Below the pieces are notes generated by a model that had not been told where the DNA came from, did not search any database, and worked only from the letters and a program-made list of their open reading frames with translations. Shown here piece after piece: positions 1 to 53,524 of a DNA stretch of 53,524 nt. Position 1 is the first letter of the stretch. Each line of letters begins with the position of its first letter. A program made the position numbers and the translations under genes. The DNA lies in contig JABGWU010000046.1 of the NCBI GenBank assembly GCA_018645475.1, positions 1 through 53,524 of the forward strand, read 5' to 3'. This DNA is from Opitutia bacterium (GTDB lineage Bacteria > Verrucomicrobiota > Verrucomicrobiia > Opitutales > Seribacteraceae).

Positions 1-2
1 GA

Positions 3-3000
3 ATTTGTAAACAAATTGAAGAAAAAATTTGGGATCTCACTGGTATTAAAGAAATGACTTCATTTGCCCGGGAGAATACCGGAGTTGTGAGTATTCAAGT
101 TGAAAAAGGGAAAGATGCCAAAATACTTGCAGATGAGATCAAAGTGAGAGTTGATGCAATTAATAATTTTCCAGAAGAAGCGGAAAAACCAATTGTGGAA
201 GTTATGACGGCTAAGAGAAGGGTTCTAGCGTTAGCAATTCATGGAAATTGTGATCTAAAATCTCTTCGTAATCTTGCAGAAAAAACTCAGGATGACCTGA
301 CCCAAATTCCTGGAATAACTCAGGTCGAGATTTCGGGAATAAGGAGTCCTGAGATTGGTATTGAACTCTCCGAGCATGCAATGAGAGAGCATGGATTAAG
401 TTTCGACTCGGTTTCTCGATCTCTTTCTCAAAATTCAGTTGATGTTCCTGGAGGAGTAGCAAGAACAACTGCGGGAGAAACTCTCATCAGAACCACAAGT
501 AAAGCACGGGAAGGAAAAGAATTTGATCAAATTGAAATTGTTTCCTCCCCAAACGGTTCTTCCGTCCAACTGAAAGATATTGCATTCGTTAAGGATGCTT
601 TTGAGGACAAGGTATTATACACAACTTTCCAAGGGCAACCTGCCGTCACACTAAGAATATTTCGCGTTGGCAAACAAAGTCCACTCGATATTTCAAAAAA
701 GGTATCCAAATATGTGGAGAATAGAAACTCCAGTCTTCCGGGCGACATAAATATGACCATTTGGCAAGATAGCTCCTACTATTTGCAGGGTCGCTTGGAC
801 ATGATGATCAGAAACGCACAACATGGATTGATACTTGTGTTTCTTGTTTTATCCTTTTTCCTGCGTCCCTCTTTAGCATTTTTTGTGGCTCTCGGCTTAC
901 CGATTTCTTTTATGGGTGCATTCGCAACCATGGGAGTAATTGGTGCATCCATCAACCTGGTGTCATTGTTTGCCTTTATCGTTGTATTAGGAATTCTAGT
1001 AGACGACGCAATTGTAGTCGGTGAATCCGTTTATACATTAGGTAAAAAAGGACTTAGCCCGATAGACGCGTCAATAAGGGGAACTCAATTAGTCGCGATG
1101 CCAGTTACCTTTGCAATTTTAACCAGCGTTGTTGCCTTCGTCCCCCTCCTTTTTCTTCCTGGTTGGCTCGGTAAGCTAATGAAAGATATACCACTTGTGG
1201 TTATTCCCGCTCTATTATTTTCACTGGTTGAATCAAAGTTTATTTTACCCTACCATTTAACATTCTGTAAGTTTAATAAAGGTAGAAAAAATGGGTTCTT
1301 TCGAATGCAGGAATCAATTGCCGATGGACTCGAACGCTTTATCGCGAAAGTTTATTCTCCTTTTTTAAGCCGTTGCCTAAGACTACGATGGCCAGTAGTT
1401 GCCGTTTTTGTGGGAATTCTTATTGTTACTTTTGCACTTATAATCGGCGGTCATGTTAAATCTGTTCGAGGAGTTCCCCCTGTTCCCTCGGATTATATAT
1501 CGGTCAAAATAACAATGCAGGATGGCGTGCCAGCTGCGACTACCGAAAAATCCATCGAATTAGTTGAAGAAGCAAGAATTGAAGTGATCAAATATTTAGA
1601 ATCAATGGGAGAACCAAATCCGTTTAGATATGATATGATAACGATGGGTGCACAGCCATTTTCTGGTGGCCCGAAAAGTTCCTCCAATATCGTGACCGGA
1701 TCAAATATGGGAGAGATAAGTGTCGAACTTATAAAATCTGAAGACCGTACCCGAAGTGCACCACAAATCTCCGCTCTTTGGCGAGAGCGGATCGGTCCGC
1801 TACCAGGAGTTAAACAACTTTATTTTGGAGATGTTGCCGCAGGGGGAACGAAAACAGCACTAGATATTGAAATTGCAGGGCAAGATCTAGAATCCATGAC
1901 TAGGGCTGCGTATCAACTTAAAGAACAACTCAATAAATACCAGGGACTCTTTGATATTTCGGACACCTACTCGGGGGGAAAGAGAGAATTAAAATTGAAT
2001 CTTAATTCAGCAGGGCGTGCCTTGGGGATTACTCAGACTGATCTTGGTCGCCAAGTCCGCCAAGCTTATTACGGAGAAGAAATCCAAAGGATTCAACGTG
2101 ACCGCGAGGAAATAAAAGTGATGCTTCGTTACCCACTTAAGGACAGAAAAAGCCTAAGTGCTCTAGAAAACTTAAGAATACGAACACCCAATGGAATTGA
2201 AGTGCCTTTGGAAGAGATTGCAGAAACTAGCTATGGGCAAGGTTATCCCACAATCAAGAGGTCCGATCGAGCAAGAATTATAAATGTTCAATCCTCAGCA
2301 GATAAATTAATTGCAGACATACCAAGTATTGAGAGAGATTTAGATCAATCTTTCCTACCATCAATTAGAAAAACATTTCCTAAATTAAGATTTTCTTTTG
2401 TGGGGGAACGCAAAGAACAAAATGAAAGTGATTCAAGCCTTGCTCAATCAGGGTGGATCGCACTTTTTATTATTTATGCATTATTAGCGATTCCATTTCG
2501 TTCATATTTTCAACCTCTTTTAGTAATGTCAGTCATTCCATTCGGTTTAATCGGTGCAGTTTTAGGACATTTAGTTTTCTCAATTCCCCTCAGCCAACTA
2601 TCCATGTTTGGAATTGTCGCCTTAACCGGAGTTGTAATCAATGACAGCTTGGTGCTGGTTCACTATGTAAATCAAAAAAGTAAAGAATCGTCACTAATGC
2701 AAGCCACTAGCGATGCGGGAATGGCTAGATTCCGGCCTATTCTTCTTACATCGCTTACTACTTTTGTGGGACTTCTTCCTATTTTATTTGAGCGTAGTTT
2801 ACAGGCTCAATTTCTCAAGCCTATGGCGATTGCAATCGGTTTTGGTGTTCTCTTTGCTACCTTTATTACATTGATCATGGTTCCATGCTTATATCTCATC
2901 CTCGAAGATATTATTCAATTTGTTAAAAAGAGTCTAGGGATAGTCGGTTTAGGTTCGAAAAGTACTTCAAACTCTAGCCTTGCATCCGAAAATAAGATCA

Positions 3001-3011
3001 AACAGTTCTAA
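3..3011 (+). CDS. RND-family efflux transporter, AcrB/MMPL-like inner membrane subunit (5'-truncated by window edge)
   Basis: Open frame continues upstream of the listed ATG to the window edge (ICKQIEEKIWDLTGIKEMTSFARENTG...). RND hallmarks: TM region 'VVLGILVDDAIVVGESVYTLGKKG', duplicated C-terminal TM block 'FGIVALTGVVINDSLVLVHYVN'. Confidence 0.93.
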   Translation: MCKQIEEKIWDLTGIKEMTSFARENTGVVSIQVEKGKDAKILADEIKVRVDAINNFPEEAEKPIVEVMTAKRRVLALAIHGNCDLKSLRNLAEKTQDDLTQIPGITQVEISGIRSPEIGIELSEHAMREHGLSFDSVSRSLSQNSVDVPGGVARTTAGETLIRTTSKAREGKEFDQIEIVSSPNGSSVQLKDIAFVKDAFEDKVLYTTFQGQPAVTLRIFRVGKQSPLDISKKVSKYVENRNSSLPGDINMTIWQDSSYYLQGRLDMMIRNAQHGLILVFLVLSFFLRPSLAFFVALGLPISFMGAFATMGVIGASINLVSLFAFIVVLGILVDDAIVVGESVYTLGKKGLSPIDASIRGTQLVAMPVTFAILTSVVAFVPLLFLPGWLGKLMKDIPLVVIPALLFSLVESKFILPYHLTFCKFNKGRKNGFFRMQESIADGLERFIAKVYSPFLSRCLRLRWPVVAVFVGILIVTFALIIGGHVKSVRGVPPVPSDYISVKITMQDGVPAATTEKSIELVEEARIEVIKYLESMGEPNPFRYDMITMGAQPFSGGPKSSSNIVTGSNMGEISVELIKSEDRTRSAPQISALWRERIGPLPGVKQLYFGDVAAGGTKTALDIEIAGQDLESMTRAAYQLKEQLNKYQGLFDISDTYSGGKRELKLNLNSAGRALGITQTDLGRQVRQAYYGEEIQRIQRDREEIKVMLRYPLKDRKSLSALENLRIRTPNGIEVPLEEIAETSYGQGYPTIKRSDRARIINVQSSADKLIADIPSIERDLDQSFLPSIRKTFPKLRFSFVGERKEQNESDSSLAQSGWIALFIIYALLAIPFRSYFQPLLVMSVIPFGLIGAVLGHLVFSIPLSQLSMFGIVALTGVVINDSLVLVHYVNQKSKESSLMQATSDAGMARFRPILLTSLTTFVGLLPILFERSLQAQFLKPMAIAIGFGVLFATFITLIMVPCLYLILEDIIQFVKKSLGIVGLGSKSTSNSSLASENKIKQF

Positions 3012-3933
3012 ATCCTGAGGCTAATAGTGTTTCAAAAAATGGCTCTGCATTTTCTTTTGCCACCGTCTCAACTTTGACCTTCTCGAAACCTGCATCCTTA
3101 ATCATTTTAAAAAGATCATTCTCAGCAAAACCTAGCCAACGATCATTGTATAACTGCCGGGCCTTCTCAAATTGGTGTTGCTTTAGATCTATAATAATTA
3201 TTTGTCCATCTGGTTTCAGAATACGATTGGCTTCGCGCAATGCCATTTCAGGACATTCAGCGTGATGCAAGGACTGGCTCAATAATACTAAGTCAACCGC
3301 ACAATCATTTAGTGGAACTTTTTCGAGATCCCCTAATTTATAAACCAAATTGGAAAGACCGTTCTTTTTAGCCAGTTCAGTCCCTAATCTAACCATACTC
3401 TTGGATCGGTCTATACAATATACTTTTTTTGCACGCTCTGCCAACAACTGAGAAATCGTGCCTTCTCCTGCACCAAGATCTGCTATTGTTATTTCAGGAA
3501 CCAGACGGAAAAGAAAATGGCCGATCGCATCCCAAGAACGACCGGGCACATAGTTTTTACCTAACCGTTCAGCGACCTCATCAAAATATTGTTCACTTGC
3601 ACGTCTTCTTCTTTCAATAATTCTCTGAAGCGAGGATTGATCAGATTCCCAAAAGTCTTCATCCGATTCAGCATCTAAAGCAAGACGAACAATTTCAAAA
3701 TGGGTGGAAGAATCGAGGGATAAAATGTAAAATGTTTTTTTTCTTTCCTTTCGATCTGCCACCATGTTGTGCCTTCTAAGTAAAGCTAGATGACTTGAGA
3801 TCCGGGACTGCCCCATTTCAAGAATCTCCTGCAATTCAGCCACGGATAATTCTTTTTGATCCAAAAGTCTGAGCATTCGTAATCTGGTACTGTCAGATAA
3901 TACCTGGAGAACTTCAGTTACTTTTATTGTCAT
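2998..3933 (-). CDS. ArsR-family HTH regulator fused to SAM-dependent methyltransferase (Methyltransf_11 type)
   Basis: N-terminal winged HTH 'VLSDSTRLRMLRLLDQKELSVAELQEILEMGQSRISSHLALLRR'; C-terminal SAM-binding 'ITIADLGAGEGTISQLLAERAKKVYCIDRS'. Confidence 0.88.
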   Translation of the reverse strand: MTIKVTEVLQVLSDSTRLRMLRLLDQKELSVAELQEILEMGQSRISSHLALLRRHNMVADRKERKKTFYILSLDSSTHFEIVRLALDAESDEDFWESDQSSLQRIIERRRRASEQYFDEVAERLGKNYVPGRSWDAIGHFLFRLVPEITIADLGAGEGTISQLLAERAKKVYCIDRSKSMVRLGTELAKKNGLSNLVYKLGDLEKVPLNDCAVDLVLLSQSLHHAECPEMALREANRILKPDGQIIIIDLKQHQFEKARQLYNDRWLGFAENDLFKMIKDAGFEKVKVETVAKENAEPFFETLLASGFRTV

Positions 3934-4028
3934 ACCTTCTTAGGATTTCCTAAAGAGGTGATCTTTGGCAAATCTCTTTTTAATAATGTGGATTAATTTA
4001 AACCAAAAACCACATCATAAAATTCGAA

Positions 4029-5912
4029 TTATTTCTTATCAACCCAACGAGATAATCCTTTAACTTTCCATGTTTGGATATTACCAGCAACATCAGTTTC
4101 AACAATATCTTCAATCTTCTTTCCGAGGAGCATTTGCCCTAATGGAGTAAGGTAAGAAAGAATATTGTTATCAGGATCACTATCCCATGCACCAAGTACT
4201 GTGTAACTTTGAGAACCGGAGGTAGATTGATCAACTAATTCAACGATCGAACCAATTCCAATTGAATCGGCAGGAGCATCAGAAAAATCTGTTGGTTTAG
4301 CTCGCATAATTTCAGCCTGCAATTCGGACTGTCTTGCAAGAAGTATCTTTTGTTCATCTTTAGCCATGTGATACTCAGCATTTTCTCGCAAATCTCCGTG
4401 TTCACGTGCAGCTTCAATCGCAAGTGAATTCTCAGGAATCTTTATTTTTGTTAATTCGTCCAAATCCTCAATCTTTCGATCGTAGCTGACTTGAGATACA
4501 ATCAAAGAATCATCAGTAACAGTGGAACTACCTGATGAACTACTATTGGCACCACCATCTAATAAACCCTGAATTTCAGGATGCCTTTTAATGAAACGTG
4601 CAAGCAAAGATCTTTTGCTTAGATCTTCAAAACCAGGATTAAGAAGAAGCGCTTGTGCAAGGTCTTGGGCATTTTCAGCACTCCCCTTGCTTAGAATGTC
4701 TGGAAGTAGTTCTTTGTCATCCGAAAGAATTTCTGCCAATGGAATCCTGCGCGTTGTTGCATTTTGCAGAGACTCATAATCAATGGCTGAAAATACAGCA
4801 GTGAGCAACTTGGGATTTATCAAATCCTTAAGCAAGTCTTTAAATTTAACCAATTCACGAAATTTCAACATCCACAATAAAACAGGTGCTTTTAAAGTCT
4901 GTTCATCTAGGCAATTGGATAAAGATTTTATAAGTAATTTCGATTCTTCACGATCAATAAGAAAATGAGCACACTCTCCAGAAAACTTAACAGAAGTATG
5001 TTGAAGTAAATTGACTATAATCGACTTCCAATTGTCTGAATAAACTCGGGTTACCAAGTCTAAAAAGCGACCATGGAATTTAGTTGGTAATTGATTTGCT
5101 AATCGAGGTAAGTCATCTTCACACTCGTGCAAGATAGAAGCAGATGTGGGTTCTAATTTCTCCACATCCTCTTCAACATCTCTCGCCAAATTGTTTCGAA
5201 CCCAAATTCCGTACAAACGATCAGATTCACTTAAATTACGTGCTTCTAATATCGCACTGGTTAAATCTTCCAAAACTTGTGGGAGATCAGCCTGAAGGTC
5301 TTCTTTTTCAGAAGCTAAATCATAAAGTTTTTCCGCCAAGGCAATTTTTTGTTTTGATCTTTTTTCGTCAAAGAAATCCTGAAGGATTTCCTGTTCAGGC
5401 TTAACGGGCTCGTCCCTCAAAACATATGGTTCTGTCTTTTTGTTTGGAACGGCAACCCGAGGGTCTTTGACTAATAGTTTTTTGGTTGCGGTCCACCATT
5501 TCTTTCCTTTGGCAGCACCAAAAAGAAAACCCAAAATTCTTTCAATATCACGATTAGCAGCACACCCATCTTCAAATTTAGTTAAAATCTCAATAATTAA
5601 ATCTACGGGCATTTTTTTGGCCATCAGATCAATTTCTTCTGGACTTGAACGATGACGCGAAATGATGTGGTCATCTTCAAGTACTTCAATTTTTCCAAGA
5701 CAGAAAATGGGATCCATTGCGTGGCTTTTCCGTTCACCTTCTTCAAAATCAATAAGCAACATACCACGATCTGAATCAAAGCCGGTTATTTTACCAAGGC
5801 CCCAACTCCGATGGATGCATGAGGCACCTTCAGTCATAGCCTCTAAGGCTGGGCGTGAAGATTCAAGAGAAGGATCTTTTTCGATCAATTGATCGATATT
5901 TTCAACATTCAT
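4029..5912 (-). CDS. greA: GreA-type transcription elongation factor with a long N-terminal extension
   Basis: C-terminal GreA signature 'AAREHGDLRENAEYHMAKDEQ' and 'IGIGSIVELVD...YLTPLGQMLLGKKIEDIV'; about 450 aa upstream with a 'GASCIHRSWGLGKITGFDSDRGMLLIDFEEG' beta-rich start. Confidence 0.85.
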   Translation of the reverse strand: MNVENIDQLIEKDPSLESSRPALEAMTEGASCIHRSWGLGKITGFDSDRGMLLIDFEEGERKSHAMDPIFCLGKIEVLEDDHIISRHRSSPEEIDLMAKKMPVDLIIEILTKFEDGCAANRDIERILGFLFGAAKGKKWWTATKKLLVKDPRVAVPNKKTEPYVLRDEPVKPEQEILQDFFDEKRSKQKIALAEKLYDLASEKEDLQADLPQVLEDLTSAILEARNLSESDRLYGIWVRNNLARDVEEDVEKLEPTSASILHECEDDLPRLANQLPTKFHGRFLDLVTRVYSDNWKSIIVNLLQHTSVKFSGECAHFLIDREESKLLIKSLSNCLDEQTLKAPVLLWMLKFRELVKFKDLLKDLINPKLLTAVFSAIDYESLQNATTRRIPLAEILSDDKELLPDILSKGSAENAQDLAQALLLNPGFEDLSKRSLLARFIKRHPEIQGLLDGGANSSSSGSSTVTDDSLIVSQVSYDRKIEDLDELTKIKIPENSLAIEAAREHGDLRENAEYHMAKDEQKILLARQSELQAEIMRAKPTDFSDAPADSIGIGSIVELVDQSTSGSQSYTVLGAWDSDPDNNILSYLTPLGQMLLGKKIEDIVETDVAGNIQTWKVKGLSRWVDKK

Positions 5913-6026
5913 TCAGGTTCGGCGGGTAAGATGTAGCTTGGCGATTGTTAAGATAAAGAAAAGATCCTATCATATGTTTAACATAAGAAATAGCGAGCGA
6001 AAAGGTACTAAGAATTGAATGATTTT

Positions 6027-7367
6027 TTATTGCGAGTTTGCATTGGGTTGTGGAACACGAAATAAAAAATAGGCGGGAACAAGCAAAAACAGTGCACCTG
6101 CCAAATATGCTGTTGATGATCCATACTTAAAATATACTGTTCCCGCGATCAATGGACCAATGGCTCTCGCCATTGAACCGGATGAACGAAATACACCTAA
6201 ATGAAACCCCTGGTCCTGATCGCTAGAATATAAGGATGTTAATGATGTCAATGTTGGGCTTATAAAAGCCACTCCGGTTGACATTAAAAACAATGCAAAA
6301 TAAAACCAACCTTCATCATTACTGAATGACAACATAGTGAAAGCAAAAAGACCTATAAATATACCAAGTAATGCCATTCGTTTCTCGCCAATTGTTCCAA
6401 CAAACCTTCTGACAAAAAAACCCTGAGCGAAAATTAATGTTATTCCAATAAGTAAGAACATTTTGGCTATATCAATAGGTGCATATAAAAATCTCTCAAC
6501 AGACAAAAATGTTAATGTGAATTCCATACCTGAAAAAGAAATCATATAAAAAAGATAGGCCAGACAAGTATTACTTACAGCACTATCCTTGATTTCCCCT
6601 AGCTGAAAAATTACTGGTTTTGGCTGTACACCCTTTCCTCTTTTTTCTTGGGGTAAGGTTTCCTTGAAAGAAAATGTTAACCAAGTCCAATTTATAACAG
6701 CGAGGCAAAAACTGATCAATGCCGCGAGTGAAAAAGGATTGAATCCAAATACGGATCCACTCTCATTGCCCCAAGGCCACTGAGATGCATAACCCCCAAG
6801 CGCCGGACCTATTATGAATCCCAGACCAAAGGCCACGCCAACAAACGCCATTCCTTTTGATCTTGATTCACGCGATGTAACATCTGCAATTGATGCAGTT
6901 GCCACGGATAAATTTCCGCTCGCAACCCCACCGAGAATACGAGAAATTACCAAAACCCAAAAATCACCAGCAAAAATCCACAATAGATATCCCAGGCAAG
7001 TTCCTCCAAGAGTAAACATGAGGACTGGTCGCCTGCCAATCTTGTCGGAAAGTCGACCCCAAACTGGAGCAAAAAAGAATTGTAAAATTGCATATAGAGA
7101 GCCAAGAGCTCCTCCAAAAATAACAGTTTCAAAACGAAAGCTCGAGTTTTGACTGTTCCCCTCAAATGCCAATCCGTGTATCAAGGTTACAAAGTCAGTT
7201 AGTACTCCTCCTCCAAGAAAACTCTCCCGATTCAAATAGTGATCAAGCATTGCAGGAAAAAGTGGGAAAATTACCGAAAATCCGACCATATCCAGAAAAA
7301 TAGTTAAAAAGATAACACCGAAAGTTGCCCGTTTTCTTTTAGCCATTTCTTTTTCTGTTTCGGTCAT
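6027..7367 (-). CDS. MFS transporter (TetA-like)
   Basis: 12-TM-like hydrophobic pattern, MFS motif A '[14 protein letters not shown]', '[22 protein letters not shown]'. Overlaps coaD by 4 bp. Confidence 0.9.
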
Positions 7368-7873
7368 TTATCTCCTCCTTTTTCTACTTGTTTTTGGTGA
7401 GAAAGATCCCTCAAGGCTACTGATACATTATTGGGGACGAGTTCAGTTTCACGGTTACCAAAAAGATGAACCTGCTTAATTAAACTCGAACTTGTGTAAA
7501 AATATTTTTCGTTTGGCATTAAGAAAATAGTTTCTAAGTCAGAATCCAGATGACGGTTCATCTGAGCCATCTGGAATTCATATTCAAAATCTGAAACAGC
7601 TCGTAACCCTCTTACCACAACACTTGCACTATTTTCTTTAGCGTAATCGACAAGTAATCCGCTGAAAGACTCAACCGACGCATTTGTTAAACCCGAGATA
7701 TTTTCGACTAAAAGTTTAACTCGAGTATCGCAATCAAATGCAGTTTTCTTATCCAAGTTATCCGCAGACACAGCTACAATTACCTTATCGAAGATTTTAG
7801 AGGCTCGTTCTAAAACATCAAGGTGTCCATAAGTAACTGGATCAAAAGTACCTGGATATATCGCAATGGTCAT
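7364..7873 (-). CDS. coaD: phosphopantetheine adenylyltransferase
   Basis: '[33 protein letters not shown]' nucleotidyltransferase motif and '[24 protein letters not shown]'. Confidence 0.96.
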
Positions 7874-7977
7874 AAAAGAAAAGAATTAACAATAGCTAAG
7901 AATCAGAACAAGTCCACAACCAAGGATGCCTTGTGATTGCAAAAACAATTTAAGCATGTATTTTAAAATTTCTTTAG

Positions 7978-8589
7978 ATGAATCTTCCTAATCTACTCAC
8001 ACTATCCCGAATCCCCCTAATGTTGGTGGTAATCGCCTGCTTGTACCCATCTCAAGAAACCTCCCTACCCTGGTTGCGAACCTGTGCACTTCTCATTTTT
8101 CTTTTTGCCGCACTAACAGATTGGTTAGATGGATGGTTAGCTAGAAAATTTGGACAAGTTTCAGAGTTTGGTAAGTTTATGGATGCACTATCTGATAAAG
8201 TTTTAACATTAGGCATGTTTATAAGCCTATTGGTGCTGGACGAAATTGGCCGTTGGGCACTTTTCCCTGTTTTACTGATTTTATCGCGTGAATTCTTAAT
8301 TACTGGTTTAAGACTGGTTGCCGCGGGTCGTGGAAAAACTCTTGCGGCCGAGAAAGTTGGGAAAATAAAAACAGTCATCCAGTTAACCTGCATTTGCCTT
8401 TTTCTTGGAAAAATGGCCGTAGAAAAAGACTTCACCGAAGTTTTTTCACCTGAGCTTCAAGATAATCTTACCCAAATTTTACTATTAGGAGGTAGAATTA
8501 CTTTAATTGCGGCGACAATCATAACTGTTTTGTCTGGAATCTTATACCTGGCCAAGTATTGGAGATTTTTCATTGATGAAAATGAATAA
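7978..8589 (+). CDS. pgsA: CDP-diacylglycerol--glycerol-3-phosphate 3-phosphatidyltransferase
   Basis: CDP-alcohol phosphatidyltransferase motif 'DWLDGWLARKFGQVSEFGKFMDALSDKV'; N-term 'NLPNLLTLSRIPLM'. Confidence 0.95.
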   Translation: MNLPNLLTLSRIPLMLVVIACLYPSQETSLPWLRTCALLIFLFAALTDWLDGWLARKFGQVSEFGKFMDALSDKVLTLGMFISLLVLDEIGRWALFPVLLILSREFLITGLRLVAAGRGKTLAAEKVGKIKTVIQLTCICLFLGKMAVEKDFTEVFSPELQDNLTQILLLGGRITLIAATIITVLSGILYLAKYWRFFIDENE

Positions 8590-9083
8590 TGGATTTTTTC
8601 ATTAAATCCTTATCTACCCTTGGTCCCATTGGTAGAAAATTACCCGCCCCTGGGACATTTGGCTCAATCGCAGGATTATTGGTATTCTCAACCCTTATTT
8701 GGTTCACATCTTTTTCACCAATTTATATTCTTGGCTCATTTGGGATTCTCTTTTTATTAGGAATCCCTCTGTGCACCCGAGCTGAAATTCTTCTCACAAA
8801 AGCGGATCCTCCAGAAGTGATTTGGGATGAATTCACTGCAATTCCACTTGTATTTATCTTTTGCCTCGAGGATATAAACCCTGACAATTTTTATAGATCC
8901 TTACTTTTTCTGTGTGTGGGATTTATTTTTTTTCGATTTTTTGATATCGCAAAACCAATTGGAATCCAAAAGCTCCAATCCTTGCCGAAAGGGTACGGAG
9001 TTATGATTGATGACTTAGCGGCTGCTCTTATTTCGGCTTGCCTGCTTTTTCTGTTCAAAACTTTTTCTTTGTCTTTTTTATAA
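8589..9083 (+). CDS. pgpA: phosphatidylglycerophosphatase A
   Basis: 'LPAPGTFGSIAGL', 'PPEVIWDEFTAIPLV', 'FRFFDIAKPIGIQKLQSLPKGYGVMIDDLAAAL'. Start overlaps pgsA stop by 1 nt. Confidence 0.93.
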   Translation: MDFFIKSLSTLGPIGRKLPAPGTFGSIAGLLVFSTLIWFTSFSPIYILGSFGILFLLGIPLCTRAEILLTKADPPEVIWDEFTAIPLVFIFCLEDINPDNFYRSLLFLCVGFIFFRFFDIAKPIGIQKLQSLPKGYGVMIDDLAAALISACLLFLFKTFSLSFL

Positions 9084-9107
9084 TTTACTCTTCTAATTTA
9101 TGGATTG

Positions 9108-9407
9108 ATGAGTGATTCGGGAGAAAACAGCACAGAAAAAGACATTTCTTTTACCCTTGAAGTTTCTAACAAAATGGGCATTCACGCCCGACCCGCCGCA
9201 ATGATCGTTCGAATTTCGTCTCGATTCGAAGGAGATATTTGGGTCGAAAAAGACGGGGAAAAAGTAAATGCAAAAAGCATTATGGGAATAATGATGCTCG
9301 CCGCATCCAAAGGGACAGTCTTAACTTTTCATGTTAACTCTAATAAATGTGATGATTTTCAAAAAGAAATGAGCGAACTCTTCAGTTCGAAATTTCAAGA
9401 CGAATAA
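9108..9407 (+). CDS. HPr family phosphocarrier protein
   Basis: 'NKMGIHARPAAMIVRISSRF' (His15 region) and 'NAKSIMGIMMLAASKGT' (Ser46 region). The ORF-track start at 9105 is TTG; ATG at 9108 preferred. Confidence 0.93.
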   Translation: MSDSGENSTEKDISFTLEVSNKMGIHARPAAMIVRISSRFEGDIWVEKDGEKVNAKSIMGIMMLAASKGTVLTFHVNSNKCDDFQKEMSELFSSKFQDE

Positions 9408-9417
9408 ATTCCCTTCT

Positions 9418-11178
9418 TTAATTCATCAATTCAGAAACGCGATCGTCGTAAAAAGCCTTTAAACAAGCTTTTACCTCTGAAGACCGCCTCATTTTTGTGA
9501 TCCGATCCTTCAGTTCTTGTGCCTCTTCAGTGGTAAATCGACGTCCAAAAAACTTCAGTTCAGGTATTAATGTGCCTGTCGCACTAAAGGAATCCAATCC
9601 TAATCCAATTAAAAGTGGTAAAAAATGAGGATCTCCTGCAATTTCACCGCACAATGTAACTTCCACATTTTTTTGCTTAGAAACTTGGAAAATGTGTAAC
9701 AAAGCACGAATAACCGCAGGGTGATGTGGTTCGTAAAGGTATGCAATCTGATTATTTACTCGGTCCACCGCTAATAAATATTGTACGAGATCATTTGTAC
9801 CCACACTAAAAAAATCAACTTCATCCGCGAGCATATCGCAAATAGTTACAGCAGATGGGGTTTCTATCATGCACCCGACTTCAATTTCCTCATCAAATTC
9901 AATACCCCGATCAGTCAGTTGCCTTTTTGCAGTAAATAAAAATTCCTTGGCTCTAACTAGTTCACCAACACCGCTTATCATAGGAAACATTATTTTTACT
10001 TTGCCAAATGCACTTACCCTCAAAATTGCACGTAATTGATCTAGAAAAATTGCCGGATTTCTTAAACAATACCGAATTGCCCGAAATCCCATAAATGGAT
10101 TCTCTTCTTTTTCTCGTCCGATCGAATCAAGAATTTTATCCCCTCCGAGGTCAAGAGTTCGAATCGTTATAACTTGACCACCAGCAGCAGAAACAATTTC
10201 ACTGTAATCTTCAAACTGTTGATCTTCGCTAGGTATTTGATTTTTTCTAAGAAAGATAGATTCTGTCCTAAAAAGTCCGACTCCTTCACAACCATTTTCA
10301 ATTCCACTTATTACCTCTTCTGGTGAATCCGCATTGGCCAAAAAGTTAATCTTCGTACCATCCTTGGTTACCGTCGGTAGTGATGCTTCTTCATTTAGTA
10401 AATCTTTAATTCTCTTTCTACGCAAACCGACCTTTCCGTAGCGAAAAAGAGTGGTCTGACCTGGATTTATGATCGCCAGTCCTTCAAAACCATCAATAAG
10501 TATAGAATCTCCTTCGGATAACTTTTCTGTCAATCCTCTCAACCCAACCACAGCAGGAACACCGCTAGCTCGGGCCATAATTACAGCATGACTTGTTCGA
10601 CCTCCAGAATCTGTGGCAATTCCGAGGATTTTGGAACGATCCAAGGATGCGGTATCAGATGGGCTCAAGTCTTCTGAGACAAGAATTCTAGGTTCCCCGA
10701 GAAAAGCAGTTCCTGATGCAGTCACACCAACAAGATTACCCAATAACCGCTTGGAAATATCTTTCAAATCAGATGCTCGTTCCCGTAAGTATTCATCTTC
10801 TAACTGATTAAAATAATCGTGGTAACGCTGAGTTACTCGATAGACGCATTTCTCGATATTATCTCCAGTTTGCTTAATATCTTTTTCGACATCATCAAAA
10901 AGAGCCTTATCTTCGAGCACCAATAAATGAGCATCAAAAATTCCGGCTTCCTTTTCTCCCAAATTTTTAGAAACTGCATTTCTAATCTCGGCAATTTGAT
11001 CTCTGGTCATTTCAACTGCATCTTGAAAGCGAGAAAGCTCTGAAGGTTGCTCAGATTCACTAACTTGATAATGAGGAACCTCGATATCTCCATGTAAAAA
11101 CCGAAACACCGCACCATGAGAAATTCCTGGAGATCCGGGAATTCCATAAAGTATAATCTCTTTCTTTTCTTTAGGCAT
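9418..11178 (-). CDS. ptsI: phosphoenolpyruvate--protein phosphotransferase (Enzyme I)
   Basis: 'GGRTSHAVIMARASGVPAVVG' active-site His region; 'GVGLFRTESIFL'; 'FFSVGTNDLVQYLLAVDRVN'; 'VTLCGEIAGDP'. ATG (MPKEKKEIILYGIPGSPGI) preferred over the ORF-track start at 11205. Confidence 0.95.
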   Translation of the reverse strand: MPKEKKEIILYGIPGSPGISHGAVFRFLHGDIEVPHYQVSESEQPSELSRFQDAVEMTRDQIAEIRNAVSKNLGEKEAGIFDAHLLVLEDKALFDDVEKDIKQTGDNIEKCVYRVTQRYHDYFNQLEDEYLRERASDLKDISKRLLGNLVGVTASGTAFLGEPRILVSEDLSPSDTASLDRSKILGIATDSGGRTSHAVIMARASGVPAVVGLRGLTEKLSEGDSILIDGFEGLAIINPGQTTLFRYGKVGLRRKRIKDLLNEEASLPTVTKDGTKINFLANADSPEEVISGIENGCEGVGLFRTESIFLRKNQIPSEDQQFEDYSEIVSAAGGQVITIRTLDLGGDKILDSIGREKEENPFMGFRAIRYCLRNPAIFLDQLRAILRVSAFGKVKIMFPMISGVGELVRAKEFLFTAKRQLTDRGIEFDEEIEVGCMIETPSAVTICDMLADEVDFFSVGTNDLVQYLLAVDRVNNQIAYLYEPHHPAVIRALLHIFQVSKQKNVEVTLCGEIAGDPHFLPLLIGLGLDSFSATGTLIPELKFFGRRFTTEEAQELKDRITKMRRSSEVKACLKAFYDDRVSELMN

Positions 11179-11253
11179 AAAATACTTGGGTATACGACAA
11201 AGCAAAAAAAGAATATGACCTAAATCTTACAGGATTGAAAACAAAAAGCTCGG

Positions 11254-12159
11254 TTAACCATAGCAAATTCGAGAAACCCAAAATTGGCTATTCTGTCCTA
11301 ACGACCTAATAATCAGATTCCTCACTTGGCTTTCGCTTACATCTTCAGTTGCAAAGCTAAAACAACACGAACCACTTCCTGAAACATTAAATTGAAGACC
11401 AAAGCATTTATTAAGTTCTTTAAAAAGCGGCTTTAAAAACAAGTATTTCTTCAAGATGACATTTCCGAAATCATTGTAGAATAATTTGTCGACAGGGATC
11501 ATTCCACTTTCCCATTTCCCCACATTATTCTCAGCCCATTTTGAATCGCAATATAATGATTCTTTAGCTAGTTCCCTGTAAAGAAGAGGTGTTGAGAAAC
11601 CCATTGGCGGTTGAAATAAAAATATTCTTTGGCCATCTAACTCTTTTTTTCTTTCCCCCGTTATATCTATTACTTGTTCTCCCCTACCCTGGGCATGGCC
11701 TAATCCGTTCAATAAAAAAAAGGGGCAATCAGAACCTAATTTTTCCGCCAGAGCCAAAAGCGCTGACTGCTCTAAAGGTTTACCATTTATAATGTTAAGA
11801 GCAAGAAGTGTGGCAACTGCGTCGGAACTGCCGCCACCCAATCCAGCCATTTTAGGGATTCGTTTCGTTATGATTACTTTTACACCGGTTCGGTCACCAG
11901 TAAATTTTCTCCATTCATCAATAGCCCGGCACACCAGATTATCTGGTCCTGACAATGTATTGTCTTCCTCACAAATACATGAAATATCATCTCTTTTCCC
12001 AGTTTTCAGCAATGTTATTTGGTCAGAAAGTTGAATCGTTGACAAAACAGAGTTAATCTCATGATAACCATCGGTTCTTTTTCCAGTAATCGCAAGGAAC
12101 AGGTTAATTTTTGCTGGTGCCGGAAGAGAAACTCGATCTATCGCATTTTTAACATTCAT
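11254..12159 (-). CDS. ispE: 4-diphosphocytidyl-2-C-methyl-D-erythritol kinase
   Basis: 'LPAPAKINLFLAITGKRTDGYHEINSVLSTI' and GHMP motif 'IPKMAGLGGGSSDAVATLLALN'. Confidence 0.95.
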   Translation of the reverse strand: MNVKNAIDRVSLPAPAKINLFLAITGKRTDGYHEINSVLSTIQLSDQITLLKTGKRDDISCICEEDNTLSGPDNLVCRAIDEWRKFTGDRTGVKVIITKRIPKMAGLGGGSSDAVATLLALNIINGKPLEQSALLALAEKLGSDCPFFLLNGLGHAQGRGEQVIDITGERKKELDGQRIFLFQPPMGFSTPLLYRELAKESLYCDSKWAENNVGKWESGMIPVDKLFYNDFGNVILKKYLFLKPLFKELNKCFGLQFNVSGSGSCCFSFATEDVSESQVRNLIIRSLGQNSQFWVSRICYG

Positions 12160-12251
12160 TAACTTAATGATCTTAATAACAAAATATCAACTTCAACGCG
12201 ACGAGAAAGAATAGGATTGGCTAAGCTATCCGAGCAAGCATGATATGAATA

Positions 12252-12953
12252 ATGGTAGATTCTAAAACTGAAGTTATACTCGCCTTAGATGTCGAAAGTC
12301 GTGCAAAAGCAGAAAAAATTCTAATCTCAACTGGTTCAAAGCTTAATTGGGTAAAAATAGGATTACAGACTTACTTACGAGATGGTCCAAATTTCCTTCA
12401 TGAAATTGCATCGAGTGGAAAGGAAATCTTCCTAGATCTTAAATTACATGACATTCCCAATACCATGGTTAAAGCAATTGAAAGTCTATCAAACCTTCCA
12501 ATTAAAATGTTAACTCTTCATTCGACCGCAGGTCCAGAAGCACTCCACAAGTGTGCTACTGCTGCAAAGGAATTCCTACCAAAGACGAAACTTCTCGCAG
12601 TTACCGTTCTTACTTCTATGAATCAAGAAAATCTCACCTCTATAGGTGTGGAAAATAAAATCCCTGACCAAGTCGACAAACTCGCCCAAATGGCAGTAGA
12701 CGCGAATATTGATGGTATCGTCTGCTCACCACTTGAACTCGTGCGACTTCGTCCCATACTTCCGGCATCCACAACCTTTGTGACCCCTGGTATCCGACCT
12801 ACAGGTTCTGCATCGGGAGATCAAAAGAGAGTTATGACACCGCATGAAGCGTCACAAGCAGGTGCCAATTTCCTTGTAATTGGACGACCTATCCTTGCTG
12901 CACAAAATCCCGAGGACGCTCTAACTAAAATACAAATTGAATTAGACAAATGA
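12252..12953 (+). CDS. pyrF: orotidine 5'-phosphate decarboxylase
   Basis: 'VILALDVESRAKAEKI', 'IFLDLKLHDIPNTMVKAI', 'TPGIRPTGSASGDQKRVMTPHEA...VIGRPILAA'. Confidence 0.96.
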   Translation: MVDSKTEVILALDVESRAKAEKILISTGSKLNWVKIGLQTYLRDGPNFLHEIASSGKEIFLDLKLHDIPNTMVKAIESLSNLPIKMLTLHSTAGPEALHKCATAAKEFLPKTKLLAVTVLTSMNQENLTSIGVENKIPDQVDKLAQMAVDANIDGIVCSPLELVRLRPILPASTTFVTPGIRPTGSASGDQKRVMTPHEASQAGANFLVIGRPILAAQNPEDALTKIQIELDK

Positions 12954-13672
12954 CCCATCTCGCAATTTTGCTTGCAGGCGGAAAAGGTTCGAGAATGAAC
13001 CAACCGAATAAGGATAAACTCCTAAATCCAATAAATGGATCGAATGCCTTTCGTTTAAGTTACGAAGCATTTTTAAATTCCAAACGAATCGAAAATGCAA
13101 TTATCGTATACCGGGATCCAAAACAGAAGGAATTACTCTTGCAGGAAATTAATTTAGCACATCAAAAAAACAGTCAAACCTTCGACCCCATCTGGGTTAG
13201 AGGAGGACTAGAAAGAAAAGACTCGGTTTCAAATGCACTCCTAAATTGCCCCGCTAGTTGTGAATTCGTCTATGTTCACGATTGTGCCCGTCCTATGATT
13301 CAAGCCAACACGATTGATAAACTCGGACAAATTGTCTCCCAAACAGGTGCTGTTGCAATTGCACGTCCCGTCAATGACACCATTAAAAAAGTTAATAATT
13401 TTAATTCAAGCAATAACGAGAAACCTTACAAAACTGAATCCATTGACCGTTCTAAACTTTGGATTATGGAAACACCTCAGGTATCAAGAAAGGATTGGTT
13501 ATTGGAGGGTATACAATTAGCTTCTCAAAAAAAGATGAAAGCCACGGATGAGATTTCTCTTCTTGAGCTTCTCGGAAAAAAAGTTTCTTTTCTAACTCCA
13601 TCTTACCCAAACCCTAAATTAACTTCCGTTGCGGACATACCCTATTTTAAATTTCTAATACAAAAAAAATGA
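12950..13672 (+). CDS. ispD: 2-C-methyl-D-erythritol 4-phosphate cytidylyltransferase
   Basis: 'AILLAGGKGSRMN', 'VRGGLERKDSVSNAL', 'VYVHDCARPMI', 'METPQVSRKDWLLEGI', 'ATDEISLLELLGKKV'. Confidence 0.93.
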   Translation: MTHLAILLAGGKGSRMNQPNKDKLLNPINGSNAFRLSYEAFLNSKRIENAIIVYRDPKQKELLLQEINLAHQKNSQTFDPIWVRGGLERKDSVSNALLNCPASCEFVYVHDCARPMIQANTIDKLGQIVSQTGAVAIARPVNDTIKKVNNFNSSNNEKPYKTESIDRSKLWIMETPQVSRKDWLLEGIQLASQKKMKATDEISLLELLGKKVSFLTPSYPNPKLTSVADIPYFKFLIQKK

Positions 13673-14166
13673 CTCAGGAATTACCTATTCGCATTGGACA
13701 CGGTTACGATCTGCATCGATTAACCGAAGGGAGAAAACTTATACTTGGAGGTGTTGAAATTCCATTTCATCTAGGTTTATTGGGGCACTCCGACGCAGAT
13801 TGCCTGACCCATGCTCTTGCTGATGCAATTTTTGGTGCCATGGCACTACCTGACATTGGACACTACTTCCCCGATACCGAAGAAATAAACAAAAACATTG
13901 ATTCAAGATTAATCCTAAAGAGAGCTCTTTTGGAAGCTGAGAATAATGGTTATCAAGTGGGAAACATTGATCTTACTGTAATTGCGGAAGAACCAAAGCT
14001 CTCTCCCCATATAGATGAGATCAAAGCGTCTTTGTCTCAGACCATATCTATACAGTCTAACAGAATCGGACTAAAGGTTACCACCAACGAAAAAATAGGC
14101 GCTGTTGGTAGGTTAGAAGGGATTGCTGCATTTGCAGTATGCACCCTCGTTCTAAAAAAAACCTAG
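13669..14166 (+). CDS. ispF: 2-C-methyl-D-erythritol 2,4-cyclodiphosphate synthase
   Basis: 'RIGHGYDLHRLTEGRKLILGGVEIPFHLGLLGHSDADCLTHALADAIFGAMALPDIGHYFPDTE'; 'NEKIGAVGRLEGIAA'. Confidence 0.97.
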   Translation: MTQELPIRIGHGYDLHRLTEGRKLILGGVEIPFHLGLLGHSDADCLTHALADAIFGAMALPDIGHYFPDTEEINKNIDSRLILKRALLEAENNGYQVGNIDLTVIAEEPKLSPHIDEIKASLSQTISIQSNRIGLKVTTNEKIGAVGRLEGIAAFAVCTLVLKKT

Positions 14167-14579
14167 GTTACAATTTGATCTGCATCAAAGAATCGATTGA
14201 TTTCCGCAAGTGCAGATTCCGGACTATCAGAAGCATGAACCACATTTTTCATACGATCTGTGCCTAGATCACCGCGGATCGTACCCTTTGGTGCAACCGT
14301 GGAATCAGTAGGTCCGATCAAATCACGAACGCCTTGAATTACATTATCACCTTCTAATACAAGAGCCATGACCGGGAGCGAACTCATAAATTCTGCAATT
14401 TCAGGAAAAAATGGCAGATCAGCGACATGAGCGTAATGTTCATTGAGTAAAGCATCATCTAACTGAACGATTTTTGAAGCGATAATAGAATAACCAGCTC
14501 CTTCAAATCGGCTAATTACTTGGCCAACAATGGCTTGTTCAATGCAGTCTGGTTTTAAGAGAATAAGGGATCTTTGCAT
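14163..14579 (-). CDS. ndk: nucleoside-diphosphate kinase
   Basis: 'QRSLILLKPDCIEQAIVGQVISRFE', 'RGDLGTDRMKNVVHASDSPESALAEI' (NVVHASDS active-site His). Internal ATG preferred over the ORF-track start at 14618. Confidence 0.95.
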   Translation of the reverse strand: MQRSLILLKPDCIEQAIVGQVISRFEGAGYSIIASKIVQLDDALLNEHYAHVADLPFFPEIAEFMSSLPVMALVLEGDNVIQGVRDLIGPTDSTVAPKGTIRGDLGTDRMKNVVHASDSPESALAEINRFFDADQIVT

Positions 14580-14637
14580 AGTTTTTTTTACACGATAGGT
14601 TGGATACAACAAAACCACTACGTTTTGTCGAAAAAAA

Positions 14638-17175
14638 TTAAGAATCTAAATTTTTATCTTCCTCTTTGGAGGAGGGGGAAACTGAAACTTTACCTTCAGC
14701 TTCTTCTTGGGTAAAATAAAGTTTAGGTTCATCGGAATCAGTTATAAGGACACGAATAAGTTTATTTTTTCGTAAACTACCACCAAGTACCTCTTCGGCC
14801 AGACTGTCTTCTAAATATTTCTCTACGGCTCTTCGTAACGGACGCGCACCAAGTTTATTATCGTATCCTTTCTCAATTAAGAACTCTTTAACTTCGTCAG
14901 AAATTTCAAGCTTGAGTTTCTTTTCTTTTAAACGATCTGTAACTTTATTTAGTTCGAGATCAACGATTGCACGCATGCTTTCTTTGACCAGTGGACGAAA
15001 GATTACAATCTCAGTCAACCGGTTTAAGAATTCCGGCTTAAAGGATTTTTTCGCCTCATCCATAATCTTGTCTTTGGTCTTGTCAAAATCATCATCTGCA
15101 TTGCCAGCGGAAAAACCAAGAGAGCTATTTCGTTGTAAAATATGCGCCCCCACATTTGATGTCATGATCAAAATAGTGTTACGGAAATCAACTTTTCTGC
15201 CCAAGCTGTCAGTTAATCTTCCGTCCTCCAAAATCTGAAGTAAAATTTGAGCGACATCGGGGTGTGCTTTTTCGATTTCATCAAAAAGTATGACCGCGTA
15301 AGGTTTTCTGCGAATGGCCTCGGTTAATTGACCGCCCTCTTCATGCCCAACATAACCTGGAGGAGAACCGATCATACGAGATACTGCATGTTTCTCCATA
15401 TACTCAGACATATCAATCTGAATGAGTGAATCCTGATCTCCAAAAATACGTTCGGCTAAAACTTTCGCAAGATGAGTCTTACCCACACCTGTTGGTCCCA
15501 AAAACATAAAAGAACCAATGGGTCGCTTTGGATCTTTTAAATCAGCACGGGAACGCCTCAATGCTTTAGAAACGACCTCAGTAGCGAAATCCTGCCCGAT
15601 AATCAGTTTCCTCAGCTCGGATTCTAACTTGAGAAGTTTCTTTGATTCTTTTGCCTCCATCCGGTTAAGAGGAATACCAGTCCAATCAGCAATAACTTGA
15701 AGCATGTCATCATCATCCACAGAAGCTCTTTTTTCTTCTCTGCTTTTCTTCCAATTTTCTAGAACTCTCTCTCGTTTTGATCTTAATTTTTTTTCCTTAT
15801 CTCTAGCCTCTGCTGCGTCTTCAAAATTTTGATCGGAAATGGCAGATTCTTTAAGAGCACACACTTCCTTGATCTCATCTGATAATTTCTCAATTTCAGG
15901 AGGTCTTTTAAGAGATTCCATTCGAGATCTAGCACCCGCCTCGTCGATGGCATCGATTGCTTTATCCGGCAAAAACCGACCAGTTACATAGCGGTCTGTG
16001 AGCTTAGCTGCAGCAGCTAATGATTTATCCGTAAAATTGACATTATGATGCTCTTCGTATTTTGGACGAATGCCCTTTAAGATAAGTATTGTGTCTTCAA
16101 CCGAAGGGGCTTCCACTTTAACTGATTGGAAGCGACGGTCTAAGGCACTATCTTTTTCGATATATTTTCTATATTCTGCTAAGGTAGTTGCACCAATACA
16201 CTGCAATTCCCCACGGCTCAGAGCTGGTTTAAAAATGTTCGATGCGTCCATGGCTCCTTCTGCAGCTCCAGCACCAACGATAGTATGCAATTCGTCGATA
16301 AAGATGATGATGTTCTTTGCTTTTCTGAGTTCGTCCATTACCGCTTTTATGCGCTCCTCGAATTGACCACGATACTTTGTACCCGCAACCATTAAGGCAA
16401 GATCCAGTGTAACCACTCGCTTGTCCAAAAGATTTTCAGGAACCATACCGGAAGCAATTTGTTGAGCCAACCCTTCAACGATTGCAGTTTTTCCAACTCC
16501 TGCTTCACCTATTAAAACAGGGTTGTTTTTAGTTCTTCGGCATAAAACTTGGGTTACACGACGAATTTCATTTTCACGACCAATTACAGGGTCCATCTCA
16601 CCCTTCTTTGCAATTTCAGTAAGATCTCGTCCAAAAGCCTTTAAAGCAGGTGTTTTTTGGTCTTTCCCTTTTTCTTCAGTTCCACCGCTTCCAACAACGG
16701 AAGCTTCAGATTCTTCACTCGATGAAAAATTAGGGTCAAGTTCAGAAAGAATTTCGTTTCGACAACGGTCCACATCAACATCGAGTGACTTAAGAACACG
16801 GGCAGCCACACCCTCTCCTTCACGAAGGAGACCGAGTAAAATATGTTCAGTCCCCACATAACTATGATTTAAGTGCTTTGCTTCTTTGCCCGCTAGAGCC
16901 AAAACTTTTTTTACTCTTGGAGTGTATGGAACATTGCCAGAAGGCTTAGCTTCGGGACCAAGACCTACCTGCTCATCAACTGCTTGGCGAACCGTGTCTA
17001 AATCCAGTCCCATCTTCTGCAAGACATTAACTGCAACACCTTGCCCTAAATTAATAAGACCAAGCAATAAATGCTCAGTCCCCACATAGTTATGGTGAAA
17101 ACGATCTGCCTCTTTTCTCGCAAGTGCAAGTACTTGCTGAGCACGAGGCGTGAAATTACTCATAGGTTCAGACAT
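14638..17175 (-). CDS. clpC: ClpC-type AAA+ unfoldase (ATP-dependent Clp protease ATP-binding subunit)
   Basis: Two N-terminal Clp repeats, Walker A '[15 protein letters not shown]' and '[15 protein letters not shown]', UVR-like '[17 protein letters not shown]' middle segment. Confidence 0.96.
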
Positions 17176-17210
17176 AATAAAATTTATACCCTTCTATATA
17201 ACAAAGTCAA

Positions 17211-18281
17211 CTAGTGGCTAGAAAGATCAAGTAATGGAGCTCTCAAAAAATGGTTTCTTAAAAGTTCTGCCCTCAATTCATCGCGACGAGATGGATCGAT
17301 CGCTTTTCCTGCAGATAATTGAACATGCCCAGGTTGAACTTCGATAAACATTCGATCGGCTAGTCCGCGAAATTTCTCTGGCATCATACCGAAATCAGTA
17401 GCCAGGCGAACTAGGGATAGTAAATCCATTGCCTCAGCACTTTGGATCAAGTGACAAGTCTTGAGACTTCCAATAGCACGACTCATCTTGTCAATCAAAC
17501 GTGTCCGATCATCTTGTAAGAGTTTTTCACGGGCAAAATTTTCTTGTTTGACCAAGCTTTCCAAAGTTGAATTCAAACGTTCAATGATCGCGGACTCAGA
17601 TTCCCCTAATGTTTGCTGATTGGATATTTGAAAAATACTACCATTTGCATCCGACCCCTCTCCAAAAAGTCCACGGACCGCAATTCCCAATTGATTTACC
17701 GCGTTGATTACTTTGTCCATATTTTTAGACATTACCAATCCAGGAAGGTGCATCATAACGGACGCTCTCATACCAGTCCCCAAGTTTGTAGGACATGCGG
17801 TAAGGAAACCGAGTTCCCCATCGTAAGCATAATTAATGGCAGACTCTATCCCCGAGTCCAATTCGTCTGCATGCTTCCAAACAGAGCTAAAGTCTAAACC
17901 GGGGCGAAGTACCTGAATTCTCAAATGGTCCTCCTCGTTAATCATTATGCAACAAGCACGATCCTGGGTTAACACAATGCCAGATCCTTCTTCCACTTGA
18001 GAGAGTTCAGGGCTAATCAGATGTTGTTCAACTAAAATTTGTCGATCCAATTCACTGAGATCATCCACCTCTACAGAAATTGAGTTGTTTAAACCTTTGA
18101 TTCCGCTCATTGCGTCAATGCACTTGGACAAAACGGCACGTTTCTGTGAAACTTCGGCTCGACCAGGAAATGGAAACTGTCTTAAGTTTCGGGCAAGTCG
18201 AATACGTGTACTCAATGTTACCGGGATTGCCTTAGGCTGTTTTTTCCCACCCGATTCCTTGTTTAGAATACTATGAAACAT
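17211..18281 (-). CDS. mcsB: protein-arginine kinase (ATP:guanido phosphotransferase family)
   Basis: 'STRIRLARNLRQFPFPG', 'TACPTNLGTGMRASVMMHLPGLVM', 'RGLFGEGSDANGSIFQISNQQTLGESE'. Confidence 0.93.
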   Translation of the reverse strand: MFHSILNKESGGKKQPKAIPVTLSTRIRLARNLRQFPFPGRAEVSQKRAVLSKCIDAMSGIKGLNNSISVEVDDLSELDRQILVEQHLISPELSQVEEGSGIVLTQDRACCIMINEEDHLRIQVLRPGLDFSSVWKHADELDSGIESAINYAYDGELGFLTACPTNLGTGMRASVMMHLPGLVMSKNMDKVINAVNQLGIAVRGLFGEGSDANGSIFQISNQQTLGESESAIIERLNSTLESLVKQENFAREKLLQDDRTRLIDKMSRAIGSLKTCHLIQSAEAMDLLSLVRLATDFGMMPEKFRGLADRMFIEVQPGHVQLSAGKAIDPSRRDELRAELLRNHFLRAPLLDLSSH

Positions 18282-18295
18282 GGGCTTGAAGCAAA

Positions 18296-18784
18296 TTATG
18301 CAGTGGCTTTTGTTTGATTTTCGAGATCTCGCAATTTATCTCTCAATTCAGCAGCTTTTTCGTAGTCTTCTTTTTCAACTGCATCCTGAAGATCTTTTTT
18401 CAGAGAATGGATAGATTGTTCAAACTGAATTCTTGACTCTGACCCCGCCGGCACTTTACCCAAATGCTTTGTACCCGCGTGCATACCGTCAAGAAGTGGG
18501 TCCAGCACCGGGCGAAAAACATGGTAGCATGCTTCGCACCCCAAACGCCCTCCTTTTTTGAATTCTTGATGAGTCGTGCCACAGCTTTCACAAACCATTG
18601 ATGCTGCATTTGAATCAACTTCCAATTCAACCTTATCCATTAAATTACTAATGGATAGATTTTCTGGATTTGTAACTCCTTTAGCCTGAGCACAACCTTC
18701 ACACAAATCCATCTTGTGCATTTGTCCGTTGAGGATTTGGGTAAGATGAACAGTAGATTGGTTATCGCAGTGGTGACACTTCAT
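18296..18784 (-). CDS. mcsA: McsA-like zinc-finger / UVR-motif adaptor protein
   Basis: CxxC pairs 'KCHHC...LCEGC' and 'VCESC...GCEAC'; C-terminal UVR motif 'LKKDLQDAVEKEDYEKAAELRDKLRDLE'; adjacent to mcsB. Confidence 0.88.
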   Translation of the reverse strand: MKCHHCDNQSTVHLTQILNGQMHKMDLCEGCAQAKGVTNPENLSISNLMDKVELEVDSNAASMVCESCGTTHQEFKKGGRLGCEACYHVFRPVLDPLLDGMHAGTKHLGKVPAGSESRIQFEQSIHSLKKDLQDAVEKEDYEKAAELRDKLRDLENQTKATA

Positions 18785-18886
18785 AAGATATTTATTTGTA
18801 TAACAATTCTTAATTTACTCCTGTAAACACAAAAACTCAATGCATATGATGCACCAATTTGTAAAATAATGGAGGAATTAATGATT

Positions 18887-19759
18887 TCATGCACTTAATT
18901 TCACACCGTCAGTCAATACCGACTGTCTAAAAAGATCAATGAGTTGGCGCGTCATAGAACCGGGGACACCATCTCCAATTTCCCTGTGATCAACTTCGAC
19001 ACAAGGAATAACTTCAGCTGCAGTTCCGGTCAGAAAACACTCCTCCGCAGTCCATAGATCGTAACGGGTTAATGCTTGCTCTCGGCAAGGCAAATGCAAT
19101 TTAGCCGCCAAATCAATCACGGCTCCTCTCGTGATCCCTCGAAGTGATCCTGCATCCAATGGGGGTGTATATAAAACGCCTTTAGAAATCATGAACACAT
19201 TATCGCCGGTACACTCAGCTATTTCTCCTTTATCGTTAAGCATTAGAGCTTCTTGAAAACCAACTTTCTTGGCCTCAATCTTGGCTAAAATATTATTCAA
19301 ATAATTTAAGCTTTTTATCGCAGGAGGGAGAGCAGAGGCGTTTATTCGTCTTGTAGGAACAGAAATAATCTTCAACCCTTTTTCGTACAATTCCTCAGGG
19401 TAAAGCTGTATATCATCAGCAATAATAATGACATTCCCTGGTCCGCATCCGTCTGGAGTTAATCCAAGATGGCCCGGTCCACGGGTTACAACTAAACGAA
19501 CATATCCATTCTCTAATTCATTTGCTCGACAAGTATCGCAAACCGCTTTTTTCAACTGCTCTCGATTGAGAGGTAAGTCCAACAGGATTGCCTTCGCCGA
19601 AAACTCCAGGCGTTCGAGATGTTCATCCAACTTAAAAATACATCCATTGTACAAGCGAATGCCCTCGAAAACACCATCCCCATAAAGCAAGCCATGATCA
19701 AAGACAGATATCTTTGCATCTTCTTTTGCAACTAAATCACCGTTAAGATAAATTTTCAT
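18887..19759 (-). CDS. ilvE: branched-chain amino acid aminotransferase (class IV PLP)
   Basis: 'DHGLLYGDGVFEGIRLYNGCIFKLDEHLERL', 'SLNYLNNILAKIEAKKVGFQEALMLNDKGEIAECTGDNVFMI', 'GSLRGITRGAVIDLA'. Confidence 0.92.
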   Translation of the reverse strand: MKIYLNGDLVAKEDAKISVFDHGLLYGDGVFEGIRLYNGCIFKLDEHLERLEFSAKAILLDLPLNREQLKKAVCDTCRANELENGYVRLVVTRGPGHLGLTPDGCGPGNVIIIADDIQLYPEELYEKGLKIISVPTRRINASALPPAIKSLNYLNNILAKIEAKKVGFQEALMLNDKGEIAECTGDNVFMISKGVLYTPPLDAGSLRGITRGAVIDLAAKLHLPCREQALTRYDLWTAEECFLTGTAAEVIPCVEVDHREIGDGVPGSMTRQLIDLFRQSVLTDGVKLSA

Positions 19760-19820
19760 TTATAATAATTCAAATTGAAGTATTTTTATTACTTTGGCGA
19801 GAGCCAAGAAAAAAGGTTAT

Positions 19821-21803
19821 TCACCTATTCCCAATCAAGTGTTCTACCACACTGGGGTCAGCTAAGGTGGATACATCCCCAATTTGATCGGTTTCATTGG
19901 TCGCAATTTTCCGAAGAATTCTTCGCATAATTTTACCAGATCTTGTTTTAGGCAAGGCGGGAGCCCAATGAATCTCGTCCGGGGTCGCAATTGGTCCAAT
20001 CACATCGCGCACCTGTTGTTTTAAGCCAGACCTTAACTCTTCGGTATATTCAACACCTAAATTCAGAGTGACAAAAGCATAAATACCCTCACCTTTCACC
20101 TCGTGAGGAAAGCCGACCACTGCTGACTCAGCAACATCATCATGAGCAACCAATGCACTTTCCACTTCAGCAGTGCCCATCCGGTGACCGGAAACATTTA
20201 TAACATCATCTACCCGGCCAGTTATCCAATAATAACCATCCTCATCCCTACGGCATCCATCACCGGTAAAATAAAAGCCTTTATATTGTTGAAAATAGGT
20301 GCTCTCAAAACGCTCATGGTCTGCAAAAATCGTCCGCATTTGTCCTGGCCAAGGCTCTTCAATAGCCAAGACTCCATTGACTCCATTTCCCTTAATTTCA
20401 TCTCCTGACTGAGGGTCCAATAAAATTGGCTTAACCCCAAAGAATGGGAAAGTTGCGGATCCTGGTTTTAATGGAGTAGCCCCAGGTAGTGGAGAAATAA
20501 GAATACCACCAGTTTCTGTCTGCCACCAAGTGTCCACAATCGGACATCTCTCCTTGCCGGCATTTCGATGATACCATCGCCATGCTTCTGGATTGATTGG
20601 TTCGCCAACGCTCCCAAGAATACGCAAACTATCCATTTTGTATTTACTGGGCCATTCTTCTCCTGCGGCTGCAATTGCTCGAATTGCGGTCGGAGCCGTG
20701 TAAAATTGGTTTACTTTCCACTTTTCAATCACCTGCCAATATCGATCAGGATTCGGGTAGGTGGGAATACCTTCAAACATCATTGTGGTCGCTCCATTAG
20801 CCAATGGCCCATAAACAATATAAGAATGCCCTGTTATCCACCCGATATCCGCTGCACAAAAATAAACATCTTCCTCATGATAATCGAAAATATATTTGTG
20901 GGTGGTTGCAGTGTATACCATGTATCCTGCTGTTGTATGTAAAACTCCTTTAGGCTTTCCGGTGGACCCGGAAGTATACAGAATAAAAAGAGGATCCTCT
21001 GCATCCATTTCCTCACAAGGACACTTATCTTTGGCGTCTTCCATTACCTCATCCCACCAAAGATCCCGTCCGTCCGTCATGGAACATTCAATCCCGGACT
21101 CCTCCCCCACTCTGCGGACCACAATACATGTCTCTACATCTTCCTCCATCTGTCTGGACGCACTATCCATTGCTTGGTCAGCATTGGGTTTCATAGGAAT
21201 TGCCTTGGATCCACGGAATGTACCATTGGCAGTAATTAAAGTCTTACAATTCGAATCCACAATTCGATCTGCCAAAGCCTCCGCAGAAAAACCGCCAAAA
21301 ACAACTGAGTGAACGGCACCAATTCGGGCACATGCCAGCATTGCTATGGTGGCTTCCAAAACCATTGGCAAATAAATTGAAACGCGGTCACCTTTTTTTA
21401 CGCCTCGCTCCTTCAAAACATTGGCAAATTTACAAACCTGCTGATGAAGCATTTTAAAACTGATCGTTTTATCCTCCCCCGGTTCATTACCTTCCCAAAT
21501 GATTGCAGTCTTATTCGAGCGAACATCTAGATGGCGATCCACACAATTATAACAAACATTTGTTTTAGCTCCCCCGAACCACTGAACATCAATGGGGGCC
21601 TTATCCATATCATAATTAAAAGATCTGACTTGGTCCCATTTTTTGAACCAGTGAAAATTATGGGCTATTTCTGACCAAAACTCATCGGGTTCCTCAATAC
21701 TTCTTTGATAGTGTTTTAAATATTCATCCATACTTCCAACATGGGCTTTACTCGAAACATTTGCGGGAGGATTAACGAAGTCAACGGGCTTATTTTCACT
21801 CAT
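19821..21803 (-). CDS. acs: acetyl-CoA synthetase (AMP-forming)
   Basis: '[23 protein letters not shown]', '[18 protein letters not shown]', '[39 protein letters not shown]', '[17 protein letters not shown]'. Confidence 0.97.
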
Positions 21804-21879
21804 ATAATCTAAGGTTTAAGGTTTTTTTAAGTTTTAGGCGATTGCCCATCGCTTGTCGATGAGTTTTAGATAACTATCT

Positions 21880-22938
21880 ATGCTAACCAAAGAATTAGAT
21901 TTCCATTTACCTAAAGAACTCATTGCACAAAAACCATCTGACCGGCGTGATCAATCCCGTCTTCTTGTCTTCAATAGGTTATCCCAAACGATCACCCATC
22001 ACCACTTTCACGAACTACCTAAGATTCTTCCTCCTAACCTTTCCATTTTCCGTAATGATGTTTCTGTTCTAAAAGCACGTATTCCTGGAAAAAGGCCAAG
22101 TGGCGGTGCTGTCGAGTGTCTTCTCTTACGACCTGCATCTTCTCCCGAAAACACATGGCGATGCTTGATAAAACCAGGAGGAAAAACTGTCAAAGCCGGA
22201 AAATTTGCAATCGAAGATGAATATTCTGCAAAAATTATCGAAACCCTTGCATCCGGAGAATACTTGGTTCGTTTTGAACTATCCAAAGACAAAGATCCGA
22301 CTGCCCTTGCTCAAAGGATTGGTTCACTCCCACTTCCACCATATGTCCGGCGACCTGCAGACCAAGAAGATGAAGAACGCTACCAAACCGTCTATGCGAA
22401 CAAGAAAAAATGCTCTGCCGTAGCTGCACCCACAGCCGGCTTACACTTTACACCTGAAATCCTAAAGCGCTTAGAAATGGATGGTCACTCGATTCACGAC
22501 CTAACACTTTCTGTAGGATTGGGAACCTTTCGCCCTATCGAGGCAGAAAAAGTCATAGAGCATCCCATGCACGCAGAAGAATATTTCCTGAGCCCTTCAA
22601 TAAAGTCTGTGCTTAGAGAACCTTCTCTGAAAAGGCTAGCTATAGGTACTACCTGTGTCCGAGCAATAGAGCATTATATGTCCAAAGAAGATTTAAACCT
22701 AAAAAATATCACCCGGGATGAAGCTCAGTTGTTTATCCGTCCACCTTACGCCTTTCAGGGCGTGGACTATTTATTAACTAATTTCCACCTTCCTCGATCC
22801 ACACTACTATGCCTCGTTGCCGCTTTTCTAAAACCTGGGGGCACCGATGGTCTCGGAATACTCAAGAAAATATACTCAGAGGCAATCGCCCAGGACTACC
22901 GATTTTTTTCATATGGTGATGCAATGCTAGTAATTTAA
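21880..22938 (+). CDS. queA: tRNA preQ1(34) S-adenosylmethionine ribosyltransferase-isomerase
   Basis: 'FHLPKELIAQKPSDRRDQSRLLV', 'AAPTAGLHFTPEILKRLE', 'LTLSVGLGTFRPIEAE', 'LLTNFHLPRSTLLCLVAAF'. Confidence 0.95.
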   Translation: MLTKELDFHLPKELIAQKPSDRRDQSRLLVFNRLSQTITHHHFHELPKILPPNLSIFRNDVSVLKARIPGKRPSGGAVECLLLRPASSPENTWRCLIKPGGKTVKAGKFAIEDEYSAKIIETLASGEYLVRFELSKDKDPTALAQRIGSLPLPPYVRRPADQEDEERYQTVYANKKKCSAVAAPTAGLHFTPEILKRLEMDGHSIHDLTLSVGLGTFRPIEAEKVIEHPMHAEEYFLSPSIKSVLREPSLKRLAIGTTCVRAIEHYMSKEDLNLKNITRDEAQLFIRPPYAFQGVDYLLTNFHLPRSTLLCLVAAFLKPGGTDGLGILKKIYSEAIAQDYRFFSYGDAMLVI

Positions 22939-23182
22939 GAAATCGCTCGATAATGATACATCAATTGACATCTCGAGAGAAATCAAACTCATCATAAATT
23001 TGATTTATGCAAATTAACTAACTGCCATAATTCGGTATATTCTAAGAAGCTATCCCTAAGGGAGACCAATGTAAAAAATGAATGTAGCTTGTGGGCATCA
23101 GAATAACACCATACATCCATCGGTCTGAAATAAAAGGCAACAGGGAGGTTGTCTGAAAAAAATCAGATACGAAGATCTATAT

Positions 23183-23971
23183 CTATTGAGCTCTTTCCAA
23201 CGACTTGCTCGACTGATTATAATAAACCTTCTGCGGAAGAGCCTGCACAATAAAATACATCCAAGAAGCATCCTCATTCCTAAACATGTGTGGGTAAATT
23301 TCGGGCCCCGTCCATAACCATTTCTGAGTTGGGCTCCATAACCATAACGAGGATGGAGCATTTGCAGCAGTGTATAACCAACCATGGTGTTGATGGTGAA
23401 TCCAATTATTTCCACCCTCAAAATAATTACCAAACCAACCTGATCTTTTCCAACCTGTTTGTGGAAGTTCGACAGAATCAGAAAGTACATTTTTTGAGAG
23501 ATCGGAAGAATCCGACGCCGGGTCAACTGTAGTGGCACCAACTTTTAAACGTAAAAAAAGAATTGCAGAAAAACCATCTAAATTTGCACTTATCGAAACG
23601 CGGGCATTTTGGGAAATTTTTTCGGCAGTAACAAAGCCGTCTTTAATCACCAACTGAGGACTCGGACTTGTCCAAATTACCTTCGATGGAGATAAGGCGG
23701 TTAATGTTCCATCATCCAGACTTAAAGATGCTTGCAATTTTGTAAATTCGCCGGACAAAAGAGAGTTAGAATTTGTCCTGGCATTTAATTTGATTGGAAC
23801 TGCAAAGTCAGCATAAGGACCAACTTGGTTAGTAACAGTACGGGATGAATCATTTGTGACACCATAAAAAGGAGCACCAAGCACTCCCTCGTGGCTCACT
23901 TTTGCGTGGAGTAACGGGGATAGTGCAATGAGCAAAATGGCTAAAGGGGTAAATATTCGATGTGTATTCAT
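23183..23971 (-). CDS. secreted hypothetical protein with C-terminal Trp-rich module
   Basis: Signal peptide 'MNTHRIFTPLAILLIALSPLLHA'; C-term 'SGWFGNYFEGGNNWIHHQHHGWLYTAANAPSSLWLWSPTQKWLWTGPEIYPHMFRNEDASWMYF', resembling the C-terminus of the 42253..47634 product. Confidence 0.75.
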   Translation of the reverse strand: MNTHRIFTPLAILLIALSPLLHAKVSHEGVLGAPFYGVTNDSSRTVTNQVGPYADFAVPIKLNARTNSNSLLSGEFTKLQASLSLDDGTLTALSPSKVIWTSPSPQLVIKDGFVTAEKISQNARVSISANLDGFSAILFLRLKVGATTVDPASDSSDLSKNVLSDSVELPQTGWKRSGWFGNYFEGGNNWIHHQHHGWLYTAANAPSSLWLWSPTQKWLWTGPEIYPHMFRNEDASWMYFIVQALPQKVYYNQSSKSLERAQ

Positions 23972-24090
23972 AATTTTTTATGTCAAAGTTTATATTTTTT
24001 ATCGTCCGATCAAGTTGGTCAAGGAAAATTATGTCTTATTTCATAAGATTAATCGACAATCCTATATATTCAGATTATAGGTTAATATAA

Positions 24091-24753
24091 ATGAATTTGA
24101 ATTATAAGATAATTCTTCCTTTTGTTGGGTACTTGATTCTAGCAGTAAATCTTGCACTTGCTTCTGTTGAATTTGATCTTCAACCTCTAGGAAATTTAAA
24201 CAAAATTTTGGTAAGCCTTAAAAAAGGCGAACAGTTTGGGTTGGGTCAAGTTCAAGGATCTTTCAGTCGGGTTCAAGGCAAAATAAATTTTGATATAAAA
24301 AGCCCAGCGAAAACTGTTGGAAAGATTATTCTGGATGCCCGAAGTCTAAGATTTGGCTATCACAAAGTGGACGGAGATGCCCATCAACCCCAATGGTTAA
24401 ACTCCGAGAAACAACCAAAAATTTCATTTCAATTAGAAGGACTCAGTGAAGAGAATTGGAAGGGTAATACCTTAGGTGCCAAAGCTTCTGGGACTTTATT
24501 ACTTAAAAATACCACCGCCCCTATTTCTTTTCCCGTGACAATTAAGTATCTTTGTTCAAAGCGAAAGAAATTTGATGGTAAACCTGGAGACTTACTTTAC
24601 TTTCAAGGAAATTTGTCTCTCAGTAGAGGAAATTTTGGCATTAACCCCGGAAATATGCTAGGTATTATTCAGGATCAAATAAATGTGGAAATTTCATTGA
24701 TTGCCTGTTCAAGTGGAAAGCGTCCACTTTTACCCTCACGTCTATTTATCTAA
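24091..24753 (+). CDS. YceI-like secreted/periplasmic protein
   Basis: Signal-like N-terminus; YceI pattern 'SRVQGKINFDIKSPAKTVGKIILDARSLRFGYHKVDGDAHQPQWLNSEKQPKISFQLEGL...ASGTLLLKNTTAPISFPVTIKY'. Confidence 0.8.
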   Translation: MNLNYKIILPFVGYLILAVNLALASVEFDLQPLGNLNKILVSLKKGEQFGLGQVQGSFSRVQGKINFDIKSPAKTVGKIILDARSLRFGYHKVDGDAHQPQWLNSEKQPKISFQLEGLSEENWKGNTLGAKASGTLLLKNTTAPISFPVTIKYLCSKRKKFDGKPGDLLYFQGNLSLSRGNFGINPGNMLGIIQDQINVEISLIACSSGKRPLLPSRLFI

Positions 24754-24761
24754 ACGAGTTT

Positions 24762-25343
24762 CTATTCGGTAGGTTGCCAAGTTAATGCATGGCATAAGGC
24801 TAAGCCCAAAGCATCCGACTGATCGAAAGGCAACGGATTTGGCAATCGTAGCATTTGCGATAATGTTTGAGACATTTGCTCCTTACTTGCCCTCCCAAAA
24901 CCAACCACTGCTTGCTTGACCCGAAGGGGTGCATATTCAAAAACCGGAACTTCGCCGATTGCTGATGCAGAAAGTGCAGCACCTCGTGCCGCTCCCATTA
25001 TTTGAGCAGTCTTGAAATTCTGGACATATATCGTGGCTTCACACGACACATGACGAGGCTTCCATAAATCAATTAAATGAGCAACCGCCTGATGAATCAG
25101 ACCAAGACAGGCGATCGAATCAATCTTTGTTTTTAAAGTAAGTGTTTCCGAATGCAAAAGCTTGCGAGAATTTCCTTCACATTCCAAAATTGCCAAGCCC
25201 GTACCTCTCAAACTTGGGTCAATCCCAAGAATCTTCCCCCTGTATGGGCTTTTAAGCAATAGGGACTTTGGGTCAATTTTAGTTGATTTACTTGACCTAC
25301 CCGCCAAATGCTCGGCCCATAATTTCCTAGAATTTTTTGCCAT
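24762..25343 (-). CDS. ruvC: crossover junction endodeoxyribonuclease RuvC
   Basis: 'GKILGIDPSLRGTGLAILE', 'CEATIYVQNFKTAQIMGAARGAALSA', 'DQSDALGLALCHAL'. ATG at 25343 (MAKNSRKLW) preferred over the ORF-track start at 25397. Confidence 0.92.
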   Translation of the reverse strand: MAKNSRKLWAEHLAGRSSKSTKIDPKSLLLKSPYRGKILGIDPSLRGTGLAILECEGNSRKLLHSETLTLKTKIDSIACLGLIHQAVAHLIDLWKPRHVSCEATIYVQNFKTAQIMGAARGAALSASAIGEVPVFEYAPLRVKQAVVGFGRASKEQMSQTLSQMLRLPNPLPFDQSDALGLALCHALTWQPTE

Positions 25344-25354
25344 AAATATAAGTT

Positions 25355-26155
25355 TTAAAAAAGCATTCGTATTCCAGCAAGCACGATGAAAAACCAAACT
25401 AAACGCTCAAATAAATTTTGGTTAATATATTTTACGATCATGGGAGCAATTGCAGCTCCAATCATGGCAGGAATAAACATCCACCAACTAACAGACATTG
25501 ATTCCAATGTAATAATTTCAAGATCAACCATGAACGGAATTTTAATCACATTTACAATAAGGAAAAGCCAAGCAGAAGTTCCAATAAAAGCGTATTTGGG
25601 AAGACCCATCGCTAAAAGATATAATTGAGCAATTGGACCTGCTGCATTGGCCAACATGGTTGCCACTCCTCCAAGTAAACCAAAGAAAAGTCCCAAAACA
25701 ATGGACCCTTTTGGCATAAGCCCTTTCTCCGTTGGCTTGGCTTTGCTTACTTTCTTTCGGAATTTAACCACAAAATGTAATACGGTCATACTTAACAGAA
25801 TTCCACCAATTACATACTTTAATTGACGGACTTGCACATCTCCTTTCTGAAAGTAGTCGAAAGCCCACCAGCCAAGAATAGTTCCAATAATAAAACACGG
25901 GAGCAAACGAATGATAAATTTCCAATCAGTATGCTTTCGGTAAACCAAGGTAGCCGTGAGATCAGCTGAAATGAGTACTGGTAAAAGTAGTCCAACTGAA
26001 AGAGGTACCCCAACCGGACCTAATGCATCCTCCAAAACCAGGGCGTAAATAGCTACAGTCAAATTACCAGCACCAGGCAAACCACCCTTACTCATTCCCA
26101 TAATAAGTGCACCCATTGCCAAAAGAGACCAATGTGCTGGAGTTAAAAGTTCCAT
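25355..26155 (-). CDS. TauE/SafE-family membrane transporter (sulfite exporter-like)
   Basis: Multi-TM; 'GMSKGGLPGAGNLTVAIYALVLEDALGPVGVPLSVGLLLPVLISADL', 'GLLGGVATMLANAAGPIAQLYLLAMGLPK'. Confidence 0.85.
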   Translation of the reverse strand: MELLTPAHWSLLAMGALIMGMSKGGLPGAGNLTVAIYALVLEDALGPVGVPLSVGLLLPVLISADLTATLVYRKHTDWKFIIRLLPCFIIGTILGWWAFDYFQKGDVQVRQLKYVIGGILLSMTVLHFVVKFRKKVSKAKPTEKGLMPKGSIVLGLFFGLLGGVATMLANAAGPIAQLYLLAMGLPKYAFIGTSAWLFLIVNVIKIPFMVDLEIITLESMSVSWWMFIPAMIGAAIAPMIVKYINQNLFERLVWFFIVLAGIRMLF

Positions 26156-26214
26156 TTAAATAATTATGTTCAGTGATTTATGGAGAGTGAGGAAAAAAAA
26201 AAGCAAATAAAAAA

Positions 26215-27294
26215 TTATATTTTAGAAAACACACCAGAGGTAACATTAAAGGATTTCCATTGATATTTCTCGATCTCGGTTGGATAAGTTGTTCCGGAAG
26301 CGAATACTTGAGCCTCTTTGGGAAGGAGTTTTTTAAAATTGGCCTTTCGGGATTCGTCCAGTTCTCCAAGTACATCATCAATGAGTAGAAGAGGAATTCG
26401 ATTTCGAGCATTTTTTAAATACTCGAATTCCGCAAATCGTAGTCCCAAGACAAGCCCTCTCTGCTGTCCTTCCGAAGAAAATGTTTTTGCATCGCGCTGA
26501 TCAAGATGAAATTCAAAGTCATCCCGATGAGGACCGCGACGAGTTGTGCCAAATTGTCGATCTCTCATTCGTTCCTGTATTAAGCGTTTCGAAAAATCTT
26601 CTTCGCTTGAAAGTTCAAGATCGGGTCGGAATCGTAACTTAGCTTCCTCCATTCCACCAGAAAGAGTTTGATAATAAGATGACAGAAAGCTGGATATAAT
26701 AGGCAATGCATCAACTCTAAGTTGATAAACACGAAATGCACTTGGAATTAAACTCTGCTCAAAAGCATCTAGTTCCGGGTCAGCTCCCTCATTCTTCAAT
26801 AAAGCATTCCTCTCTCGCAAGGCACGATGAAATTTTCTTAACGCTGCGAAATATTCAGGGGAAGAAGAAGAAAGGAGTAAATCGAGCCATTTACGACGCT
26901 CTGCTGGTCCGTCCCGAACTAATCGAAAATCTCTAGAAGAAAAAACTACCGAGGGAAACTCACCCAAGTAGTCTGAAAACCGTCTAACTTTTTCACCATC
27001 AACCTCCAATTGCTTATCTCCCTTGTCATGAAATTGTAAAAGTGAGTCGTGGATGTCTCCCTGCTCATCCTTAAACTTAAAAAATAATCTACTTTGCGTT
27101 GTGCCAGCACGTACTAATCCGTCCATCCCCGATTTACGGAAAGAACGCAATGAGGATGAAAGAGCAATAGCTTCTAATAAATTAGTTTTTCCCTGTCCGT
27201 TTTCACCAACAAAAAAAATATGCTGGGCATCAAAAGATAAATTCGCTTTTTCGATATTCCGAAAATTTTCTAAGTTTATGGCAAGAAGTCGCAC
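26215..27294 (-). CDS. recF: DNA replication/repair protein RecF (GTG start)
   Basis: 'LLAINLENFRNIEKANLSF', Walker A 'GENGQGKTNLLEAIALSSSLRSFR', 'FGTTRRGPHRDDFEF', 'SEGQQRGLVLGLRFAEFEYL', 'LLLIDDVLGELDESRKANF'. Confidence 0.95.
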   Translation of the reverse strand: MRLLAINLENFRNIEKANLSFDAQHIFFVGENGQGKTNLLEAIALSSSLRSFRKSGMDGLVRAGTTQSRLFFKFKDEQGDIHDSLLQFHDKGDKQLEVDGEKVRRFSDYLGEFPSVVFSSRDFRLVRDGPAERRKWLDLLLSSSSPEYFAALRKFHRALRERNALLKNEGADPELDAFEQSLIPSAFRVYQLRVDALPIISSFLSSYYQTLSGGMEEAKLRFRPDLELSSEEDFSKRLIQERMRDRQFGTTRRGPHRDDFEFHLDQRDAKTFSSEGQQRGLVLGLRFAEFEYLKNARNRIPLLLIDDVLGELDESRKANFKKLLPKEAQVFASGTTYPTEIEKYQWKSFNVTSGVFSKI

Positions 27295-27302
27295 TTTTTA
27301 TT

Positions 27303-28445
27303 TCAAATTGAAATTACGGATGATCTAGAAGACTCTGAACAAAGTTCTTCGTAAGTTCGCCCAAAAGCTTGGGCCAAATTGGACCAATCTGATTCTGTTT
27401 GGTCAAAATATGAACTTACCCGTATTAATCTACGAGATTCACTTCCGGATAAGCCCATTGCCGAAGCAATTAATGAGTACTCACTTTTATTAGTTGAACA
27501 GGCAGAACCCGTGGAAACAGAATAGCCTATTTTATCTAACTTCCCAACCCAGCTCAAATTCTCATATTTAGGTACAACAAAGAGTGAGGTATTCCATAGC
27601 CTTGGGACTTCCTCGCCTAATATTCCTACATTAGGTACTATGTTTTTTAAATCTCTCTCAAATTGATTTCTCCATAAATATCGATCACCCAAAAGAGCTA
27701 ACTTTAATGTTATTTCCTCCCAGGCGGTTAGCATTGAAATAACGCCGGGAAGATTTTCCGTTCCGCCTCTTAAGCTCCCCTCCTGTCCGCCCCCCATTTG
27801 CATTTGAATAGGATGCTTACTGACCAACCAGCCTACACCTTTAGGACCTGCAAATTTATGTGCACTTGCGGAAAAAGATGAACAAAGGGAAAAATTATTT
27901 AAAGCTAATTTGCCGATCCACTGAGTTGCATCACAATGAAAATGAATACCTTGTAATGAGCAAATACGGGCCATTTCCTGCCAAGGTAGCAAAATACCAC
28001 TTTCATTGTTTGCCGCCATTAGTGAAACAAGGCAAATGTCTTCTTGTTTCAGTAATTTCTCTACCCCATCCAAATCAATTATACCAGAATGATCCGAGGG
28101 CATGAAATGAACTCTATCTTGAAACCAATATTTTGCGGACTCAACAACGCTCGAATGCTCAAAGGGAGAGAGTAAACATTGACCTGTCGAATTTAAAGTT
28201 TTTCCAAAATGTGCAAATACTGCATTGTTAGACTCGGTTGCTCCAGAAGTAAAAATTATTTCTTCTTTTTTTATTCCAAAGGAATTCGCAAGATCAAATC
28301 GAGCTCTTTCTAAAAGAGTTCGAGCACGAGCACTAGAGCGATAGGGAGACGATGGATTTTGCCAATTTTGCTCTAAAGCTAAGCTATAAGATGCCAAAGC
28401 ATTTTGCCCCAAAGGGGTGGTGGCGTTGTTATCAAAATAGACCAT
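27303..28445 (-). CDS. cysteine desulfurase (NifS/IscS-like, class V aminotransferase)
   Basis: 'VYFDNNATTPLG', 'FTSGATESNNAVF', 'HFHCDATQWIGKLAL', 'SASAHKFAGPKGVGWLV', 'SVSTGSACSTNKSEYS'. ATG at 28445. Confidence 0.9.
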   Translation of the reverse strand: MVYFDNNATTPLGQNALASYSLALEQNWQNPSSPYRSSARARTLLERARFDLANSFGIKKEEIIFTSGATESNNAVFAHFGKTLNSTGQCLLSPFEHSSVVESAKYWFQDRVHFMPSDHSGIIDLDGVEKLLKQEDICLVSLMAANNESGILLPWQEMARICSLQGIHFHCDATQWIGKLALNNFSLCSSFSASAHKFAGPKGVGWLVSKHPIQMQMGGGQEGSLRGGTENLPGVISMLTAWEEITLKLALLGDRYLWRNQFERDLKNIVPNVGILGEEVPRLWNTSLFVVPKYENLSWVGKLDKIGYSVSTGSACSTNKSEYSLIASAMGLSGSESRRLIRVSSYFDQTESDWSNLAQAFGRTYEELCSESSRSSVISI

Positions 28446-28460
28446 CAAAGTGGCCCAGTT

Positions 28461-29201
28461 TCAAGGAACCGGTGGAATAATTAATTTTTGCCCGAGCTTT
28501 AAACTATTCTTGCTCCGCAAGGTGGCACGGTTGGCATTAAATATTAAATTAATCTTAGAAGAGTCACCATAAAACTTTCGACTTATTGCATAGAGACTGT
28601 CTCCTTGCTGAACAACATAAGTTTGGGAGCGGATTAATGGTTTCGGCTGAATTTCAAGAGGAATCGTTACGGTTGGGCTGACTTTTTGAGAAACTGAGTT
28701 GGGGCTGACCGAAGATCCGGGTGCAAGAGGCAAACCTTGCCTCGCACGAAGATCAGCGACCTCTCTTTTCAATAACTCGTTTTCTTCTTTTAAGGCCAAA
28801 GAATCAAGGTAGTCCGAATAGGGTTCACCCGGTAAATCACGAATTATCTCGCGCTCAGCAGTTGTAATTAATTGTTTTACATTAGGAGCTTCCCTTGAAT
28901 CATTTTCCAAGAAGAGGAATCTTCTAAAGTGATAAATAGCCGCGACTGGATCCTTCCTTGATTTTAAAGTTAGAAAGAGTCTCCCCACCTCTAAATGAGA
29001 CTTGGGGGCATTCATAGTTCGACGAGTAACAGAGAGAAATTCGCCCAAGGCTTCCTCCTCCTTCCCCACTTTGAGGTATGATCGTCCTCGCTGAAAGGCC
29101 GCATCCTCCTCTTCCGCAACAACCGGGCCACTTTGACTACAAGAACCAAGAGTAAAATTAAGCCAAACAGCGATTGATAAAATAAAATATCCTTTTTTCA
29201 T
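28461..29201 (-). CDS. LysM-domain lipoprotein
   Basis: Lipobox-like 'FTLGSCSQ', TPR-like middle, C-terminal LysM 'TYVVQQGDSLYAISRKFYGDSSKINLIFNANRATLRSKNSLKLGQKLIIPP'. Confidence 0.88.
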   Translation of the reverse strand: MKKGYFILSIAVWLNFTLGSCSQSGPVVAEEEDAAFQRGRSYLKVGKEEEALGEFLSVTRRTMNAPKSHLEVGRLFLTLKSRKDPVAAIYHFRRFLFLENDSREAPNVKQLITTAEREIIRDLPGEPYSDYLDSLALKEENELLKREVADLRARQGLPLAPGSSVSPNSVSQKVSPTVTIPLEIQPKPLIRSQTYVVQQGDSLYAISRKFYGDSSKINLIFNANRATLRSKNSLKLGQKLIIPPVP

Positions 29202-29621
29202 TTATTCTCCAATGTAACTCAAAACCAAGTTCCGATTTTGAAAAGAATTTCGATGTTCCCATAAAAAGAGCCCCTGCCAAGTACCTAATTGTAAACGACC
29301 ATTTGAAAATGGAATGTTCTCACTTGTACGAGTGAGAGCCATTTTAATATGAGATGGCATGTCATCTGCGCCTTCCAAAGTATGAGTAAAATGAGGGTAA
29401 TTCTCGGGCACTAGATCTTCCATAAACCGCTCCAAGTCAAGTCTGGCGGTGGGATCGGCATTTTCCATCAGAACGAGGCTACAGCTGGTGTGACGAATAA
29501 AAATTGATGCAATACCGTCTGCAAGTTTTGATTCATGTAAACCGTGCTCTACAGCCTCAGTTATTTCATAAATCCCCTTTCCCCTTGTTTTGTAATTCCA
29601 ATCTTTTTTATGAAGTGCCAT
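29202..29621 (-). CDS. YjbQ family protein (UPF0047, secondary thiamine-phosphate synthase)
   Basis: 'ADGIASIFIRHTSCSLVLMENADPTARLDLERFMEDLVPEN...HTLEGADDMPSHIKMALTRTSENIPFSNGRLQLGTWQGLFLWEHR'. Confidence 0.92.
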   Translation of the reverse strand: MALHKKDWNYKTRGKGIYEITEAVEHGLHESKLADGIASIFIRHTSCSLVLMENADPTARLDLERFMEDLVPENYPHFTHTLEGADDMPSHIKMALTRTSENIPFSNGRLQLGTWQGLFLWEHRNSFQNRNLVLSYIGE

Positions 29622-29772
29622 GTGAGAAAATCGTAAAAATCATTATTAAAAGGAAAAGATGTTTTGGCAAGGGTCGAGAAGGAATAATTCGAAAATGCTT
29701 TTCAACCTTTTTTTACCTGCAAAAAGATTTTAAATATAAATGTGGTATCAACCTCTAAGAGCATTCATAGAA

Positions 29773-30387
29773 TTAACATCTTAGTTCCGTTTCTGAGTTT
29801 AACCATCCTTGTAGAGAATTTACTAAGTTCATAACTAAATCTTTATTCGGTTCCTGAACTGCCAATTTCGTATTTAACCTAAAAATTGCCTCTGCTTTTT
29901 CTTTATGGTCTAAGTTTATCAACCAATCCTGTTTCACCGGTAGACCCTCCAATCGACCAAATTGAAAAAGAGTTTTAAACAAAACGCACGGCGGATCGAA
30001 GCCATCATGCAGTGCACTGAGTGATCGTAATAGAAGTTGACCAAAGGGAATTGTATCCTGCAAGTGAGAACCGTTGTCTAAATATAAACGAGCAATAGTT
30101 GACGCTATATGAAAACGGGAATGGTCATGTGCCAGTCCAGGTCTTTTTTGAATAATTTGAAAATTCTTAACAAAAGGAAGTCCGGTTCCATCCTTCGATA
30201 CATTGGCAACGAATTCGACATCGTCAAAAAGGTCCGGCGGTGGAAGTGAGCCGAATTTTTTACTCATTCGAAACAAAATAACCTGAAGTCCTTTTTGCCC
30301 AGAGAAAAAAAATATACGTAAATGCGATTCACCCGCTTCAACTCGATTAATAATGGTCCCCTCTAGACATTGAACAGGTGTAGGCAT
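29773..30387 (-). CDS. divergent RecO-like DNA repair protein (tentative)
   Basis: N-terminal OB-like 'CLEGTIINRVEAGESHLRIFFFSGQKGLQVILFRMSKK', helical C-terminal 'LLLRSLSALHDGFDPPCVLFKTLFQFGRLEGLPV', a RecO-like layout, but no Cys4 zinc motif seen. Confidence 0.5.
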   Translation of the reverse strand: MPTPVQCLEGTIINRVEAGESHLRIFFFSGQKGLQVILFRMSKKFGSLPPPDLFDDVEFVANVSKDGTGLPFVKNFQIIQKRPGLAHDHSRFHIASTIARLYLDNGSHLQDTIPFGQLLLRSLSALHDGFDPPCVLFKTLFQFGRLEGLPVKQDWLINLDHKEKAEAIFRLNTKLAVQEPNKDLVMNLVNSLQGWLNSETELRC

Positions 30388-30496
30388 TAAAATTAATCTA
30401 AAGATAAGGAACTGATACTATTTGTAGCACTATTTGAGGTAGGCATAGAACTTTTTTTCATCCGAAGATAAGGTCTTGGGATTCAACTTTTACTTA

Positions 30497-31186
30497 CTAT
30501 TTATTGACTGATGAATTTGTCGTTCCTTCTTTTTTCATTTTGTTGACAGAGAAAGGAGGAATTACAGCACCACCAGAAATTAGCATTTTCATACCTTCGC
30601 CAACTGACATATTGAGATGGTAAATATCTTCGGGTGGAAGCATCAGTAAAAAACCACTGGTTGGGTTGGGTGTTGTGGGTACAAAAACATTTGTTAAAGG
30701 TTTACCAATTACATCAACCGTTTCACCAGAAGCGTCATTTGTTAGAAAACCTATCACATAACAATCAGCTTTGGGATATTCGACCAAAACAACTTTTTTA
30801 AATACAGCACGATTTTCTTTCCCAAATGTCTCTACTATCTGCTTAACGGAACGATAAACGGTATTGATAAATGGCACTTTCCCGAGAATTTTTTCAGTAG
30901 AAGAAATAAAAAATTTGCCCAACACATAATTAGATAAAAAACCAAGAACAGTTAAAGATAAAACACCAATAATTAATCCAAGCAGACCAAGTAAAGATTC
31001 AAGACCAAAAAAGAAACTTTCCTCTCCGAGTCCAAGTTGCGAAACCAGATTGGTAACTGGATCTTTAAATAAATTCAATAAGAAATCCAAAACAAAAATG
31101 GTCGCACCTAAGGGCAGAAAAATTAACAATCCAGTAAGGAAGGCATTGCGAAATTTTCGTGAAAACGATGTAATTTTAAGAGACAC
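30497..31186 (-). CDS. DUF502 domain membrane protein
   Basis: 'FRNAFLTGLLIFLPLGATIFVLDFLLNLF', 'VPFINTVYRSVKQIVETFGKENRAVFKKVVLVEYP', 'VFVPTTPNPTSGFLLMLPPEDIYHLNMSVGEGMKMLISGGAV'. Confidence 0.9.
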   Translation of the reverse strand: MSLKITSFSRKFRNAFLTGLLIFLPLGATIFVLDFLLNLFKDPVTNLVSQLGLGEESFFFGLESLLGLLGLIIGVLSLTVLGFLSNYVLGKFFISSTEKILGKVPFINTVYRSVKQIVETFGKENRAVFKKVVLVEYPKADCYVIGFLTNDASGETVDVIGKPLTNVFVPTTPNPTSGFLLMLPPEDIYHLNMSVGEGMKMLISGGAVIPPFSVNKMKKEGTTNSSVNK

Positions 31187-31196
31187 TTATCTTTCG

Positions 31197-31667
31197 CTAA
31201 CCTTGAATAGATGGAGGTGCGAGAAGAAAATTAGGCCAAAGTTCATCTTTATCAACAAAGGACATTGCATTTGCCTCCTCCCGCCTCATGATTTTTCGAT
31301 CAGCCTCATTTTGATCATCAAATCCAACTAGATGCAACCATCCATGAATTAAATACAGTCCGAGTTCCTTTGCTGTTGGCAAATCTCGACTTTCTGCCTC
31401 ACTTATTGCACGATCTACTGAAACACATATTTCACCAACCATTTCGTTTTCTGGATCTGAGGGAAATGTAATCACATCAGTGGGTCGATAATCCTGTAAA
31501 AAATCTCCATGAATTTTAGAGTGCTCTTCTTCATTTAAAAAAACAACAGAAAGAACGCCTTTAGATTTATGGTCATGAAGCGAAAATATGCATTTGAAAA
31601 ATGCTCTTAACTTATCTTCATCAAAAGTAAGAGATGGGTATAAATTAGTGGATTCAATTTCGATCAA
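31197..31667 (-). CDS. ybeY: endoribonuclease YbeY (rRNA maturation), TTG start
   Basis: 'VLSVVFLNEEEHSKIHGDFLQDYRPTDVITFPSD...GEICVSVDRA' and zinc motif 'LGLYLIHGWLHLVGFDDQNEADRKIM' (variant HGWLHLxGFDD). Confidence 0.92.
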   Translation of the reverse strand: MIEIESTNLYPSLTFDEDKLRAFFKCIFSLHDHKSKGVLSVVFLNEEEHSKIHGDFLQDYRPTDVITFPSDPENEMVGEICVSVDRAISEAESRDLPTAKELGLYLIHGWLHLVGFDDQNEADRKIMRREEANAMSFVDKDELWPNFLLAPPSIQG

Positions 31668-34177
31668 AACTTTTTAGTATTTTTTGGCTTACCCGAAAAT
31701 GGAGAAGAACTTCCACGACGACCATTACCTTGCTTATCTTCATCGGGGTATTCGATTCTAGAATGAAGCATATTTAAGGTGGTTTTTGTAAAACTCTTCT
31801 TAATTTTGGCAACCTCTTCCAAAGTTAAAGGACACTCATCCAATTGACTGTCCTCCAATCGATCTTGAAATATACTCTCGAGAAGTTCCTCTACGCTATG
31901 TTGGGTAACTTTTGGCAAACTTCTGGCCGCGGCTTCAACAGAGTCTGCAAAAAATATAATTGCACTTTCCTTAAACCTTGGTTTGGGACCATCGTATCGA
32001 TAAGTGGATTCGTCTGGTTCTTCAGAATCAAGTTCACCATAAGGCAATTTTTCCTGTTTAATTTTCTGCTTTGCTTGGTGGAAGAAATATTTAACCAATG
32101 TTGTTCCGTGATGCTGCCTAATAACATCCCTAATAATTTTAGGAAGACCATTTTCCCGAGCCATTTCGATTCCTTCTTTGACATGGCTTTTTATAATCAA
32201 GGCACTCATTGCTGGGTTTTGCCTATTATGCGGATTTGCAAACTCGCCCTGATTTTCAGTAAAATAATGAGGCTGAGCCATCTTACCAATATCATGAAAA
32301 AGTGAACAGGCTCGGCATAAAATTGGATTTGCCCCTACAGCTAAAGCCGCATTTTCGGATAAATTAGCAACCATTAAACTATGATGATAGGTTCCAGGTG
32401 CTTCTACTTGCATTTTTCTCAAGAGAGGGTGATTAAAATCAGTCAATTCGAACAAAGTGGCATCCGTTGCAACTTTAAATCCATGTTCAATTAATGGCAT
32501 AGCAGTAAGAACTAGTCCTCCAGTAAAAACTCCCATTAAGATTGAAGCCAATGCATGGTTAACCGAGGCGACACCTGCTCCGCCGGATACTAAACCGATG
32601 CCTAATGCTAAAATAGCACCAGTTAATCCAGCCATAGCACCGGCTTTTAGTGCACTTCCACGATGTCGGATTTCCCTGCAGAAAAAAGCACCGACCAAAG
32701 CAGCACCTAATGAAATTGCTAATGCTTCTATGCCTGCATTTTGCATAGTAGCGTGAAAAATACTCGTCATCAGGGCGGAAAGTGCCGCCATACGAGGTCC
32801 GACCGATATCATCACGATCATGGGGGCGAATGCCATTGGAATTAAATAGGGAATTAATCCAATAAGAATTGAGTTACCCCCAAATAAATCTGTGGAACCA
32901 AGTTCGAGGATTAATCTGGAAAGAAATAAATTCGATATAATTGCAATCGCCACAATGGTTGATCGAATCGTATCTCTCCAAAAATTCGGAAGAACCAAAC
33001 TGATGTAAACAATGGCAATTAAGAAAGTGCCAACGGTAATAAAAATTCTTTTAGGCAAGAGATTACGATCTTCCGCAGTAAGCGACAAATACTCACGAAA
33101 TTTCTCAAGGTCACTTTCAGTCAATTCCTTACCTTTCTTTAAAATGAGCTCCCCCTCCTTTACCGTTACTATTGGTTGATCCATTTCTGCTATGGCATGA
33201 TTTTGTGCCCTGGTTGTCTCCTCTCGATCGATTTCCCTTAAAAACAATCCTTTTTTAACAAAGCTAGAAAGATTTCCGGCAAGATCATTTCTAAATTGTT
33301 GAGCTGAAAAGGATGCATTTTCATCTCCACTTTCAATTAAGTCTTCCAAAAGCAAACCAGTTTCAGGAAAAGGACCGTCATTACTCAAATGTTCTTCTAA
33401 TTTCGTTAAATAGAAATTCAATTCAGGATAAGGGCCAGCCAGTTCCGCGGGGTCCAAGTTAAACCTCAAGCCATTCTGAATGCCTTCGATAACAATTAAA
33501 TTATTTGCCAACTTAAGCATGGCATTATTAATTCGAGATGTCGCATTCGATTCAGAAATAAACTTCTGATCCACCGAAGGAAACTTCACCACACCGGTTA
33601 AATGTAATTTTTCCAATTGATCTTTAACTATTTCAAAGAAAGATAATGGAGCAGAAAATTTCCTCCACAAAAAGAGCGTATTAATCTCCTCAGTGTTCAC
33701 TTGCAGATTAAAGTTTGACTCTAATTCCTCCATTAATGAGGAACTTGCATTTAATCGTACATCCTCGTCCATTGAACTTAGTAAAATCAAGCCTTCTTCT
33801 AGACGAATCATAGCCTTTTTAAAACTTTCCTCGCCCGCTCGATTTCTCGAAAACTCTCGAGGGGTACTACTCCTAATCCACTCTTCTGCTTCTTTCCTCC
33901 TAATTTCACTTTGGAAAGAAAATGGGCGATCAGAATATATATTCTCAGGGGCAACTTCTCCGAGGGAACGCAACCCTGGGGGGTCCTGACCAACAAAACA
34001 TACAAAAACAATCGAAGTGGCGAAGATTAAAGTAAAAAAGCCTTGTTTTCCGACCCGTTCCCAAAAAGCCCTAAATCCAGAAAAATCCTGCCCATCCTCA
34101 TTTCCCTCTTCAAGGCTCTTTCTTCTACGAGCAAGATCACGTCCGGTTTTTTTGCGCAGAGTTTTATTTTCTTCCAT
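31664..34177 (-). CDS. 7TM-HD family phosphohydrolase (PgpH-like)
   Basis: Long extracytoplasmic N-terminal region after one TM, 7TM block, HDIG domain 'PGTYHHSLMVANLSENAALAVGANPILCRACSLFHDIGKMAQPHYFTENQ'. Confidence 0.92.
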   Translation of the reverse strand: MEENKTLRKKTGRDLARRRKSLEEGNEDGQDFSGFRAFWERVGKQGFFTLIFATSIVFVCFVGQDPPGLRSLGEVAPENIYSDRPFSFQSEIRRKEAEEWIRSSTPREFSRNRAGEESFKKAMIRLEEGLILLSSMDEDVRLNASSSLMEELESNFNLQVNTEEINTLFLWRKFSAPLSFFEIVKDQLEKLHLTGVVKFPSVDQKFISESNATSRINNAMLKLANNLIVIEGIQNGLRFNLDPAELAGPYPELNFYLTKLEEHLSNDGPFPETGLLLEDLIESGDENASFSAQQFRNDLAGNLSSFVKKGLFLREIDREETTRAQNHAIAEMDQPIVTVKEGELILKKGKELTESDLEKFREYLSLTAEDRNLLPKRIFITVGTFLIAIVYISLVLPNFWRDTIRSTIVAIAIISNLFLSRLILELGSTDLFGGNSILIGLIPYLIPMAFAPMIVMISVGPRMAALSALMTSIFHATMQNAGIEALAISLGAALVGAFFCREIRHRGSALKAGAMAGLTGAILALGIGLVSGGAGVASVNHALASILMGVFTGGLVLTAMPLIEHGFKVATDATLFELTDFNHPLLRKMQVEAPGTYHHSLMVANLSENAALAVGANPILCRACSLFHDIGKMAQPHYFTENQGEFANPHNRQNPAMSALIIKSHVKEGIEMARENGLPKIIRDVIRQHHGTTLVKYFFHQAKQKIKQEKLPYGELDSEEPDESTYRYDGPKPRFKESAIIFFADSVEAAARSLPKVTQHSVEELLESIFQDRLEDSQLDECPLTLEEVAKIKKSFTKTTLNMLHSRIEYPDEDKQGNGRRGSSSPFSGKPKNTKKF

Positions 34178-34194
34178 TACGTAAAAAAGTTAAA

Positions 34195-35145
34195 TTATGA
34201 GTTGGCCACATTATAAGCAGAAATTATTTTGCTTACGAGAGGATGTCGAACAACATCCCGGTGGTCAAACTCATGAAAGTGTACACCATCTATATCTCTA
34301 AGAGTTTTATGAGCTTCCACTAGTCCCGATTCTTGATGTGACGGAAGATCAATTTGGGTGACATCACCGGTTACCACCATTTTACTCCCCTCTCCCAATC
34401 GTGTTAAAAACATCATCATTTGAGAACTAGTAGTGTTCTGTGCTTCATCAAGTAACGCAAAACACTTTCCTAAAGTTCGACCTCTCATATACGCTAGAGG
34501 AGCAATTTCAACAACTCCAGTCTCGATAAGCTTGCGTGCCTCGATTGGTCCCAGCACCTCATCCATGGCATCGTACAATGGTCTTAAATAAGGAAGCAGT
34601 TTTTCCTCTAGGTCACCTGGTAAAAAACCAAGTGCCTCTCCAGCTTCTACTGCTGGTCGAGCAAGAACAATTCTCTGAACCTCTCCTTTAAGCAATGAAT
34701 CCAAGGCAACAATCATAGCTAAAAAAGTTTTACCTGTACCCGCTGGTCCTATACCAAAAACTAAATCATGCTGGAGAATAAGATCCAAAAATCGCCTTTG
34801 ACTTAAATTTCGTGGAACAATTGAAGTTTTTCGAATTTTTAAAACCAATGGGTTAGTAACCAAGTCCCGTAAGTCTTGGGTTTGACCAGAATCTACTCTT
34901 TCTACAAAGCGTAAAAAATCAGCTCCCTTAGGCGTTATACCATGAGACTGCCCAAGATTAAGTAACGAGAAAAGTTCTTCACACTTAAAAAGATTCTTTT
35001 CATCTCCGGATATTTTTAAGGAAGTACCTCGTGCCACTAAGTTTACTCCAAGTACTCTCTCAACTAGCTCTAAGTTTTTCGGCTTTTCATCGTAAAGTTT
35101 GTGAAACTCACGTTCAGATTCGAACTCTAATGTGCTTTCAGCCAT
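34195..35145 (-). CDS. PhoH family ATPase
   Basis: 'LVFGIGPAGTGKTFLAMIVALDSLLKGEVQRIVLARPAVEAGEALGFLPGDLEEKLLPYLRPLYDA', 'FALLDEAQNTTSSQMMMFLTRLGEGSKMVVTGDVTQIDLP'. Confidence 0.95.
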   Translation of the reverse strand: MAESTLEFESEREFHKLYDEKPKNLELVERVLGVNLVARGTSLKISGDEKNLFKCEELFSLLNLGQSHGITPKGADFLRFVERVDSGQTQDLRDLVTNPLVLKIRKTSIVPRNLSQRRFLDLILQHDLVFGIGPAGTGKTFLAMIVALDSLLKGEVQRIVLARPAVEAGEALGFLPGDLEEKLLPYLRPLYDAMDEVLGPIEARKLIETGVVEIAPLAYMRGRTLGKCFALLDEAQNTTSSQMMMFLTRLGEGSKMVVTGDVTQIDLPSHQESGLVEAHKTLRDIDGVHFHEFDHRDVVRHPLVSKIISAYNVANS

Positions 35146-35417
35146 TCAAAATAATAGTAAGGAATTTTTAACTAAACTTAGACAACCACCAATGAAAATT
35201 AAACTACAAAGAAAGTAATCTTTCTTGGTAAAAAGAAAATATACTTGAATTTTTTTGTTTATTATTGAGAAAAGTAAAAATCATTGAAGTAGAATTGCAT
35301 TACAACGCCTTAATTAGGTTTCGCAAGTCTTGAATATTTTAATGAAATTCGATTCCTATTGCCAATCTTCCAACTTATCTTTTTTGAGTTTCTTTCTACA
35401 TAACAATAAATTCATAA

Positions 35418-36872
35418 ATGAATGTCCTTTTTGTAAGTCCAGAAGTGGGCCCCTTAGTACGAGCTGGTGGTCTAGGAGATGTTGTCGGCGCCCTCCCCAT
35501 TGCACTTAAAAAAAATGGGATTGATGTTCGAGTGCTATGTCCTCTACACAGAGAATGTAAGAAGACAGAAACTCGTTCTTTACCACTTCAAATAAATTTG
35601 AAATTAGGGGCTAAAAACTTCTTAGTCCAATTTCAAGAAACTCGTTTAGGAGATACAAACATTCCGGTTTATCTTCTTGAAAACGAATTTCTTTTCGATC
35701 GAGAGGGTATTTACGCTGACGAAAATGGAGACTACTTAGACAATCCAATCCGATGCTTTGCTTTAAGCAAAGCAGCTTTGTTCATTGAACAAGCAACCGG
35801 ATGGAGACCAGATATTTTTCACTCACACGATTGGATGACTGCTCCACTCCCTGCTTATCTGAACGCACTTGATTCCGAGAAAGGAAGAGTACGAAAATCC
35901 CGATCCGTACTTACCATTCATAACTTAGAACACCAAGGTGCATTTCCTGAAAATACTTTTTCTTCATCTGGGTTACCAATTAAATTTTCCGGAATTGATG
36001 GATTCAATCATTACAATTCAATGAATCTTTTAAAAGGGGCTATTCAACACGCTGATAAAATAACCACAGTTAGTCCAACCTATGCCAAAGAAATTCGATC
36101 ACAACAATACGGTCAAGGGCTCGAAAAATGCCTTGAGTACCGAGGTGCAGACTTGATTGGAATATTGAACGGAATTGATGAGGATAGTTGGAACCCTAAA
36201 ACTGATTCAGCATTAAATGAAGAAATAGAGTACGAAAACCCTGCAAAAGGTAAAATGGCTAATAAGGCTTTCCTCTTAAAGGAAATGAACTTATTATTTG
36301 ATCAAAATGTTCCGCTCATCGGCGCGGTATCCAGACTGTATCATCAAAAGGGGCTAGACTTACTTGCCGACTCCCTACCATCACTTGTTTCTAATTCAAA
36401 AATTCAATTTATCATCCTTGGAAGCGGTGACAAACATCTTGAAAAAAGGTTTGAGGAATTGGCTAAACAGTTCCCTAAAAATATTGCCACCTGTATCGGT
36501 TTTGATGACGGTCTAGCACGGAGAATATTTGCCGGTACTGATTTTTTTGTAATGCCAAGCCGATTTGAACCGTGTGGATTAGCTCAACAATATGCAATGA
36601 AATATGGATCCATACCGGTAGCTCGTAGGACTGGGGGCTTAGCTGATACCATCGTAGATTTAAATGAAGATAATAATTGTGCAAATGGTTTCCTTTTCGA
36701 ACAATCTACCTCAAGTGAACTGATTCATGTTATTAACAGAGCAATAAACCTCTTTCATACGCCTGATAAATTTCAAAAAGTTAGACAAACTGGGCTTAAT
36801 TCTCAATGTTCATGGGAACTTGCTGCTAAACAATATACAGAAGTTTACAACTGGGCCTTAGAGGATAAATAA
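35418..36872 (+). CDS. glgA: glycogen/starch synthase (GT5)
   Basis: 'VLFVSPEVGPLVRAGGLGDVVGALPIAL', 'TVSPTYAKEIRSQQYGQGLE', 'GILNGIDEDSWNP', 'MPSRFEPCGLAQQYAMKYGSIPVARRTGGLADTI'. Confidence 0.95.
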   Translation: MNVLFVSPEVGPLVRAGGLGDVVGALPIALKKNGIDVRVLCPLHRECKKTETRSLPLQINLKLGAKNFLVQFQETRLGDTNIPVYLLENEFLFDREGIYADENGDYLDNPIRCFALSKAALFIEQATGWRPDIFHSHDWMTAPLPAYLNALDSEKGRVRKSRSVLTIHNLEHQGAFPENTFSSSGLPIKFSGIDGFNHYNSMNLLKGAIQHADKITTVSPTYAKEIRSQQYGQGLEKCLEYRGADLIGILNGIDEDSWNPKTDSALNEEIEYENPAKGKMANKAFLLKEMNLLFDQNVPLIGAVSRLYHQKGLDLLADSLPSLVSNSKIQFIILGSGDKHLEKRFEELAKQFPKNIATCIGFDDGLARRIFAGTDFFVMPSRFEPCGLAQQYAMKYGSIPVARRTGGLADTIVDLNEDNNCANGFLFEQSTSSELIHVINRAINLFHTPDKFQKVRQTGLNSQCSWELAAKQYTEVYNWALEDK

Positions 36873-36984
36873 CGATAAAAATCATTTGTGCATAACTTTC
36901 TTACAGATTCAAGTGATTCCACTTGCGAAACAATAAGGGGAAAAATTAAAGTGTATGATTTATTAATTAATACCTCCTTATTCA

Positions 36985-39504
36985 ATGATCAAAAACGGAC
37001 CCGCTCGAACCTTCACCCGAAATGCGGTGGAAGCGTGGCTATTTCGTCTCTCTGATTGCGACTGGGAAAGATTTATAGATAAACGACATCTCCAAATGGG
37101 ACGCTCCTTCTATCGAGAAGGGGTATTATCATCCCTCGATATCCAAAGCACTCAGATCATAGTAACCCAAAAAATTGATCGAGTGGAAACATACTCAGTT
37201 ATTGAATGGAATGAGAAAAAACCTGAAATCCGTACTTCTTCGTTAGACGATTGTATTGGCATTGGCCTAGGAACTGCAGGTTTATACGAAATCGAAGAAT
37301 TAGTTGCAGAAATCCACCAAGAAGATCCCCTTTTGGAGCAACTATCTGTCACTGAAATCGAACCTCAAAAAGTTAAAATTGAAGAGCTTGAACCTCCCAA
37401 AAAAGAACCAAAACAGAATAATGATGGTTCTCGAGCCGTTCCAATTTCCATTTTAATCGAAATATCATCTTCAAATGGATTAACAGCTACTCCATTTTGG
37501 CAAATATCAAAAAACAATAAACGAAAAGCTTACGGTTTAGCTGATAAAGCCGAAATAGAAATTGAAAATACTGATCGACCAACATTAATGAACTTTGTTG
37601 CAGAGAGTGGGCGACATGGATTCATTTTTGAAAAAACAAAAGGTATCTTTCGATTGAAAGACTGGCAAAAAGTTGCATCGTTTGTTGAGGAAACACTTCC
37701 AAGGTGGAAAAATATTTTCTCTCTTAAGTTTGAAGGTGATGCACAACTTCTTCGTCATGGACAAAGAAAACTAAGTTGGGAAATTGAAGCACGCAGTCGA
37801 AATAAAGACGAAATGACATTGCGCGAGAGTTTTAAATTGGGCACCCATCGTCTCGGCAGCGAACATAGCAAAAGAATTGCAAAGACCCGAAATGGTACAA
37901 CATTTGTACCTGGTCACGGACTGGTGAAGCTTGACCAAGAACAATTGGAGGATTTTGATTGGTGGCAAAGAAATCGAGGTGATTCAAGACGAACGAATTG
38001 GCCCCGTTATATGCTTTTTTCTCTTTTTGCCCGTAAATATTTAAACGCCCGCCCCGATGGACAACTTGCTGATTGGCAAAGTGCTATAAAGAATCCTGAA
38101 AAAGATGGTATTTCAGAAAAATTTTCTTTTTTGCGGCCTTACCAAAAAGATGGAGTTTCTCACCTCAATGTACTTCATAAACTAGGTTGTCATGGCCTGC
38201 TTGCGGATGAAATGGGGTTGGGTAAAACGATACAAACTTTAGCCATTATTGCCAGTAATCCTAAACAAGATTTCTCTGATCTTGTAACCTGCCCAGCCTC
38301 AGTAGTTCCTGTATGGGCAAGGGAAGTAAAAGAGAGATTTCCTCAAATTGAAGTACAAATATTAAACAAAGAAAACAATTTTGCTGAAGTTGAAAAACCC
38401 TGCCTATGGATTGCAAGCTACACTCAACTTAGAAGGCATAGACACCTACTTGACACTGTTACTTTTCGATATGCTATCTTAGACGAAGCCCAATTAATTA
38501 AAAATCCAAAAGCTAAGGTTACACAAGCTTGTCTTTCAATTTCTGCAAACCATAGGCTTGCCTTATCAGGCACGCCTATTGAAAATTCTGCCCTTGATTT
38601 GTGGACAATCTTTCGTTTTCTGATGCCAGGGTTACTAGGAAGTAGAAAAGAATTAGAAACTGATTTATTATCCGACCCGGATTACACCGCCAAATTACTT
38701 CGCAAACAAGTTACCCCCTTCGTGCTCAGAAGAATAAAAAGCGAAGTAGCAACCGAACTACCGCCCAAAATTGAAAATGAACTCCCATGCGTATTGAACG
38801 ATGAACAAAGAACAGAATATCGAAAACTGGCCGAAGGTGCGATTAAGGAACATGGTAATAATTTACAACAAGCTTTTAAACAGGCACCCACTCATGTTTT
38901 TTCACTTTTAACTCGTCTGAGGCAAGTATGCTGTGACCTCGCCCTGCTACCATGGCGAGAAGGGCTTGAACCAAGTGGCACGAAGGGAGATATACTTCTG
39001 GAAAAATTAACAGACCTTGCCAGCTCAGGATCTAAGATTATTGTGTTTAGTCAATTTACCTCCTACCTGAGCATTTTGAAAAAAAGAATTACCGAACAGA
39101 TTCCTGACTTAAAAATTTTAGAACTTACTGGCTCGACTCGAAATCGAACTTTGCCCGTTGAGACTTTCGAAACATTTAAAGGTCCAGCAGTTATTTTAGC
39201 TTCATTAAAAGCAGCTGGTCTAGGAGTAACACTAAAAACCGCTGATTATGTTTTCTTAATGGATCCATGGTGGAATCCGGCAATTGAAGAACAAGCGATC
39301 GACCGTGCCCATCGACTAGGACGAACGAAACCAACCTTTATTTACAGATTGGTAACAAAAGGAACGGTCGAAGAAAGAGTCAGAATGTTGCAACATTCAA
39401 AAAAAGAAACCTTTCAAAAAATTATTGGGGATATGGAACGACCAACTGCTCTCGCTGATCACTTTTCAACTCTCGAGGATTTAGTCGAATTAAACGACTC
39501 CTGA
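36985..39504 (+). CDS. SNF2-family helicase with a SWIM-region-like N-terminus
   Basis: 'LRPYQKDGVSHLNVLHKLGCHGLLADEMGLGKTIQTLAII', 'YAILDEAQLIKNPKAKVTQA', 'LALSGTPIENSALDLWTIFRFLMPGLLG', 'DPWWNPAIEEQAIDRAHRLGRTKPTFIYRLVTKGTVEERV'. Confidence 0.93.
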   Translation: MIKNGPARTFTRNAVEAWLFRLSDCDWERFIDKRHLQMGRSFYREGVLSSLDIQSTQIIVTQKIDRVETYSVIEWNEKKPEIRTSSLDDCIGIGLGTAGLYEIEELVAEIHQEDPLLEQLSVTEIEPQKVKIEELEPPKKEPKQNNDGSRAVPISILIEISSSNGLTATPFWQISKNNKRKAYGLADKAEIEIENTDRPTLMNFVAESGRHGFIFEKTKGIFRLKDWQKVASFVEETLPRWKNIFSLKFEGDAQLLRHGQRKLSWEIEARSRNKDEMTLRESFKLGTHRLGSEHSKRIAKTRNGTTFVPGHGLVKLDQEQLEDFDWWQRNRGDSRRTNWPRYMLFSLFARKYLNARPDGQLADWQSAIKNPEKDGISEKFSFLRPYQKDGVSHLNVLHKLGCHGLLADEMGLGKTIQTLAIIASNPKQDFSDLVTCPASVVPVWAREVKERFPQIEVQILNKENNFAEVEKPCLWIASYTQLRRHRHLLDTVTFRYAILDEAQLIKNPKAKVTQACLSISANHRLALSGTPIENSALDLWTIFRFLMPGLLGSRKELETDLLSDPDYTAKLLRKQVTPFVLRRIKSEVATELPPKIENELPCVLNDEQRTEYRKLAEGAIKEHGNNLQQAFKQAPTHVFSLLTRLRQVCCDLALLPWREGLEPSGTKGDILLEKLTDLASSGSKIIVFSQFTSYLSILKKRITEQIPDLKILELTGSTRNRTLPVETFETFKGPAVILASLKAAGLGVTLKTADYVFLMDPWWNPAIEEQAIDRAHRLGRTKPTFIYRLVTKGTVEERVRMLQHSKKETFQKIIGDMERPTALADHFSTLEDLVELNDS

Positions 39505-39538
39505 GATTTGTAAGTTGGAATTGAGAAATTAAAAAATT

Positions 39539-42001
39539 TCAAACTTCATCAAATTCTGCATCAGCAGATTTGATTTTTTTTCGAAACCGCCTAATCCAAC
39601 GATATCCTGGCAACATAAACAATCCAGTTACCATTATGTAAGTGGAGGGTTCTGGGACAGCTGAGTATTGCAAATAAAAATCTCCACCGCCATTATACCA
39701 CACATTCCAGTCACCATACCAATTTCCGGCGTGGTAGTCGGAATCGTCAGAATTAACATTAAAATTTGAAATGACGCCTGCACTTCCATCTCCCCATCCA
39801 TTCCAAGTAATTCCCGATCCATTATTATTATTTAATAATAAAAACCCATTTGTCCCTTGGTAAGAATTCAAGAGATTTCCTGCATTATCAGGAAAACCAG
39901 CATTACCAGAAGTACTGTTTAATGCCATAAGGTTAATCGTGAATGTTTGCCCTGCTTCGAATGTTAAAGTTTCAAAATTAAGCACATCATACTTGGTACC
40001 TGCACCACCTGCACCACCGGTAAAATCTTGTATTTGCCAATCAAATACACCTCCTCCATTAAGGCTCAATGCAGTTGCAGAGAAAGATCCAATTGCATCA
40101 CTCCCACTATTTGCATCTAAGTCAACTTGCTTTACGGATGGAGTAAGAGAAGAAGAAATTCCTCTACCTGGTGATACATAATCAATTTCATTTGCGTCAC
40201 CACCGATCGTAATCGTACCGACCGTTCCGTCACCACCAATTATACTTTTACCGGAGCCACCTTGAATTGTATTATTAGCAAGGGTAATTCCTGAACTAAC
40301 CTCAAGTTTCCCCTTGTTAATGGTTACTGTATTACCACTTCCACCTAATGCATCGGCATGACCTGCAACAACTGTTCCGTCATCTATATCCATCCCTCCA
40401 CTGAATGTATTATCCCCAGTTAACTTTAATCTTCCGACTCCAGATTTTGTAAGCTTTTCAGAACCACTAATAACTCCCGTATCAAAAACCTGTTCTTTTT
40501 CATAATCAGCCGCAGTAGAACCAGTAGCTACCTTAATTATATTAGAGGAACCAGTTCCCGTTAACACAACATTACCCGAAAAGGTAGCTCCAGATTGTGA
40601 TTGAGCAAAGCCCAACTCAATCGTTCCTGCTCCCGTACTATCTAATGTCAGCGTTGTTCCAGATGCACCTTTCAGATATTCAATTACCTGAGTCTCTCCA
40701 GAGCCTGGATTTAAAGTAAGCCCACCTTCCAATAAATTAATAAATCCTTCATCCTGACTATTAGATGAGTATAAATCAATATTTCCTGAAAGAATCTGAT
40801 CACCTGTACCTGTTTTTACGATTGATAAATCAGAACTAGCCGAATCAGACTCATAAATGTCACCAACAAATTCGAATGCATCAGTACCCGTATTTCCGGC
40901 GGCAGAATGTAATGTTAAAACGCGACCAACACTCGCAGAGTCTCCACCAGTGATTTTACTAGAAGTATTTGTACCTCTAAAACCACTAACAACAGTTGAG
41001 CCAACACCTCCATCTAAATCTAAAGTTACCGCACCTGCTGAATCATTAAAATAAGTGACAGTCGCCACATAATCATCATTTTCGATCCTAGTATTTCCAG
41101 TGCCTATTTGTGCAATGTTTGCTGTGTAGGCAGAAGTATTATCAAATTCAAATTCCAAAGAGGCATCGAGTGTCGGCGTTCCTGCTCCAGAATTCTTCTC
41201 ATATATAGCCATATTGAGCGGACTTGCGCCATTCCCTGGCCAAACCCAAGCGGCGTCCATTATCGTATTATATCGAGTAGAACCATCAGTCGCTTTAGTG
41301 GTACCGCCACTTGTAAAATTTGCGGTATTAATATCATAAAATCGGATACCAAGAAGCGGATTGGTAGCTGCTTCAAGCAAAGCATAATTATCTGAAATAT
41401 CAAGATGGCCACCGCCGGTTTGTTGATCATCAATTGAATAATTTGTACTTGCTCCACCTGGGTTTATATATGCAGTGTCATCATCCTTTGGTGAATTGTT
41501 GTTATTAATCACAACATTAAAGCCAAATTCGCCATTAGGTATAGTATATTCAGTGGTAGTTGGAGTTGGAACCATGCTCGTTATTATCGATGCATCATGA
41601 CCTATCGTCGTTTTGCTGGTAAGTGGAGTCCAAAGTCCCTTAAAGGCAGTGGAGGAAGCAGTATCCGCATCAGCTCCTGAACCCCCAATTGCTCCATCGT
41701 CCCCAAGATCTTTAAAGAAACCTAATTCTATAAGATCTCCGTTGTATGTCGTGTCAGCTGTAGCATCCCCAAACAAAGCAGTTGGTGTCGTACCAGCAGC
41801 ATTTAGAGCTTTCAATAAACCTATACCGTCTTGGCTTTCGCCTGTATCGAGACCTGGGTCGCTTGCATTAAAGTTCACAAAATCGATCCAAGTGGAAAAG
41901 TTGATTGTATGAACTGCTGAATATAAATGGGTAGACGCCAAGAGGCATATACAATATGTCAAAAATTGTTTTGGGACTTTATTTAGAATATTTATCGACA
42001 T
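39539..42001 (-). CDS. autotransporter-associated beta-strand repeat protein with PEP-CTERM sorting signal
   Basis: Signal-like N-term; 'LTKSGVGRLKLTGDNTFSGGMDIDDGTVVAGHADALGGSGNTVTINKGKLEV'; C-terminal 'VPEPSTYIMVTGLFMLPGYRWIRRFRKK'. Confidence 0.88.
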   Translation of the reverse strand: MSINILNKVPKQFLTYCICLLASTHLYSAVHTINFSTWIDFVNFNASDPGLDTGESQDGIGLLKALNAAGTTPTALFGDATADTTYNGDLIELGFFKDLGDDGAIGGSGADADTASSTAFKGLWTPLTSKTTIGHDASIITSMVPTPTTTEYTIPNGEFGFNVVINNNNSPKDDDTAYINPGGASTNYSIDDQQTGGGHLDISDNYALLEAATNPLLGIRFYDINTANFTSGGTTKATDGSTRYNTIMDAAWVWPGNGASPLNMAIYEKNSGAGTPTLDASLEFEFDNTSAYTANIAQIGTGNTRIENDDYVATVTYFNDSAGAVTLDLDGGVGSTVVSGFRGTNTSSKITGGDSASVGRVLTLHSAAGNTGTDAFEFVGDIYESDSASSDLSIVKTGTGDQILSGNIDLYSSNSQDEGFINLLEGGLTLNPGSGETQVIEYLKGASGTTLTLDSTGAGTIELGFAQSQSGATFSGNVVLTGTGSSNIIKVATGSTAADYEKEQVFDTGVISGSEKLTKSGVGRLKLTGDNTFSGGMDIDDGTVVAGHADALGGSGNTVTINKGKLEVSSGITLANNTIQGGSGKSIIGGDGTVGTITIGGDANEIDYVSPGRGISSSLTPSVKQVDLDANSGSDAIGSFSATALSLNGGGVFDWQIQDFTGGAGGAGTKYDVLNFETLTFEAGQTFTINLMALNSTSGNAGFPDNAGNLLNSYQGTNGFLLLNNNNGSGITWNGWGDGSAGVISNFNVNSDDSDYHAGNWYGDWNVWYNGGGDFYLQYSAVPEPSTYIMVTGLFMLPGYRWIRRFRKKIKSADAEFDEV

Positions 42002-42252
42002 GGAGGGCTTCTATACTCTCCTACTTCCAAATCCCTAGGTCAAATAAAAAATAGTAAAACTTCTTCTAGGCGGATTAGGCGAAATAATAGCTCGGCATTA
42101 AAGAAAATTATGTAGATTTCTTCTCTTTTTTATTATGGGAATATACTTGCAAGATCAACCTGTTTAGGAGTAGATTTTATAAATGAGATCAAGCCCAGTC
42201 TCTAATAACTCTACGCAAAAAATGATCCTCTTTCATTTTTGTTGTTTTTCTT

Positions 42253-45200
42253 ATGGATCGAACCGATAGAACATCATATCCCGTTAATTCATTATGGGGT
42301 ATTAAAGTTCTATGTATTTGCTTATTCATTTTTTTACCGAACTTAGTAGTTCGTGCTAATGAACCGCAAGTTGTAATCCATTGGAGTTCTGAAACAGATT
42401 TAAATAGCCCCATTCTTCTCAAAGATCGAGATGGACAACTTCTGAACGCTGGAAATTCAAGCAACGGAGACGGACATCTGATTACTCTTGGATATTTTGA
42501 GGATGCAAATTCTACTGATCCATTTGGTGCAGATGGAACAAAATGGGTTCCCCTTACACCAGGGACAAGAATCGGAGATTCAAGTAGTGGTTATGGATAT
42601 GCCGATGGAACTTTTGGTTTTACAACTGTTTTTACAAACAACTCTAACACGGTTAGCGTTTATCCCAATGAACCGGCGAATTACAATGTTAATTCCCAAG
42701 TCACAATTTTAAACGACACCCCACCCGAAGATCATCCTATCTGCATTAGATTTTATGATCGAACTATCACCGGCCCGTCTGCAAGATATAACACCGTAAC
42801 AGGACCAGAATGGAAGTGGCCAGGATTTAAGCCTGGTGTGCCTAAAAATATTTACCTCAAAATAAGTGATGAGATTGCGAGTGGATCGAATCAGTTCAAG
42901 TGGGAATACGGAAGTAATTTTGAAGATCCTGATAACAACTTTTCGACCTCGCTTCAAGTTAAGGCAAACTTAATTGCATCTGCCACAGGCGGGGGCTATC
43001 TCAACCCCAATCCTACAGGACCATACACTTACGACACTGAAGTAACTTTAAATGCAGTTCCTGATAATACTCACAGAGAATTTGTACAATGGATTGGAGC
43101 AGGCGTAGTTGACCCTTCCTCCGCAAATACTAAAGTGCTCATGTCACAGGATCGAAATGTCACCGCTTACTTTAGAGTTAAAAGCTACAATGTAACGATT
43201 ACAAATATCGGAAAAGGAACGGTTTCCGGTTCAGGAGTTTATCTTTATGGAAGCGATGCCAATATTTCTGCGACAGCTGCCCCCGGGTATCAGTTTAGTC
43301 ATTGGCTTAATTATGATTCCTTTAGCAATCTATTAACTACCGGACTAGATAACAATCTTTCCTCCTCCACAACTCTGACTGTGCAAGGAGGACATGCCTT
43401 GGTTGCGGTTTTTGATCCTCTACCTTACAACATTACACTGAATTCAACGACCGGAGGAAATGCTACCATTGTTCAAGCACCAGGTCCTTTTTACTTTGAC
43501 AGTAATTATACTTTATCATCCTCACCTGAATATGGCTACAGCTTTGATTCATGGACAAGTTCAACAAACTCTTTAAGTTTACTCTCCTCAACTACCTCAA
43601 CTACCGCAATATTTACATTAAACGGGGATGTCTCTTTCACTGGTAATTTTTCTGAGAATCAATATTTGCTGACTGTTCTGAGAGGTGAAGGAGGGGCATC
43701 CGTTTCTCCCTCAACCCCTGCATTGTATAATCACTCTTCACAGGTTTCTATTACAGCCACTCCCCTCGAAGGTTACGAATTTGACAAATGGGAAGATGTA
43801 AATGGTTCGTTATTAAATTTCACAGATCAAAACAGCACCGTCGACATGTCAGAAAATGCTGCCAATGTAACTGTCACTGCATTGTTTAAACCAAAACAAT
43901 ATACTGTCTCATTAACTGCTAATAATGGTGGGCAAGTTTCTATCTCCCCTGCATCTGGACCATGGGAACACTTTAAAGTTTATCCCCTTGTTGCAACACC
44001 GGACCCGGGTTATCAATTTACCAACTGGACAGGAGATGCGAATTCCTTGATTGCACTAACCAATGGTAGTTCCGACGCTAACAATAGCTTAGCCATTATT
44101 AGCCCCGTGTCCTTGAGTGCTAATTTTAGTTTAGTAGACTATAATGTCACAGTATCAGTTGCTTCAGGAAGTGGCTCGGTTTCAGGCGGAGGGACATACG
44201 ATATCACTGACAATCCTCAAATCAACGCAATCGCAAACTCAGGTTGGCATTTTTCTCAATGGAGCGGCGATGTATTTTCACTTAATTCCAACTCTTCCCT
44301 TTCCTCAACTGTAAACCTTTCTCAATACCCTCAAAACATTTCCCTTCAAGCAAGTTTTGCAAGAAATAGTTACGCCATTAATGTAAATGTTGACGGTCAA
44401 GGGTTGATCAATAATCAATCCAGTTTAAATTTGAGTCCGGTTTTTGAAGACTTAATTGAACTTAACGCAACCGCCTCAACTGGATGGGAATTCAATCGTT
44501 GGTATGGATATCCATTTTCAAACCCTCAGTCTAAAAATGTTTCTTTTTCCGCCAATAGCAATCTAGATTTGAACGCATCTTTTCAAAGAAAACAATTCAC
44601 CTTGACCATCGGAACCTCTCCCTTTGGAGAATCAAATGGAAGCGGTACTTATGCCTATGAAGCAAACGCATCTATTTCCACAATTCCAAAAACAGGATAC
44701 TTATTTTCCGGTTGGACTGGAGACACTCAATTTATTGCCAATACTAATTCCAGTTCGACTTTCGTTACTATTCCTAACAATTCAGTTTCAATAATTCCAT
44801 CTTTTACTCCAAAGACTTACCAGATTACATTAAATTCGGACAATAATGGAACAGCTACCGGCGGTGGAAATTATTCATATGGAACCACTGCAAATATTGT
44901 TGCGACTGGAAATGGGGCTAACCTTAATGCACTTGCAGGATACGCTTTGGCCAGTTGGACGATTACCAACCAGTCTGGACAAGTTTCCCAAAGTTCAAGT
45001 AATCCACTATCCCTTAATGTTGATGGGAATTATTCGATATTTGCTAATTTTGAACCCGTAGAAGTTCAATTGCACGATCTAAATATTTCTATTTCACCCC
45101 AGAATGGTGGCCAATTTTTCAATGATCCAAGTCTGAGAGACTGGAATAATAGTAATACAACTTTAACTTCAGTCATTACTGCGACTCCTAATCCAGGTTA

Positions 45201-47634
45201 TTCATTCCTTGGTTGGGAAAATCCAGATAGTAAAACGATTTCTCCGAATTTCAAAAGCCCGAATATAACTTTTACAACTGATTCAAACGCTTCGCTGGTT
45301 GCCAAATTTGCAAAAAATATTGTCAGTTCAATTACTCGTATTAACGGGAATGGTTCCACACAAACCGATTCAAACGAAACTTCATTTTCACTTAATGCAA
45401 TTCCGGATCAGAACAACTATTTTACGGGATGGGCGGTAGATCATAACTTCTCCTATGATGTCGCAATTGGAAACTCTTCAGTAAAAAACACCTCTCAAGT
45501 TTTCTTCCTGAATGGTAAAGAAAGTCCAAGCTTAAAATTGATAAAAGGCTACACCTACCACTTTAATTGCACCATATCTACCCATGAATTTTATTTATCA
45601 ACTGAAAACAACTCCACAAACTTCGACCACGAATACACTCATGCCAACCTTTCAGGTTCACGAACTTCAAACGGAACACTCATTTTCACGGTTCCAAGTG
45701 ACTACGATTCTAATATAAATCTTTATTATTGCTCGGCAGATGATCCTTTTATGGGAAACAAAATTGAAATTATTGACGCAATTACTGATGAACAGATTTT
45801 ACCATTCCCAACGCAAACTAGTATTAATCCAAGTGTTGACCACGATATTTCTTTATTGGCAAATTTCAACTTAAACCAATACGCGGTATCAATTACAGCT
45901 GGCATTGGTGGTGCGATCAGTAATGGAACAAGTGGTACATACTCTCATGGTTCAACTATTAATTTAACTGCGAACCCGAACCAACATTTTGCTTTCAGCC
46001 ATTGGGAAGGAACTACATTTTCATCTATATCAACTATCTCAACAATAGCTACAATTTCTAGTGCCTCTCATATAAATGCCGTTTTCGTTCCCATCCTGTA
46101 TGACTTAACCCTTTCAAAAAATATAGCTGAAGCTGGAAATGTTTTTAGCATATCCAATACTTATAAATTTGAAAATGGTACCGCTGTTGATATCCAAGCA
46201 AACCCAAATCCTGGTTACATTTTCAGTTCATGGAGCAATGGGGACACATCACCTACAACTTCCATTACAATGGACAGAAATACATCTATCTCCGCTACTT
46301 TCAATAGAAAACCTGCATCAGTCCAGCATTCTGTATTAACCTTAGATATTTTTGACAATCCTGAATTAAATACGGTTGGTGGTTTTATAAACCCTGGTAG
46401 TTTTTCCGGTTTAAAAGTCGGTGAGTCTATTCAAATTTCCGCTAATGATTATCCGGGATATCAATTTCTAAATTGGGTTGAAGATAATAATCAAACGGAC
46501 GATGCCAGAACAAAAACTCTTATTTTAGACGAGAACCAGACGATTACTGCTGTATTTAAAAGATTAAGTTATGAAGTAAACCTAATTTCAACTCCTCTTG
46601 GTGGTGGAAAAATATTGTCAAATCCAGGTTCTACCTCTCCAGTGCAAAAACTTACTTTCCCACATGGAGAAAATGTAAGAATTACTGCTATTCCTAACGA
46701 TAATTATCAATTCGCACAATGGTCAGGCAATGGGTTAGATGGACTCAATACCACTTCTACAGAAATTCAGCTTACGGTGAATCAAAATATTAATGTAAAT
46801 GCTAAATTCATTCCATTACAACCACTTGAACTAAGGATCACCATTGAACCCGTCGATTCAGGATTTGTAATTGGGAATGGATCTTTCATCTACAATCCCA
46901 CTCATCCAATATATGCCACACCAAACACAGGTTACCTTTTTGACAAATGGGAAGGAGTTGGAATTGAAAATGCATACCTCCCCAACTCATCGATAGTGCT
47001 CAATGAGGATAAAACTATTAAAGCAAAATTTAAAATTGATCCCGATTATATTGGCACAGGAAACCCCACTACCCCAGGTCTCCACGCCTTAACTATTATT
47101 GCTATTCCTTCAGTTTCGGGAACTGCTATTGGATCCGGGACATTTGGTACAGGTTGGACTGACATTAAGGCAATTAGTTCTATTGGATATAAATTCTCTT
47201 ATTGGGAGGGTAACGGAGTTGAAGATAATTCGTCTAGCCAAACTAGATTTTTCCTAACCTCGAACACCACACTACAGGCAGTATTTTTACCTCTTAAAGG
47301 AAACGATTTAATTTCAAACGCAACACCGTTGGGTAACTCTTGGTGGTATAGCGATTGGTTCGGACCATTTTGGCACCGGGAAAGTGACCTATGGATATAT
47401 CACGCCCCACTAGGTTGGGTATATTTAATTCCAGAAAATAGCACTAGCAGTTTATGGTTTTGGGTTGATTATTTATCAGGGTGGCAGTGGACATCATCAA
47501 GTGTATTTCCATACATAAGAGGACATTCCCAGGCGAAATGGTTTTGGTTCAATATGGAAAAATCAACATACACTAATCGAATATTCTTCGAGTATGATGA
47601 TGCGATCGGAAATGGAAACTGGATACAATACTAA
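42253..47634 (+). CDS. giant secreted InlB/'bacterial repeat' protein (1793 aa) with embedded cupredoxin-like domain and C-terminal Trp-rich module
   Basis: Signal-like 'GIKVLCICLFIFLPNLVVRA'; about 17 repeats of type 'xYxVTIxxxGxGxVSGxGxYxYGxxxxIxAxxxxGYxFxxWxGx...xxVxAxFxxx'; C-terminal 'WWYSDWFGPFWHRESDLWIYHAPLGWVYLIPENSTSSLWFWVDYLSGWQWTSS'. Confidence 0.9.
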   Translation: MDRTDRTSYPVNSLWGIKVLCICLFIFLPNLVVRANEPQVVIHWSSETDLNSPILLKDRDGQLLNAGNSSNGDGHLITLGYFEDANSTDPFGADGTKWVPLTPGTRIGDSSSGYGYADGTFGFTTVFTNNSNTVSVYPNEPANYNVNSQVTILNDTPPEDHPICIRFYDRTITGPSARYNTVTGPEWKWPGFKPGVPKNIYLKISDEIASGSNQFKWEYGSNFEDPDNNFSTSLQVKANLIASATGGGYLNPNPTGPYTYDTEVTLNAVPDNTHREFVQWIGAGVVDPSSANTKVLMSQDRNVTAYFRVKSYNVTITNIGKGTVSGSGVYLYGSDANISATAAPGYQFSHWLNYDSFSNLLTTGLDNNLSSSTTLTVQGGHALVAVFDPLPYNITLNSTTGGNATIVQAPGPFYFDSNYTLSSSPEYGYSFDSWTSSTNSLSLLSSTTSTTAIFTLNGDVSFTGNFSENQYLLTVLRGEGGASVSPSTPALYNHSSQVSITATPLEGYEFDKWEDVNGSLLNFTDQNSTVDMSENAANVTVTALFKPKQYTVSLTANNGGQVSISPASGPWEHFKVYPLVATPDPGYQFTNWTGDANSLIALTNGSSDANNSLAIISPVSLSANFSLVDYNVTVSVASGSGSVSGGGTYDITDNPQINAIANSGWHFSQWSGDVFSLNSNSSLSSTVNLSQYPQNISLQASFARNSYAINVNVDGQGLINNQSSLNLSPVFEDLIELNATASTGWEFNRWYGYPFSNPQSKNVSFSANSNLDLNASFQRKQFTLTIGTSPFGESNGSGTYAYEANASISTIPKTGYLFSGWTGDTQFIANTNSSSTFVTIPNNSVSIIPSFTPKTYQITLNSDNNGTATGGGNYSYGTTANIVATGNGANLNALAGYALASWTITNQSGQVSQSSSNPLSLNVDGNYSIFANFEPVEVQLHDLNISISPQNGGQFFNDPSLRDWNNSNTTLTSVITATPNPGYSFLGWENPDSKTISPNFKSPNITFTTDSNASLVAKFAKNIVSSITRINGNGSTQTDSNETSFSLNAIPDQNNYFTGWAVDHNFSYDVAIGNSSVKNTSQVFFLNGKESPSLKLIKGYTYHFNCTISTHEFYLSTENNSTNFDHEYTHANLSGSRTSNGTLIFTVPSDYDSNINLYYCSADDPFMGNKIEIIDAITDEQILPFPTQTSINPSVDHDISLLANFNLNQYAVSITAGIGGAISNGTSGTYSHGSTINLTANPNQHFAFSHWEGTTFSSISTISTIATISSASHINAVFVPILYDLTLSKNIAEAGNVFSISNTYKFENGTAVDIQANPNPGYIFSSWSNGDTSPTTSITMDRNTSISATFNRKPASVQHSVLTLDIFDNPELNTVGGFINPGSFSGLKVGESIQISANDYPGYQFLNWVEDNNQTDDARTKTLILDENQTITAVFKRLSYEVNLISTPLGGGKILSNPGSTSPVQKLTFPHGENVRITAIPNDNYQFAQWSGNGLDGLNTTSTEIQLTVNQNINVNAKFIPLQPLELRITIEPVDSGFVIGNGSFIYNPTHPIYATPNTGYLFDKWEGVGIENAYLPNSSIVLNEDKTIKAKFKIDPDYIGTGNPTTPGLHALTIIAIPSVSGTAIGSGTFGTGWTDIKAISSIGYKFSYWEGNGVEDNSSSQTRFFLTSNTTLQAVFLPLKGNDLISNATPLGNSWWYSDWFGPFWHRESDLWIYHAPLGWVYLIPENSTSSLWFWVDYLSGWQWTSSSVFPYIRGHSQAKWFWFNMEKSTYTNRIFFEYDDAIGNGNWIQY
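42970..47300 (+). repeat. tandem about 70-90-aa InlB-type repeats, roughly 17 diverged copies (protein-level repeat)
   Basis: Copies aligned by eye, e.g. 'SYNVTITNIGKGTVSGSGVYLYGSDANISATAAPGYQFSHW', 'DYNVTVSVASGSGSVSGGGTYDITDNPQINAIANSGWHFSQWSGD', 'QFTLTIGTSPFGESNGSGTYAYEANASISTIPKTGYLFSGWTGD'. Confidence 0.85.
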
Positions 47635-48082
47635 AGATTAGCTTCTAAATCTTTAACTGAACTAATTGTTATAATAATCCCCTTCATTAACTTAGTGTTA
47701 AATGCGTGTTAACTCTGCCATCAACATAATATGTAAAAATGATCAGGATTAATCTACTAAACGAATTTACTTTAAGTTTTGTTTATAAATGCTGTTTTAC
47801 CCACAATCACGAAAGCATTATTAAAGTTGATCGAAAATAATATCTTTCATCGAATTTATTCAAATACACAACAAGTCTTTCAATCTTAATAAAATTTCAA
47901 GTACTAAAAATTCTTTACATCTTAAGGACTCGTTTTGATTGGATGAACTTAACGAGCCAAAATTCTAGGTGAATAAATACTTTTTACAACGCCTAACAAA
48001 ACCCAATTTAAATGTGATAATACAATATCACGAAGGTATATAAATCACATAGCTTTGGATTTATCGAAATCTAAAAGAATTT

Positions 48083-50140
48083 TTAATTAAAGGGGTTTTT
48101 TGGTTTAAAATAAGTAAGCTTACCATCATCGGATGTGCCTACATTGCCATCGGGTCCAGGATTTTTACGAAGTATCACCAATCCCTCAGTTGCCTCTAAA
48201 ATATCTCCATCTTGTATAACATTATTTGGATTAGCTGCACCAACCTTTCTCCAACCTCCTCCAGATATAATAACTTGTGGTGCATATTGATATCCGGCAC
48301 CTTTATTATTTTCATTATCAAATTTTGTACTCTCATCATTATCATTATCAAAACTAAAACCAGTTACTGCTCCGCTAGAAACCGTTGCGGTTGCAACTGC
48401 CATGGTGGTACTGCCTCCTCCTACAAAATAAGCTTTTGCATTACCATTGTATCCAGTTCCGCCCTGCCCCGTAGACCAAGTTCTTGGACCAGTGCTTAGA
48501 AAATTCACATCTCTTCTTTTTCTCACAACAACTGTAGAGGAAGATGGTCTCGACATGATTTCGTAAGTTCCAATTAGCCCTGAAAATATTTTTATTCCGC
48601 TTCCATTAGTGACTTCAGTTCCGTTAACATCTAGTTCCTTATCACCGTTATCACTAAGCTTGTGTCCAAAAACCCCACCAAAAGTTATGTTAAATCCCAC
48701 TTGTGGTGCCGTCCCGTTTAGCGTTACTAAAGTGTGGTTGCTATCATTATGATCTACAGATAATCCACCCGTTGAAGTACAACTCTGTAGATTAGAAATA
48801 GTGCCACTGGCTAAAGACACATCAGTACTTTGCATGCCATTACCAGTATCGGTACCAGCTCTTGCAGTTGCAGTTGCAGTTTTAGTGATGCTATCATTAA
48901 CTCCATTTTTGTAATAAAACTGCTTCCATTCTACACCAACGAGAAAATAAAGTCGATCCGCGTCCGTATCAGCATCACCCGAACCTGGACGAAATTCCAC
49001 AGAACTTGTTCCAAATGCTTTAGATGGAATCAGTTCACCGAGTAACATATCTGTACCGTACGGATTGTTCATAACAGCGGCTCCTCCTAATTCAGGAAGT
49101 TTCATTTCTTGATCTGACAAAGACACTCCACCATCAAAATCAAGGGTAAGGTTCCCACTTGTTCTTTTAGCAATGATAAAAGCTTCATCGGGAAATAAAA
49201 TAATATCATTCACCATTCCCCAACCAGAGTATATTGGGGAATACCAACCCGCGTCATTCCCTCCACCAGCAGGCATGAAACAAAAAGAATAATAATTACC
49301 ATTAATGTATAAATAGACATAATCTGCACCCGTACCGCTGCCATTGGAACTTGAAGGATTTAGGTCTAACTCAGATGCAGTAGTTCCGAATACAGAGCCA
49401 AGAGTTGGGGCTGGAACAATTTCAATGGAATAGTCGGTCTGTAAAACACTTGATAAAGATTCCCCAGCTTCAAGTTTCGTAATGTCTAAAGTTAGGCGTG
49501 TTTCATTGTTATCTGTTATACGAAAAACTCGACCTTCGTTATCGTCACCAGTCTCCGTTAATTTTACAAGATGCGCACCCCCCACTACAGTAACAGTAGG
49601 TGCATCTGAGTAACCTGAACCTGAAGTTGTAACTGTGCTCCCGTTCGAGTCTTTTAGAACTACAGAAGCGATTCCACCAGAACCATTTAATGTGCAAACT
49701 GCGAAGGCTTGGTCATCACCATCTGTAGGGTAATCGATAATAATTTCTGGAGCAGTAGTAAAACCAGATCCTGCAAAAGTAATTACAATGTCACCAACTC
49801 CTGAACCTGTAAGGCTAGATGTAAGGATGGGGGATCGGGATAATTCATCAAAGACTCCAGAAATGAAAGGATTAAGTGTTACTTCACTTGAATCGGAAGA
49901 AGTCTCAAAACTTATTGTGCTTGTCGTTACGCTTGCGACTTGACCCGAAAAAACTGATTCTCCAGATAATCCAGCACTGACAACTGCGTATGTAGGGTTT
50001 GACTCCGATGCCGATGACATCGTTTTGGAAATTGATCCTGAAACCCCTGCAACATTTGGTGCCGCATTTGCGAACTTTAACGACAAAAGAAGATAGGCAA
50101 AAAGGCAGAGTAAATGGCGGGCGTTATTCATGATATTCAA
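48083..50140 (-). CDS. secreted hypothetical protein, TIGR02597-like (Verrucomicrobia-type) with 'GSGYxxAPxVxxxGG' motifs
   Basis: Signal 'HLLCLFAYLLLSLKFANA'; 'AGVSGSISKTMSS...ESVFSGQVASVTTSTISFE', 'GRVFRITDNNETRLTLDITKLEAGESL'; repeated 'GSGFTTAPEIIIDYP', 'GSGYSDAPTVTVVGG', 'GAGYQYAPQVIISGGG'. Family name is from memory, unsearched. Confidence 0.6.
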   Translation of the reverse strand: MNIMNNARHLLCLFAYLLLSLKFANAAPNVAGVSGSISKTMSSASESNPTYAVVSAGLSGESVFSGQVASVTTSTISFETSSDSSEVTLNPFISGVFDELSRSPILTSSLTGSGVGDIVITFAGSGFTTAPEIIIDYPTDGDDQAFAVCTLNGSGGIASVVLKDSNGSTVTTSGSGYSDAPTVTVVGGAHLVKLTETGDDNEGRVFRITDNNETRLTLDITKLEAGESLSSVLQTDYSIEIVPAPTLGSVFGTTASELDLNPSSSNGSGTGADYVYLYINGNYYSFCFMPAGGGNDAGWYSPIYSGWGMVNDIILFPDEAFIIAKRTSGNLTLDFDGGVSLSDQEMKLPELGGAAVMNNPYGTDMLLGELIPSKAFGTSSVEFRPGSGDADTDADRLYFLVGVEWKQFYYKNGVNDSITKTATATARAGTDTGNGMQSTDVSLASGTISNLQSCTSTGGLSVDHNDSNHTLVTLNGTAPQVGFNITFGGVFGHKLSDNGDKELDVNGTEVTNGSGIKIFSGLIGTYEIMSRPSSSTVVVRKRRDVNFLSTGPRTWSTGQGGTGYNGNAKAYFVGGGSTTMAVATATVSSGAVTGFSFDNDNDESTKFDNENNKGAGYQYAPQVIISGGGWRKVGAANPNNVIQDGDILEATEGLVILRKNPGPDGNVGTSDDGKLTYFKPKNPFN

Positions 50141-50296
50141 TGATAGTAATTAAGGGCTTATATGTAGTTAGCGAAAACTAAGATTATCTTACAAGTAACT
50201 GGAAAGTTTTTTCAAAATAAAACTCAGCCTGCAAAGCTTTTTTTCTTAAAATTGTCAATTTTTAACAGATTTTGTGCACAAATTTGACATTTTTGC

Positions 50297-51439
50297 TCAA
50301 ATCGAAGACTCAAATTCATAAAACAAATAAGAACCAATAATAATACATAGCAAATTGGGAAACCAAGTGAAAATAGGTTGAGAATAAAGAACAGAGACTT
50401 CCTCTAAAAATATCAAAGTTGTATAATATAAAACTGACAGAATTATCCCCAAAGATAGATTCGTAATACTTTCTTTTCGACCGCTTTTGATAGATATTGG
50501 TACCAGCAAAAGCGATAGAAAAAAAGATGAAGTGCCCAAAGCAAAACCCTTATAAATTAAAACTTTTGCTTCATCACTCTCAGTACTTTTAGAGTTAGCT
50601 AATTTCATAAGAAGTTCTAATCCAACTCGATTTATGTTTAATTCATCATTTCTATTGTTAATTTCAAAAATTAAAGGCTCATCCCATTGCTCGAAGGAAA
50701 TAAATGCATTTTGAGTTTGATTTTGTTCTGAAGATTGTAGATCAACATTTTTTAAATCCAAAAGAAGTTTAGTATTATCATCGCTCTTCGAGACATGAGC
50801 ACTCCTGCTATTAATGATTCGGACCATTTTATGATTTTCGTCAAAGAGTAGAATCCTCAAGTTATACCAATTATTTTGATCGGTTGATCCAACAGACAAT
50901 GAAACCTTGCTAATTGATTGCCCTGATAAAGCGTTAAGATTTCTGTTGGTCAGAATCGTATTATCTTTTACTAGGTCAAATTCAACCTCCCCCTCTTTCT
51001 CTAAATGCGAATTTATATTGGCCCATAAAATAGTAGATTTTTGATAATCAAATTGAGCTCTACTCGTTGGTCCCCAATCCAAAATTGTAAAAACAGAGAA
51101 TATCGAGACCAACAAAGAAAGAAAAAGGGGGGGGAGTCCCCACGAAAAGATCCCTTTGCCCAAGGAACGCAATGCTAATATTTGATTACTCGATGCCCAC
51201 TTTCCATAGCAAAAAAGAAGGGCAAGAATGAAGCCAAAAGGAAGTGCAAAAGATAGTGCGTAAGGTACTAGAAGGGAAGAAAGTTGTATAAAAGTGTAGG
51301 GAGAAACTGCCATCGCCTGCAACAGATATTCATCGTGCTTGACTAAATTCCCGTATAATAAGATGCCAAGTAAAATTGTAGTGCTAATAAAGGTTGTTAC
51401 ACAAAGTTGACAAAAATAATGGCGATTTATTATTCCCAT
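50297..51439 (-). CDS. LptF/LptG family LPS export permease
   Basis: 'INRHYFCQLCVTTFISTTILLGILLYGNLVKH', 'LLVPYALSFALPFGFILALLFCYGKWASSNQILALRSLGKGI', and a C-terminal TM block. Confidence 0.87.
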   Translation of the reverse strand: MGIINRHYFCQLCVTTFISTTILLGILLYGNLVKHDEYLLQAMAVSPYTFIQLSSLLVPYALSFALPFGFILALLFCYGKWASSNQILALRSLGKGIFSWGLPPLFLSLLVSIFSVFTILDWGPTSRAQFDYQKSTILWANINSHLEKEGEVEFDLVKDNTILTNRNLNALSGQSISKVSLSVGSTDQNNWYNLRILLFDENHKMVRIINSRSAHVSKSDDNTKLLLDLKNVDLQSSEQNQTQNAFISFEQWDEPLIFEINNRNDELNINRVGLELLMKLANSKSTESDEAKVLIYKGFALGTSSFFLSLLLVPISIKSGRKESITNLSLGIILSVLYYTTLIFLEEVSVLYSQPIFTWFPNLLCIIIGSYLFYEFESSI

Positions 51440-51456
51440 AATCTTTAAAGTTTCAT

Positions 51457-52200
51457 CTATGAGAAGTGAATTTTTTGAAGATCCGCAGGAACATCAACCC
51501 CAACTGAAACCTTATTGGTTTTTTTTACCACTATACGATATCCAAGTTGTAAGGCTCTTAACTGCTCCAATTTCTCGATTTTTTCTAATTCGCTCGGTTG
51601 GCTAGATATAAAATCTTCAAGAAATTCTTTTTTATAGCCATATAATCCCATATGCTTAAGGCCAAAACTCGCTGCATGCTCTGACCTTGAAAAGCTTTGA
51701 TCACGAGAATATGGAATAGGAGTTCGTGAGAAATATAATGCATGATCGCTATTATCCAGTACCACTTTTACTTGATTAGGGTCTAAAAAATCCTCCTTCG
51801 TCAAAAAAGGCGAAGCTAGAGTCGATATGGACACATCATCACTAGATAAAGCATTAGAAAGCAGAAGGATATGCTCTCTTTCTACCATAGGTTCATCCGC
51901 TTGAACATTAATGACAAGTTTCTTTTTTAATATTTGATTCACTTCAGCAATACGATCAGTTCCGGATTGTAAAGCAGGGTTAGTTAAAAAAACCTTGTAA
52001 CCAGAATTTTCCAAAACATTTTTAAGTTCATCTCCATCTACACCAAAATAAAGATCAAACTCAGGAACCTGACTACGAATACGGTCAGCAGTTCTTAAAA
52101 TCAGTGGTTTACCATCTGCGTCTGCTAATAACTTTTTAGGAAAACGGACAGAGGCGAGGCGAGCGGGTACAATTATTGTTGGAGATAATTTGGAATCCAT
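51457..52200 (-). CDS. kdsB: 3-deoxy-manno-octulosonate cytidylyltransferase
   Basis: 'IIVPARLASVRFPKKLLADADGKPLILRTADR', 'NVQADEPMVE', 'HMGLYGYKKEFLEDF'. ATG at 52200 (MDSKLSPTIIVPARL) preferred over the ORF-track start at 52344, which would overlap trpB. Confidence 0.93.
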   Translation of the reverse strand: MDSKLSPTIIVPARLASVRFPKKLLADADGKPLILRTADRIRSQVPEFDLYFGVDGDELKNVLENSGYKVFLTNPALQSGTDRIAEVNQILKKKLVINVQADEPMVEREHILLLSNALSSDDVSISTLASPFLTKEDFLDPNQVKVVLDNSDHALYFSRTPIPYSRDQSFSRSEHAASFGLKHMGLYGYKKEFLEDFISSQPSELEKIEKLEQLRALQLGYRIVVKKTNKVSVGVDVPADLQKIHFS

Positions 52201-52276
52201 AAATAGATTTGATATGGAATAACTTCTTGGGTTGGCGCAAGCAAATCCTAACATTAGTATAGTGGATCTTTTAATT

Positions 52277-53524
52277 ATGATAAAATCTGCAGACCAAACT
52301 AATTCACATTCAAATACTATCGATCGTTTTTCTCTACCCGACATTAAAGGGCGATTTGGACCCTATGGAGGTTCTTATGTTCCCGAAACTCTTTCACATC
52401 CTTTACGTGAATTGAATGACGCTTACCTTGCCGCACAAAAAGACCCCGAGTTCCAGCAAGAACTTGACTTCCTGCTACGAAGTTTTGCTGGACGGCCAAC
52501 TGAACTTTATTTTGCTGAAAGACTTTCAAAAGAAATTGGAGGAGCAAAAATTTATCTCAAAAGAGAGGATTTACTACACACTGGAGCACACAAAATTAAT
52601 AATGCACTCGGACAAGCACTCTTAGCTAAAAGAATGGGTAAAACGAGAGTAATAGCTGAAACGGGAGCCGGACAGCATGGTATAGCCACGGCCTCAGTGT
52701 GTGCTCACTTTGGATTGGAGTGTGTGATATATATGGGAGCTGAAGACATGAGAAGACAAGCTCTCAATGTATTTCGCATGAGACTAAGTGGAGCTGAAGT
52801 AAGAGGGGTTGAAGCGGGGAGTAAAACCCTAAAGGAAGCAATTAATGAAGCCATGCGCGATTGGGTGACAAACATAGAAAACACTCATTACATTTTAGGA
52901 TCCGCATTAGGTGCTCATCCCTACCCCGGCATGGTTAGAGATTTTCATCGTATTATAGGTGAAGAAACCAAAAAACAGTTTGTACAAAAAGAAGGGAAAT
53001 TACCGGATGAAATGATTGCGTGTGTTGGTGGTGGTAGCAATGCAATAGGTTTTTTCTTTGACTTTCTTGAAGAAGAAAATGTTCGATTAATCGGAGTCGA
53101 AGCAGGTGGAAGATCTCTTAAAGAAGGTGAACATGCGGCAAGATTTGAAGGAGGAAAACTAGGAATTCTTCAAGGGTGCAAAACATGGATACTACAAAAC
53201 CATGATGGTCAAATAAATCAAACCCACTCCGTCTCAGCAGGGCTTGATTATGCCGCAATCGGACCAGAGCACGCTTTTTACAGAGATCACAACCGAATAG
53301 AATACGCTCATGCTAATGACAACGACGCATTAGAAGCATTCCAACTGCTGTCATCCAAAGAAGGCATTCTTCCAGCACTGGAAACTGCACATGGACTCGC
53401 GTATGCATTTAAAAGGGCACGCGAACTAACGACTGATAAAGTAATCTGTGTTAATTTAAGTGGTCGTGGAGACAAAGACGCAATGGAAGTCGCTCGATTA
53501 TTACAAAAAGATACTGCTTTTACC
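52277..53524 (+). CDS. trpB: tryptophan synthase beta subunit (3' end beyond window; absent from the ORF track because no stop is reached)
   Basis: Translation from ATG 52277: '[39 protein letters not shown]...[30 protein letters not shown]...GSNAIGFFF...[16 protein letters not shown]'. Confidence 0.95.

Follow-up and report, generated by a model that had tools for sequence, protein, structure and literature searches.

A tryptophan-rich C-terminal module of exported proteins in marine Opitutales and some Deltaproteobacteria, with a possible docking role

PEP-CTERM segments combine a short motif, a transmembrane helix and a basic tail. The C-terminal sorting domain (CTD) of the T9SS in Bacteroidota is an Ig-like seven-stranded beta-sandwich (PMC4804311); choline-binding or cell-wall-binding repeats (CW_binding_1) are tandem aromatic-rich beta-hairpins of ~20 residues carried by surface enzymes (PMC4471590), and MORN repeats are tandem short beta-hairpins rich in aromatics (PMC7725318). 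Beside these we place a tryptophan-rich module of ~90 residues, seen at the ends of two exported proteins in the window (the whole 53,524-nucleotide stretch of Opitutia DNA analysed here), which is almost certainly a real and abundant, previously undescribed domain family of exported proteins. We read it, at a probability of about one half, as a non-catalytic docking domain that retains its exported hosts at the envelope, probably through aromatic residues that bind glycans.

The first window host, of 1793 aa (42253..47634, + strand), has a signal peptide, then ~16 divergent InlB B-repeats (a Pfam search matched Flg_new_2 in 16 stretches, E = 1.6e-157), then the module at its C-terminus (47335..47634, + strand; profile E = 1.1e-19). 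The second, of 262 aa (23183..23971, – strand), consists of a signal peptide, an all-beta N-domain (from a weak AlphaFold2 model) and a C-terminal module (23183..23461, – strand; profile E = 6.0e-28); the sole Pfam match in its short body, aBig_2, was sub-threshold, and orthologues occur in four other genomes (G017, G026, G031 and G032). Both N-termini are hydrophobic. The two ORFs and their tails lie where the initial annotation had placed them, and we consider the tails homologous because BLASTP aligned aa 1697-1769 of the first protein with aa 174-243 of the second (73 positions, 33% identity, E = 5e-9); coincidence within a single pair was rejected on this score together with the further copies in the same genome. 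The string that the annotation had given as shared was thus rightly taken for homologous and wrongly delimited: the real tail is longer, ~90 aa, ending 9 aa before the stop in the 47-kb protein and 2 aa before it in the 23-kb protein.

The annotation had also proposed an HMM count across the genome. In the window's own genome (375 contigs, 83% complete) a single-sequence search gave 24 places at E ≤ 1, and a profile built from 21 of its copies (alignment A2) gave 25 copies at E ≤ 1e-7, both window copies included. No Pfam or NCBIfam domain covers the tail of either window protein, no Pfam, NCBIfam or PDB sequence family covers the module (21 members, Pfam and NCBIfam at E ≤ 1), and a literature search found no description of it; an existing Pfam domain with an unrelated role, against which the annotation had warned, was found in neither Pfam nor NCBIfam. 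The module was present in all 26 other genomes of the genus and all 10 of the family that were searched, at 3-37 copies each. In Opitutales beyond this family the distribution is patchy (0 to 52 copies): four families (f2, f3, f18 and f21) carry the module, with the highest count of the order, 52, in genome G056, and most other sampled families had zero copies. Across a phylum sample only 10 of the 388 genomes, the window's own included, were positive, copy counts there being lower bounds since 13 candidates were scored per genome.

A degenerate DNA pattern for W-I-[YF]-H-x-x-L-G-W-x-Y was run on the GTDB collection; among the matches listed were mainly marine Opitutales/Verrucomicrobia MAGs and single-cell genomes, along with MAGs of a distant phylum (Deltaproteobacteria and Syntrophobacteraceae), several of whose matches lie on long contigs. 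Some of the latter MAGs hold 2-16 module copies (5-16 each in four genomes), and 6 of the 39 genomes of the Deltaproteobacterial carriers' order have the module. In a tree of 174 modules, which rests on 89 columns and is poorly resolved, all 19 Deltaproteobacterial copies fell on one side of a branch (support 92) despite their unrelated hosts, and in a smaller tree the split between Deltaproteobacterial and other copies needed two changes; the grouping of module copies thus reflects lineage more than the protein that carries them.

Some isolated matches fell elsewhere. A lone 108-aa module-only ORF lies on a 7.5-kb contig of an Akkermansiaceae MAG whose genome shows no other copy, which may reflect contamination or transfer. 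A Spirochaete match (E about 0.001) was dismissed as chance. On four viral contigs module matches were absent or weak: two of these, from IMG/VR, have weak partial matches within an 1101-aa ORF, and the edge of one (L216) carries a module-like end (E = 2e-5) whose origin is viral or mis-binned bacterial.

The module hosts are exported proteins with unrelated bodies whose domains are of extracellular types, and export is the sole trait that they have in common. In the window's own genome they include DUF285 repeats, cadherin, TSP3 repeats, InlB repeats, LRRs, PKD with cohesin, trypsin, subtilase, FGE-sulfatase, RCC1 and PQQ propellers, LamG and lectin-C; 76 further hosts resemble this set and add M23 peptidase, endonuclease I and thioredoxin-like domains, and among the Deltaproteobacterial hosts are a papain-type protease and a phosphoesterase. 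By a crude, home-made rule, signal peptides were recognized in 62 of the 77 complete hosts and in 143 of 370 neighbouring genes. Such near-universal placement on exported proteins that lack a common body suggests that the module acts on location rather than catalysis. One way of doing so would be dockerin-like, as a protein-protein docking module that brings exported proteins together on a common scaffold: the module is modular, C-terminal and present in many copies per genome, and a cohesin domain occurs in one own-genome host and in two hosts of the wider census. We consider this improbable, as no scaffold carrying repeats of a partner domain turned up, and dockerins are calcium-binding helical domains whereas the module is predicted to be all-beta.

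Placement within the chain is strongly biased. In the own genome 22 of the 25 copies leave no more than 13 aa before the stop, and across 118 other hosts with a visible stop the module lies ≤30 aa from it in 93 (79%), 31-90 aa away in 15 (13%) and internally in 10 (8%). A strictly terminal location, as the annotation had described it for both exported proteins, holds for the two window copies and is not an absolute rule of the family; nor are the copies mostly internal or cytoplasmic, the outcome that would have spoken against the annotation, given exported hosts and only the 10 internal cases. Internal placement is seen repeatedly among YHYH proteins, and also within one InlB-type family. At six YHYH loci the module stands mid-protein and is followed by the YHYH domain, with conserved placement and exported hosts. 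Two full modules occur in one protein (L121). Two host families (seen at three and five loci) have extensions past the module, of 43 aa and 62 aa, conserved and each alike between genomes. The internal and double copies are therefore those of a domain rather than of a strictly terminal signal, and they argue against an obligatory cleaved C-terminal signal.

Among 175 distinct copies, W4, W9, G11, W20, H23, G27, W28, Y30, W40, W48, W50 and W67 (profile numbering) are at least 90% conserved (90-99%), and aromatics stand at i, i+2 along almost every strand. AlphaFold2, run on A2, modelled 47326-47631 (102 residues) as ten strands forming five consecutive beta-hairpins (pLDDT 91.3, pTM 0.77; pLDDT 75.6 to 91.3 over the five models). 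On the + strand, predicted hairpin 1 occupies 47341..47376 (strands 6-9 and 13-17 of the model), hairpin 2 47392..47430 (W-I-Y-H...L-G-W-V-Y; strands 23-26 and 30-35), hairpin 3 47449..47496 (L-W-F-W...G-W-Q-W-T; strands 42-47 and 52-57), hairpin 4 47512..47550 (strands 63-66 and 71-75) and hairpin 5, which reaches the C-terminus, 47581..47628 (strands 86-91 and 96-101). Hairpins 2 and 3 form an internal repeat at an offset of 20 columns (20 residues), scoring 29.7 against shuffled maxima with a mean of 11.8 and a top of 23.9 (300 shuffles). The full 262-aa host, modelled from five sequences, gave a weak result (pLDDT 45, module residues ~30-40) in which the hairpin strands nonetheless fell at the same places. 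Foldseek of the module model, against the PDB and against a viral library, returned nothing at E ≤ 0.001 (best PDB match E = 1.6, TM 0.31), which for a predicted all-beta model of 102 residues is a modest sign of a new fold.

Some proteins have only the last three hairpins. At L232:6760-8108 and L249:3130-13038, adjoining small exported genes encode a signal peptide, a coiled coil and these three hairpins; the own genome has two such genes, and another (G016) has several in a cluster. Proteins so reduced suggest that the hairpins are modular. A compact predicted fold at chain ends could also serve as a C-terminal cap that helps folding or resists proteases and binds no specific ligand; this we think very improbable, since the module sits on unrelated folds (proteases, propellers, coiled coils, Ig domains), also occurs internally and paired, and is missing from most sister families, whose need for caps would be equal.

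In the docking reading that we prefer, a Sec-exported protein of any architecture would leave the cell with the module, nearly always C-terminal; aromatic side chains at alternating strand positions would bind a repetitive ligand on the cell's own envelope or exopolysaccharide, and the bound module would hold whatever it is joined to, be it enzyme, adhesin or propeller, at the surface. We infer all three of its elements, namely aromatics as a binding face, a glycan as ligand and retention at the surface, and the conserved Trp residues could equally be core rather than exposed. Docking to envelope or exopolysaccharide is preferred because wall-binding repeats such as choline-binding modules are likewise built of repeated aromatic hairpins (PMC4471590); the internal copies and the two-module protein, moreover, are easier to reconcile with a binding domain than with a terminal signal that is cleaved off. 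These same proteins narrow the roles that the annotation had listed (anchoring, sorting or carbohydrate binding), each of which may still fit the sequence.

The main and serious rival, which we hold unlikely, is a C-terminal sorting domain recognized by a dedicated, as yet undescribed outer-membrane export or attachment machine, as the T9SS CTD is in Bacteroidota. The location of 79% of modules within 30 aa of the stop and their clustering by lineage, not by host, would be expected of a sorting tag too, and tens of cargos per genome with unrelated bodies and the patchy taxonomic distribution point the same way; C-terminal placement of the T9SS type on exported proteins applies to most hosts (93 of 118). 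The internal and double copies weigh against it, as do several searches. Curated T9SS, PEP-CTERM and other sorting models matched none of the 21 members (NCBIfam, E ≤ 1), and between Verrucomicrobial and Deltaproteobacterial loci no neighbour gene was conserved beyond common families such as FGE-type genes. Membership of the T9SS sorting domains was rejected for want of a model match and because the fold differs; SprA (PF14349) was found in 0 of 22 genomes by a search lacking a positive control, so that absence of a T9SS is not proven. A reading in which an unknown sorting or surface-attachment system of T9SS scale, at work in Opitutales and some Deltaproteobacteria, recognizes its cargo by the module seems to us unlikely.

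The initial annotation's separation of the module from PEP-CTERM was borne out by the negative model search and by the distribution of exosortases. Membership was rejected on three counts: no NCBIfam match, no hydrophobic helix in the aligned tails, and no tracking of the module by exosortase, which was present in 13 of 13 module-positive and in 7 of 9 module-negative genomes compared. This lack of tracking also counts against the sorting-domain rival. An exosortase gene adjoins a module protein in 2 of 26 cases from the 13 positive genomes, which is weak evidence, and exosortase as a partner of the module was rejected on that count. The two cases come from distant genomes: in G031 (L235:4776-7298) the exosortase gene lies upstream of the orthologue of the 23-kb protein, and in G056 (L236:5359-7862) it overlaps a module-bearing peptidyl-prolyl isomerase-like gene by 4 bases.

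For docking domain and sorting tag alike, the module brings under a single name and model the ends of many exported proteins, tens per genome, that pass as 'hypothetical' in uncultured marine Opitutales and some Deltaproteobacteria. Its binding target or reader would govern which proteins stay on cells, and since 5-50 proteins per genome bear the tag, a localisation mechanism common to them can be tested directly.

Among described systems, the module resembles PEP-CTERM in its C-terminal location on many unrelated exported hosts and in the presence of exosortases in the same organisms, and differs from that tag in being folded, ~90 aa long and without a hydrophobic helix. With the T9SS CTD it shares size (~80-100 aa), C-terminal location, all-beta character and attachment to tens of Sec-exported proteins with unrelated bodies (PMC4804311), whereas five hairpins (ten strands) are predicted in place of the sandwich, and internal and double copies occur. 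MORN repeats have another consensus, and the module is exported and C-terminal; a MORN Pfam match appeared in 1 of the 21 members and was non-significant (E = 0.095). The repeated ~20-residue aromatic hairpins recall choline-binding repeats, a resemblance of kind and not of homology: no CW_binding or choline-binding Pfam model matched the 21 members at E ≤ 1, and the module has another consensus, a fixed number of about five hairpins and a home in Gram-negative lineages. A lineage-favoured C-terminal module is thus of a known kind, while its sequence, predicted fold and taxonomic home are apparently new among the libraries searched.
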